Origin: Bacillus sp. AFS059628
Lineage (GTDB): Bacteria > Bacillota > Bacilli > Bacillales > Bacillaceae_G
Direction: 5' to 3'
Length of the DNA: 38,072 bases
Assembly: GCF_002571225.1 (NCBI RefSeq)
Contig: NZ_NVEC01000099.1
Location: forward strand, 1 to 38,072
Made by a program: the position numbers and the translations under genes. Below, piece after piece: positions 1-38,072 of this stretch (within the stretch, counting starts at the first letter, position 1; each line of letters opens with the position of its first letter). The notes under the pieces are model-generated. The model saw only the letters and a program-made list of their open reading frames with translations. It had not been told where the DNA came from and did no database searches.

Positions 1-92
1 GGATGGAGCTTCTGACGTAGAGGCGCTTTTTGCCTCGTAGGAAGCCGCGAAGCCACCCACCATTCTAGCCGCTGGAGCTGGATATATCTAAA
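1..92 (+). repeat. Dispersed B. cereus-group repeat, copy A (partial at window edge)
   Basis: This is the right-hand part of a repeat that recurs at 7083-7199, 7202-7330 and, reversed, at 8916-9046. It has an internal hairpin (arms ending GAGGC and GCCTC around positions 22-40) and a conserved end, CTAGCCGCTGGAGCTGGAT, at about 67-86. Its left end lies outside the window. It sits just past the 3' end of the minus-strand gene at 157. It resembles the non-coding 'bcr' repeats known from this group, but I cannot say which subfamily. Confidence 0.6.
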
Positions 93-123
93 TACAGAAT
101 GAAATCAATTACACCCATCAAAC

Positions 124-157
124 ATAAAATCCCTTGCTAAATAGCAAGGGATTTTAT
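124..157. terminator. Bidirectional intrinsic terminator
   Basis: A near-perfect inverted repeat (AAAATCCCTTGC / GCAAGGGATTTT) has A/T tracts on both sides, so it can end transcription from either direction. It overlaps the stop codon of the minus-strand membrane-protein gene. Confidence 0.85.
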
Positions 158-435
158 CATTGTAATTCTTCCTTCTTTTCCTCTAAAGTAAGTACTTTCT
201 CTTTTTTCGGTTTCCCAAGCTTAATTACGAAGAAGTAAAGGGAAAGCAATGTAATTAGAAAAACAATTAAAAACGGGTATGGAGAATAAAAAGCACGCGC
301 TGCCTCCGTTTTTCCCGCAACAAACTTCAATGACTCAATATCCAAAAACTCAGCAAACATTTGTACACCGAGCATACTAAACCAAAATACAAAAAAACTA
401 ATAATAATACCAAAAACTTGCTTCAATCTCGTCAT
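157..435 (-). CDS. Small two-helix membrane protein of unknown function
   Basis: I do not recognise this 92-aa protein. It has two hydrophobic stretches (about residues 6-27 and 53-70 from the chosen start) with a short loop between them, and a charged Lys/Glu-rich C-terminal tail, consistent with a small integral membrane protein. An ATG three codons further upstream (444) is also in frame. I prefer the ATG at 435 because AGAAAGG lies 9 nt before it, whereas that sequence directly abuts the upstream ATG. The gene is followed at once by a strong terminator. It is in the same direction as mntP and the 43-aa peptide gene but is separated from them by about 80 nt. Confidence 0.7.
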   Translation of the reverse strand: MTRLKQVFGIIISFFVFWFSMLGVQMFAEFLDIESLKFVAGKTEAARAFYSPYPFLIVFLITLLSLYFFVIKLGKPKKEKVLTLEEKKEELQ

Positions 436-516
436 CCATCTCATCCTTTCTATATGTGGAATTTTTTAGCGCAATTAGTATAGTACAAACAAAACTATGC
501 ACAGAAAGGAGATATC

Positions 517-648
517 TTACCATTCGCGAACCAACTTAATCCAACCTAAAATTGAAATTTGCAAAATAATACCCCAAATAACAAGCAGTCGTAACCACCT
601 CGGAAAGAAAGTTACAAATCGAATATACCATTCCAATAACTTGTTCAT
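517..648 (-). CDS. 43-aa membrane-associated peptide downstream of mntP
   Basis: This short frame starts with ATG preceded by a very strong ribosome-binding site (AAGGAGG, 6-7 nt spacing). It encodes a single hydrophobic segment (about residues 20-37) with aromatic and Arg residues at its start and a charged end. It begins 20 nt after the mntP stop, so it is probably co-transcribed with mntP. A longer reading of the frame would overlap mntP but has no comparable ribosome-binding site. I know of no assigned function. A role linked to MntP or to the membrane is only a guess from position. Confidence 0.6.
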   Translation of the reverse strand: MNKLLEWYIRFVTFFPRWLRLLVIWGIILQISILGWIKLVREW

Positions 649-667
649 AACGCCCTCCTCCTTAAAA

Positions 668-1216
668 TTATATAGGAAAAAGGAGATATAATCCAAATCC
701 AACCAAAATGATACCACCTACTATCTCGCCATATGTACCGAGCATATCTTTCGCATGTCTCCCAATGAATAAACCAATCCACGCTAATAACATACTAACA
801 AATCCAAAAAGTAATATCGTAATAATTGTCTGCGCCCCATAAATACCAAGGCTAAGGCCTACTGAAAAACTGTCTATACTAACCCCAAATGCAAATACGA
901 ACAAACTAATTCCAATAGGGGCCGTTCTAGTCTCTTCATTCTCCAAGATAGATGAATATACAATATAAAATCCTAATCCGATTAATAAAATAGCACCTGC
1001 AAAATGTGCAATGTCTCCATACTGTTCTGATAAAAAACGACCTAATACCATCCCTATAAATGGCATGATAATATGAAATATCCCTATCGTCACACCGATA
1101 TACAGGATTTGTCTTACCTTTAAGGTCATCATTCCCATACCAAGACTTACCGAGAACGCATCCATCCCTAAGGCGAATGCCATAATTATTAAAGGTATTA
1201 GCTGTTCAAACGTCAT
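668..1216 (-). CDS. mntP: MntP family manganese efflux pump
   Basis: This 182-aa polytopic membrane protein (about six helices) is built from two DUF204 repeats, each with its signature around a conserved Asp: [10 protein letters not shown] near residue 17 and [11 protein letters not shown] near residue 110. The family exports Mn(II) from the cytoplasm and protects against manganese excess. The length matches MntP/YwlD. Its position next to ywlC matches the B. subtilis ywlB-ywlC-ywlD order. The start ATG has GGAGGG 6 nt upstream. I see no yybP-ykoY manganese riboswitch in the 77-nt gap to ywlC, so any Mn control would have to act elsewhere. Confidence 0.93.
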
Positions 1217-1293
1217 TCATGTCCCTCCTCGGACGTGCTACTTCAAAATATGCTTATCCGAGGAGAAATATTCTGTTTGCTAATCGTACCTTA

Positions 1294-2334
1294 TCATTCA
1301 GTAATAATTTGATGTCCTGCCGCTTTTGTTAATCGATTCATAATAGCATTCCCTATTCCTTCGTTCGGGAATGATTCACTAAAAATAACATCCACTTCAC
1401 TTGCATCAAACGTTCTAAGTACATCATATAATTTAGTCGCAACGCTAGCTAAATCGCTTCGAACACCACAAGACAATACAACATCCGCACTATATACGTG
1501 CTGATACTCTTCTGTCGTTAATACACCTACTTTGAATCCTTCTTCCTTCTTCTCATCCACAAGGCGTTGAATAAATTCACGTGAACCTTCAACAATACTT
1601 AGCGGCGCTTTCGGTGCATAATGTGTATATTTCATTCCTGGTGATTTCGGCTTTTCCTTCTCATCCTTTAAAGCCGGATCTAAAGAAACCGTGCCGATTA
1701 CCGATTCTAATTGTTCTTTCGTAATCCCACCTGGGCGTAATATCGTTGGAACAGCACTCGTACAATCAATTACAGTCGATTCAACACCTACTCCTGTTGC
1801 ACCACCATCTACAATACCTGCGATTTTCTCATTTAAATCTTCATATACGTGAGACGCTAACGTCGGACTTGGACGCCCAGAACGATTCGCACTCGGTGCT
1901 GCAACAGGTACATTTGCTTCTTCAATAAGAGCAAGCGCTACTGGATGATCAGGCATTCTTACTCCAACCGTATTAAGTCCTGCCGTCACCTTCTCTGAAA
2001 TTCCTTCTTTTCTAGGTAAAATAATTGTTAACGGTCCTGGCCAAAAATGCTCCATCAACTTCTCAGCAACTGGCGGAATTTCCTTCACAATCCCATCTAA
2101 CTGCGATTTTGTACCGATGTGGACAATCAGTGGATTATCACTCGGTCTTCCTTTCGCCTCAAAGATTTTCGCGATCGCTTCATCATTCATTGCGTTTGCA
2201 CCTAGTCCATATACCGTTTCGGTAGGGAAGGCAATCGCCTCGTTTTCCCTTAATAATTTCGCTGCTTCTTGTAACTGTGGATAATATTTTTTTCTTTCCA
2301 CAACATTATCCACAACCCACATATTTGTATGCAT
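1294..2334 (-). CDS. ywlC: L-threonylcarbamoyladenylate synthase (Sua5/YwlC type)
   Basis: This 346-aa protein makes threonylcarbamoyl-AMP from threonine, bicarbonate and ATP, the first step toward the t6A37 modification of ANN-decoding tRNAs. The N-terminal YrdC/TsaC domain (about 15-210) contains FPTETVYGLGANA, the SDNPLIVHI segment, VAAPSANRSGRPSPT and the STVIDC motif. The C-terminal Sua5 extension (about 215-346) distinguishes it from the short TsaC form. It matches B. subtilis YwlC in length and neighbourhood. The ATG is preceded by AAGGACGTGGG. A second in-frame Met at residue 5 is possible but less well placed. An exact DnaA 9-mer falls inside its first codons (2306-2314). Confidence 0.93.
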   Translation of the reverse strand: MHTNMWVVDNVVERKKYYPQLQEAAKLLRENEAIAFPTETVYGLGANAMNDEAIAKIFEAKGRPSDNPLIVHIGTKSQLDGIVKEIPPVAEKLMEHFWPGPLTIILPRKEGISEKVTAGLNTVGVRMPDHPVALALIEEANVPVAAPSANRSGRPSPTLASHVYEDLNEKIAGIVDGGATGVGVESTVIDCTSAVPTILRPGGITKEQLESVIGTVSLDPALKDEKEKPKSPGMKYTHYAPKAPLSIVEGSREFIQRLVDEKKEEGFKVGVLTTEEYQHVYSADVVLSCGVRSDLASVATKLYDVLRTFDASEVDVIFSESFPNEGIGNAIMNRLTKAAGHQIITE

Positions 2335-2697
2335 TTTTTCCCACGTCCTTTTCTACCCTGAAATACTGTCTATTTTTAGTTTACTATGAGATTTATCCAA
2401 AAGACAAACAAGGTTTATCCACAAAATGTGGATAAACCTAATTAATCCGTGGATAACTTTGTGAATAGCTGACAATTTAGTATTATTGCATTTGGCTCTT
2501 TTATATTTTTACAAAAGTGTTCTAACTGTCGAATTCCCTCTGGTACGTTTTCTTTCTCTATAGTAACAAAGTCAAAAAACTGAAAGATTGTTATAGATTG
2601 TGGATGATTTGTTAATAAGTACAATTGTCGAATATTTTTTTCTTTCATATACTGCAAAAACATTTCGAAAAAATATAAGAAAGTCTGTTTATCCACA
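2306..2697. other. DnaA-box cluster at the ywlC/ywlB junction
   Basis: Exact TTATCCACA 9-mers (either strand) occur at 2306-2314, 2415-2423, 2427-2435 and 2689-2697. There is an 8/9 match at 2448-2456 and a weaker one at 2393-2401. One more exact copy lies at 4599-4607 in prmC. A 9-mer is expected well under once in a random window of this size, so four in under 400 bp is notable. Two of them form an inverted pair in the intergenic hairpin. DnaA binding is inferred from sequence only. Confidence 0.6.
2411..2439. repeat. Perfect 13-bp inverted repeat after ywlB made of two facing DnaA boxes
   Basis: The arms AGGTTTATCCACA / TGTGGATAAACCT are separated by 3 nt, a few bases after the ywlB stop. 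On the minus strand the hairpin is followed by a T-rich stretch (TGTTTGTCTTTT), so it could double as a weak terminator between ywlB and ywlC. Each arm contains an exact DnaA box. Confidence 0.65.
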
Positions 2698-2900
2698 TTA
2701 GGTGTGAATAAACAAGAACGAATAAGCGCGTTTTCTTCACTTTGTTCATATCCGATGACAGCCCGTATTTCTTCCGCCTCTTCCAAAATCATAAATTGCG
2801 CGTACAACTTATTTATTTTATCATCTTTTTTGTTAGCTTGTCCGAAAAAAGAATGCAATCTTTCCACATCTGCTTTCGTCGCAAAATATACCTTCTTCAT
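2442..2900 (-). CDS. ywlB: YwlB-like putative GNAT N-acetyltransferase
   Basis: This 152-aa protein sits where B. subtilis has ywlB, between spoIIR and ywlC. The fold reads as GNAT-like: an N-terminal strand and helix, a central strand with IRAVIGYE, another strand with IRSCLF, and a helix plus strand around KEKNIRQLYLLTN, followed by the FQFFDFVTIE turn typical of the C-terminal half. I do not see a strong acetyl-CoA R/Q-x-x-G-x-G/A loop, so catalytic activity is uncertain. The substrate is unknown. The start ATG follows AGGAGGG. It probably shares transcription with ywlC despite the hairpin between them. Confidence 0.7.
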   Translation of the reverse strand: MKKVYFATKADVERLHSFFGQANKKDDKINKLYAQFMILEEAEEIRAVIGYEQSEENALIRSCLFTPNVDKQTFLYFFEMFLQYMKEKNIRQLYLLTNHPQSITIFQFFDFVTIEKENVPEGIRQLEHFCKNIKEPNAIILNCQLFTKLSTD

Positions 2901-2949
2901 AATAAATCCCTCCTCTTTTTTATATATGAGAAGGGATTTACGAATAGTA

Positions 2950-3816
2950 CTATTTAGAGAATAAAGATGTAAAAGCTTCTACAATAAATAACTTAACTTC
3001 TGGCTTTTCTTCTTCCTCCTCTACTTTTACGTACTCATTTTGTTTTTCTTGTTTTTGTTCCACAGGTTTCTCCACTTTTTCCACAGTTTTTGTTTCCTCT
3101 TTACTTACAGGTTGTTCTTCTACCTTTGTTTCATTTTTTACTACTTTCTTTTCAGAAGCTGTTACTTTTTTTGCGACTTCCTGCTTTACAGCTTTCTTTT
3201 CTTTCACCTCGTCCTCTTTTTTCTCTTCTGCATTTACTACTTCTTCATCATCTACTTGTTTTACTTGCTCCTCTTCAGGAGATTCAGCCTTCACAACGTG
3301 TTCTTCTTTCCTTACAGCTGTACCACTTGAAAAATCTAAGAAACACATCGGTGGAAATAGTACACACCACCAGTTTGCCCCTTCACCTTCCCCAATTGTA
3401 ATTAAAACTGCTTCATATTCCCCTGCCGGATAAATAAAATTCCCATATACCTTTGTAGGAAACTTTACATTTTTACTGAATTTCACTTGAAATGAATCTT
3501 TACTTCCTTCTTTCTTTAACGTATTTTCCACTGTTTTTTCGATTTCTGGAATATGACTTTGAATGACTTTACGTGCCTCTTCAAATGAAGTTAAATCCAC
3601 TACCCATCCATCAATCTGTGCTTTTACTTCATCACGCACTTTACGCTTTAACGCCTGATCTTTATCTGAATCGCTATTTGCTAAAATTCGTAATCGAACG
3701 GCCTCTTTCGGAATAACTGAAGGCCCTTTCGCATCAGCTTTCATATATCCAAACTGCACAAGTAACTGTGCACCAATTAATAATAGAAGAAGATAAGCAA
3801 TAACTTGTTTTTTCAT
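2950..3816 (-). CDS. spoIIR: Stage II sporulation protein R (signal for pro-sigma-E processing)
   Basis: SpoIIR is made in the forespore, secreted into the intermembrane space, and triggers SpoIIGA to cleave pro-sigma-E in the mother cell. The protein has an N-terminal hydrophobic signal (about residues 5-24). The conserved core includes PKEAVRLRILANSDSDKDQ and GANWWCVLFPPMCFLD (about 148-163). A Lys/Glu/Val-rich stretch of about 100 residues (about 170-270) follows, and then a short hydrophobic C-terminal helix. That makes 288 aa against about 224 in B. subtilis. The start is ambiguous: the ATG at 3816 lies only 2 nt after GGAGG, and a GTG at 3825 after AGAAGGG would add MEE. A sigma-F-like promoter lies just upstream. 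Confidence 0.9.
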   Translation of the reverse strand: MKKQVIAYLLLLLIGAQLLVQFGYMKADAKGPSVIPKEAVRLRILANSDSDKDQALKRKVRDEVKAQIDGWVVDLTSFEEARKVIQSHIPEIEKTVENTLKKEGSKDSFQVKFSKNVKFPTKVYGNFIYPAGEYEAVLITIGEGEGANWWCVLFPPMCFLDFSSGTAVRKEEHVVKAESPEEEQVKQVDDEEVVNAEEKKEDEVKEKKAVKQEVAKKVTASEKKVVKNETKVEEQPVSKEETKTVEKVEKPVEQKQEKQNEYVKVEEEEEKPEVKLFIVEAFTSLFSK

Positions 3817-3840
3817 TTCCTCCACCGTCCCTTCTACAAA

Positions 3841-3870
3841 CAGTGTAGACAGACTTTCATGTTTCTAAAC
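3841..3870 (-). promoter_or_regulatory. Candidate sigma-F promoter of spoIIR
   Basis: Reading the minus strand, GTTTA (-35) is followed after exactly 15 nt by GTCTACACTG (-10). This fits the sigma-F pattern GYWTA-N15-GGNRANANTR at most positions, with two deviations in the -10. spoIIR is a known sigma-F gene, which supports the call. The start site would lie about 15-20 nt before the coding region. Confidence 0.55.
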
Positions 3871-3903
3871 TATTAAATTCAAAATCTATATAAATTTTTC
3901 CAC

Positions 3904-3933
3904 AAAAAATAGAGTAAGGCGTGAACCTTACTC
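3904..3933 (-). terminator. Intrinsic terminator after prmC
   Basis: The minus strand carries an 8-bp stem GAGTAAGG / CCTTACTC around a 6-nt loop, followed by TATTTTTTG. It overlaps the prmC stop codon and separates the prfA-prmC unit from spoIIR. Confidence 0.85.
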
Positions 3934-4779
3934 CATCTCTGCAAATACCATACGATCTTTTCCGTTAATATCAAAAACAACCTCAACATGAGCATGTGGA
4001 AATGTTTGTTGTAACAGCTCTTTCACGTCCTCACCTTGCCCTACTCCAATTTCAAATGCTACAATTGCTTTCTTCTGCAACACATTCGGCAACTCTTCCA
4101 TAAAACGGCGATAGAAATCTAATCCGTCTTCACCACCAACAAGTGCTCTCTTTGGCTCATGCTCTTTCACCACAGGAGAAAGACCACGCCAATCCTCTTC
4201 TGGTATATATGGAGGATTTGATACAACAACATCTAACTTTTGACCCGTTTCATAAAATGGCGATAATAAATCACCGTGATAGAACGTTACTTCTGCGCTC
4301 AAAGTTTTTGCATTTTCTTTTGCAACTTCAATCGACTCCTGCGCAATATCTACCGTATACACATGAAGATTTTTATTCTCTAAAGCAAGCGTAATCGAAA
4401 TCGCTCCACTACCTGTACCGATATCTGCTACATGTAGTTTCTCATCACCAAAATGGCGCTCGATTCTTTCTAACACTCCTACTATAAGCTCTTCTGTTTC
4501 TGGTCTTGGTATTAATACTTCTTCATTCACAAAGAACGATCTTCCATAAAATATTTCATGACCAATCATATATTGAATAGGAATACCTTCTACATGCTTG
4601 TGGATAAACTCTGTAAAACTTGTTTCTTGTTCTGCAGTTATTTCTTCACGCATATTCATCAATAATCCTGTTCTATTCGTCTTTAATACATGACAAAGGA
4701 CAATTTCTCCCGCATTTTCATCTCGTCCATTCTCCTGTAAAAAAGAAGAAGCCCATTTCAGGGCTTCATAGACACGCAT
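3928..4779 (-). CDS. prmC: Release factor glutamine methyltransferase PrmC (HemK)
   Basis: PrmC methylates the Gln of the GGQ motif in peptide release factors, using S-adenosylmethionine. The 283-aa protein has an N-terminal helical domain that recognises the release factor (about 1-85), then a Rossmann methyltransferase domain with the SAM loop [13 protein letters not shown] (about 118-130) and the diagnostic catalytic motif NPPY ([13 protein letters not shown], about 187). Its start codon overlaps the stop of prfA, its own substrate gene, as TAATG, so translation is probably coupled. An exact DnaA 9-mer lies within the gene at 4599-4607. Confidence 0.96.
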
Positions 4780-5846
4780 TACTCAGCTGCCTCCATCCTT
4801 TGAGCCTGATCTTCCATCACTAAGGCGTTGATGAAATCATCTAACTTACCTTGTAAGATTTGATCTAGCTTTTGAATCGTTAAGCCGATTCGATGGTCTG
4901 TAACACGGTTTTGCGGGAAGTTATACGTACGAATACGCTCTGAACGATCGCCCGTACCAACAGCTTGTTTACGGTTTTGATCATACTCTGCTTGTGCTTC
5001 TTGTCTAAACTTATCATAAACACGTGCGCGTAATACTTTCATCGCTTTTTCTTTATTCTTAATTTGTGATTTCTCATCCTGACATGATACAACTACACCA
5101 GTCGGTAAATGCGTTAAACGTACCGCTGACATCGTTGTATTAACGCTCTGCCCACCAGGTCCACTAGAAGCGAATGTATCAACACGAACATCTTTCTCAT
5201 GAATATCAATTTCTACTTCTTCTGCCTCTGGTAATACAGCTACAGTTGCTGTAGATGTATGGATACGTCCACCAGATTCCGTTTCAGGAACACGTTGTAC
5301 ACGGTGAGCCCCATTCTCGAATTTCAGCTTCGCGAAAGCACCTTTACCGTTAATCATAAAGATAATCTCTTTATATCCACCTAACTCTGTATAGCTAGCC
5401 TCGATAATCTCCGTTTTCCAACCTTGTACCTCAGCGTAACGGCTATACATACGGTATAAGTCACCAGCAAATAAAGCAGCCTCGTCGCCACCAGCAGCTC
5501 CACGAACCTCAACGATAACGTTCTTATCATCGTTAGGGTCTTTTGGTACAAGTAAAATTTTCAGACGCTCTGATAATGTTTTTTCTTGTGATTCTAACTC
5601 AGAAACCTCTTCTTTTACCATTTCACGCATTTCTGCGTCTAACTTATCTTCTAACATCGCTTTCGCATCTTTTAATTGCTCACGAACATCCTTATACTCA
5701 CGATACACCTCTACCGTTTCCTGTATATCAGACTGTTCCTTTGAATATTCACGAAGCTTATTTGTATCGCTAATAACCTCTGGGTCACTTAACAATTCAT
5801 TTAACTTCTCATAACGATTTTCTACAGCTTGCAAACGATCTAACAC
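4779..5846 (-). CDS. prfA: Peptide chain release factor 1 (RF1)
   Basis: RF1 reads UAA and UAG stop codons and triggers peptide release. The protein shows the RF1 codon-recognition tripeptide as PET in [14 protein letters not shown] (P-x-T type, not the SPF of RF2) and the catalytic GGQ in [13 protein letters not shown] chose the GTG at 5846 (protein beginning MLDRLQ, 355 aa) because AGAGGTGA lies about 6 nt upstream and the length matches the family. A GTG three codons further upstream is also open but poorly spaced. It overlaps prmC by one base. Confidence 0.95.
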
Positions 5847-5919
5847 ATCATTCACCTCTACATCCTAGTATCTAATACAAATAGTATATGGTACTTACTC
5901 AAAAAAACGCAAATTATAT

Positions 5920-5938
5920 TTAAAAGCACAAGCGGCTC
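5920..5938 (+). repeat. Short remnant resembling the start of the dispersed repeat
   Basis: Positions 5920-5938 read TTAAAAGCACAAGCGGCTC, matching the beginning of the repeat copy at 7202 at 18 of 19 positions, then diverge. It lies in the gap between tdk and prfA. It is either a truncated copy or chance similarity. Confidence 0.35.
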
Positions 5939-5962
5939 ACACCACTCACACTCTCTATTCTG

Positions 5963-5990
5963 AAAAAAACCCGCCTTGCGCAGCGAGTTT
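5963..5990 (-). terminator. Intrinsic terminator after tdk
   Basis: The minus strand shows AAACTCGC, a loop, GCGGGTTT (one G-U pair) and then a T run. It starts at the tdk stop codon. Confidence 0.8.
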
Positions 5991-6577
5991 TACTTATCTT
6001 TGTTTGTAGGCACTGCATGACAATGACGACAGCGTGGTTCATACGATTCTGAAGCCCCGACTAAAATAATCGGATCATCAAATGCCGCTGGTTCTCCATC
6101 AATTAATCGTTGTGTACGACTCGCTGGAGATCCACATGCAGAACATACTGCTTGTAGTTTTGTTACATGTTCAGCAATCGCCATCAGCTGAGGAACTTGT
6201 CCAAATGGTAGACCACGGAAATCTTGGTCTAAACCAGCTACAATGACACGATAGCCACGATTTGCCAATACTTGCACCACTTCCACAATGTCCCCATCAA
6301 AGAATTGCACTTCATCGATTGCAATTACATCCATTTCTTCAGTGATATGTTCAAATATATCTTTTGAAGCTGAAACAGGAACTGCTCTTACCTTTAATCC
6401 GTTATGTGACACAACGTCTTCTTCACTATAGCGATTATCAATACATGGTTTAAATACAATTGCATGTTGTTTCGCAAATTGCGTACGACGCACACGGCGG
6501 ATAAGCTCTTCTGATTTACCAGAAAACATACTACCGCAAATCACTTCAATCCAACCGTTCTGATTTATTAAGTACAT
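5990..6577 (-). CDS. tdk: Thymidine kinase (type II)
   Basis: Phosphorylates thymidine to dTMP in the salvage pathway. The 195-aa protein has a P-loop ([11 protein letters not shown], about 15-25), a Walker B-like DEVQFFD (about 89-95), and two Cys pairs of the structural zinc site ([13 protein letters not shown] near 145; CRHCHAVP near the end), the layout of tetrameric TK1-like enzymes. The ATG has AAAGGAG 6 nt upstream. It lies between rpmE2 and prfA as in B. subtilis, but it has its own terminator and probably its own promoter. Confidence 0.95.
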
Positions 6578-6623
6578 GAAGCTCTCCTTTCATCTACTTT
6601 TTAGTTAAAAGTAGGGTAAAGGT

Positions 6624-6651
6624 ATAATATTTTCGCAAAAAAAACAGACAA
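6624..6651 (-). promoter_or_regulatory. Possible tdk promoter inside the rpmE2 terminator
   Basis: On the minus strand TTGTCT is followed after 16 nt by TATTAT, about 40 nt before the tdk start. The -35 would lie in the 3' arm of the rpmE2 terminator stem. The match is moderate. Confidence 0.35.
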
Positions 6652-6673
6652 GCGAATAGATACACTTGCCTGT
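6637..6673 (-). terminator. Intrinsic terminator after rpmE2
   Basis: The minus strand has a stem ACAGGCAAG / CTTGTCTGT (one G-U pair) around a 12-nt loop, followed by eight T residues. It begins about a dozen bases after the rpmE2 stop. Confidence 0.9.
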
Positions 6674-6685
6674 TTTATGTTTTTA

Positions 6686-6931
6686 TTACTTAAGACCGTA
6701 TTTCTTATTGAAGCGGTCAACGCGTCCGTCTGCAGTAGCAAACTTCTGACGTCCAGTGTAGAATGGGTGAGAATCAGAACTGATCTCAACTTTTAGTAAT
6801 GGATAAGTGTTACCATCTTCCCACTCAACAGTTTCGTTAGATCCTTTAGTAGATCCGCTTAAGAATTTGAAGCCTGTGTTTGTGTCCATGAATACAACTT
6901 TCTTGTAATCTGGGTGAATTCCTGCTTTCAT
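6686..6931 (-). CDS. rpmE2: Ribosomal protein bL31, type B (zinc-independent)
   Basis: This 81-aa 50S subunit protein begins [14 protein letters not shown] and ends [14 protein letters not shown], the form typical of type B L31. It has no cysteine at all, so it lacks the CxxC zinc-binding motif of the type A protein found at this locus in B. subtilis. The longer frame upstream is non-coding leader. The chosen ATG follows GGAAGGAG with 9 nt spacing. A strong sigma-A promoter and an approximately 90-nt structured leader precede it, and a terminator follows, so it is a single-gene transcription unit. Confidence 0.93.
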
Positions 6932-6939
6932 TCTTTTCA

Positions 6940-7020
6940 TCTCCTTCCGCCCTGAATCATTTTCGAAACAGAGTTTTTCATCTTCAGCTGCATACACAAC
7001 TATATTGATGAAACACATAT
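6940..7020 (-). promoter_or_regulatory. Structured 5' leader of rpmE2 (possible ribosomal-protein leader)
   Basis: Between the predicted start site (about 7020) and the ribosome-binding site, the transcript can fold with an outer stem CUGAA / UUCAG and an inner GAAA / UUUC pair, placed immediately upstream of the Shine-Dalgarno sequence. Autoregulatory leaders in front of L31 genes have been described from comparative genomics. Whether this matches a named motif was not checked. Confidence 0.45.
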
Positions 7021-7026
7021 GATGAA

Positions 7027-7055
7027 ATTATAACAAGGCTAACTTCATTTTGCAA
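7027..7055 (-). promoter_or_regulatory. Sigma-A promoter of rpmE2
   Basis: TTGCAA (7050-7055), a 17-nt spacer and a perfect TATAAT (7027-7032) on the minus strand. This predicts a start near 7020 and an untranslated leader of about 90 nt. Confidence 0.85.
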
Positions 7056-7082
7056 CTACCTGTTTTTGTCTTTTTAAATTTA

Positions 7083-7199
7083 AAGTGGAGACGGCTCACT
7101 CAGCTCTGACTGGCTAAGGTTCTCTCGCATAAAAGGTGATTTTTACCTTTAATGCGGGAGGTTCTTAGACACGAAGAGCTAGCCGTCGGAACTGGATAC
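7083..7199 (+). repeat. Dispersed repeat, copy B1
   Basis: Starts with a degenerate form of the AGCGGCTCGTTTAG end (GACGGCTCACTCAG) and finishes with GCTAGCCGTCGGAACTGGAT. In between is a long hairpin (CTCTCGCAT..AAAGGT / ACCTTT..ATGCGGGAG). It is in tandem with copy B2 in the gap between the rpmE2 promoter and the rho terminator. The 89-aa frame across B1 and B2 is not a believable gene. Confidence 0.65.
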
Positions 7200-7201
7200 C
7201 T

Positions 7202-7330
7202 TTTAAAAGCAGAAGCGGCTCGTTTAGAATCACAGGCTATTTGGAACTCTCGACCTTGAAGCGCTCTTTGCTTCGAGCGAGAGAGTGAAATGACCGGAGA
7301 TTCTAGCCCCATCAACTTAAATAAGAGCCA
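7202..7330 (+). repeat. Dispersed repeat, copy B2
   Basis: Begins AAAAGCAGAAGCGGCTCGTT, has a central hairpin (CTCTCG...GAAGC / GCTTC...CGAGAG), then GTGAAATGACC and GGAGATTCTAGCC. The order of blocks matches the reverse complement of copy C at 8916-9046 closely. Confidence 0.7.
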
Positions 7331-7395
7331 ACTCATCCGACTAGAACGAACTAATGCCCTTCCACTCATCTCTCTTTAACATCACCTAAAAAATA

Positions 7396-7428
7396 TAAAA
7401 AACTCGCTTACCATAAAATAAGCGAGTC
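7396..7428 (-). terminator. Intrinsic terminator after rho
   Basis: Stem ACTCGCTTA / TAAGCGAGT around an 8-nt loop, then TTTTTTATATTTTTT on the minus strand, about 15 nt after the rho stop codon. Confidence 0.9.
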
Positions 7429-7442
7429 CCAATCTTTTCCCT

Positions 7443-8714
7443 TTACTTCGTTGTTACATATCTTTTCGAATCTGCAACAATGTTTTGTAAAAATTCTTCA
7501 TTTGTCTTTGTTTGACGAAGTTTACGTAAGAAACCTTCAACAAAGTCTGGTGTATCGCGCATTGTTTTACGAATACCCCATAGCTTGTCTAAATGTTCTT
7601 TCGGAATTAATAGATCTTCTTTACGTGTACCAGAACGACGAATATCAATTGCCGGGAAGATACGACGCTCAGCTAATGAACGATCTAAGTGAAGTTCCAT
7701 ATTTCCAGTTCCTTTAAATTCTTCGTAAATTACATCGTCCATACGAGATCCTGTATCAACAAGCGCTGTTGCTAAAATTGTTAAGCTACCGCCTTCTTCA
7801 ATATTACGAGCAGCTCCAAAGAAACGCTTCGGTCTATGGAAGGCAGCTGGGTCGATACCACCCGATAATGTTCTACCACTTGGTGGAATAACAAGGTTGT
7901 AAGCTCGCGCTAAACGGGTAATACTATCCATTAAAATGATAACATCTTTCTTGTGCTCTACAAGACGCATTGCACGTTCTAACACAAGTTCCGCTACTTT
8001 AATATGATTTTCTGGTACTTCATCAAAAGTAGAGCTTACAACATCTCCTTTAACAGAACGTTCAATGTCTGTTACTTCCTCTGGACGCTCATCAATTAAA
8101 AGTACAATTAATTCAGCTTCCGGATGATTTGTTGTAACACTGTGTGCGATTTCTTTTAATAGACTCGTTTTACCAGCCTTTGGAGGCGCGACAATTAAAC
8201 CACGTTGTCCAAATCCAACTGGTGCGATTAAATCCATGATGCGTGTCGGTAACTTTTTCGGTTCCGTTTCCAATTTCATTTGGCGATCTGGGTATAATGG
8301 TGTTAATGCAGGGAAATGCACACGCTCTTTTGCTGATTCTGGATCATCTCCGTTTACAGCTTCAACTTGTAATAATCCAAAATAGCGTTCATTTTCTTTC
8401 GGAGGTCGTACTTTACCAGAAACCTTGTCTCCATTACGTAAATCGAAACGACGAATTTGCGAAGCTGAGATATAAATATCTTCTGAGCTTGGAGAGTAGT
8501 TGATAGGACGTAGGAATCCAAATCCTTCTGATTGAATAATTTCTAATACGCCTTCCATGAAGAAGAAGCCTTCTTTTTCTGCTCGAGCTTTTAAAATGGC
8601 GAAGATTAACTCTTTTTTCGTTAATTTGCTATAATACGAAATCTTAAACTCCTTCGCAAGCTCGTATAACTCTTTTAATTTCATGTTTTCTAATGCTGCA
8701 ATTGACAAATTCAT
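7443..8714 (-). CDS. rho: Transcription termination factor Rho
   Basis: Hexameric RNA-dependent ATPase that ends transcription of untranslated RNA. The 423-aa protein has the N-terminal Rho domain ([20 protein letters not shown]), a cold-shock-like RNA-binding domain ([17 protein letters not shown], about 54-120), a P-loop ([15 protein letters not shown], about 176-190), Walker B ([16 protein letters not shown]), and the secondary RNA-binding loops with [21 protein letters not shown]. The length and the locus between glpX and rpmE match B. subtilis. The ribosome-binding site is weak (GTGTGGTG upstream). A leader of about 105 nt precedes it. Rho is known to autoregulate in related bacteria, but nothing here proves it. 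Confidence 0.97.
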
Positions 8715-8826
8715 TCAGACACCACACTTTAACATTATTCTCTTTTCACATGGGTAAAGGGAAAAAATACGGAAGGCAAATAATTAATAATGAAAGGCAA
8801 TAAGTTCAAGTAGGGTAATATTCACT

Positions 8827-8856
8827 ATTGTAACCCTTTTATCTAGTTTTAATCAA
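8827..8856 (-). promoter_or_regulatory. Candidate sigma-A promoter of rho
   Basis: TTGATT (8851-8856), an 18-nt spacer and TACAAT (8827-8832) on the minus strand, giving a start near 8820 and a long untranslated leader. Confidence 0.6.
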
Positions 8857-8878
8857 TACGTTGGAACACAAATACAAG

Positions 8879-8908
8879 AAGCGAAGACAAGAAAATTTGT
8901 CTTCGCTT
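8879..8908. terminator. Hairpin terminator between glpX and rho
   Basis: The perfect 12-bp stem AAGCGAAGACAA / TTGTCTTCGCTT has a 6-nt loop. The plus-strand T run is better than the minus-strand one, yet the only transcript arriving is from glpX on the minus strand. It probably ends glpX transcription, perhaps with the repeat next to it. Confidence 0.65.
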
Positions 8909-8915
8909 TTTATTT

Positions 8916-9046
8916 CATCCAGCTTCAGCAGCTAGAATGGTCGGTGGCTAGAAGTGGCAGTCATTTCATCCCTTCCTGCGAGGCACAAAACGCCTCTTCG
9001 TCAGGAGTTCCAATGCCTTCCCATTCTAAACGAGCTGCTTATGCTT
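8916..9046 (-). repeat. Dispersed repeat, copy C (reverse orientation)
   Basis: Reads, on the minus strand, AAAAGCATAAGCAGCTCGTT, a central hairpin (CCTGACGAAGAGGCG / GCCTCGCAGG), GATGAAATGACTG, then CTAGCTGCTGAAGCTGGAT. It lines up block for block with copies A and B2. It fills the space between the glpX stop codon and the terminator hairpin, so it is transcribed as the glpX 3' untranslated region. Confidence 0.75.
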
Positions 9047-9047
9047 T

Positions 9048-10013
9048 TTACTTAATAACCAAGTTCGGTTTTTTATTCAAGCTGTGACGTCCGTCTACGA
9101 AGCGTACTGTGCCTGATTTTGCACGCATAACAAGAGATTGTGTTGTTCCTACGCTACCTTTAAATTGAACGCCGCGTAATAGTTCTCCGTCTGTTACGCC
9201 TGTTGCTGCGAAGATTGCATCGTCACCTTTTACTAAGTCCTCCATGCGAAGGATGCGGTTGATGTCTTCTATGCCCATCTTTTTGCAACGCGCCAATTCA
9301 GCTTCGTTTTGCGGTAATAGTTTCCCGTGAATCTCGCCGCCTAAACATTTTAATGCAACCGCTGCTAGTACACCCTCAGGCGCACCACCAGAGCCGAATA
9401 AAATATCTACACCTGTACGATCAAATGCAGTGTTAATTGCGCCAGCTACGTCTCCATCATTAATCAATTTAATACGAGCACCAGCTTTACGGATTTCTTC
9501 GATAATTGCTTGATGACGTGGACGGTTTAAAACTGTCGCTACAACATCTTCAATATCTTTGTTTTTCGCTTTCGCAACTGCACGTAAGTTATCGATAATA
9601 GGCGCATCAATATCGACCGCCCCAACTGCTTCTGGGCCAACCGCGATTTTATCCATGTACATGTCAGGAGCATGCAACAAATTACCGTGATCTGCAATTG
9701 CTATAACAGCAAGAGCATTCCATCCACCAGCTGCCACGATGTTTGTCCCTTCTAAAGGATCAACTGCAACGTCTACACGTGGACCATATCCTGTACCTAA
9801 TTTTTCTCCGATATATAGCATTGGTGCTTCATCCATTTCACCTTCACCAATTACAACTGTCCCTTTCATCGGAATTGTATCAAATACATCACGCATAGCT
9901 GATGTTGCTGCACCGTCTGCCTCATCCTTTTTCCCGCGTCCCATCCAACGCGCTGATGATAAAGCTGCAGCCTCTGTTACACGTACTAACTCCATAGATA
10001 AACTTCTTTCCAC
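9048..10013 (-). CDS. glpX: Fructose-1,6-bisphosphatase, class II (GlpX)
   Basis: Dephosphorylates fructose 1,6-bisphosphate in gluconeogenesis. The 321-aa protein carries class II signatures [13 protein letters not shown] (about 55-67), the metal-binding DPLEGTN (about 86-92) and [13 protein letters not shown] (about 207-219). It uses a GTG start with AAAGGAGAGG 7 nt upstream. An in-frame ATG at residue 7 lacks a ribosome-binding site. It is near fbaA, the opposing glycolytic step, and directly follows murA2, with which it may be co-transcribed through the hairpin at 10077. Confidence 0.95.
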
Positions 10014-10076
10014 GATAATCCCTCTCCTTTAAGCCTTTATATTTCTGCCGTATTTTGTGAACCGTGTTTTTCTATA

Positions 10077-10131
10077 AAGTGTACTTCCGCAAGTAGTGAT
10101 GCTTCGCTTCCCCATCGCGGAAGTATCACTT
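10077..10131. repeat. Long hairpin at the murA2 stop codon
   Basis: The arms AAGTGTACTTCCGC (10077-10090) and GCGGAAGTATCACTT (10117-10131) enclose a 26-nt loop that itself has a short GAAGC/GCTTC stem. There is no clean T run on the minus strand, so it may be a processing or stability structure in a murA2-glpX transcript rather than a terminator. Confidence 0.55.
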
Positions 10132-11419
10132 ATGCGTTCTTCATCTCTTCAATTTCTTGCTTTGTCATTTGTTCGCGCCAAATATTCGCGCCAAGCCCTG
10201 TAAGCTTGTCTACTATATTTTCATAACCTCGATCGATATGCTCAAGTCCGGTTACTTCTGTAATTCCGTCCGCCATTAATCCTGCAATAACAAGGGCTGC
10301 TCCAGCTCGCAAATCACTTGCTTTCACTTTTGCACCTTGCAATAAAACTGGACCAGTTACAATTGCTGAACGACCTTCTACTTTAATTTGTGCATTCATA
10401 CGACGTAATTCATCAATATGTTTAAAACGTGCACCATAAATTGTATCCGTTACAACACCCGTTCCATGCGCCTTTGTTAAAAGTGTTGTAAACGGCTGTT
10501 GTAAGTCTGTTGGGAATCCTGGATATACAAGCGTTTTTATATCAACTACTTTTAATCTTCTATTACCGTTCACTGTAATTTGGTCATCATTCGTTTCAAC
10601 TTGGACACCAGCTTCTCTTAACTTTGCCGTAACTGACTCTAAATGCTGAGGAATAACATTATCAACTGTCACTTCTCCTCCTGACGCAGCACCTAAAATC
10701 ATATACGTACCCGCCTCAATACGATCTGGAATAATTGTATGATGACAACCATGCAGAGAATCCACACCATCAATTCGTATTACATCTGTACCAGCACCTT
10801 TAATACGTGCTCCCATGCTAGTTAACAATGTAGCTACATCAATAATCTCTGGTTCTTTTGCTGCGTTTTCAATAACAGTTCTACCTTTCGCTCGCACAGC
10901 TGCTAGCATAATATTAATCGTAGCTCCTACACTAACAACATCTAAATATATACGAGCCCCGCGTAATTCATCTGCTCTTAAATAGATAGCACCTTGCTCA
11001 TTCGTAACATGTGCACCTAACGCTTCAAACCCTTTAATATGTTGATCAATCGGCCTCGGTCCTAAATGACATCCACCTGGAAGCCCAATAACAGCTTTTT
11101 TAAAACGGCCAAGCATCGCACCCATTAAATAATAAGAAGCACGCAATTTTTTCACTTTTCCATTTGGTAAAGGCATTGCAACCATGTTAGAAGGATCAAC
11201 TACCATTTCTTCCTCCTGTCCATAAGTTACCCTTCCTCCAATTTCCTCTAGTAAGTCTCCTAACATTTTCACGTCCGAAATATTAGGGACACCACCAATA
11301 GTTACTGGAGTATCAGCTAAAATTGTCGCTGGAATTAGTGCAACGGCGCTGTTCTTTGCACCACTCACGCGAATTGTTCCATTTAAAGCTCTTCCGCCTT
11401 CAATTAGCAATTTTTCCAT
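10130..11419 (-). CDS. murA2: UDP-N-acetylglucosamine 1-carboxyvinyltransferase 2 (MurA2/MurAB)
   Basis: Transfers enolpyruvate from PEP to UDP-GlcNAc, the first committed step of peptidoglycan synthesis. The 429-aa EPSP-synthase-fold protein contains the substrate loop [12 protein letters not shown] (about 20-31) and the active-site loop [15 protein letters not shown] (about 113-127). That loop keeps the fosfomycin-reactive Cys. The locus between glpX and fbaA is that of the second Bacillus paralogue (murAB/murZ), not the one near atp genes. The ATG has AAGGGAGC upstream. Confidence 0.93.
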
Positions 11420-11459
11420 ATTGAGCTCCCTTCTTGTGAATGTATTTACTTTCTATATT

Positions 11460-11489
11460 TTTATAGAAAGCTCCCCTTAAGAATCTCAA
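11460..11489 (-). promoter_or_regulatory. Candidate sigma-A promoter of murA2
   Basis: TTGAGA (11484-11489), an 18-nt spacer and TATAAA (11460-11465) on the minus strand, about 40 nt before the start codon. The -10 overlaps a small hairpin. Confidence 0.5.
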
Positions 11490-11703
11490 TCACACTTTCC
11501 ACCCTAACACTCAATAAATAGGAAACCATTATCTTCATTTCTCCTGTAATACAAAAAGATAAAGATTAACTATTCATCGAATTTACTTTATCAACTTAGA
11601 TACGTTATCACATTTATTAATAGGACTATGCACATTATTTTCTATTTCAAAAACAAAATGATAAAATCTTTAGACTTGTTCACGCTTTCATTATACAACG
11701 AAA

Positions 11704-11733
11704 GGAAACCGTCTAAAAGAGTAGACGGTTTCC
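11704..11733 (-). terminator. Intrinsic terminator after fbaA
   Basis: Perfect 12-bp stem GGAAACCGTCTA / TAGACGGTTTCC with a 6-nt loop, followed by TTTCGTTG on the minus strand. Confidence 0.85.
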
Positions 11734-11750
11734 AAAACGGAATTTTATTC

Positions 11751-12608
11751 TTACGCTTTACCGTTAGAACCGAATTCGCGCATTTTACCAATAACAGTTG
11801 CTTTGATAGCGTCGCGGCCAGGTCCGATAAATTTACGAGGATCGTAAACTTCTTGGTCTTTGTTTAATACTTCACGAACAGCTTTTGTAAACTCAATTTG
11901 GTTCTCAGTGTTTACGTTGATTTTTGAAGTACCTAAAGAGATAGCTTTTTCGATATCAGCAGTTGGGATACCAGTACCACCGTGTAATACTAAAGGTACG
12001 CCAGTGAAGTCACGAACTTGTTCCATTTCAGCGAATCCTAAGTTAGGCTCACCTTTGTAAGGACCGTGTACAGAACCTAAAGCTGGAGCTAGGCAATCAA
12101 TACCTGTTGCTTCAACAAGGTGCTTACACTCTGCTGGGTCAGCGTAAATTACGCCTTCAGCGATTACGTCGTCTTCTTGTCCGCCAACTGTTCCAAGCTC
12201 AGCTTCAACAGATACGTTACGAGCGTGTGCGTATTCTACTACTTTTTTAGTAGTTTCTACGTTTTCTTCGAATGGGTGGTGAGAAGCGTCGATCATTACA
12301 GATGTGAAACCTGCATCGATTGCTTCTTTACATTTTTCGAAGCTTGAACCATGGTCAAGGTGAATCGCTACAGGAACAGTGATGTTCATTTCTTCGATTA
12401 AAGCTTTAACCATAGCTACAACTGTTTTGAAACCAGTCATATGACGAGCTGCACCCTCAGATACACCTAGGATTACAGGAGATTTTTCTTCTTCCGCAGC
12501 AGCTAAGATAGCTTGAGTCCACTCTAAGTTGTTCATGTTGAATTGACCAACTGCGTATTTTCCTTCTAGTGCTTTGTTTAGCATTTCTTTCATAGAAACT
12601 AAAGGCAT
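11751..12608 (-). CDS. fbaA: Class II fructose-1,6-bisphosphate aldolase
   Basis: Interconverts fructose 1,6-bisphosphate with glyceraldehyde 3-phosphate and dihydroxyacetone phosphate. The 285-aa zinc enzyme shows the catalytic/metal motif HLDHGSSFE (about 83-91), the E-rich loop [12 protein letters not shown] (about 135-146), the zinc-binding segment [10 protein letters not shown] (about 178-187) and LHGGTGI (about 208-214). The ATG follows AGGAGG with 7 nt spacing. The leader contains three short palindromes back to back. It has its own terminator and so is separate from murA2. Confidence 0.95.
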
Positions 12609-12621
12609 GGTGAATCCTCCT

Positions 12622-12672
12622 AAAAAACGTTTTTTGTATCCGATAAGTTCTTATCGCTGGTAGTATGACCAG
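12622..12672 (-). promoter_or_regulatory. Three adjacent palindromes in the fbaA leader
   Basis: Immediately upstream of the fbaA ribosome-binding site are AAAAAACGTTTTTT (12622-12635), the perfect CGATAAGTTCTTATCG-type 16-mer (12641-12656) and, abutting it, CTGGTAGTATGACCAG (12657-12672). The last has the TGGT-N-ACCA spacing seen in many GntR-family operators. They may be protein sites or RNA hairpins near the start codon. Confidence 0.45.
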
Positions 12673-12818
12673 AATAAGGTAAAATATGTATATCTACATA
12701 CCGGACTTTTTTCTACACTCAATAGGATAACAACTTGTACTCAAAAACTCAACCGTATTCACCTGCACAATAGTCCATGTAAACGCTTTTTTCCATATTT
12801 TTTATAAAAAATTCATTT

Positions 12819-13187
12819 TTATGCCTCTACAGTGAGCTCATTTCTCACAGCTTGACGAATTTCATCAATGTCAAATGGTTTAGCAAAGTGCATTAAAGCT
12901 CCTAAATCTTTTGCTTCTTGGATCATATCAAGCTCCCCATAAGCAGTCATTAAAATTACTTTAATACTCTCATCAATTTCTTTTACATGCTTTAAAATCT
13001 CTATACCATCCATACCTGGAATTTTCATATCTAACACAACTAAATCTGGATTATCTTTTTTCACGATATCTAAAGCTTGAAATCCATTCGCTGCTTGGAA
13101 TGTCTGATAACCTTCTTTTTGGAACACTTCATGTAATAACACACGAATTCCATATTGATCATCAACGATTAAAATTTTCCCTTCCAT
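12819..13187 (-). CDS. spo0F: Sporulation phosphorelay response regulator Spo0F
   Basis: Single-domain receiver that takes phosphate from the sporulation kinases and passes it to Spo0B, then Spo0A. The 122-aa protein begins [18 protein letters not shown]. The acidic pocket (D9, D10), phospho-acceptor D53 in [12 protein letters not shown], the conserved Thr of MTAYGELDM and the Lys of HFAKPFD are all present. I start at the ATG at 13187, with AAAGG 9 nt upstream. The in-frame TTG three codons before it is unlikely. Nearly every residue matches B. subtilis Spo0F by memory. It is divergent from ywjG. Confidence 0.96.
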
Positions 13188-13244
13188 AACTCCCAACCTT
13201 TCTGTGTAAATACAAGATTTAAAGCTTCTTATATCTTAACGATT

Positions 13245-13274
13245 AATTTTCGCTATTCTTTACCAAATTCCTTC
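13245..13274 (-). promoter_or_regulatory. Candidate sigma-H-type promoter of spo0F
   Basis: On the minus strand GAAGGAATT (13266-13274), matching the sigma-H -35 pattern RNAGGAWWW, is followed after 14 nt by GAAAATT (13245-13251), a weak match to the GAAT-type -10. B. subtilis spo0F has a sigma-H promoter, which motivates the call. Confidence 0.35.
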
Positions 13275-13325
13275 CTATTTCTTTCTTATTTTACCGTTTC
13301 CTATTTTGTTATGCCACCTTTCGAT

Positions 13326-13354
13326 TTCACCTTTCTAAAAAAATAAACTATAAT
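13326..13354 (+). promoter_or_regulatory. Candidate sigma-A promoter of ywjG
   Basis: TTCACC (13326-13331), a 17-nt spacer and a perfect TATAAT (13349-13354), 36 nt before the ywjG start codon. Confidence 0.6.
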
Positions 13355-13389
13355 GAAAGCCGGTAAACACGTACGAAGGGAGTAACATT

Positions 13390-13914
13390 ATGTTAAAAAT
13401 TTTTTCAACCCAATTAAGTGGTTATTTCTCTAGGGTTTCTCAAAAAGAGGAAATGAATATAGAAGATAGTGCCCGCCTACTTGCTCAAGCATTAGTTGGC
13501 GAAGGGTTCATTTATTTACATGGTACAAATGAAATGGAGGGCGTTGTTGCTGAAGCACTATTCGGTGCTGAACCGATGAAACAAGCAAAACGACTATTTG
13601 AAAATGGTAAAGAAGTTGAGGTAACTTCTGCAGATCGTGTACTTCTTATTAGCCGTTTTTCAACAGATGAAGAAGTTATAGGAATAGCAAAAAAACTGCA
13701 AGCAGATGGACACTCTATTGTCGGCATCTCTGCTATTCAAGAAGGTACTGAATCACTAGAACAATATACAGATGTACATATTGATACAAAGCTGTTAAAA
13801 GGACTTATTCCAGACGATGAAGGTAATCGCTACGGACTCCCAAGTTTAATTGTAGCTTTATTTGCGTATCACGGAATCAAATTTACAATCGATGAAATGT
13901 TAAACGAATATTAA
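13390..13914 (+). CDS. ywjG: YwjG-like DUF2529 protein
   Basis: This 174-aa soluble protein occupies the ywjG position between spo0F and pyrG and runs opposite to both. Its pattern is that of a small SIS-like alpha/beta domain: GEGFIYLHGTNEMEGVVAEAL (about 36-56), then DRVLLISRFSTDEEVIGIAKKL (about 81-102), which resembles a sugar-isomerase phosphate-binding half, then SIVGISA. No catalytic assignment is known to me. The ATG has GAAGGGAG upstream. It shares a bidirectional terminator with pyrG. Confidence 0.8.
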   Translation: MLKIFSTQLSGYFSRVSQKEEMNIEDSARLLAQALVGEGFIYLHGTNEMEGVVAEALFGAEPMKQAKRLFENGKEVEVTSADRVLLISRFSTDEEVIGIAKKLQADGHSIVGISAIQEGTESLEQYTDVHIDTKLLKGLIPDDEGNRYGLPSLIVALFAYHGIKFTIDEMLNEY

Positions 13915-13944
13915 AAAAAGCGCCCTATTTCAGGCGCTTTTTTT
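13913..13944. terminator. Bidirectional terminator between ywjG and pyrG
   Basis: AAAAAAAGCGCC / GGCGCTTTTTTT stem with an 8-nt loop. The two genes converge on it and it works in both directions. Confidence 0.93.
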
Positions 13945-13945
13945 A

Positions 13946-15586
<1,641 letters not shown>

Positions 15587-15660
15587 TCACCGTTGCAAAG
15601 CGCAACGTATGTAGATAACACTGTATCCATCTTATTGTTAGACTCTTTTTATTTTCTAAA

Positions 15661-15725
15661 CAAAAAACAAAAAAGAAAATTGCTCCCCTCATCACAAAAA
15701 GTAATAAGTAGGGAGCAATTTTCTT
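15661..15725 (-). promoter_or_regulatory. pyrG attenuator terminator (CTP-responsive)
   Basis: The minus strand has a 15-bp stem AAGAAAATTGCTCCC / GGGAGCAATTTTCTT with a long loop, followed by a T-rich run (TTTTCTTTTTTGTTTTTT). The ascending arm contains the pyrimidine stretch GCUCCCU. In B. subtilis, low CTP lets polymerase add extra G residues at the GGGC start, and the poly-G tail pairs with such a stretch to block the terminator. The same parts are present here in the same order. Confidence 0.8.
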
Positions 15726-15767
15726 TTATATTTACACTTTAAAAGTATTATCGTCCTTTTTTAAAGA

Positions 15768-15807
15768 GCCCAAAAATGATTCTACATGGACGATAATGAA
15801 AAGTCAA
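15768..15807 (-). promoter_or_regulatory. pyrG promoter with GGGC start site
   Basis: TTGACT (15802-15807), a 17-nt spacer, TAGAAT (15779-15784), then 7 nt to GGGC (15771-15768) on the minus strand. GGGC is the slippage-prone initial sequence needed for reiterative G addition. The promoter starts 4 nt after the rpoE stop codon. Confidence 0.82.
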
Positions 15808-15810
15808 GAA

Positions 15811-16341
15811 CTACAGTTCTTCCTCTTCTTCTTCTTCAGTTTCATCATACTCAAGTTCTTCTTCGGCGAAGTCGTCTTCATCTTCATCTAAATCATCAAG
15901 ATCATCGTCATCTCCGTCTTCATCTTCAAGAACCTTGTCCAAATCTTCTACATCATCTTCTTCATCTTCAGTTATGTCTGCATCGTCGAAGTCTTCATCT
16001 TCTTCAATGTAGTCGTCAAAACCGTCTTCTTCAACTTTACGTTTCTTCTTCGGTTTTGGTTGAGGCAAGATTTCTTCATCAATTTGCTCGTATGGGTACC
16101 AGCTACGTAATCCCCAACGATTTTCTCCTAAATTAATGAAACGTCCATCGATGTTTAAGTCTGTATAAAATTGTGCGATTTTCGCATTAACTTGCTCTTG
16201 AGATAGTCCCAGCACTTGAGCGATTTCTTGAACCAACTCGTTGAATGTCGTTGCTTGTTTTTTATCCCCTAAAACGCTATGTACAACTTCAATCATTGAA
16301 CATTCTTTTAGCTCTTCTGGTGAATATTGCTTAAAATCCAC
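15811..16341 (-). CDS. rpoE: RNA polymerase delta subunit
   Basis: Gram-positive-specific RNA polymerase subunit that displaces nucleic acids and speeds enzyme recycling. The 176-aa protein has an N-terminal HARE-HTH domain (about 1-90, including [33 protein letters not shown]) and a long, almost purely Asp/Glu tail (about 110-176) after a short basic patch, [11 protein letters not shown]. The start is GTG with AAAGGAAG about 10 nt upstream, as the N-terminus aligns with known delta proteins. The gene order pyrG-rpoE is conserved. A TATAAT lies at 16413-16418 upstream, with only a poor -35. Confidence 0.95.
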
Positions 16342-16412
16342 TTATGCGGCACTTCCTTTCATCAAATATAACCTTATATATAACGGCCTGCTTAAAAAAA
16401 TCCATACTATTC

Positions 16413-16418
16413 ATTATA
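16413..16418 (-). promoter_or_regulatory. Possible -10 element of rpoE
   Basis: A perfect TATAAT on the minus strand, about 70 nt before the rpoE start. The hexamer 17 nt further upstream (AGCATA) is a poor -35, so this is tentative. Confidence 0.35.
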
Positions 16419-16495
16419 AACAAAAGTCGCACAAATATGCTACAAAAAAAACGGGAAACTTTTATAGGGTAATAAATTTATAATTTGTCCATTCC

Positions 16496-17125
16496 TTATT
16501 TCGGAAGCATATGAGCCCCTTGCAATACATACCTAATTTGCATTTCTGTATATTCTTCGAGCGTATATAGCTTTTGCAACGCCCAACGTCTAAATCCCCA
16601 CATCTGTCCTTGTATAAAAATATTATGCGCAAGAAGCTGTATTTCTTTTTTATTTAATGTAAATGTTCCATTTTCCGTACACTGTTCTAAAATATCCTCA
16701 AACATTCCTACCATTTGAAACTCCTTTTCTAATACATACGGGAGTGATTCTTTCGGTAAAAAGCGTACCTCTTGATACATTATTAATACTTCTTCCTGCA
16801 ATTCGTCCATCACTTTAAAATAATTCGTTATTGCTATCTTTAAACTTTCTACACTTCCTTTTTCTGTACAAACTACTTCCTCTAATCTTTCTTTTACATG
16901 TTCATAAATACTATCACAAACTAAATACAAAACATCGTCTTTTGTACGAATGTATTCATAAAGCGTTCCAATACTAAATCCAGCTGCCTTTGCAATCTCT
17001 CTCGTTGTTGTACGCGGAAATCCTTTTTGCTTAAACAATTGCACTGCACCTTTAATCATTTGTTCACGTCTTAACGCGACTAATTTTTCATCTTTCACTG
17101 ATGCATGCACATTATGTTTAACCAT
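16496..17125 (-). CDS. TetR family regulator of the fatty-acid oxidation cluster
   Basis: This 209-aa protein has an N-terminal TetR helix-turn-helix (about 20-65; FKQKGFPRTTTREIAKAAGFSIGTLYEYIRTKDDVLYLV) and a helical ligand-binding domain. It is the last gene of a minus-strand run of beta-oxidation genes, so an acyl-CoA-responsive repressor is the natural inference. It is not obviously the same as B. subtilis FadR (YsiA), judged from memory. I start at the ATG at 17125, which has GAGGTGA 5-6 nt upstream. A longer frame to 17188 would run through the acdA terminator. Transcription probably comes from read-through or an unseen promoter. Confidence 0.85.
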   Translation of the reverse strand: MVKHNVHASVKDEKLVALRREQMIKGAVQLFKQKGFPRTTTREIAKAAGFSIGTLYEYIRTKDDVLYLVCDSIYEHVKERLEEVVCTEKGSVESLKIAITNYFKVMDELQEEVLIMYQEVRFLPKESLPYVLEKEFQMVGMFEDILEQCTENGTFTLNKKEIQLLAHNIFIQGQMWGFRRWALQKLYTLEEYTEMQIRYVLQGAHMLPK

Positions 17126-17156
17126 CCCCTTCACCTCTCTATTATTTTTTGGAAGG

Positions 17157-17184
17157 AAAAAGCGTAGGAAAATACCTACGCCTT
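17157..17184 (-). terminator. Terminator after the second acyl-CoA dehydrogenase gene
   Basis: Stem GCGTAGG / CCTACGC with a 6-nt loop, then TTTTT on the minus strand, beginning just past the stop codon. It separates the enzyme genes from the TetR gene. Confidence 0.8.
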
Positions 17185-17189
17185 TCATC

Positions 17190-18329
17190 CTACTTCGTTA
17201 ACATACGAGAAATTACGAGCCTTTGAATCTCTTGTGTTCCTTCATATATCTGTGTAATCTTTGCATCTCGCATATAACGCTCTACTGGATAATCTTTCGT
17301 ATAACCGTAACCACCAAATACTTGTACCGCTTCAGTCGTCACCTTCATCGCTGCATCGCCTGCAAATACTTTTGACATCGCTGACTCTTTCCCATACGGA
17401 AGCCCTTCCGATTCCAGCCAAGCCGCCTGGTATGTTAGAAGGCGCGCCGCCTCCACATCCGTTGCCATATCTGCTAGTTTAAAGCCAATCCCTTGCTGCG
17501 CCGCAATCGGCTTCCCAAACTGATGACGCTCTCTTGCATATTCTACGGAAGCATCTAAAGCCCCTTGTGCAATACCAACCGCTTGCGCCGCAATACCATT
17601 ACGGCCACCATCTAATGTTTGCATCGCTATCTTAAACCCTTGTCCTTCTTCCCCTAGTAAATTCTCTACAGGGATGCGGCAATCTTCGAACATAATTTCA
17701 GTTGTTGGTGAAGAGCGAATCCCTAACTTACTCTCCTTCTTCCCAACTGAGAATCCTGGTGTATCACTTTCCACTATAAATGCACTCGTGCCACGCTGCT
17801 TCGATTCAGGATCAGTTAACGCAAAGACAACATAAATATCAGCAATACCACCATTAGTGATAAATATTTTTGATCCATTTAATACATAATGGTCTCCATC
17901 TCTTTTAGCAATCGTCTTCATTCCACCAGCATCCGAACCAGATCCCGGCTCCGTTAAGCCGTACGCACCAATTTTCTTCCCTTCAGCCATCGGTCGTAAA
18001 AATGTTTGCTTTTGCTCTTCTGTTCCAAATTTAAAAATTGGCCAACCAGCAAGCGAAGTATGTGCAGACAATGTTACACCTGTAGAAGCACATACGCGCG
18101 ATAATTCTTCAATAGCAATTACATACGCTAAGTAATCGCTTCCAATTCCGCCGTATTCTTCAGGCCACGGAATACCAGTTAAACCAAGCTCGGCCATTTG
18201 ATCAAATATTGCACGATCAAATCTCTCTTCTTCATCACGCTCAGCTGCCGTCGGTGCTACTTCGTTCTTAGCAAAGTCTCGAACCATTTTTCTTATCATT
18301 TCATGTTCTTCTGATAGTTTAAAATGCAT
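17190..18329 (-). CDS. acdA: Acyl-CoA dehydrogenase (AcdA paralogue 1)
   Basis: FAD enzyme that makes trans-2-enoyl-CoA from a fatty or short-chain acyl-CoA and hands electrons to ETF. The 379-aa protein shows [18 protein letters not shown] (about 122-139, flavin/substrate loop), [34 protein letters not shown] and the catalytic Glu in [10 protein letters not shown] (E363). The ATG has GGGGGAG upstream. It follows a close paralogue by 21 nt. Position and sequence match B. subtilis AcdA next to rpoE. Chain-length preference cannot be read from sequence. Confidence 0.93.
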
Positions 18330-18350
18330 GCCCGTCTCCCCCTTGTGCTT

Positions 18351-19481
18351 TTATAAAGCTCGGCTAATAACAAGTTTCTGTATTTCGCTCGTTCCTTCAT
18401 ATATTTGCGTGATTTTCGCATCACGGAAAAATCTTTCTACTGGATAGTCCTTCGTATAACCGTATCCCCCAAATACTTGCACCGCTTCAATCGCAACTTC
18501 AACAGCTGTTTTAGAAGCGAATAATTTCGCAATAGATGCTTCTTTACCGCATGGTAGTCCTTGTGCCCTTAATGATGCCGCCCTATATACGAGTAATCGC
18601 GCCGCTTCTACACTAGTAGCCATATCGGCAAGTTTGAAGCCAATCCCTTGCTGCGCCGCAATTGGCTTTCCGAATTGCTCACGTTCTTTCGCATAATCAA
18701 TTGCACATGCAAGCGCCGCTTCAGCAATTCCTAGTGCTTGCGCTCCAATTCCAATTCGTCCAACATCTAAATTCGCCATCGCTACCTTAAATCCTTGTCC
18801 TTCTTCACCAAGTAAATTCTCAGTCGGCACTTTCATATCCTCGAACGTAAGTTGTACCGTGCGAGAACCGAGAAGTCCCATTTTATGCTCATCTTTGCCA
18901 ATAATTAAGCCTGGTGTATCTTTCTCTACTATAAATGCAGAAATCCCACTTTTTCCTGCCTCTGGATTTGTAGAAGCGAATACAATGTATGTACTTGCTT
19001 CACCGCCATTTGTAATAAATACTTTCGATCCATTAATAATGTAGTGATCGTCTTTCTTTACAGCTCTTGATTTCAAACTCCCTGCATCTGATCCTGCATT
19101 GGGTTCTGTTAATGCAAATGCGCCTAAATATTCACCAGTCGCAAGTTTAGAAACATACTTTTCTTTCTGTTCTTCTGTTCCAAAATATAAAATTGGGTTC
19201 ATCCCAACTGACGTATGTACAGCTAAAATTACACCAACTGTTGCGCTTACCTTGGAAATTTCTTCAATCGCTAAAATGTAAGAGATAAAATCCATTTCTG
19301 AACCGCCGTATTTTGCAGGCGCTGGAATTCCCATTAATCCAAGCTCACCCATCTTCTGCAAAATCTCTTTTGGGAACACCCCTTGTTCCATACTAGGAAC
19401 AAAGGGAGCTATTTCCTTCTGCGCAAAATCTCGAACCATTTTCCTCATCATCTGTTGCTCTTCATTAAAACGAAAGTTCAT
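18351..19481 (-). CDS. Acyl-CoA dehydrogenase (paralogue 2)
   Basis: A second acyl-CoA dehydrogenase of 376 aa, clearly homologous to its downstream neighbour over its full length. The C-terminal 60 residues are nearly the same, including [16 protein letters not shown] and the catalytic Glu in IYEGTSEIQK (E362). The middle differs (ALTEPNAGSDAGSLKSRAVK). I start at the ATG at 19481, where GGAGGCGGAG sits just upstream. An ATG five codons earlier falls inside that ribosome-binding site. The pair probably arose by duplication and may differ in acyl-chain range. Confidence 0.92.
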   Translation of the reverse strand: MNFRFNEEQQMMRKMVRDFAQKEIAPFVPSMEQGVFPKEILQKMGELGLMGIPAPAKYGGSEMDFISYILAIEEISKVSATVGVILAVHTSVGMNPILYFGTEEQKEKYVSKLATGEYLGAFALTEPNAGSDAGSLKSRAVKKDDHYIINGSKVFITNGGEASTYIVFASTNPEAGKSGISAFIVEKDTPGLIIGKDEHKMGLLGSRTVQLTFEDMKVPTENLLGEEGQGFKVAMANLDVGRIGIGAQALGIAEAALACAIDYAKEREQFGKPIAAQQGIGFKLADMATSVEAARLLVYRAASLRAQGLPCGKEASIAKLFASKTAVEVAIEAVQVFGGYGYTKDYPVERFFRDAKITQIYEGTSEIQKLVISRAL

Positions 19482-19553
19482 ATACTCCGCCTCCATTTGC
19501 TATATATCCTTCTAACAATTTGGTAAGACCACTGTTTTGTAACAAAGGGGAAT

Positions 19554-20405
19554 TTATTCGTAAACGTAGAAACCACGACCTGTTTTACGTCCTAACCATC
19601 CTGCATTTACGTACTTGCGTAGCAATGGACATGGACGATATTTACTATCACCTAAGCCTTCATGCAACACTTCCATAATGTATAAACATGTATCTAAACC
19701 GATAAAATCAGCGAGCGTTAAAGGGCCCATCGGGTGATTCATACCGAGTTTCATTACTTCATCAATCGCTTCTTTCGTCGCTACACCTTCATATAACGTG
19801 TAAATTGCTTCGTTAATCATCGGTAATAAAATGCGGTTCGATACAAACCCCGGGAAATCATTTACTTCAACTGGTACTTTCCCAATTTTCTTCGTAATAT
19901 CTTCAATCGTTTCATATACTGCATCATCTGTAGCCAATCCACGAATAATTTCAACAAGCTTCATAACCGGAACGGGGTTCATAAAATGCATACCGATTAC
20001 CTTTTCCGGGCGCTTCGTTACCGCTGCAATTTCGGTAATTGGCAGAGATGACGTATTCGTCGCTAAAATTGCGTGTTCTGGAGCGATTTCATCTAGATTC
20101 GCAAAGATTTTCTTTTTAATATCCATTTTCTCAACAGCTGCTTCAATAATAAGGTCTGCTTCCTTCACACAATCTAAATCAAGCGTTACTGTAAGACGGT
20201 TTAATGTCGCTTCCTTTTCTTCTTCCTTCATGCGCCCCTTTTCTACTTGGCGTGCTAAGTTTTTCGTAATGATAGCCAACCCTCTATCTAATTGCTCCTG
20301 TTTTAAATCTTGTACCTTCACATCGTATCCTGCCATTGCACATACTTGTGCAATTCCTGATCCCATTTGTCCTGCACCAATTACAACTATTTTTTGTACA
20401 CTCAT
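19554..20405 (-). CDS. hbd: 3-hydroxybutyryl-CoA / 3-hydroxyacyl-CoA dehydrogenase
   Basis: NAD(P)-dependent oxidation of 3-hydroxyacyl-CoA to 3-ketoacyl-CoA. The 283-aa protein has the Rossmann loop [14 protein letters not shown] (about 9-22), the active-site His in [15 protein letters not shown] (about 138-152), and the C-terminal domain with [14 protein letters not shown] and [17 protein letters not shown]. It is homologous to MmgB and clostridial Hbd. The ATG follows GGGGGAAG. It lies between the thiolase and dehydrogenase genes in one orientation, consistent with a short-chain beta-oxidation operon. Confidence 0.93.
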
Positions 20406-20461
20406 TTCTTCTTCCCCCTTAATATAATTCTGTAATAAATGAATCGTTTTCTCGCCGTAAA

Positions 20462-21643
20462 TTAATGAACCTCAATCATCACTGCATCGCCTTGACCGCC
20501 ACCACTACAAATCGAAGCAATTCCAATTCCGCCGCCGCGTTGCTTAAGTGCATGGATTAATGTAACGATAATGCGCGCTCCACTTGCTCCAATTGGGTGT
20601 CCCATCGCTACTGCGCCGCCGTTTACATTCAATTTTTCTGGGTCAATTCCCGCAATCTCTGTACTTGCAATTGCTACCGCTGCAAATGCTTCATTAATCT
20701 CAAATAAATCGATGTCTTCAATTTTCTTTCCTGTTTTTTCTAACAATGCGTTAATTGCATACCCTGGCGTTCTCGGGAAATCTTTAGATTCCACTGCAAT
20801 TGCTGTATGCGCCAAAATTGTCGCTAATGGCTTTCTTCCTTCTTGTTTCGCTCTGTCTTCGCTCATTAATACAAGTGCAGCACCACCATCGTTTAGGCCT
20901 GGCGCATTACCAGCTGTCACCGTCGCTGTTTTATCAAATACAGGTTTTAATTTCGCTAACTTTTCAATCGTTGTATTCGCGCGCGGTGCTTCATCCTTTG
21001 CAACGACAATCGGATCACCTTTTCTTTGCGGAATCGTTACTGGCACGATTTCCTCTTCGAAACGTCCTTCTTTATGCGCTGACACTGCACGTTGATGGCT
21101 ACGATATGCCCATTCATCTTGTGCTTCGCGAGAGATTCCATCTTCTTTCGCAACTTCTCCGCCATAAACACCCATGTGTATACCTGAAAATGCGCATGTT
21201 AAACCGTCAGCAACATTTAAATCGATAACCTCGCTGTTGCCCATTCTGTATCCCCATCTTGCTCCGCGTAAAATGTAAGGACTGTTACTCATCGACTCCA
21301 TACCGCCAGCTACAATCAATGATTGATCGCCAGTACGAATAATTTGATCCGCTAACGTAACCGCACGCAGTCCTGATGCACAAACTTTATTCACTGTTTC
21401 CGTCTGCACTTCCCAAGGGATTCCAGCAGCCCTCGCAGCTTGGCGCGATGGAATTTGTCCCTGTCCGCCTTGAATAACCGTGCCAAATATAACTTCCTCA
21501 ACATCACTAGCAGAAACGTTCGCTCTTTCAAGCGCTGCTTTAATTGCAATTCCTCCAAGCTCTGTTGCTTTTACATCTTTTAAAGATCCTCCAAATTTCC
21601 CAACCGGTGTTCTTGCAGCACTTAAAATAACTGTTTTACTCAT
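20462..21643 (-). CDS. Acetyl-CoA acetyltransferase (thiolase)
   Basis: Reversible thiolytic cleavage of 3-ketoacyl-CoA to acetyl-CoA and a shortened acyl-CoA. The 393-aa protein has the nucleophilic Cys in [12 protein letters not shown] (C88), the substrate loop [11 protein letters not shown], and the C-terminal [17 protein letters not shown] and CSGGGQGDA motifs with the catalytic His and second Cys. I start at the ATG at 21643, preceded by GGGGGAAAG. The ATG five codons earlier overlaps that site. It resembles MmgA/AtoB. Two palindromes lie in the gap between it and fadF. Confidence 0.93.
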
Positions 21644-21671
21644 GTTTCTTTCCCCCATTTCTTTTTTAGAA

Positions 21672-21687
21672 CCGAGCGCTCGCTCGG
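21672..21687. promoter_or_regulatory. GC-rich palindrome upstream of the thiolase gene
   Basis: CCGAGCGCTCGCTCGG, a near-perfect inverted repeat with TetR-operator character, lies 29 nt before the thiolase start codon in an otherwise AT-rich context. It could be a site for the cluster's TetR regulator. Confidence 0.5.
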
Positions 21688-21703
21688 CATTGTTACGCTG
21701 AGA

Positions 21704-21726
21704 AGAGGTGCAATGATTGCACCTCT
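21704..21726. repeat. Perfect 23-bp palindrome between fadF and the thiolase gene
   Basis: AGAGGTGCAAT, a single central base, then ATTGCACCTCT. As RNA it is a strong hairpin but lacks a T run on the minus strand, so it may be an operator, a processing site or a weak attenuator. Confidence 0.55.
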
Positions 21727-21753
21727 CTCTAAAGTTGTATTCATGCTTGCAGA

Positions 21754-23865
21754 TTACATTGCTTCTTTCTTCTGGCCGATAACAGAGCGTTCTAAAATCT
21801 CTGTTACATCAAGCGTTTGAACATTTTCTTCTACTTCTTTCGCTTTCGTCCCATCACTAATCATCGTTAAGCAATATGGACAACCTGTACCGATAATAGA
21901 TGGTTGCACAGCTAATGCTTGTTCTGTACGAGCAACGTTAATACGTGAACCAGCTGTCTCTTCCATCCACATTAAGCCACCACCTGCTCCACAGCACATT
22001 CCCGTTTCGCGGTTACGTGCCATTTCTACAAGGTTCACACCAGGAATCGCTTTCAAAATATCACGTGGCGCTTCGTATACTTCGTTGTATCTTCCTAAAT
22101 AACAGGAATCATGGTACGTAACTGTTTCCTCAATAGCGTGAACAGGTTTTAAGCGTCCTTCTTTCACCCACTGAGCTAACAGTTCTGTATGATGATAGAC
22201 TTCTGCTTGCAAGCCAAAGTCCGGATACTCATTTTTAAATGTGTTATAAGCATGAGGGTCAATCGTAACGATTTTCTTCACTCCTGCTTTTTCAAATTCT
22301 TCGATATTCTTTGTCGCCATCTCTTGGAAAACAAATTCATTTCCAAGTCGGCGCGGTGTATCTCCAGAGTTCTTCTCTTTATTACCAAGTATCGCAAATG
22401 AAATGCCTGCTTCGTTCATCAACTTCGCAAACGATATCGCAATCTTCTGACTACGATTATCATATGATCCCATTGAACCAACCCAGAATAAATATTCGAA
22501 CTCCTCGCCAGCTTTCGATTTTTCTTTCACAGTTGGAACTGTTACTTCATCATCACCTTGGCGCCATGTTTCACGCTCTTTACGGTTCAGACCCCACGGA
22601 TTCCCTTGACGCTCGATGTTTGTCATCGCACGCTGCGCTTCCGCATCCATCTTTCCTTCTGTTAAAACGAGATAGCGGCGTAAATCAATAATTTTATCAA
22701 CATGCTCATTCATAACCGGACACTGATCTTCACAGTTACGACACGTTGTACAAGCCCAAATCTCTTCTTCTGTAATAACATCTCCGATTAAACTCGGATC
22801 GTAAGCGAGTGTTGCAGCTGCAGATTCTTGTTGTCCTTTCCCAGCTGCCATCATCGCTAACTGATTTCCTTGTGTATTATTAAAAGCAACTACTGGAACC
22901 CACGGTGCTTTTGATGTCACTGCAGCTCCTTTATCAGTCAAATGATCGCGAAGTTTTAAAATTAAATCCATCGGCGATAACATTTTACCTGTTCCTGTTG
23001 CCGGACACATATTTGTACAACGACCACACTCTACGCAAGCGTATAAATCAATAAGCTGATTTTGTCTAAAGTCTTCGATTTTACCAACACCAAACGTTTC
23101 TTGTGTTTCATCTTCAAAGTCAATCTTTTCAAGTTTCCCTGGGTTTGAAAGGCGACCGAAGAAAACGTTGGCTGGTCCTGCAATTAGATGCGCGTGTTTT
23201 GATTGTGGAACATAAACTAAAAACGTTAACAAAATTAGTAAATGCACCCACCAAGAGAAATAGAACACAGAAATGGCTACGGTTTCATTTATCCCCGAGA
23301 AAACGTAAGCGATTGCAGAAGCGATTGGTTCACTCCATGAAAGCTCCTCGCCGTGCCATATAATTCCCATTCCATTACCGAGTAGGACAGAAATCATTAA
23401 GCCACCAATAAAGATAAGAACAAGGCCTGATTTGAAATTACGTTTTAAACGAACTAGCTTCTCAACATAACGTCGATGAAAAGCCCAAAAGACTGCAATT
23501 AAAATAACAAGTGTGACAATTTCCTGGAAGAATGTAAATGCAGGGTATAGTGGTCCAAGTGGAAGATGTGATCCTGGTGCGAGTCCTTTCCAAACGAAGT
23601 CAATTGCTCCAAATTGGACAAGAATAAATCCGTAAAAGAACATAACGTGAATAATGCCGCTCTTTTTATCTTTCAGCAGCTTTTTCTGACCGAAAACATT
23701 GACCTTAAGGAGATCCCAACGCTCTTTAAAACGACGGTCAAATTCAATCTTTTTTCCTAACTGTATGTAGGCCATCCTCGTTCGTATAAGATACACAAAC
23801 AAATATCCCGCATAAGCAATAACAGCAATGGCAGCCAGCCAATTCATGATCAGTAAGCTATTCAT
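21754..23865 (-). CDS. fadF: FadF-type membrane Fe-S oxidoreductase (ETF:quinone electron transfer)
   Basis: This 703-aa protein passes electrons from acyl-CoA dehydrogenases via ETF into the membrane quinone pool (family role, partly inferred). The N-terminal third is membrane-embedded, with about six helices (residues 5-28, 70-92, 108-130, 143-167, 181-200 and 206-220). Two [4Fe-4S] motifs follow, [12 protein letters not shown] (from C277) and [12 protein letters not shown] (from C372). Two CCG-type domains come next, with [20 protein letters not shown] and [12 protein letters not shown] in the C-terminal part, as in heterodisulfide reductase subunits. Length and locus match B. subtilis FadF. 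It heads the cluster and has a regulated promoter. Confidence 0.92.
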
Positions 23866-23953
23866 TTTTATGCTACCCCTCTCTTTGTAAGCCCTCTTTC
23901 TTTTTTAGAATCTTCAAAAACATATAATTTTCTGAATTTTATCCCCTACCTTC

Positions 23954-23981
23954 ATTATATAATGAGTGAGCATTCAGTCAA
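23954..23981 (-). promoter_or_regulatory. fadF promoter with embedded FadR-like operator
   Basis: On the minus strand TTGACT (23976-23981), a 16-nt spacer and TATAAT (23954-23959). The spacer and -35 overlap the imperfect palindrome TGAGTGAGCATTCAGTCA (23963-23980). This fits the TGAATGA-N4-TCATTCA pattern I recall for B. subtilis FadR sites, with the same outer TGA/TCA and inner TGA/TCA blocks. A repressor bound there would block polymerase directly. Confidence 0.7.
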
Positions 23982-24054
23982 CAGTTTTTTGTTATACAAC
24001 AACATATTTTTTAATAAAGCTGTTTATTTCGGTGAAACTATAAAGTGAAACTTT

Positions 24055-24087
24055 AATCAGTAGGGAGCTGTTTATTCCCTACTGATT
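24055..24087. repeat. 12-bp hairpin in the fadF/cls divergent region
   Basis: AATCAGTAGGGA / TCCCTACTGATT with a 9-nt loop. There is no T run on either strand. It lies about 85 nt before the cls start and about 190 nt before fadF. The rest of the 307-nt gap (23866-24172) shows the fadF promoter and no clear cls promoter. Confidence 0.5.
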
Positions 24088-24172
24088 ATTAGCCACCAAA
24101 TAATCGGATACATTGAAAGTTTAATTTATAAAAAACTGATGGTGAAAAGACCGTGAAGGAGGGAATTTACTC

Positions 24173-25366
24173 ATGTTCTTCTTATCTCTCTTATTAATAG
24201 GCATCGCTCTCTGGATTGTAATCGATCTTTCTTATGGAAGAATTGTTCATTTAAAGCGTGTACGTTGTCGTTCTTTCCCTTTACGTCAAAGTGATTTTCA
24301 CCTTTATACATACGGAAAAGATTTGTATGACGCCCTATTTACTGATATAAAACAGGCGAAGCACCATGTGCACGTTTTGTTCTTCATTGTCAAAAACGAT
24401 AAAATCAGCCGTGAATTTTTAAAGTTACTTATCGATAAAGCAAAGGAAGGGATTGAAGTAAGACTTTTACTCGATCGATTAGGAAGCCACCATTTATCAA
24501 ACGAGGCAATTCGTTCCTTGCAAAAACATGGGGTCTCTTTTTCATTTTGTCATAAAGTAAGGTTTCCTTTTCTTTTCTTTTCTGCAAATCAAAGAAACCA
24601 TAGAAAAATTACAGTTATTGACGGAAAAATTGGTTATATTGGTGGGTTTAATATTGGAGAAGAATATTTAGGGCATAATCAAAAATTAGGATTATGGCGC
24701 GATTATCATTTACGCCTTACAGGGGAAGGAATACAAGATTTACAAAAGCAATTTTTACATGATTGGCTCGACGATACGAACCAAAATTTATTAGATTCAC
24801 CTCTTTATTTTCCTAAGCAACAACCAGGAATCATTCTGCATCGTTTTATCCCTACCGATGGTGCCTACTTGCAAAATACATTTTTATATTTAATTGAAAG
24901 TGCGGAAAAAGAACTCTTTATCGGTACACCATATTTCATTCCTGGGAAGAAAATTATGAATGCATTATTAAAAGCGCGACAACGTGGGGTTCAAATCACG
25001 GTTCTCGTTCCAGAAAAAGCGGATCACGCCCTTGTTCGCGAAGCAAAATTCCCATATTGCCGAAAGTTAATACAAGCTGGGTGTAATATTTACGCCTTTC
25101 AACAAGGTTTTTTTCACGCTAAAGTTATTATAGTCGATGATTATATTTGTGATATTGGAACTGCAAACTTTGATATGAGAAGTTTATATATTAACCATGA
25201 AATCAACTGCCTTTTATATGATGAACATTTTATACAAACAGTAAAAAACAAATTCCATGAAGATCTAGAAAATGCGTCATTACTTTCCTTTAAAGATGTT
25301 AGCCCGCATTCTCTTATTGATAGGGGAAAAGAATGGGTAGGAACGATACTTGCTTTCTTTCTATAG
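24173..25366 (+). CDS. Cardiolipin synthase-like phospholipase D family protein (YwjE type)
   Basis: Probably condenses phosphatidylglycerol to cardiolipin at the membrane. The 397-aa protein has one N-terminal hydrophobic anchor (about 1-20) and two phospholipase D HKD motifs: [18 protein letters not shown] (about 143-160) and [20 protein letters not shown] (about 323-342), each with H-x-K-x4-D intact. Only one N-terminal helix is present, as in YwjE rather than the two-helix ClsA. The ATG has GAAGGAGG upstream. It lies immediately before uvsE, as in B. subtilis ywjE-ywjD, with a 32-nt gap, so the two are likely co-transcribed. Confidence 0.88.
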
Positions 25367-25398
25367 GAAGGATAATAAGTAAAGGAGATGTATTCATT

Positions 25399-26352
25399 AT
25401 GATTATGCGTTTCGGATATGTCTCACATGCAATGGCACTCTGGGACTGTTCTCCGGCTAAAACGATGACATTTACAAGCTTTCAAAAGCTTAGTAAACAA
25501 GAACGAGAAGATAAATTATACGATGTTACGCGGCAGAATCTTGAGCATACAATACGTATTCTTCATTACAATATAGCGCATGAAATTCCATTATATCGCT
25601 TATCTTCTTCCATCGTCCCACTTGCAACACATCCCGAAGTCGAGTTTGATTACATCGGGTTGTTCACACCGCTTTGGCGTAAAATTGGGGCCTTAATTAA
25701 AGAACACAATTTGCGAGTAAGTTTTCATCCAAATCAATTTACGCTATTTACAAGCGATAAGCCACATATTACAACTAACGCTATTACAGATATGACTTAT
25801 CATTATAAAGTATTAGATGCAATAGGGATTGCAGATTCTTCTTATATTAACATCCATGTAGGTGGTGCCTATGGAAATAAAGAAAAAGCGGTTGGACGTT
25901 TTCATGAAAACATAAAAAAGCTTCCTGCACATATAAAAAAGCAAATGACGCTTGAAAACGACGATAAAACATATACAACTGCTGAAACTTTATCTATTTG
26001 CCAAAAAGAAAAGATACCTTTCGTATTTGATTATCATCATCACATGGCCAACCTTTGCGAGGAACCGCTAGAAGATTTACTTCCTGCAATTTTTGAAACT
26101 TGGTCACATACAAATATCCTTCCTAAAGTTCACATTTCCTCCCCTAAATCAGAAAAAGAGTTTAGGGCTCACGCTGAATATATTAATTTAGAGTTTATTA
26201 AACCTTTCTTACACATTGCAAAAAAAATCAATCATGATTTCGATATTATGATTGAAAGTAAACAGAAAGATTTAGCACTATTCCAATTAATAGCTGAACT
26301 TTCTTCTATAAGAGGAATAAAAAGAACAACTGGCGCAACGTTACAATGGTAA
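25399..26352 (+). CDS. uvsE: UV damage endonuclease UvsE
   Basis: Nicks DNA 5' of UV photoproducts and starts alternative excision repair. The 317-aa TIM-barrel metalloenzyme begins [19 protein letters not shown]. Metal-ligand segments are present: [50 protein letters not shown] and [10 protein letters not shown]. The start is the ATG at 25399. AAAGGAG is 11 nt away, slightly long, but no better in-frame start exists and the N-terminus matches the family. B. subtilis YwjD/UvsE is expressed during sporulation. I see no clear sporulation promoter here. Confidence 0.94.
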
Positions 26353-26375
26353 ATTGTAATGTTGCGCCTTTTTTT
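26332..26375 (+). terminator. Terminator overlapping the uvsE stop codon
   Basis: A 16-bp stem (GGCGCAACGTTACAAT / ATTGTAATGTTGCGCC, one G-U pair) with a 5-nt loop and seven T residues. The ascending arm encodes the last residues of UvsE. Confidence 0.93.
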
Positions 26376-26477
26376 CAAAAAGTAATTCTTATAGTAAAAA
26401 TGTTCCTATTTTATATGCTATTATTTAAATTAGCATTTTCCCCCTAAGATTCAACTTTATTGAAACGGAGTCATAAT

Positions 26478-29156
26478 ATGATTAATCAAAAAAAGTATGT
26501 ACAATTTGTCATAATGTATATTTTTATATTTTCTCTTTGGATATTCTTTATTCCAGATCAATGGAATATAAAAGAAATTGGAATCCTTTTCTTATTTTGT
26601 TTTGCTGCAGTCTTTTCTTGTTATTGCTCATATAAAGCAATTAAGAAGATGAAGCGCGGCGATAAATTATTTTGGGTGTTATTATTATGCACTTGCCTAT
26701 GTGGATTGGCTATGGAGATAACTTTATTTCTTGATTCACTTTCTATATGCACTCAAGTCATATTCTCATATGAGGCACTACCTTTTTTCATCATCCAATA
26801 TATTTTACTCTTTTCTGGCTTTACTATAAAATTCATAAAACATTACTCTATTAGAGGCCTTGCTCAATTTTCATTCGATAGCATCTTTATCGTTATTATG
26901 AATATTTATTTTACCCTAACTTTTATTTTGGATCTTTCAAGCTTCAGTATGCTAACAAAGGGCACGTGGATTTTAATTGGATACTTTGTCGCACAATCAT
27001 TAGTAATTTACGCCGTTATTAGCCTGTATAGAAGAGAACAATATTCTTCTAGTAGAATTTCATTAATTATTGGTTTTACTATCATTCTCGTTTACGGATA
27101 TATACAGCTATTCCAGTTAAACAAAGGAATGCAAACTTCCGCTGAATTCTCTTATTTAATACATACTGCTTCAATTTTATTAATCTGTTTATCGTCCATA
27201 CTATACATTTTAGATAAACCAATGCAACATGAAACGAAAACAAAATATTATCGATTTGACTATGTGCGCTTTATATTACCTTATTTTAGTATAATCATTA
27301 CTTTTTCCTTTATTATCATTCAACCTTGGGATGATAAGTTCATGTTAATCGGTCTCGTATTATCACTTATTTTTTTATTCTTACGACAACTTTACATGTG
27401 GAAAGATAATAAAGTATTAATCGATACATATGAACAGCTGACTACACAACTAGAAGATGAAGTTGAAGAAGGTGCATTTGCATTATCAAAAAGTGAACAA
27501 CGCTATAAATCTTTATTTGAAGATCATCCCGATGCTGTTTTTTCTTTAAATATGAATGGTGTTTTTCAACATTCTAATAAGGCATGTGAAAGCTTGTTTA
27601 CCGCTTACTATTGTGAAGTAGCAAGCTATTCTCTTCTACACTTCATTGATTCAAAAGACCATGATCTACTAAAGAAAGCTTTACAAATAACAAAAGAAGG
27701 TAGGCCACAAACTTTAGAAGTTCGTACAAAAGAAAACGAAGGCTATTACTATTACCTTCACATTACACTCATCCCTACTTTCATCAACAAAGAAGTTGTT
27801 GGGATGTTCGGCATAGCACGTGATATTACAACTTTATATGAAAAGCAAAAACAAGTAGAACATTTAGCCTTTCATGATGCACTTACTGGATTACCAAATC
27901 GCCGAAAGTTTGAAAAAGATTTAAAAAATATTTTAAATACAGCTCAAACTAGCGCGAATGATGTTGCCGTCATGTTCCTTGATTTAGATAGATTCAAAAA
28001 AATTAACGATAGACTTGGTCACGATGTCGGAGATCTATTATTAATTGAAGTAGCAAAAAGATTACGTGGTTGCTTGCGTTCAAAAGATATCGTTGCTCGT
28101 CAAGGTGGAGATGAGTTTACAATTCTATTACCAGATATGTACTCAGAAAAAAGTGCGGCTTTTATAGCTGAACAGATTTTAACCGTTTTAAACAAACCAT
28201 TCTTCATTAAAGACGAAGAACTGTCTATTACACCGAGTATCGGAATTTCCATGTATCCTGATTACGGGAACGATGTTACTGAATTAATGAAAAATGCTGA
28301 TATGGCTATGTATCGCGCGAAAGCAAATGGAAAAAACAGATTTGTTTTCTTCTCAAAAGAAATAAGTATCGCCCAAAATGAAATCCAATTCTTAGAAGGT
28401 GAACTTGCAAAAGCATTACAACAAAATGAATTTTTCCTAGAATATCAGCCACAAGTAAGCACAAAAACAAAACAAATTATCGGTTTTGAAGCATTAATTC
28501 GTTGGAAGCATCCAAAACTCGGCATCGTATCGCCTGCTCAATTCATTCCTCTAGCGGAGGAAACTGGATTTATTATTGAGCTTGGAAATTGGATTTTACG
28601 TACCGCCTGCTTAGAGGCAAAAAGGTGGCATAATCAAGGTTTTTCTCACTTGAAAGTTGGTGTAAATTTATCTGTTGTTCAATTTAACCATACAAATTTA
28701 ATTCCAACCATTTCAAAAGTGTTAGAAGAAACAGAACTAAAACCAGAAGCACTAGATATTGAAATTACGGAAAGCATTGCAATTAATCAAAATCAATCTG
28801 TAGTTGCAAAACTAGAACAGCTTCAAAATCTCGGTATTCAAATTTCAATCGATGACTTTGGAACTGGTTATAGTTCTTTAGCTTATTTAACAAAATATCC
28901 AATTAATACATTAAAAATTGCTCGGGAATTTATTTGCGGCATTACAACTAGTCCTTTAGAAGAAGCGATTATCTCTTCCATTATTACACTATCAAAAGAA
29001 CTAAATTTAGAAGTTATCGCCGAGGGAGTAGAGACAGAAGAACAATGGAAGTTTTTATATGAACAAAACTGTGACAACATTCAAGGATTCTTTATTAGCA
29101 AGCCTGTTTCTAGTAAAGATGTTTGGAGGTTACTCCACAAAAAAACAACCGTCTAA
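26478..29156 (+). CDS. Membrane PAS-GGDEF-EAL cyclic di-GMP enzyme
   Basis: This 892-aa bifunctional candidate makes and/or degrades c-di-GMP. About eight to nine N-terminal membrane helices (residues 8-305) are followed by a short coiled segment and a PAS domain (about 340-455). Next comes a GGDEF domain with an intact RQGGDEF (543-547) and an upstream product-inhibition RxxD (R534-D537), and then an EAL domain from 635. The EAL motif is at 671-673, and VNLS, IEITES, DDFGTGYSS, LKI(A), AEGVE and QGFFISKP are all present. Only the Asp of LKID is Ala. Start: ATG at 26478 after CGGAG. A TTG six codons upstream is unlikely. A terminator shared with papR follows. Confidence 0.92.
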   Translation: MINQKKYVQFVIMYIFIFSLWIFFIPDQWNIKEIGILFLFCFAAVFSCYCSYKAIKKMKRGDKLFWVLLLCTCLCGLAMEITLFLDSLSICTQVIFSYEALPFFIIQYILLFSGFTIKFIKHYSIRGLAQFSFDSIFIVIMNIYFTLTFILDLSSFSMLTKGTWILIGYFVAQSLVIYAVISLYRREQYSSSRISLIIGFTIILVYGYIQLFQLNKGMQTSAEFSYLIHTASILLICLSSILYILDKPMQHETKTKYYRFDYVRFILPYFSIIITFSFIIIQPWDDKFMLIGLVLSLIFLFLRQLYMWKDNKVLIDTYEQLTTQLEDEVEEGAFALSKSEQRYKSLFEDHPDAVFSLNMNGVFQHSNKACESLFTAYYCEVASYSLLHFIDSKDHDLLKKALQITKEGRPQTLEVRTKENEGYYYYLHITLIPTFINKEVVGMFGIARDITTLYEKQKQVEHLAFHDALTGLPNRRKFEKDLKNILNTAQTSANDVAVMFLDLDRFKKINDRLGHDVGDLLLIEVAKRLRGCLRSKDIVARQGGDEFTILLPDMYSEKSAAFIAEQILTVLNKPFFIKDEELSITPSIGISMYPDYGNDVTELMKNADMAMYRAKANGKNRFVFFSKEISIAQNEIQFLEGELAKALQQNEFFLEYQPQVSTKTKQIIGFEALIRWKHPKLGIVSPAQFIPLAEETGFIIELGNWILRTACLEAKRWHNQGFSHLKVGVNLSVVQFNHTNLIPTISKVLEETELKPEALDIEITESIAINQNQSVVAKLEQLQNLGIQISIDDFGTGYSSLAYLTKYPINTLKIAREFICGITTSPLEEAIISSIITLSKELNLEVIAEGVETEEQWKFLYEQNCDNIQGFFISKPVSSKDVWRLLHKKTTV

Positions 29157-29175
29157 GTAAGACGGTTGTTTTTTT
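29145..29175. terminator. Bidirectional terminator between the GGDEF-EAL gene and papR
   Basis: ACAACCGTCT / AGACGGTTGT stem with a 5-nt loop, T runs on both strands. It overlaps the stop codons of both convergent genes. Confidence 0.92.
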
Positions 29176-29320
29176 AATATTCAAAAGGTAGGTCCGAAGC
29201 TAATTGTACCTCTTGATCATTATGAGAAATTACTTGGCTTTTCTCTAAAGCTGTATCTGTTAATGAAATACCCCATGCCATTGCTAACGTTAATAAACTA
29301 CCAATAAGTAATTTTTTCAT
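29174..29320 (-). CDS. papR: PapR, precursor of the PlcR-activating pheromone
   Basis: This 48-aa secreted propeptide is exported by its N-terminal signal (MKKLLIGSLLTLAMAWGISL), trimmed outside the cell, re-imported by the oligopeptide permease and bound by PlcR. The C-terminus reads ...VQLASDLPFEY, so the heptapeptide would be SDLPFEY and the pentapeptide LPFEY. It lies 89 nt downstream of plcR on the same strand with a perfect PlcR box between them, the classical plcR-papR arrangement. The ribosome-binding site is modest (GGTGATGG). The final residues differ from the four reference heptapeptides I remember (ADLPFEF, SDMPFEF, NEVPFEF, SDLPFEH). Confidence 0.95.
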   Translation of the reverse strand: MKKLLIGSLLTLAMAWGISLTDTALEKSQVISHNDQEVQLASDLPFEY

Positions 29321-29375
29321 ATTCCATCACCCACATTTTTTTCTTTTAATATATCATGAAAATTTATCCATACCG

Positions 29376-29391
29376 TATGCAATTATGCATA
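29376..29391. promoter_or_regulatory. PlcR box upstream of papR
   Basis: TATGCAATTATGCATA matches the TATGNAN4TNCATA operator exactly on both strands. It lies between the plcR stop and the papR start, supporting separate PlcR-dependent expression of the pheromone gene. Confidence 0.92.
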
Positions 29392-29409
29392 TCCATTTTT
29401 TAGCGTTAT

Positions 29410-30267
29410 TCATTGATTGATTTTATTTGCGATCGCCTCTTTATATGCATGCATTTCTAATATATCAAAAAAGAAACTTGCTTTTTTATATGTGTCTTCA
29501 ATCTCTGCCTCATCATACTCCAACTTTTCTAGACATTCACCTCTTTGATAGTACAGCTGTCCAATTAATGCCATACTATTAATTCGGCAAGATATTTCAA
29601 TCGCCTTATTCACTTGATATAAGGCTTGTTCATATTGATTATCTAAGTATAATGCTTTTGCATGATTATACCTTACCTTCACGTCGAATTCTTCATTATC
29701 ATGCAATGTCTCTAATTGTTTTAATATATCTTCAAATAACTCAATACTTTTCTTAAAATAATTATTTTCAGCATAAATATTTGCAATTGCATTCTCTATA
29801 TAAAGATTTTGGTATACGTCTATTCCAGCTAATTGTTGGTTTAATAATTTTTTTAATTCTAAAATACAATATTCATAATCAATTTTCTTCAATATGTAAG
29901 CTGCCACATGATATTGCCATTGAAGAAACTGCTGGAATTCAGGATGATATTCTTCCTTTTTCAGCTCATTCCATACTCTATTATAAATCTCTTTATATTT
30001 TTTTTGCTTACACAGCATAATGACTTGATCTTTAAACTGTTTTTTTCTCTCAATATCCGAATAAATGAGTACCTCATAAAAATGAATAATGGGAACTTGT
30101 AACTTTGCTGCAATACCTTGCAATATATCCATACTTGGGTATACCGCGCCCGATTCAATTCGACTCACTTCCGATTGATGACATATGTTCTCGGATAACT
30201 GCTTTTGTGTTAACCCTCTCATCACCCTAATTTTCTTAATTTCACTTCCTAGTTTTTCTGCGTGCAT
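29410..30267 (-). CDS. plcR: PlcR, pheromone-dependent virulence regulator
   Basis: RNPP-family activator of extracellular enzymes and toxins in the B. cereus group. It is active when bound by the PapR-derived peptide. The 285-aa protein has an N-terminal helix-turn-helix (about 7-62; RGLTQKQLSENICHQSEVSRIESG) and five degenerate TPR repeats (about 70-285) forming the peptide pocket. It is full length, ending MHAYKEAIANKINQ, without the nonsense mutation known from B. anthracis. It differs from reference PlcR at scattered TPR positions. The start ATG has GGTGAG 5 nt upstream. A PlcR box and a Spo0A box lie in the divergent promoter region. Confidence 0.97.
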   Translation of the reverse strand: MHAEKLGSEIKKIRVMRGLTQKQLSENICHQSEVSRIESGAVYPSMDILQGIAAKLQVPIIHFYEVLIYSDIERKKQFKDQVIMLCKQKKYKEIYNRVWNELKKEEYHPEFQQFLQWQYHVAAYILKKIDYEYCILELKKLLNQQLAGIDVYQNLYIENAIANIYAENNYFKKSIELFEDILKQLETLHDNEEFDVKVRYNHAKALYLDNQYEQALYQVNKAIEISCRINSMALIGQLYYQRGECLEKLEYDEAEIEDTYKKASFFFDILEMHAYKEAIANKINQ

Positions 30268-30283
30268 ACTTACTCACCATCCC

Positions 30284-30289
30284 ATTATA
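30284..30289 (-). promoter_or_regulatory. Possible -10 element of plcR
   Basis: A perfect TATAAT on the minus strand ends 16 nt before the plcR start codon. No good -35 lies 17 nt upstream, as expected for an activator-dependent promoter. The leader would be very short, so a start further upstream is also possible. Confidence 0.35.
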
Positions 30290-30333
30290 ACAATCTAATT
30301 TTTTAAGTTGTCATACCACTACAATAATGTGAA

Positions 30334-30364
30334 TTCGACAATTTTTGATATGAAATAATGCATA
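30334..30364. promoter_or_regulatory. PlcR box and Spo0A box in the plcR/nprB divergent region
   Basis: The PlcR box TATGAAATAATGCATA (30349-30364) matches the consensus exactly. An exact 0A box TTCGACA (reverse TGTCGAA) lies at 30334-30340, between the PlcR box and plcR. A one-mismatch 0A box (TTCGGCA) is at 30379-30385. Autoactivation by PlcR and repression by Spo0A~P are known features of this promoter. Confidence 0.85.
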
Positions 30365-30433
30365 ATATATATATAAAATTCGGCAAATTCTTAATACAAT
30401 TCATCCCACATACAATAATTAGGAGTTTTATAG

Positions 30434-30998
30434 ATGAATTAGAGAAAACTTGCCAGTGCATTCATTCCGTTCGGTCTCCTTTGCTCCTTATCAACAAAAG
30501 CTATTCATGCCCAAGAATTAGATAAAAGTGAAGTAAAAGTTGAAAATGCTCAGCCTGGTTTAACAATTGGGAAATTAACAAAACCTCAAAATGATACGAA
30601 AGAGAATATTGCAAAAAACATTTAAAGGGTGAGGTAAACGTGGCTAAAGCTCAACAAGAACAAGTCACTACTAAGAAAATGTAGATTTCCAACCTACAAA
30701 TAAAGAAACAAAAGAAAATCAAACCGAAGCTCGCCTTGCACAAACATATAAAAACTATAAAGTATATGGACAAGATCTTATTGTAAAAGTAGATAAAAAT
30801 GGAGTAATCACAACTATTAGTGGTAAAGTTGTCCAAAATTCAGATCAACAACCTAATCTTACTATAACAAATTTTTTGTCGAAAAATGAAGTAAAATCTA
30901 TATTACCCGATATAGTCCAAATTCCAAGCGATGCGGCTGAAACGGAACTCTCTAGTGAAACTGTTGTTTATAAGAAAAAAGAAGCTTACCACTCATAG
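30434..30998 (+). pseudogene. nprB: Degraded nprB (secreted neutral protease), N-terminal remnant
   Basis: Divergent from plcR, with AGGAG before an ATG. The reading after the start gives a clear signal peptide (RKLASAFIPFGLLCSLSTKA) and an FTP propeptide domain (TYKNYKVYGQDLIVKVDKNG), as in thermolysin-family (M4) proteases. It is broken in at least four ways. Codon 3 is TAG. One A is missing in the A run near 30610-30620, and another near 30675-30685. Homology stops at about codon 185, so the PepSY and the zinc-protease domains of an approximately 560-aa enzyme are absent. nprB is the usual neighbour of plcR, and its product has been reported to mature PapR. Confidence 0.88.
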
Positions 30999-31009
30999 GT
31001 AAACTTCTT
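30974..31009 (-). terminator. Terminator after the response regulator gene
   Basis: The minus strand has a 12-bp stem AAGAAGTTTACC / GGTAAGCTTCTT (one G-U pair), a 7-nt loop and TTTTTTC. The descending arm is made from the last codons of the nprB remnant. Confidence 0.75.
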
Positions 31010-31010
31010 T

Positions 31011-31613
31011 TCATATCCATCCCTTTTCTTCTGCAATTGTAATGGCCTCAATTCTATTTTTTGCATCAAGCTTCGTTAATACTTCAGAAATATAATTACG
31101 CACTGTACCAGGTGAAAGATACAGTGTCTTCGCAATTTCATTTGCCGTCTTTCCTTCTTTCGCGAGTAGCAATACTTCTTTTTCACGATCTGATAACGGA
31201 TTTTGCTCCTGCCATAAGCCGAACATTAAATCTTGAGAGACTTCTCGCTTTCCTTTCATTACGTTACGAATCGATGCAGCTAAATCTTCACTTGGGCTAT
31301 CCTTTAATAAATATCCTTGTACGCCAGCTTTCATTGCTCGTTCAAAATAACCAGGACGCGCAAATGTTGTTAAAATCATTACTTTACATGCTGATTTTTC
31401 TTTCTTTAATGTTTCCGCAACATCTAATCCGCTTTGAATTGGCATTTCAATATCCATAATGCTTACATCGGGTTGTAACGATTCAATTAGTTTTAGTGCC
31501 TCTTCCCCGTTCGCAGCTTGCCCAATTACTTCGATATCATCTTCTAGATCAAGCAAGGCTCCTAATGCACCACGAAGCATCCGCTGATCTTCTGCAATAA
31601 TAATTCGAATCAT
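31011..31613 (-). CDS. NarL/LuxR-type response regulator (YvfU/DesR-like)
   Basis: This 200-aa regulator has a receiver domain with acidic D9, phospho-acceptor D54 (SIMDIEMP) and Thr/Lys switch residues (LTTFARPGYF; LLKDSPSEDL), then a C-terminal LuxR-type helix-turn-helix (about 140-195; LSDREKEVLLLAKEGKTANEIAKTLYLSPGTVRNYI). The sequence is close to DesR and YvfU. The ABC-transporter genes upstream make YvfU the better match. Its start overlaps the kinase stop by 4 nt. It likely activates its own operon, judging from inverted repeats upstream of the first gene. Confidence 0.93.
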   Translation of the reverse strand: MIRIIIAEDQRMLRGALGALLDLEDDIEVIGQAANGEEALKLIESLQPDVSIMDIEMPIQSGLDVAETLKKEKSACKVMILTTFARPGYFERAMKAGVQGYLLKDSPSEDLAASIRNVMKGKREVSQDLMFGLWQEQNPLSDREKEVLLLAKEGKTANEIAKTLYLSPGTVRNYISEVLTKLDAKNRIEAITIAEEKGWI

Positions 31614-32740
31614 GCCCTCACCTCATCTTTTCCTGTTCGAATAACAACCGGTACTTTTACTATTAATAGTGTCCCTGGATTGATTGTGGCCAGTTCAACA
31701 AACCCATCAATAAGAGCGATGCGCTCCTTCATACCACGAATGCCATTTCCATCGTGGTTTTGATCTGCTAAACCGATTCCGTTATCTTCTACTTTCAAAA
31801 TCAGCTCACCTTGTGATTCTATTACAGAAACTGTACAATTTTTCGCCTTACTATGTTTTACAACATTCGTCACAGCCTCACGTAAACACATTCCTAAAAT
31901 ATTTTGTTCAATAGGTGATAACGAACTCGAACTCGCTTCCTGCTTTACTTCTAATTCGATATTAGCCGCTTGTAAGATCGCCCTTATTTGCTCAAGCTCT
32001 TCTTCTACTGTAATCATACGCATATCAGAAATTAATTCCCTTAGCTGTTTTAAAGCCGTACGAGATGTTTGTGTAATTTCCTTTGCTTCCGCACTTGCAC
32101 GCTCCGGATTTTTTACAATTAACTTCTCCACGAGCTGACTCTTTAAAGTAATGAGTGATAACGTATGCCCCAACGTATCATGAAGATCTCTTGCAATTCG
32201 TTGCCGTTCTTCACGTTTCACTAAATCTTTAATTTGCTCATTCGCTTCGTTTAATTGATTTCTTAACATCTTTTTTTGATTAAAATTACGCATTCCAAAT
32301 GGTGTAAGTAGCATTAAAATAAACATCGGAACAATATTTACTAAACTCGTAGTTGTTATTTGATTCATATTTACAAATATAAAACTTCCAAGCATTACAG
32401 CTAACAAACTTAACAACACTCGAAACACTTTCTTATTTGGTGCAAACCCTATCGCACTTGCTGTGAAAAAACCAAAGAATATCATGAAGGGGTTGTAAAA
32501 TAAAGCAAATAAAAAAATGAGTACCATTTGAATACATGCCCAAAAAACAAACGTTCTCTGCACAAAATAAAGCTGACGGTATGTGATAATGAAAACTATC
32601 AACATACCGCTTCCAATTACAAGCTTCCACCCTGACGCCTGCGATAAATGGTAAATCGGAAATAATAAATACACGAGAAACATATACGGAAAGAAACCCA
32701 TATGTTTTGGAAAAATCTCAATCCTCTTCTTCTCTATCAT
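31610..32740 (-). CDS. HisKA_3 sensor histidine kinase (YvfT/DesK-like)
   Basis: This 376-aa membrane sensor has about five N-terminal helices (residues 15-150), a dimerisation segment with the phospho-accepting His in RIARDLHDTLGHTLSL (H187), and an HATPase domain (about 265-365) with N-box REAVTNVVKHSKAKN and DNGIGL. This is the DesK architecture, in which the helices themselves may sense the membrane. The stop of the permease gene directly abuts its ATG and it overlaps the response regulator by 4 nt, so all four genes look translationally coupled. No separate extracytoplasmic ligand domain is visible. Confidence 0.92.
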   Translation of the reverse strand: MIEKKRIEIFPKHMGFFPYMFLVYLLFPIYHLSQASGWKLVIGSGMLIVFIITYRQLYFVQRTFVFWACIQMVLIFLFALFYNPFMIFFGFFTASAIGFAPNKKVFRVLLSLLAVMLGSFIFVNMNQITTTSLVNIVPMFILMLLTPFGMRNFNQKKMLRNQLNEANEQIKDLVKREERQRIARDLHDTLGHTLSLITLKSQLVEKLIVKNPERASAEAKEITQTSRTALKQLRELISDMRMITVEEELEQIRAILQAANIELEVKQEASSSSLSPIEQNILGMCLREAVTNVVKHSKAKNCTVSVIESQGELILKVEDNGIGLADQNHDGNGIRGMKERIALIDGFVELATINPGTLLIVKVPVVIRTGKDEVRA

Positions 32741-33475
32741 TTATACCGCTTCCTGTCTTTTTCTTATATATATTGATATTACAACAAATATAAGGAAATA
32801 ACCTCCTAATACCGCGATATTTTCCCAACCAATCGATTTTCCAGCTACAATATCCCATGCACCACTTCCGAAGTGATATGTTGGTGTCCATTCACCGATA
32901 GATCTTAATATTTTCGGGAATACTTCGATTGGCATCCATAGACCGCCAATTACAGCTAAACTCATATTTAAAATATTCGCTAAACCCGCTGCTGCATCCG
33001 CCTTCTTAATAGAACCTATTACTGTTCCTAATGCTAAAAATGGTGTTACACCTAACAACAACCATAATCCAGCACCAATCCATTGCCCTACTGTTAACTC
33101 AACATGATTAATTAATATCCCTGCGATAAAGATAACTAAAATTGAAAAAGCATTCACTACTGTTTGAGCGATGATCTTTGCTGTTATATACGCTCCCTCT
33201 GGAAGTGGTGTAATTTTCAACAAATGTGTCCAACCTTGCCCTTTTTCTTGAGAAATCCTTACACCGAAACTAAAAAGTGCTGTCCCTACAATACTAAACG
33301 TTGCCATTGAGATTAAATAATGCGCTTTCCACGCATCTCCGTTTTGTGGCACTTGAATAACATTAGTGAAAATGTAGTAAAACATAACTGGCATTAATAA
33401 TGAGAAAAAGATAAATAATTTATTGCGGAACGTACGTAAAATTTCTATTTTACATTGCATCCATAAAGCTTTCAT
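32741..33475 (-). CDS. ABC-2 type transporter permease (YvfS-like)
   Basis: This 244-aa integral membrane protein has about six helices and the ABC-2 pattern: an N-terminal cytoplasmic LWMQCKIEILRTFRNK, a first helix, then the conserved GVRISQEKGQGWTHLLKITPLPEG loop and VIGSIKKADAAAGLANILNM. It pairs with the ATPase encoded upstream (4-nt overlap, ATGA). Such two-gene exporters with a DesK/DesR-like system often export lipids or antimicrobial peptides, but no substrate can be read here. Confidence 0.9.
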   Translation of the reverse strand: MKALWMQCKIEILRTFRNKLFIFFSLLMPVMFYYIFTNVIQVPQNGDAWKAHYLISMATFSIVGTALFSFGVRISQEKGQGWTHLLKITPLPEGAYITAKIIAQTVVNAFSILVIFIAGILINHVELTVGQWIGAGLWLLLGVTPFLALGTVIGSIKKADAAAGLANILNMSLAVIGGLWMPIEVFPKILRSIGEWTPTYHFGSGAWDIVAGKSIGWENIAVLGGYFLIFVVISIYIRKRQEAV

Positions 33476-34374
33476 GCGATTTCCCCCTTCTGATTTGCGA
33501 CAAACTGTTCAAATGCTTCATCAAGACTTCCACGTTCAACTGAAATATTTGTTACAGGTAAGTTTTTTTCATAAATTGCTTTTAAAGTTGCATCCGTATC
33601 TTTAGTTATTAAAGTGAAATGGCCTTCGTTTGATTGTACTTCTGTTACGCTTGGTAACCCTTTTAATAATTTTGCAGGAATACTTTCCTTCGAATAAAAT
33701 GTAATTGTTTTTCGTGAAATCGTCGCTTTCATCTCATCTGGCGTACCGTCTGCGATAATCTTTCCATTAGCAAATAATAAAATACGATTTGCTAATGCAT
33801 CTGCTTCTTCTAAATAATGCGTCGTTAAAATAATCGTTTTCCCTTCACTTGCTAACTTTCGAATCGTTTCCCAAAACGTTCTTCGAGACGTAATATCCAT
33901 TCCAACCGTCGGCTCATCTAAAAATAGCAAAGCTGGATTTCCTGCAAGTGCGAGTGCAAAATTTAACCTTCTCTTTTGACCGCCTGATAATTTCTCACAT
34001 CTTTGCTTTCGCTCTGATTTTAAATTCGATAACTGTAGCAACGTTTCTTTCGCTACCGGATTCGTATAATAGCTACGGAATAACTCAATTGTCTCTTCCA
34101 CTGTAATGCTATCAATGACACTTACTTCTTGTAACATCGCGCCGAGGCTATTACGAACATCTCTATGCTTTGGACTCTTTCCAAATATAGAAACAGTTCC
34201 TTCCGTCGGATCCTTTAATCCAAGCATCATCGACATCGTCGTCGTTTTCCCTGCCCCATTCGGTCCAAGTAGTGCTACGATTTCTCCTTTATTTACATGA
34301 AATGAAACGTTATTTACTGCACTTTTATGCTTAAATGTTTTAGAAACACCATTTACTTCAATAATCTTTTCCAT
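33472..34374 (-). CDS. ABC transporter ATP-binding protein (YvfR-like)
   Basis: This 300-aa ATPase has Walker A GPNGAGKTT (37-45), signature LSGGQKRRLN (129-138), Walker B LLFLDEP (149-155) and the H-loop ILTTHYLEEAD, followed by a C-terminal extension of about 80 residues typical of ABC-2 exporters (DrrA-like). It is the first gene of the operon. The ATG is preceded by GGGGGTGGAGAG. A weak promoter and two inverted repeats are upstream. Confidence 0.93.
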   Translation of the reverse strand: MEKIIEVNGVSKTFKHKSAVNNVSFHVNKGEIVALLGPNGAGKTTTMSMMLGLKDPTEGTVSIFGKSPKHRDVRNSLGAMLQEVSVIDSITVEETIELFRSYYTNPVAKETLLQLSNLKSERKQRCEKLSGGQKRRLNFALALAGNPALLFLDEPTVGMDITSRRTFWETIRKLASEGKTIILTTHYLEEADALANRILLFANGKIIADGTPDEMKATISRKTITFYSKESIPAKLLKGLPSVTEVQSNEGHFTLITKDTDATLKAIYEKNLPVTNISVERGSLDEAFEQFVANQKGEIA

Positions 34375-34404
34375 CTCTCCACCCCCGCTGTTTCTTATAT
34401 TTAC

Positions 34405-34470
34405 ATTGTATTACCTGGAAAACTTAGGGAATAGTATGATGCGTCATGACATCGATATGACAATTGTCAT
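34405..34470 (-). promoter_or_regulatory. Promoter and inverted-repeat operators of the ABC/two-component operon
   Basis: On the minus strand the -10 TACAAT (34405-34410) has a 17-nt spacer and a poor -35 TATTCC (34428-34433). Upstream lie GTCATGAC (34443-34450) and the perfect 14-mer ATGACAATTGTCAT (34457-34470), which share the half-site GTCAT/ATGAC with centres 17 bp apart. Placement at about -45 to -72 suits an activator such as the encoded response regulator. Confidence 0.6.
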
Positions 34471-34579
34471 GTATTCTTTATGAGAGGAATCAATCCGCAT
34501 ACTGCAAGCGAGTAGCAGGACGAAAATAAACATGATACAATCGGGTAAGATATATATTCGAGGAAGGACAGTGGTTTTC

Positions 34580-35326
34580 ATGATTATTCGTAATGAACAA
34601 GATTTAGAAGGCTTACGAAAAATCGGCCGCATCGTTGCGCTTGCACGTGAAGAAATGAAAAAAGAAGCGAAGCCAGGTATGACAACGAAAGAGCTTGATT
34701 TGATCGGTAAAAAAGTATTAGATGAGCACGGTGCTATTTCTGCACCTGAAAAAGAATATGATTTCCCTGGTGTAACTTGCATCAGTGTAAACGAAGAAGT
34801 TGCTCACGGTATTCCAGGAGATCGCGTATTAAAAGAAGGCGACTTAGTAAATGTCGACGTATCTGCTGCACTTGATGGTTATTATGCAGATACAGGTATT
34901 TCATTTGTACTTGGAGAAGATGAAGCAAAAGAAAAGCTTTGCCAAGCAGCTGTTGATGCATTTTGGGCAGCAATGAAAAAGGTGAAAGCTGGTTCAAAAC
35001 AAAACCAAATTGGTCGTGCTGTTTCAAACTTTGCACATAAAAATGGATACAATGTAATTCAAAACTTAACTGGTCACGGTATCGGTCTTAGTTTACATGA
35101 AGCACCAAACCATATTTTAAGCTACTTTGATCCAATGGATAATGCACTTCTAAAAGACGGCCTAGTTATCGCTGTAGAACCATTCATTTCTATGAAATCT
35201 GATCACATTATCGAACGTGGCGATGATGGTTGGACATTTATTACACCTGATAAAAGCCTTGTTGCACAATGTGAACATACAGTTGTCGTAACACGCGGCG
35301 AACCGATAATTTTAACAGAAATATAA
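34580..35326 (+). CDS. map: Methionine aminopeptidase type I
   Basis: Removes the initiator Met from nascent proteins. The 248-aa pita-bread enzyme has the five metal ligands: D93 and D104 (NVDVSAALDGYYADTG), H166 (GHGIGLSLHE), E200 (VIAVEPF) and E232 (CEHTVVV), plus the substrate His at 76 (EVAHGIPGD). It stands alone, away from the ribosomal-protein operon, so it is probably the second Map (YflG-like). I start at the ATG at 34580 (MIIRNEQDLEG). AAGGA is rather far at 11 nt. An ATG 16 codons upstream is also open but has no ribosome-binding site. A damaged relative lies at 37.4-37.7 kb. Confidence 0.93.
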   Translation: MIIRNEQDLEGLRKIGRIVALAREEMKKEAKPGMTTKELDLIGKKVLDEHGAISAPEKEYDFPGVTCISVNEEVAHGIPGDRVLKEGDLVNVDVSAALDGYYADTGISFVLGEDEAKEKLCQAAVDAFWAAMKKVKAGSKQNQIGRAVSNFAHKNGYNVIQNLTGHGIGLSLHEAPNHILSYFDPMDNALLKDGLVIAVEPFISMKSDHIIERGDDGWTFITPDKSLVAQCEHTVVVTRGEPIILTEI

Positions 35327-35364
35327 AAAGGAACCGCTTCTTAGTAGGAAGCGGTTCCTTTTTT
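35325..35364 (+). terminator. Terminator after map
   Basis: Stem GGAACCGCTTC / GAAGCGGTTCC with a 7-nt loop and a T run. A-rich bases precede it, so it is bidirectional. It begins at the map stop. Confidence 0.93.
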
Positions 35365-35394
35365 AGGCTGTAGAGAAGATTTTCTCCACAGCCT
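35365..35394. repeat. Second hairpin after map
   Basis: AGGCTGT / ACAGCCT outer stem and GAGAA / TTCTC inner stem. There is no T run. It follows directly on the map terminator. Confidence 0.6.
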
Positions 35395-35395
35395 G

Positions 35396-35427
35396 AAAAA
35401 GGACGATACATAAAGTATCGTCCTTTT
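35396..35427. terminator. Third hairpin after map, bidirectional terminator
   Basis: AAAAAGGACGATAC / GTATCGTCCTTTT with a 5-nt loop, with A and T tracts on the two sides. Confidence 0.8.
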
Positions 35428-35435
35428 AACGGGGT

Positions 35436-35474
35436 GAGGCTGTCCAAAAGTACGGAAAACCTTTGAACAGCCTC
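35436..35474. repeat. Fourth hairpin after map, insertion-end-like
   Basis: GAGGCTGT...CAAAAG / CTTTG..ACAGCCTC. Sequences of the type GAGGCTGTCCAAAAG occur at insertion-sequence ends and as stand-alone hairpins in Bacillus genomes. No transposase is present. Confidence 0.5.
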
Positions 35475-35600
35475 GTATTTTCATATGGATGCCTTACATA
35501 TATCACTGATAATAAGTATGAAATGCGGAAACATATTTATCATCACATGATTCAAACATGAGAAAAGAAACCCTACAGTGGATTCTTTTCTCTACATAAT

Positions 35601-35684
35601 CTAAAGTTTGGGTACACTAGATTCATGCAATGTAGGAGCTTTCCAAGCAGAAAGCGAACCTTCATTTAAAATGATAGCATACAT
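35601..35684 (-). CDS. Possible 27-aa peptide gene or C-terminal gene remnant
   Basis: A minus-strand frame gives MYAIILNEGSLSAWKAPTL followed by HESSVPKL and a stop. It starts just past the PlcR box and is followed by a hairpin with T-rich descending arm at 35562-35592. The frame stays open upstream through the box to about 35723. The residue composition looks protein-like, but the start has GGAG only 2 nt away, so translation from this ATG is doubtful. It could be a decayed 3' end of a lost gene. Confidence 0.3.
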   Translation of the reverse strand: MYAIILNEGSLSAWKAPTLHESSVPKL

Positions 35685-35698
35685 GTCTCCATCAAAAA

Positions 35699-35714
35699 TA
35701 TGCAAATATGCATA
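35699..35714. promoter_or_regulatory. PlcR box upstream of the M28 aminopeptidase gene
   Basis: TATGCAAATATGCATA matches TATGNAN4TNCATA exactly on both strands. It is 30 nt upstream of the -35 of the aminopeptidase promoter, an arrangement expected for a PlcR-activated gene. Confidence 0.88.
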
Positions 35715-35744
35715 CAGCTTTTTTTATTTCTCAATGTCAGAATA

Positions 35745-35773
35745 TTGAAAATAAATAAGGATAAAGGTAAAAT
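35745..35773 (+). promoter_or_regulatory. Sigma-A promoter of the M28 aminopeptidase gene
   Basis: TTGAAA (35745-35750), a 17-nt spacer and TAAAAT (35768-35773), giving a start near 35780 and a leader of about 54 nt. Confidence 0.65.
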
Positions 35774-35833
35774 GAAGTCGTTATCCGTCTTCTTTTGTCA
35801 GTCAGAGAGAATAGAAGAATAGGAGAGGAAAAA

Positions 35834-37231
35834 ATGAAAAAATCTTTGAAACAAAAAATAGTAAGTTCTTTACTTGCTGTATCACTCGCTGTTAGCTTAG
35901 CTCCAATCGGACAAGTCAAAGCTGATTCCACGTCAGAAATCACACAAACTTCACCTATCACAAAAAAAGTTGATGCAAGCCGCGCCATCGAACACATCCG
36001 TTTCTTATCCGAAACAATTGGTCCTCGCCCTGGTGGAACAAAATCAGAAGAATGGGCTTCTCGCTACGTTGGTATGCAGCTTAAATCAATGGGCTATGAG
36101 GTAGAATATCAACCATTTCAAGTGCCCGATCAATATGTTGGATTTATGGAATCACCATTATCAACAAAACGTAATTGGCAAGCCGGTGCTGCTCCTAACG
36201 CACTAATTTCTACAGAAGCTGTTACAGCCCCTCTTATCTTTGTTCAAGGTGGAACAAAATTAGAGGATATCCCAAATGAAGTAAACGGGAAAATTGTTCT
36301 ATTTGAAAGAGGAACAACAGTTGCAGACTATAATAAACAAGTTGAAAATGCTGTTAGTAAAGGAGCAAAAGGAGTTCTTTTATACAGTTTAATTGGCGGA
36401 CGTGGAAATTATGGACAAACCTTCAATCCCCGCCTAACGAAAAAGCAATCTATCCCTGTCTTTGGTCTTGCTTATGCGCAAGGAAATGCATTTAAAGAGG
36501 AAATCGCTAAAAAAGGGACAACAATTCTTTCCCTAAAAGCAAGACATGAATCTAATTTAACATCATTAAACGTCATCGCTAAAAAGAAACCTAAAAATAG
36601 TACAGGTAATGAAAAAGCTTTCGTTGTAAGTTCGCACTATGATAGCGTAGTCGGCGCACCTGGAGCAAATGACAATGCTTCTGGTACAGGGTTAGTATTA
36701 GAGTTAGCTCGTGCTTTTCAAAATGTAGAAACTGATAAAGAAATTCGTTTTATTGCTTTTGGTTCAGAAGAGACTGGCTTACTTGGTTCCGATCATTACG
36801 TGAATAGTCTATCCCAAAAAGAACGCGATCGAATTTTAGGTGTCTTTAATGCAGACATGGTTGCAACAAATTACGATAAAGCAAAGAATTTATATGCTAT
36901 GACGCCTAACGGTTCTCCAAACCTTGTAACAGACGCAGCCTTACAAGCAGGTAAACAATTAAATAATGAACTGGTTCTGCAAGGGAAATTTGGCTCTAGT
37001 GATCACGTACCGTTTGCTGAAGTTGGTATTCCGGCCGCCCTATTCATATGGATGGGTGTCGATAGTTGGAATCCATTAATCTATCATATTGAGAAGGTAT
37101 ATCACACCCCTCAAGATAACGTATTAGAAAACATTTCGCTAGAACGTATGAAAATGGCATTAGAGGTCATTGGTACTGGTGTCTATAACAGCCTTCATTC
37201 CACCGTAAAAACAGGACAAAAAGCCGCTTAA
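35834..37231 (+). CDS. Secreted M28 family aminopeptidase
   Basis: This 465-aa extracellular zinc peptidase is related to B. subtilis YwaD. It has a signal peptide (about 1-30; KKSLKQ, hydrophobic core, cleavage near VKA-DS), a PA domain (about 125-235) inserted in the M28 fold, and a complete dinuclear zinc site: H268 and D280 (SSHYD..GANDNASG), catalytic E312 with E313 (GSEETG), D341 (NADMVA) and H424 (VYHTPQDN). The ATG at 35834 follows AGGAGAGG. A perfect PlcR box and a sigma-A promoter lie upstream, so it probably belongs to the PlcR secretome. Release of N-terminal residues from peptides is the expected activity. Confidence 0.93.
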   Translation: MKKSLKQKIVSSLLAVSLAVSLAPIGQVKADSTSEITQTSPITKKVDASRAIEHIRFLSETIGPRPGGTKSEEWASRYVGMQLKSMGYEVEYQPFQVPDQYVGFMESPLSTKRNWQAGAAPNALISTEAVTAPLIFVQGGTKLEDIPNEVNGKIVLFERGTTVADYNKQVENAVSKGAKGVLLYSLIGGRGNYGQTFNPRLTKKQSIPVFGLAYAQGNAFKEEIAKKGTTILSLKARHESNLTSLNVIAKKKPKNSTGNEKAFVVSSHYDSVVGAPGANDNASGTGLVLELARAFQNVETDKEIRFIAFGSEETGLLGSDHYVNSLSQKERDRILGVFNADMVATNYDKAKNLYAMTPNGSPNLVTDAALQAGKQLNNELVLQGKFGSSDHVPFAEVGIPAALFIWMGVDSWNPLIYHIEKVYHTPQDNVLENISLERMKMALEVIGTGVYNSLHSTVKTGQKAA

Positions 37232-37241
37232 TACTATTTCA

Positions 37242-37270
37242 AGCCACCGATTAATCGGTGGCTGTTTATT
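37242..37270 (+). terminator. Terminator after the aminopeptidase gene
   Basis: Stem AGCCACCGA / TCGGTGGCT with a 4-nt TTAA loop followed by GTTTATT. Confidence 0.8.
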
Positions 37271-37278
37271 GAGAAAAA

Positions 37279-37307
37279 AATAAATATGCATAAAAGCATA
37301 TTTATTA
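37279..37307. repeat. AT-rich hairpin containing a near-match PlcR box
   Basis: AATAAATATGC / GCATATTTATT around ATAAAA. Positions 37285-37300 (TATGCATAAAAGCATA) match the PlcR operator except for one fixed base (A instead of T). It lies between the aminopeptidase gene and the decayed gene at 37411. Confidence 0.45.
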
Positions 37308-37410
37308 CATGGTATTATGGTGTATAATTAAAATCGTAATATATAAATAAAGTACATAAACTTTATAGCATTACGTAGAATAAAAATTGTAATAATATTG
37401 ATTATATCTA

Positions 37411-37712
37411 ATGAGAATGTTTTTCAATTACAAAAAGGTTGCTCTTGCAGTTTTGTTAACTTGAACTGCAGGAACTAATGCCTTCATTCCTAAAATAAAC
37501 ATTGCAGCAGCTATTCAAGAACAAAACTTTACAAAATGCTATTTCTAAATTAGCCATAAAAATGGCTATGCATTTATCCAAAACTTAATGAAACATGGCA
37601 TTGACCTTAAATTACATGAGATACCCTGCTCTAAGTTTATAGTTCAATTATAATAGGCTTCTTAAAAACGGTTTTTTTATCGCTTTAGAGCCACTGATTG
37701 AATCCACCTTAA
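37411..37712 (+). pseudogene. Decayed gene: signal-peptide-like start joined to a methionine aminopeptidase fragment
   Basis: ATG at 37411 opens a signal-like sequence (MRMFFNYKKVALAVLLT) that stops at TGA, then continues in the same frame as TAGTNAFIPKINIAAA. From about 37510 the three frames together spell pieces of a type I methionine aminopeptidase. LQNAISKLA is followed, one frame shifted, by SHKNGYAFIQNLMKHGI and LHEIP. After another shift comes LLKNGFFIALEPLIES. These correspond to residues about 138-205 of the intact map product at 34580. The middle and both ends are missing. Confidence 0.75.
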
Positions 37713-37732
37713 AATTGTTCTCTTTTTTCTAT

Positions 37733-37804
37733 AAAAAAAACCCTTCAGGCTGCATTCTTCCCTTCACTTTATCGTGAAGTGTTTTTGAATACTTACCTAA
37801 AGGG
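37733..37804 (-). terminator. Long three-tier hairpin terminator of the LPXTG gene
   Basis: On the minus strand: outer stem CCCTTTAGG / CCTGAAGGG, middle stem GTATTC / GAATGC, inner stem CTTCAC / GTGAAG with a 6-nt loop, then eight T residues. It lies about 75 nt past the LPXTG stop codon. Confidence 0.7.
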
Positions 37805-37835
37805 AGCAATATCAATAATAATTTTTTAATTTGTC

Positions 37836-37873
37836 AGCTACTTAGATTACAGTGTAAATAATAATCTAAAGCT
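37836..37873. repeat. Hairpin just after the LPXTG gene
   Basis: AGCT..TTAGATTA / TAATCTAA..AGCT with a 2-nt bulge. There is no T run, so it is more likely a 3'-end stabilising structure than a terminator. Confidence 0.5.
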
Positions 37874-37879
37874 TTTTTA

Positions 37880-38072
37880 TTATTTAATTCGCTGACGAGC
37901 GAGTAGGATTCCGCCTAAAAGGAACAATACCATACCTCCAAGAATTGAACTCATTTCTGCTGATGTTCCTCCTGTGTTAGGAAGTAAGGTTGGCTTATCA
38001 TTTTCTGTAGTAGGTGGAACTTTTGAATCGCTATTGTTATCTGTATTTGTGTTTGGATCTTTCGGATCTGTG
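37880..38072 (-). CDS. LPXTG cell-wall-anchored surface protein, C-terminal end (partial)
   Basis: The last 63 residues of a surface protein whose start lies beyond the window. They show a Pro/Thr/Asn/Asp-rich wall-spanning stretch (TDPKDPNTNTDNNSDS), the sortase A motif LPNTG, a hydrophobic helix (MSSILGGMVLFLLGGILL) and a short charged tail (ARQRIK). Sortase would cleave between Thr and Gly and link the protein to peptidoglycan. The function of the exposed part is unknown. Confidence 0.9.
   Translation of the reverse strand, partial: TDPKDPNTNTDNNSDSKVPPTTENDKPTLLPNTGGTSAEMSSILGGMVLFLLGGILLARQRIK

What the first reader, a model, noticed from the sequence alone, without database searches (positions are those of the whole stretch)
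30434..30998. nprB is dead next to an intact plcR-papR pair
Seen: TAG at codon 3, two single-A losses, and loss of everything after the FTP propeptide domain. Known: nprB normally sits divergent from plcR, and its protease has been reported to process PapR in B. cereus. Inference: pheromone maturation here must use another secreted protease, or the circuit runs with altered peptide length or timing. It resembles a stage in loss of the system, but with PlcR itself still intact.
Basis: partly seen in the sequence, partly recalled or inferred. Interest (0 to 1): 0.75.

Follow-up and report, generated by a model that had tools for sequence, protein, structure and literature searches.

The report
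Broken protease gene beside intact regulator
In a relative of Bacillus cereus, the protease gene next to a quorum-sensing switch is a dead stump while the switch itself looks complete, an arrangement already described in other strains of this group.

Summary
At 30434-30998 lies the 5' stump of nprB: a stop at codon 3, reading that then moves through three frames, and no DNA for about two thirds of the enzyme, including both catalytic domains. The stump ends inside the stem-loop behind the convergent gene yvfU. Against an intact homologue found here in Priestia taiwanensis (584 aa, with a PlcR box at almost the same distance from its start) the three pieces cover residues 4-184. PlcR (285 aa, 91% identical to the solved protein, four named PapR-contact residues kept), PapR (48 aa, ending SDLPFEY) and their PlcR boxes are complete. 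The situation is not new: papers report nprB missing or as remnants beside plcR-papR in several B. cereus strains, including some with functional plcR-papR, and point to other proteases as PapR processors. So the inference of another secreted protease is reasonable and already in print; reading it as a stage in loss of the whole system is not supported. No genome is held for the window and no B. cereus-group relative was found in the collections searched, so the substitute protease, or a second nprB, could not be looked for.

The parts
30434..30998 (+). nprB remnant: N-terminal (signal and propeptide) part only, stop at codon 3, three frames, catalytic part absent
30675..30995 (+). longest open run of the remnant, holds the FTP propeptide domain; its only listed ORF of 40 aa or more starts late, at 30876
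30349..30364 (.). perfect PlcR box between plcR and the nprB remnant, 69 nt before the remnant's start and 81 nt before plcR's
30334..30341 (-). Spo0A-box-like octamer beside the PlcR box (octamer recalled; 3 such octamers in the window against 2.0 expected, so weak)
29410..30267 (-). plcR, 285 aa, intact
29376..29391 (.). perfect PlcR box before papR
29174..29320 (-). papR, 48 aa, intact, C-terminal heptapeptide SDLPFEY
30977..31011 (.). [quoted passage not shown]
   Evidence: not listed by the terminator scan
31011..31613 (-). yvfU-like response regulator, the convergent neighbour
35699..35714 (.). perfect PlcR box 119 nt upstream of the ATG at 35834 of an M28 aminopeptidase gene
35834..37231 (+). 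M28 aminopeptidase with PA domain, signal-peptide-like start by eye; candidate PlcR-controlled peptidase

Best explanation
The window is from a B. cereus-group chromosome (inferred from PlcR, PapR and gene order) of a lineage in which nprB has been lost by deletion of its 3' two thirds up to the yvfU terminator, with point decay of the remaining 5' stump (order of events not known). The PlcR box is kept because plcR itself needs it for autoactivation. plcR and papR most likely still signal: PapR is exported, cut by one or more other secreted proteases, taken back up by Opp and bound by PlcR. Shown here: the broken gene, the intact pair, the boxes. Inferred: that the circuit works, and that other proteases cut PapR.
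For: Structure of the remnant and loss of both M4 domains relative to an intact homologue; stem-loop at its end. PlcR has 259 of 284 aligned residues identical to PDB 2qfc, with K87, K89, Q237 and Y275 kept. PapR matches its Pfam family over 48 of 48 positions. In print: nprB lacking in some strains, seemingly in step with taxonomy (PMC2588459); remnants in G9241 and other cross-over strains, and B. [quoted passage not shown] another thermolysin-type protease raising haemolysis, read as PapR processing (PMC10017872); supernatant of a plcR mutant pointing to other proteases, as the authors' unpublished result (PMC4147580); PapR27 active in a papR mutant, taken as a sign of other peptidases (PMC4701985).
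Against: No genome of this strain is held, so neither the substitute protease nor a second nprB could be looked for. No B. cereus-group relative was found in the collections searched, so the lineage and the age of the loss are not established here. That PlcR is active in this strain is not shown. The haemolysis effect in PMC10017872 is titled slight in its own figure legend and was significant only at 37 C in mid-exponential phase. Reviews state that NprB is required for, or does, PapR processing (PMC7911051; PMC8140105), without the exception.
Confidence: 0.86

Rival explanations
1. The loss of nprB is a first step in decay of the PlcR-PapR system, with PlcR output already reduced for want of PapR processing.
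For: B. anthracis is reported with both a truncated plcR (PMC10017872 abstract) and a truncated nprB. P. taiwanensis shows that a member of the block can be lost: its one PlcR match at E 1e-20 or better covers query residues 5-81 and holds 2 TGA stops.
Against: plcR, papR and their boxes are complete here; strains without nprB but with functional plcR-papR are described. In P. taiwanensis the order is reversed, nprB kept and PlcR cut.
Confidence: 0.06
2. A second, intact nprB elsewhere in the genome supplies the enzyme, so nothing has changed functionally.
For: M4 proteases can occur in several copies: 3 in the P. taiwanensis genome.
Against: No other stop-to-stop run of 60 aa or more with HExxH in the 38 kb. 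The strains in print that lack nprB at this place are described as lacking it, not as carrying it elsewhere. Not testable here.
Confidence: 0.05
3. The stump is kept as a PlcR-driven non-coding transcript that runs into the yvfU terminator and tunes yvfU.
For: PlcR box, a ribosome-binding-type sequence (by eye) and a strong terminal stem-loop survive; promoter-like sites precede the start.
Against: The box serves plcR and the stem-loop serves yvfU, so both would be kept anyway. Promoter-like sites in the scanned region are no more frequent than in shuffles (26 against 29.4). No Rfam family reaches its gathering score (one hit at E 0.21, 25.7 against 100 bits).
Confidence: 0.04
4. The breaks are sequencing or assembly errors.
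For: The frame steps lie near runs of A, where some methods err.
Against: About 400 codons are missing, with a clean run into the yvfU stem-loop; single-base errors cannot make that. Similar remnants are in print.
Confidence: 0.02

Closest known systems
nprB remnants beside plcR-papR in B. cereus G9241, other cross-over strains and B. anthracis (PMC10017872)
   Same: Same place, same neighbours, only remnants of nprB left; plcR-papR described as functional in G9241 and some other cross-over strains.
   Different: The PapR heptapeptide differs (SDLPFEH in G9241, SDLPFEY here); PlcR is truncated in B. anthracis, complete here. Whether the breaks are identical could not be compared.
B. cereus ATCC 10987, NVH 0075-95 and the emetic strain printed as AH87 (probably AH187, recalled) (PMC10017872)
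   Same: plcR-papR described as functional, nprB absent or truncated.
   Different: Sequence not available here, so extent of remnant not compared.
nprB-plcR-papR locus of B. cereus ATCC 14579 (PMC2588459, PMC2464732)
   Same: Gene order papR, plcR, nprB, yvfU, yvfT, ABC transporter; [quoted passage not shown]
   Different: nprB present and PlcR-controlled there; PapR ends KDLPFEY (PMC10017872).
M4 protease of Priestia taiwanensis, L001:6104-7858
   Same: Propeptide homologous to the remnant; perfect PlcR box 68 nt before its start (69 nt here); a PlcR-like gene next to it.
   Different: Intact; same strand as the PlcR-like gene, which holds only the 75-aa DNA-binding part.

Membership tests
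NprB (M4, thermolysin-type neutral protease) | FTP propeptide domain | tested here: met
   PF07504 E 5.4e-9; homologue match
NprB (M4, thermolysin-type neutral protease) | M4 catalytic domains with HExxH | tested here: not met
   absent from the remnant and from stop-to-stop runs of 60 aa or more in the window; present in the L001 homologue. So it is a pseudogene, not a working member.
NprB (M4, thermolysin-type neutral protease) | PlcR box and position between plcR and yvfU | tested here: met
PlcR (RNPP family regulator) | HTH plus RNPP C-terminal domain, full length | tested here: met
   PF01381 and PF18768; 259 of 284 identical to 2qfc
PlcR (RNPP family regulator) | PapR-contact residues Lys87, Lys89, Gln237, Tyr275 | tested here: met
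   residues named in PMC6568020; checked
PapR signalling peptide | 48-aa precursor with C-terminal heptapeptide of a known type | tested here: met
   PF05968 1-48 of 48; ends SDLPFEY; the LPFEY motif is in print, the exact heptapeptide was not seen in print
PapR matured without NprB | mature peptide found in the supernatant of this strain | not testable with these tools
   needs mass spectrometry

The most novel reading that the evidence does not exclude
nprB and plcR formed a PlcR-boxed block before the B. cereus group and P. taiwanensis parted, and it has decayed from opposite ends: here the protease is gone and the regulator kept; in P. taiwanensis the protease with its PlcR box is kept while PlcR is cut to a 75-aa DNA-binding domain and no PapR is detected. 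Then NprB was never essential to the circuit, and a PlcR without its peptide-sensing half may still act on PlcR boxes there.
Probability: 0.3. Interest if true: 0.45.

Novelty: already known. Interest (0 to 1): 0.17.

Why it matters
It is one more case suggesting that the protease credited with PapR processing in B. cereus 569 is dispensable in part of the group, which keeps open the question of which enzymes mature the peptide. The new points are small: the remnant ends in the yvfU stem-loop, an intact outgroup nprB with a matching PlcR box exists, and a PlcR-boxed aminopeptidase lies close by.

Tried and rejected
Looked for close relatives of the locus: one PlcR match, from P. taiwanensis, in genome contigs, none in viral contigs, no DNA match in plasmids by megablast or in phages by blastn, and only PlcR relatives under 60% identity in 16 of 72,556 plasmid records. 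The nprB fragment had no match in plasmids. Against solved structures the fragment reached thermolysin (5a3y) only at E 0.005, behind a cytochrome chain at E 9e-5 with no stretch passing on its own, which I take as chance. PapR (PF05968) was found in 0 of 1 and 0 of 397 genomes; the 14 controls also gave none, so this does not prove absence. PlcR relatives at E 1e-20 or better were in 110 of 397 genomes; in most genomes listed only part of the first-look candidates was scored (6 of 18 in P. taiwanensis), so a further PlcR there is not strictly excluded. In the 25 loci fetched from that search, 0 of 25 carry a match (E 1e-5) to the P. taiwanensis M4 protease, but those loci reach only 1.5 kb to each side, so wider linkage is not excluded. 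NCBIfam named neither of the two remnant pieces tried. Rfam gave nothing over threshold. The paper that first tied NprB to PapR (Pomerantsev 2009) and the PapR-specificity paper (Bouillaut 2008) are not held; I know them only through citing papers. PMC7956386 says nprB is in all B. thuringiensis genomes it surveyed, but it notes that NprB is sometimes called NprA or Npr599, so the ubiquitous gene may be another one and I did not count it against the finding. Two papers hold both 'PlcR box' and 'aminopeptidase'; in both the aminopeptidase passage is about Cry toxin receptors. The other papers of the wider aminopeptidase searches were mostly not opened for this. No paper held both 'Priestia taiwanensis' and 'PlcR'. 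Searches were used as listings only.

Full report
What is there. The window carries, by inference from PlcR, PapR and gene order, a stretch of a Bacillus cereus-group chromosome with the order GGDEF-EAL protein, papR, plcR, nprB remnant, yvfU, yvfT, two ABC transporter genes, an M24 peptidase gene and an M28 aminopeptidase gene. Around papR-plcR-nprB-yvfTU this is the order described for B. cereus ATCC 14579 (PMC2588459, passages and section 5 read).

The remnant. An ATG at 30434, behind a ribosome-binding-type sequence (by eye), is followed by AAT and TAG. After the stop, open runs of 60, 29 and 107 codons follow each other in three frames, the last closing at 30998. Each change of frame is of the size a one-base loss would give; which base was lost cannot be told from this sequence alone. 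Searched apart, the third run hits the FTP propeptide family. An intact M4 protease of 584 aa was found in Priestia taiwanensis (L001:6104-7858), with FTP at residues 83-128 and the two catalytic domains at 243-401 and 419-567. The three runs match it in order, at residues about 4-58, 57-78 and 78-184 (positions converted). In the same search they match neither of the other two M4 loci fetched from that genome at E up to 1. So about 31% of the gene is represented and about 400 codons, with both catalytic domains, are missing.

Where it ends. The stump runs into an inverted repeat at 30977-31011 (14-nt arms, 7-nt loop). Folded as RNA on the yvfU strand, the stretch 30965-31025 gives -18.7 kcal/mol against a shuffle mean of -8.9; 1 of 200 shuffles folds as well. 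The consensus terminator scan of the region did not list this site. [quoted passage not shown] The deletion thus seems to have spared yvfU and its terminator.

The pair beside it. PlcR is 285 aa with HTH and RNPP C-terminal domains. It matches solved PlcR (2qfc) with 259 of 284 aligned residues identical and keeps Lys87, Lys89, Gln237 and Tyr275, which PMC6568020 names as partners of the PapR glutamate (passages). PapR matches its family over 48 of 48 positions and ends SDLPFEY. PMC10017872 gives SDLPFEH for G9241 and KDLPFEY for ATCC 14579 (passages), so this heptapeptide differs from each by one residue. Perfect PlcR boxes lie before papR and between plcR and the stump. Four perfect matches to the 16-base consensus occur in the window against 0.09 expected; one of them, at 12685, fails the stricter consensus and is probably chance.

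What is known. PMC2588459 (passages and section 5) reports that nprB is lacking in some strains and that this seems correlated with taxonomic position. PMC10017872 (passages and section 16) reports remnants in G9241 and other cross-over strains, a truncated gene in B. anthracis, and B. cereus strains with functional plcR-papR but absent or truncated nprB. It proposes a PlcR-controlled thermolysin-type protease as a PapR processor; the effect on haemolysis was slight and significant only at 37 C in mid-exponential phase. PMC4147580 (passages; unpublished result of its authors) and PMC4701985 (passages) also argue for further proteases. Reviews that credit NprB alone are PMC7911051 and PMC8140105 (passages). 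The main finding is therefore already known in kind; this window adds one more instance.

How it most likely works. The PlcR box is kept for plcR autoactivation. PapR is probably cut by other secreted proteases. That step is inferred for this strain: no genome is held. A nearby candidate for a trimming role, not for the internal cut, is the M28 aminopeptidase at 35834-37231, with a perfect PlcR box 119 nt upstream of its ATG. It is not in the table of 45 PlcR-controlled genes of ATCC 14579 (PMC2464732, passages and section 10 read); the paper's longer list of 69 boxes was not seen. By the strict consensus 3 boxes occur in the window against 0.17 expected; two of these are the known pair, so the third on its own is only suggestive.

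The mirror case. In P. taiwanensis the M4 gene has a perfect PlcR box 68 nt before its start (69 nt in the window). The next gene on the same strand is a 75-aa HTH protein 61% identical to PlcR over query residues 6-74. The one PlcR match of that genome at E 1e-20 or better covers query residues 5-81 and holds 2 TGA stops; 6 of 18 first-look candidates were scored. PapR was not found by Pfam, in a search without a positive control. There the protease survives and the regulator is cut. This suggests that the two can be lost independently and argues against reading nprB loss as the start of loss of the system. It rests on one genome. Counts of PlcR-box-like sites in that genome are above their reversed-pattern control (23 against 16 and 24 against 13 per strand), too little to claim a regulon.

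Limits. No B. cereus-group relative was found in the collections searched, so lineage, age of the loss and sharing of the breaks with published remnants could not be tested. Whether PlcR is active in this strain is unknown.

Noticed in passing
35699-35714 and 35834-37231: Perfect PlcR box 119 nt upstream of an M28 aminopeptidase with PA domain, about 6.5 kb from papR; absent from the PlcR regulon table of PMC2464732. Could be an unlisted PlcR target.
   Followed up: partly
L001:6104-8213: P. taiwanensis has an intact nprB-like gene with a PlcR box, followed on the same strand by a PlcR-like protein of only 75 aa (DNA-binding part) with a terminator-like sequence after it (by eye).
   Followed up: partly
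L032:1598-2593 and L033:1837-2988: In P. taiwanensis, PlcR-box sites lie upstream of genes for secreted toxin-like proteins (by eye; no family search made).
   Followed up: no
about 28914-28922: The EAL domain of the GGDEF-EAL protein next to papR reads Lys-Ile-Ala where Lys-Ile-Asp is usual (motif recalled); it may affect phosphodiesterase activity.
   Followed up: no
12685-12700: A fourth PlcR-box-like palindrome between two minus-strand genes (aldolase-like and Spo0F-like, by eye), 77 nt... upstream of the former; it fails the stricter consensus.
   Followed up: no
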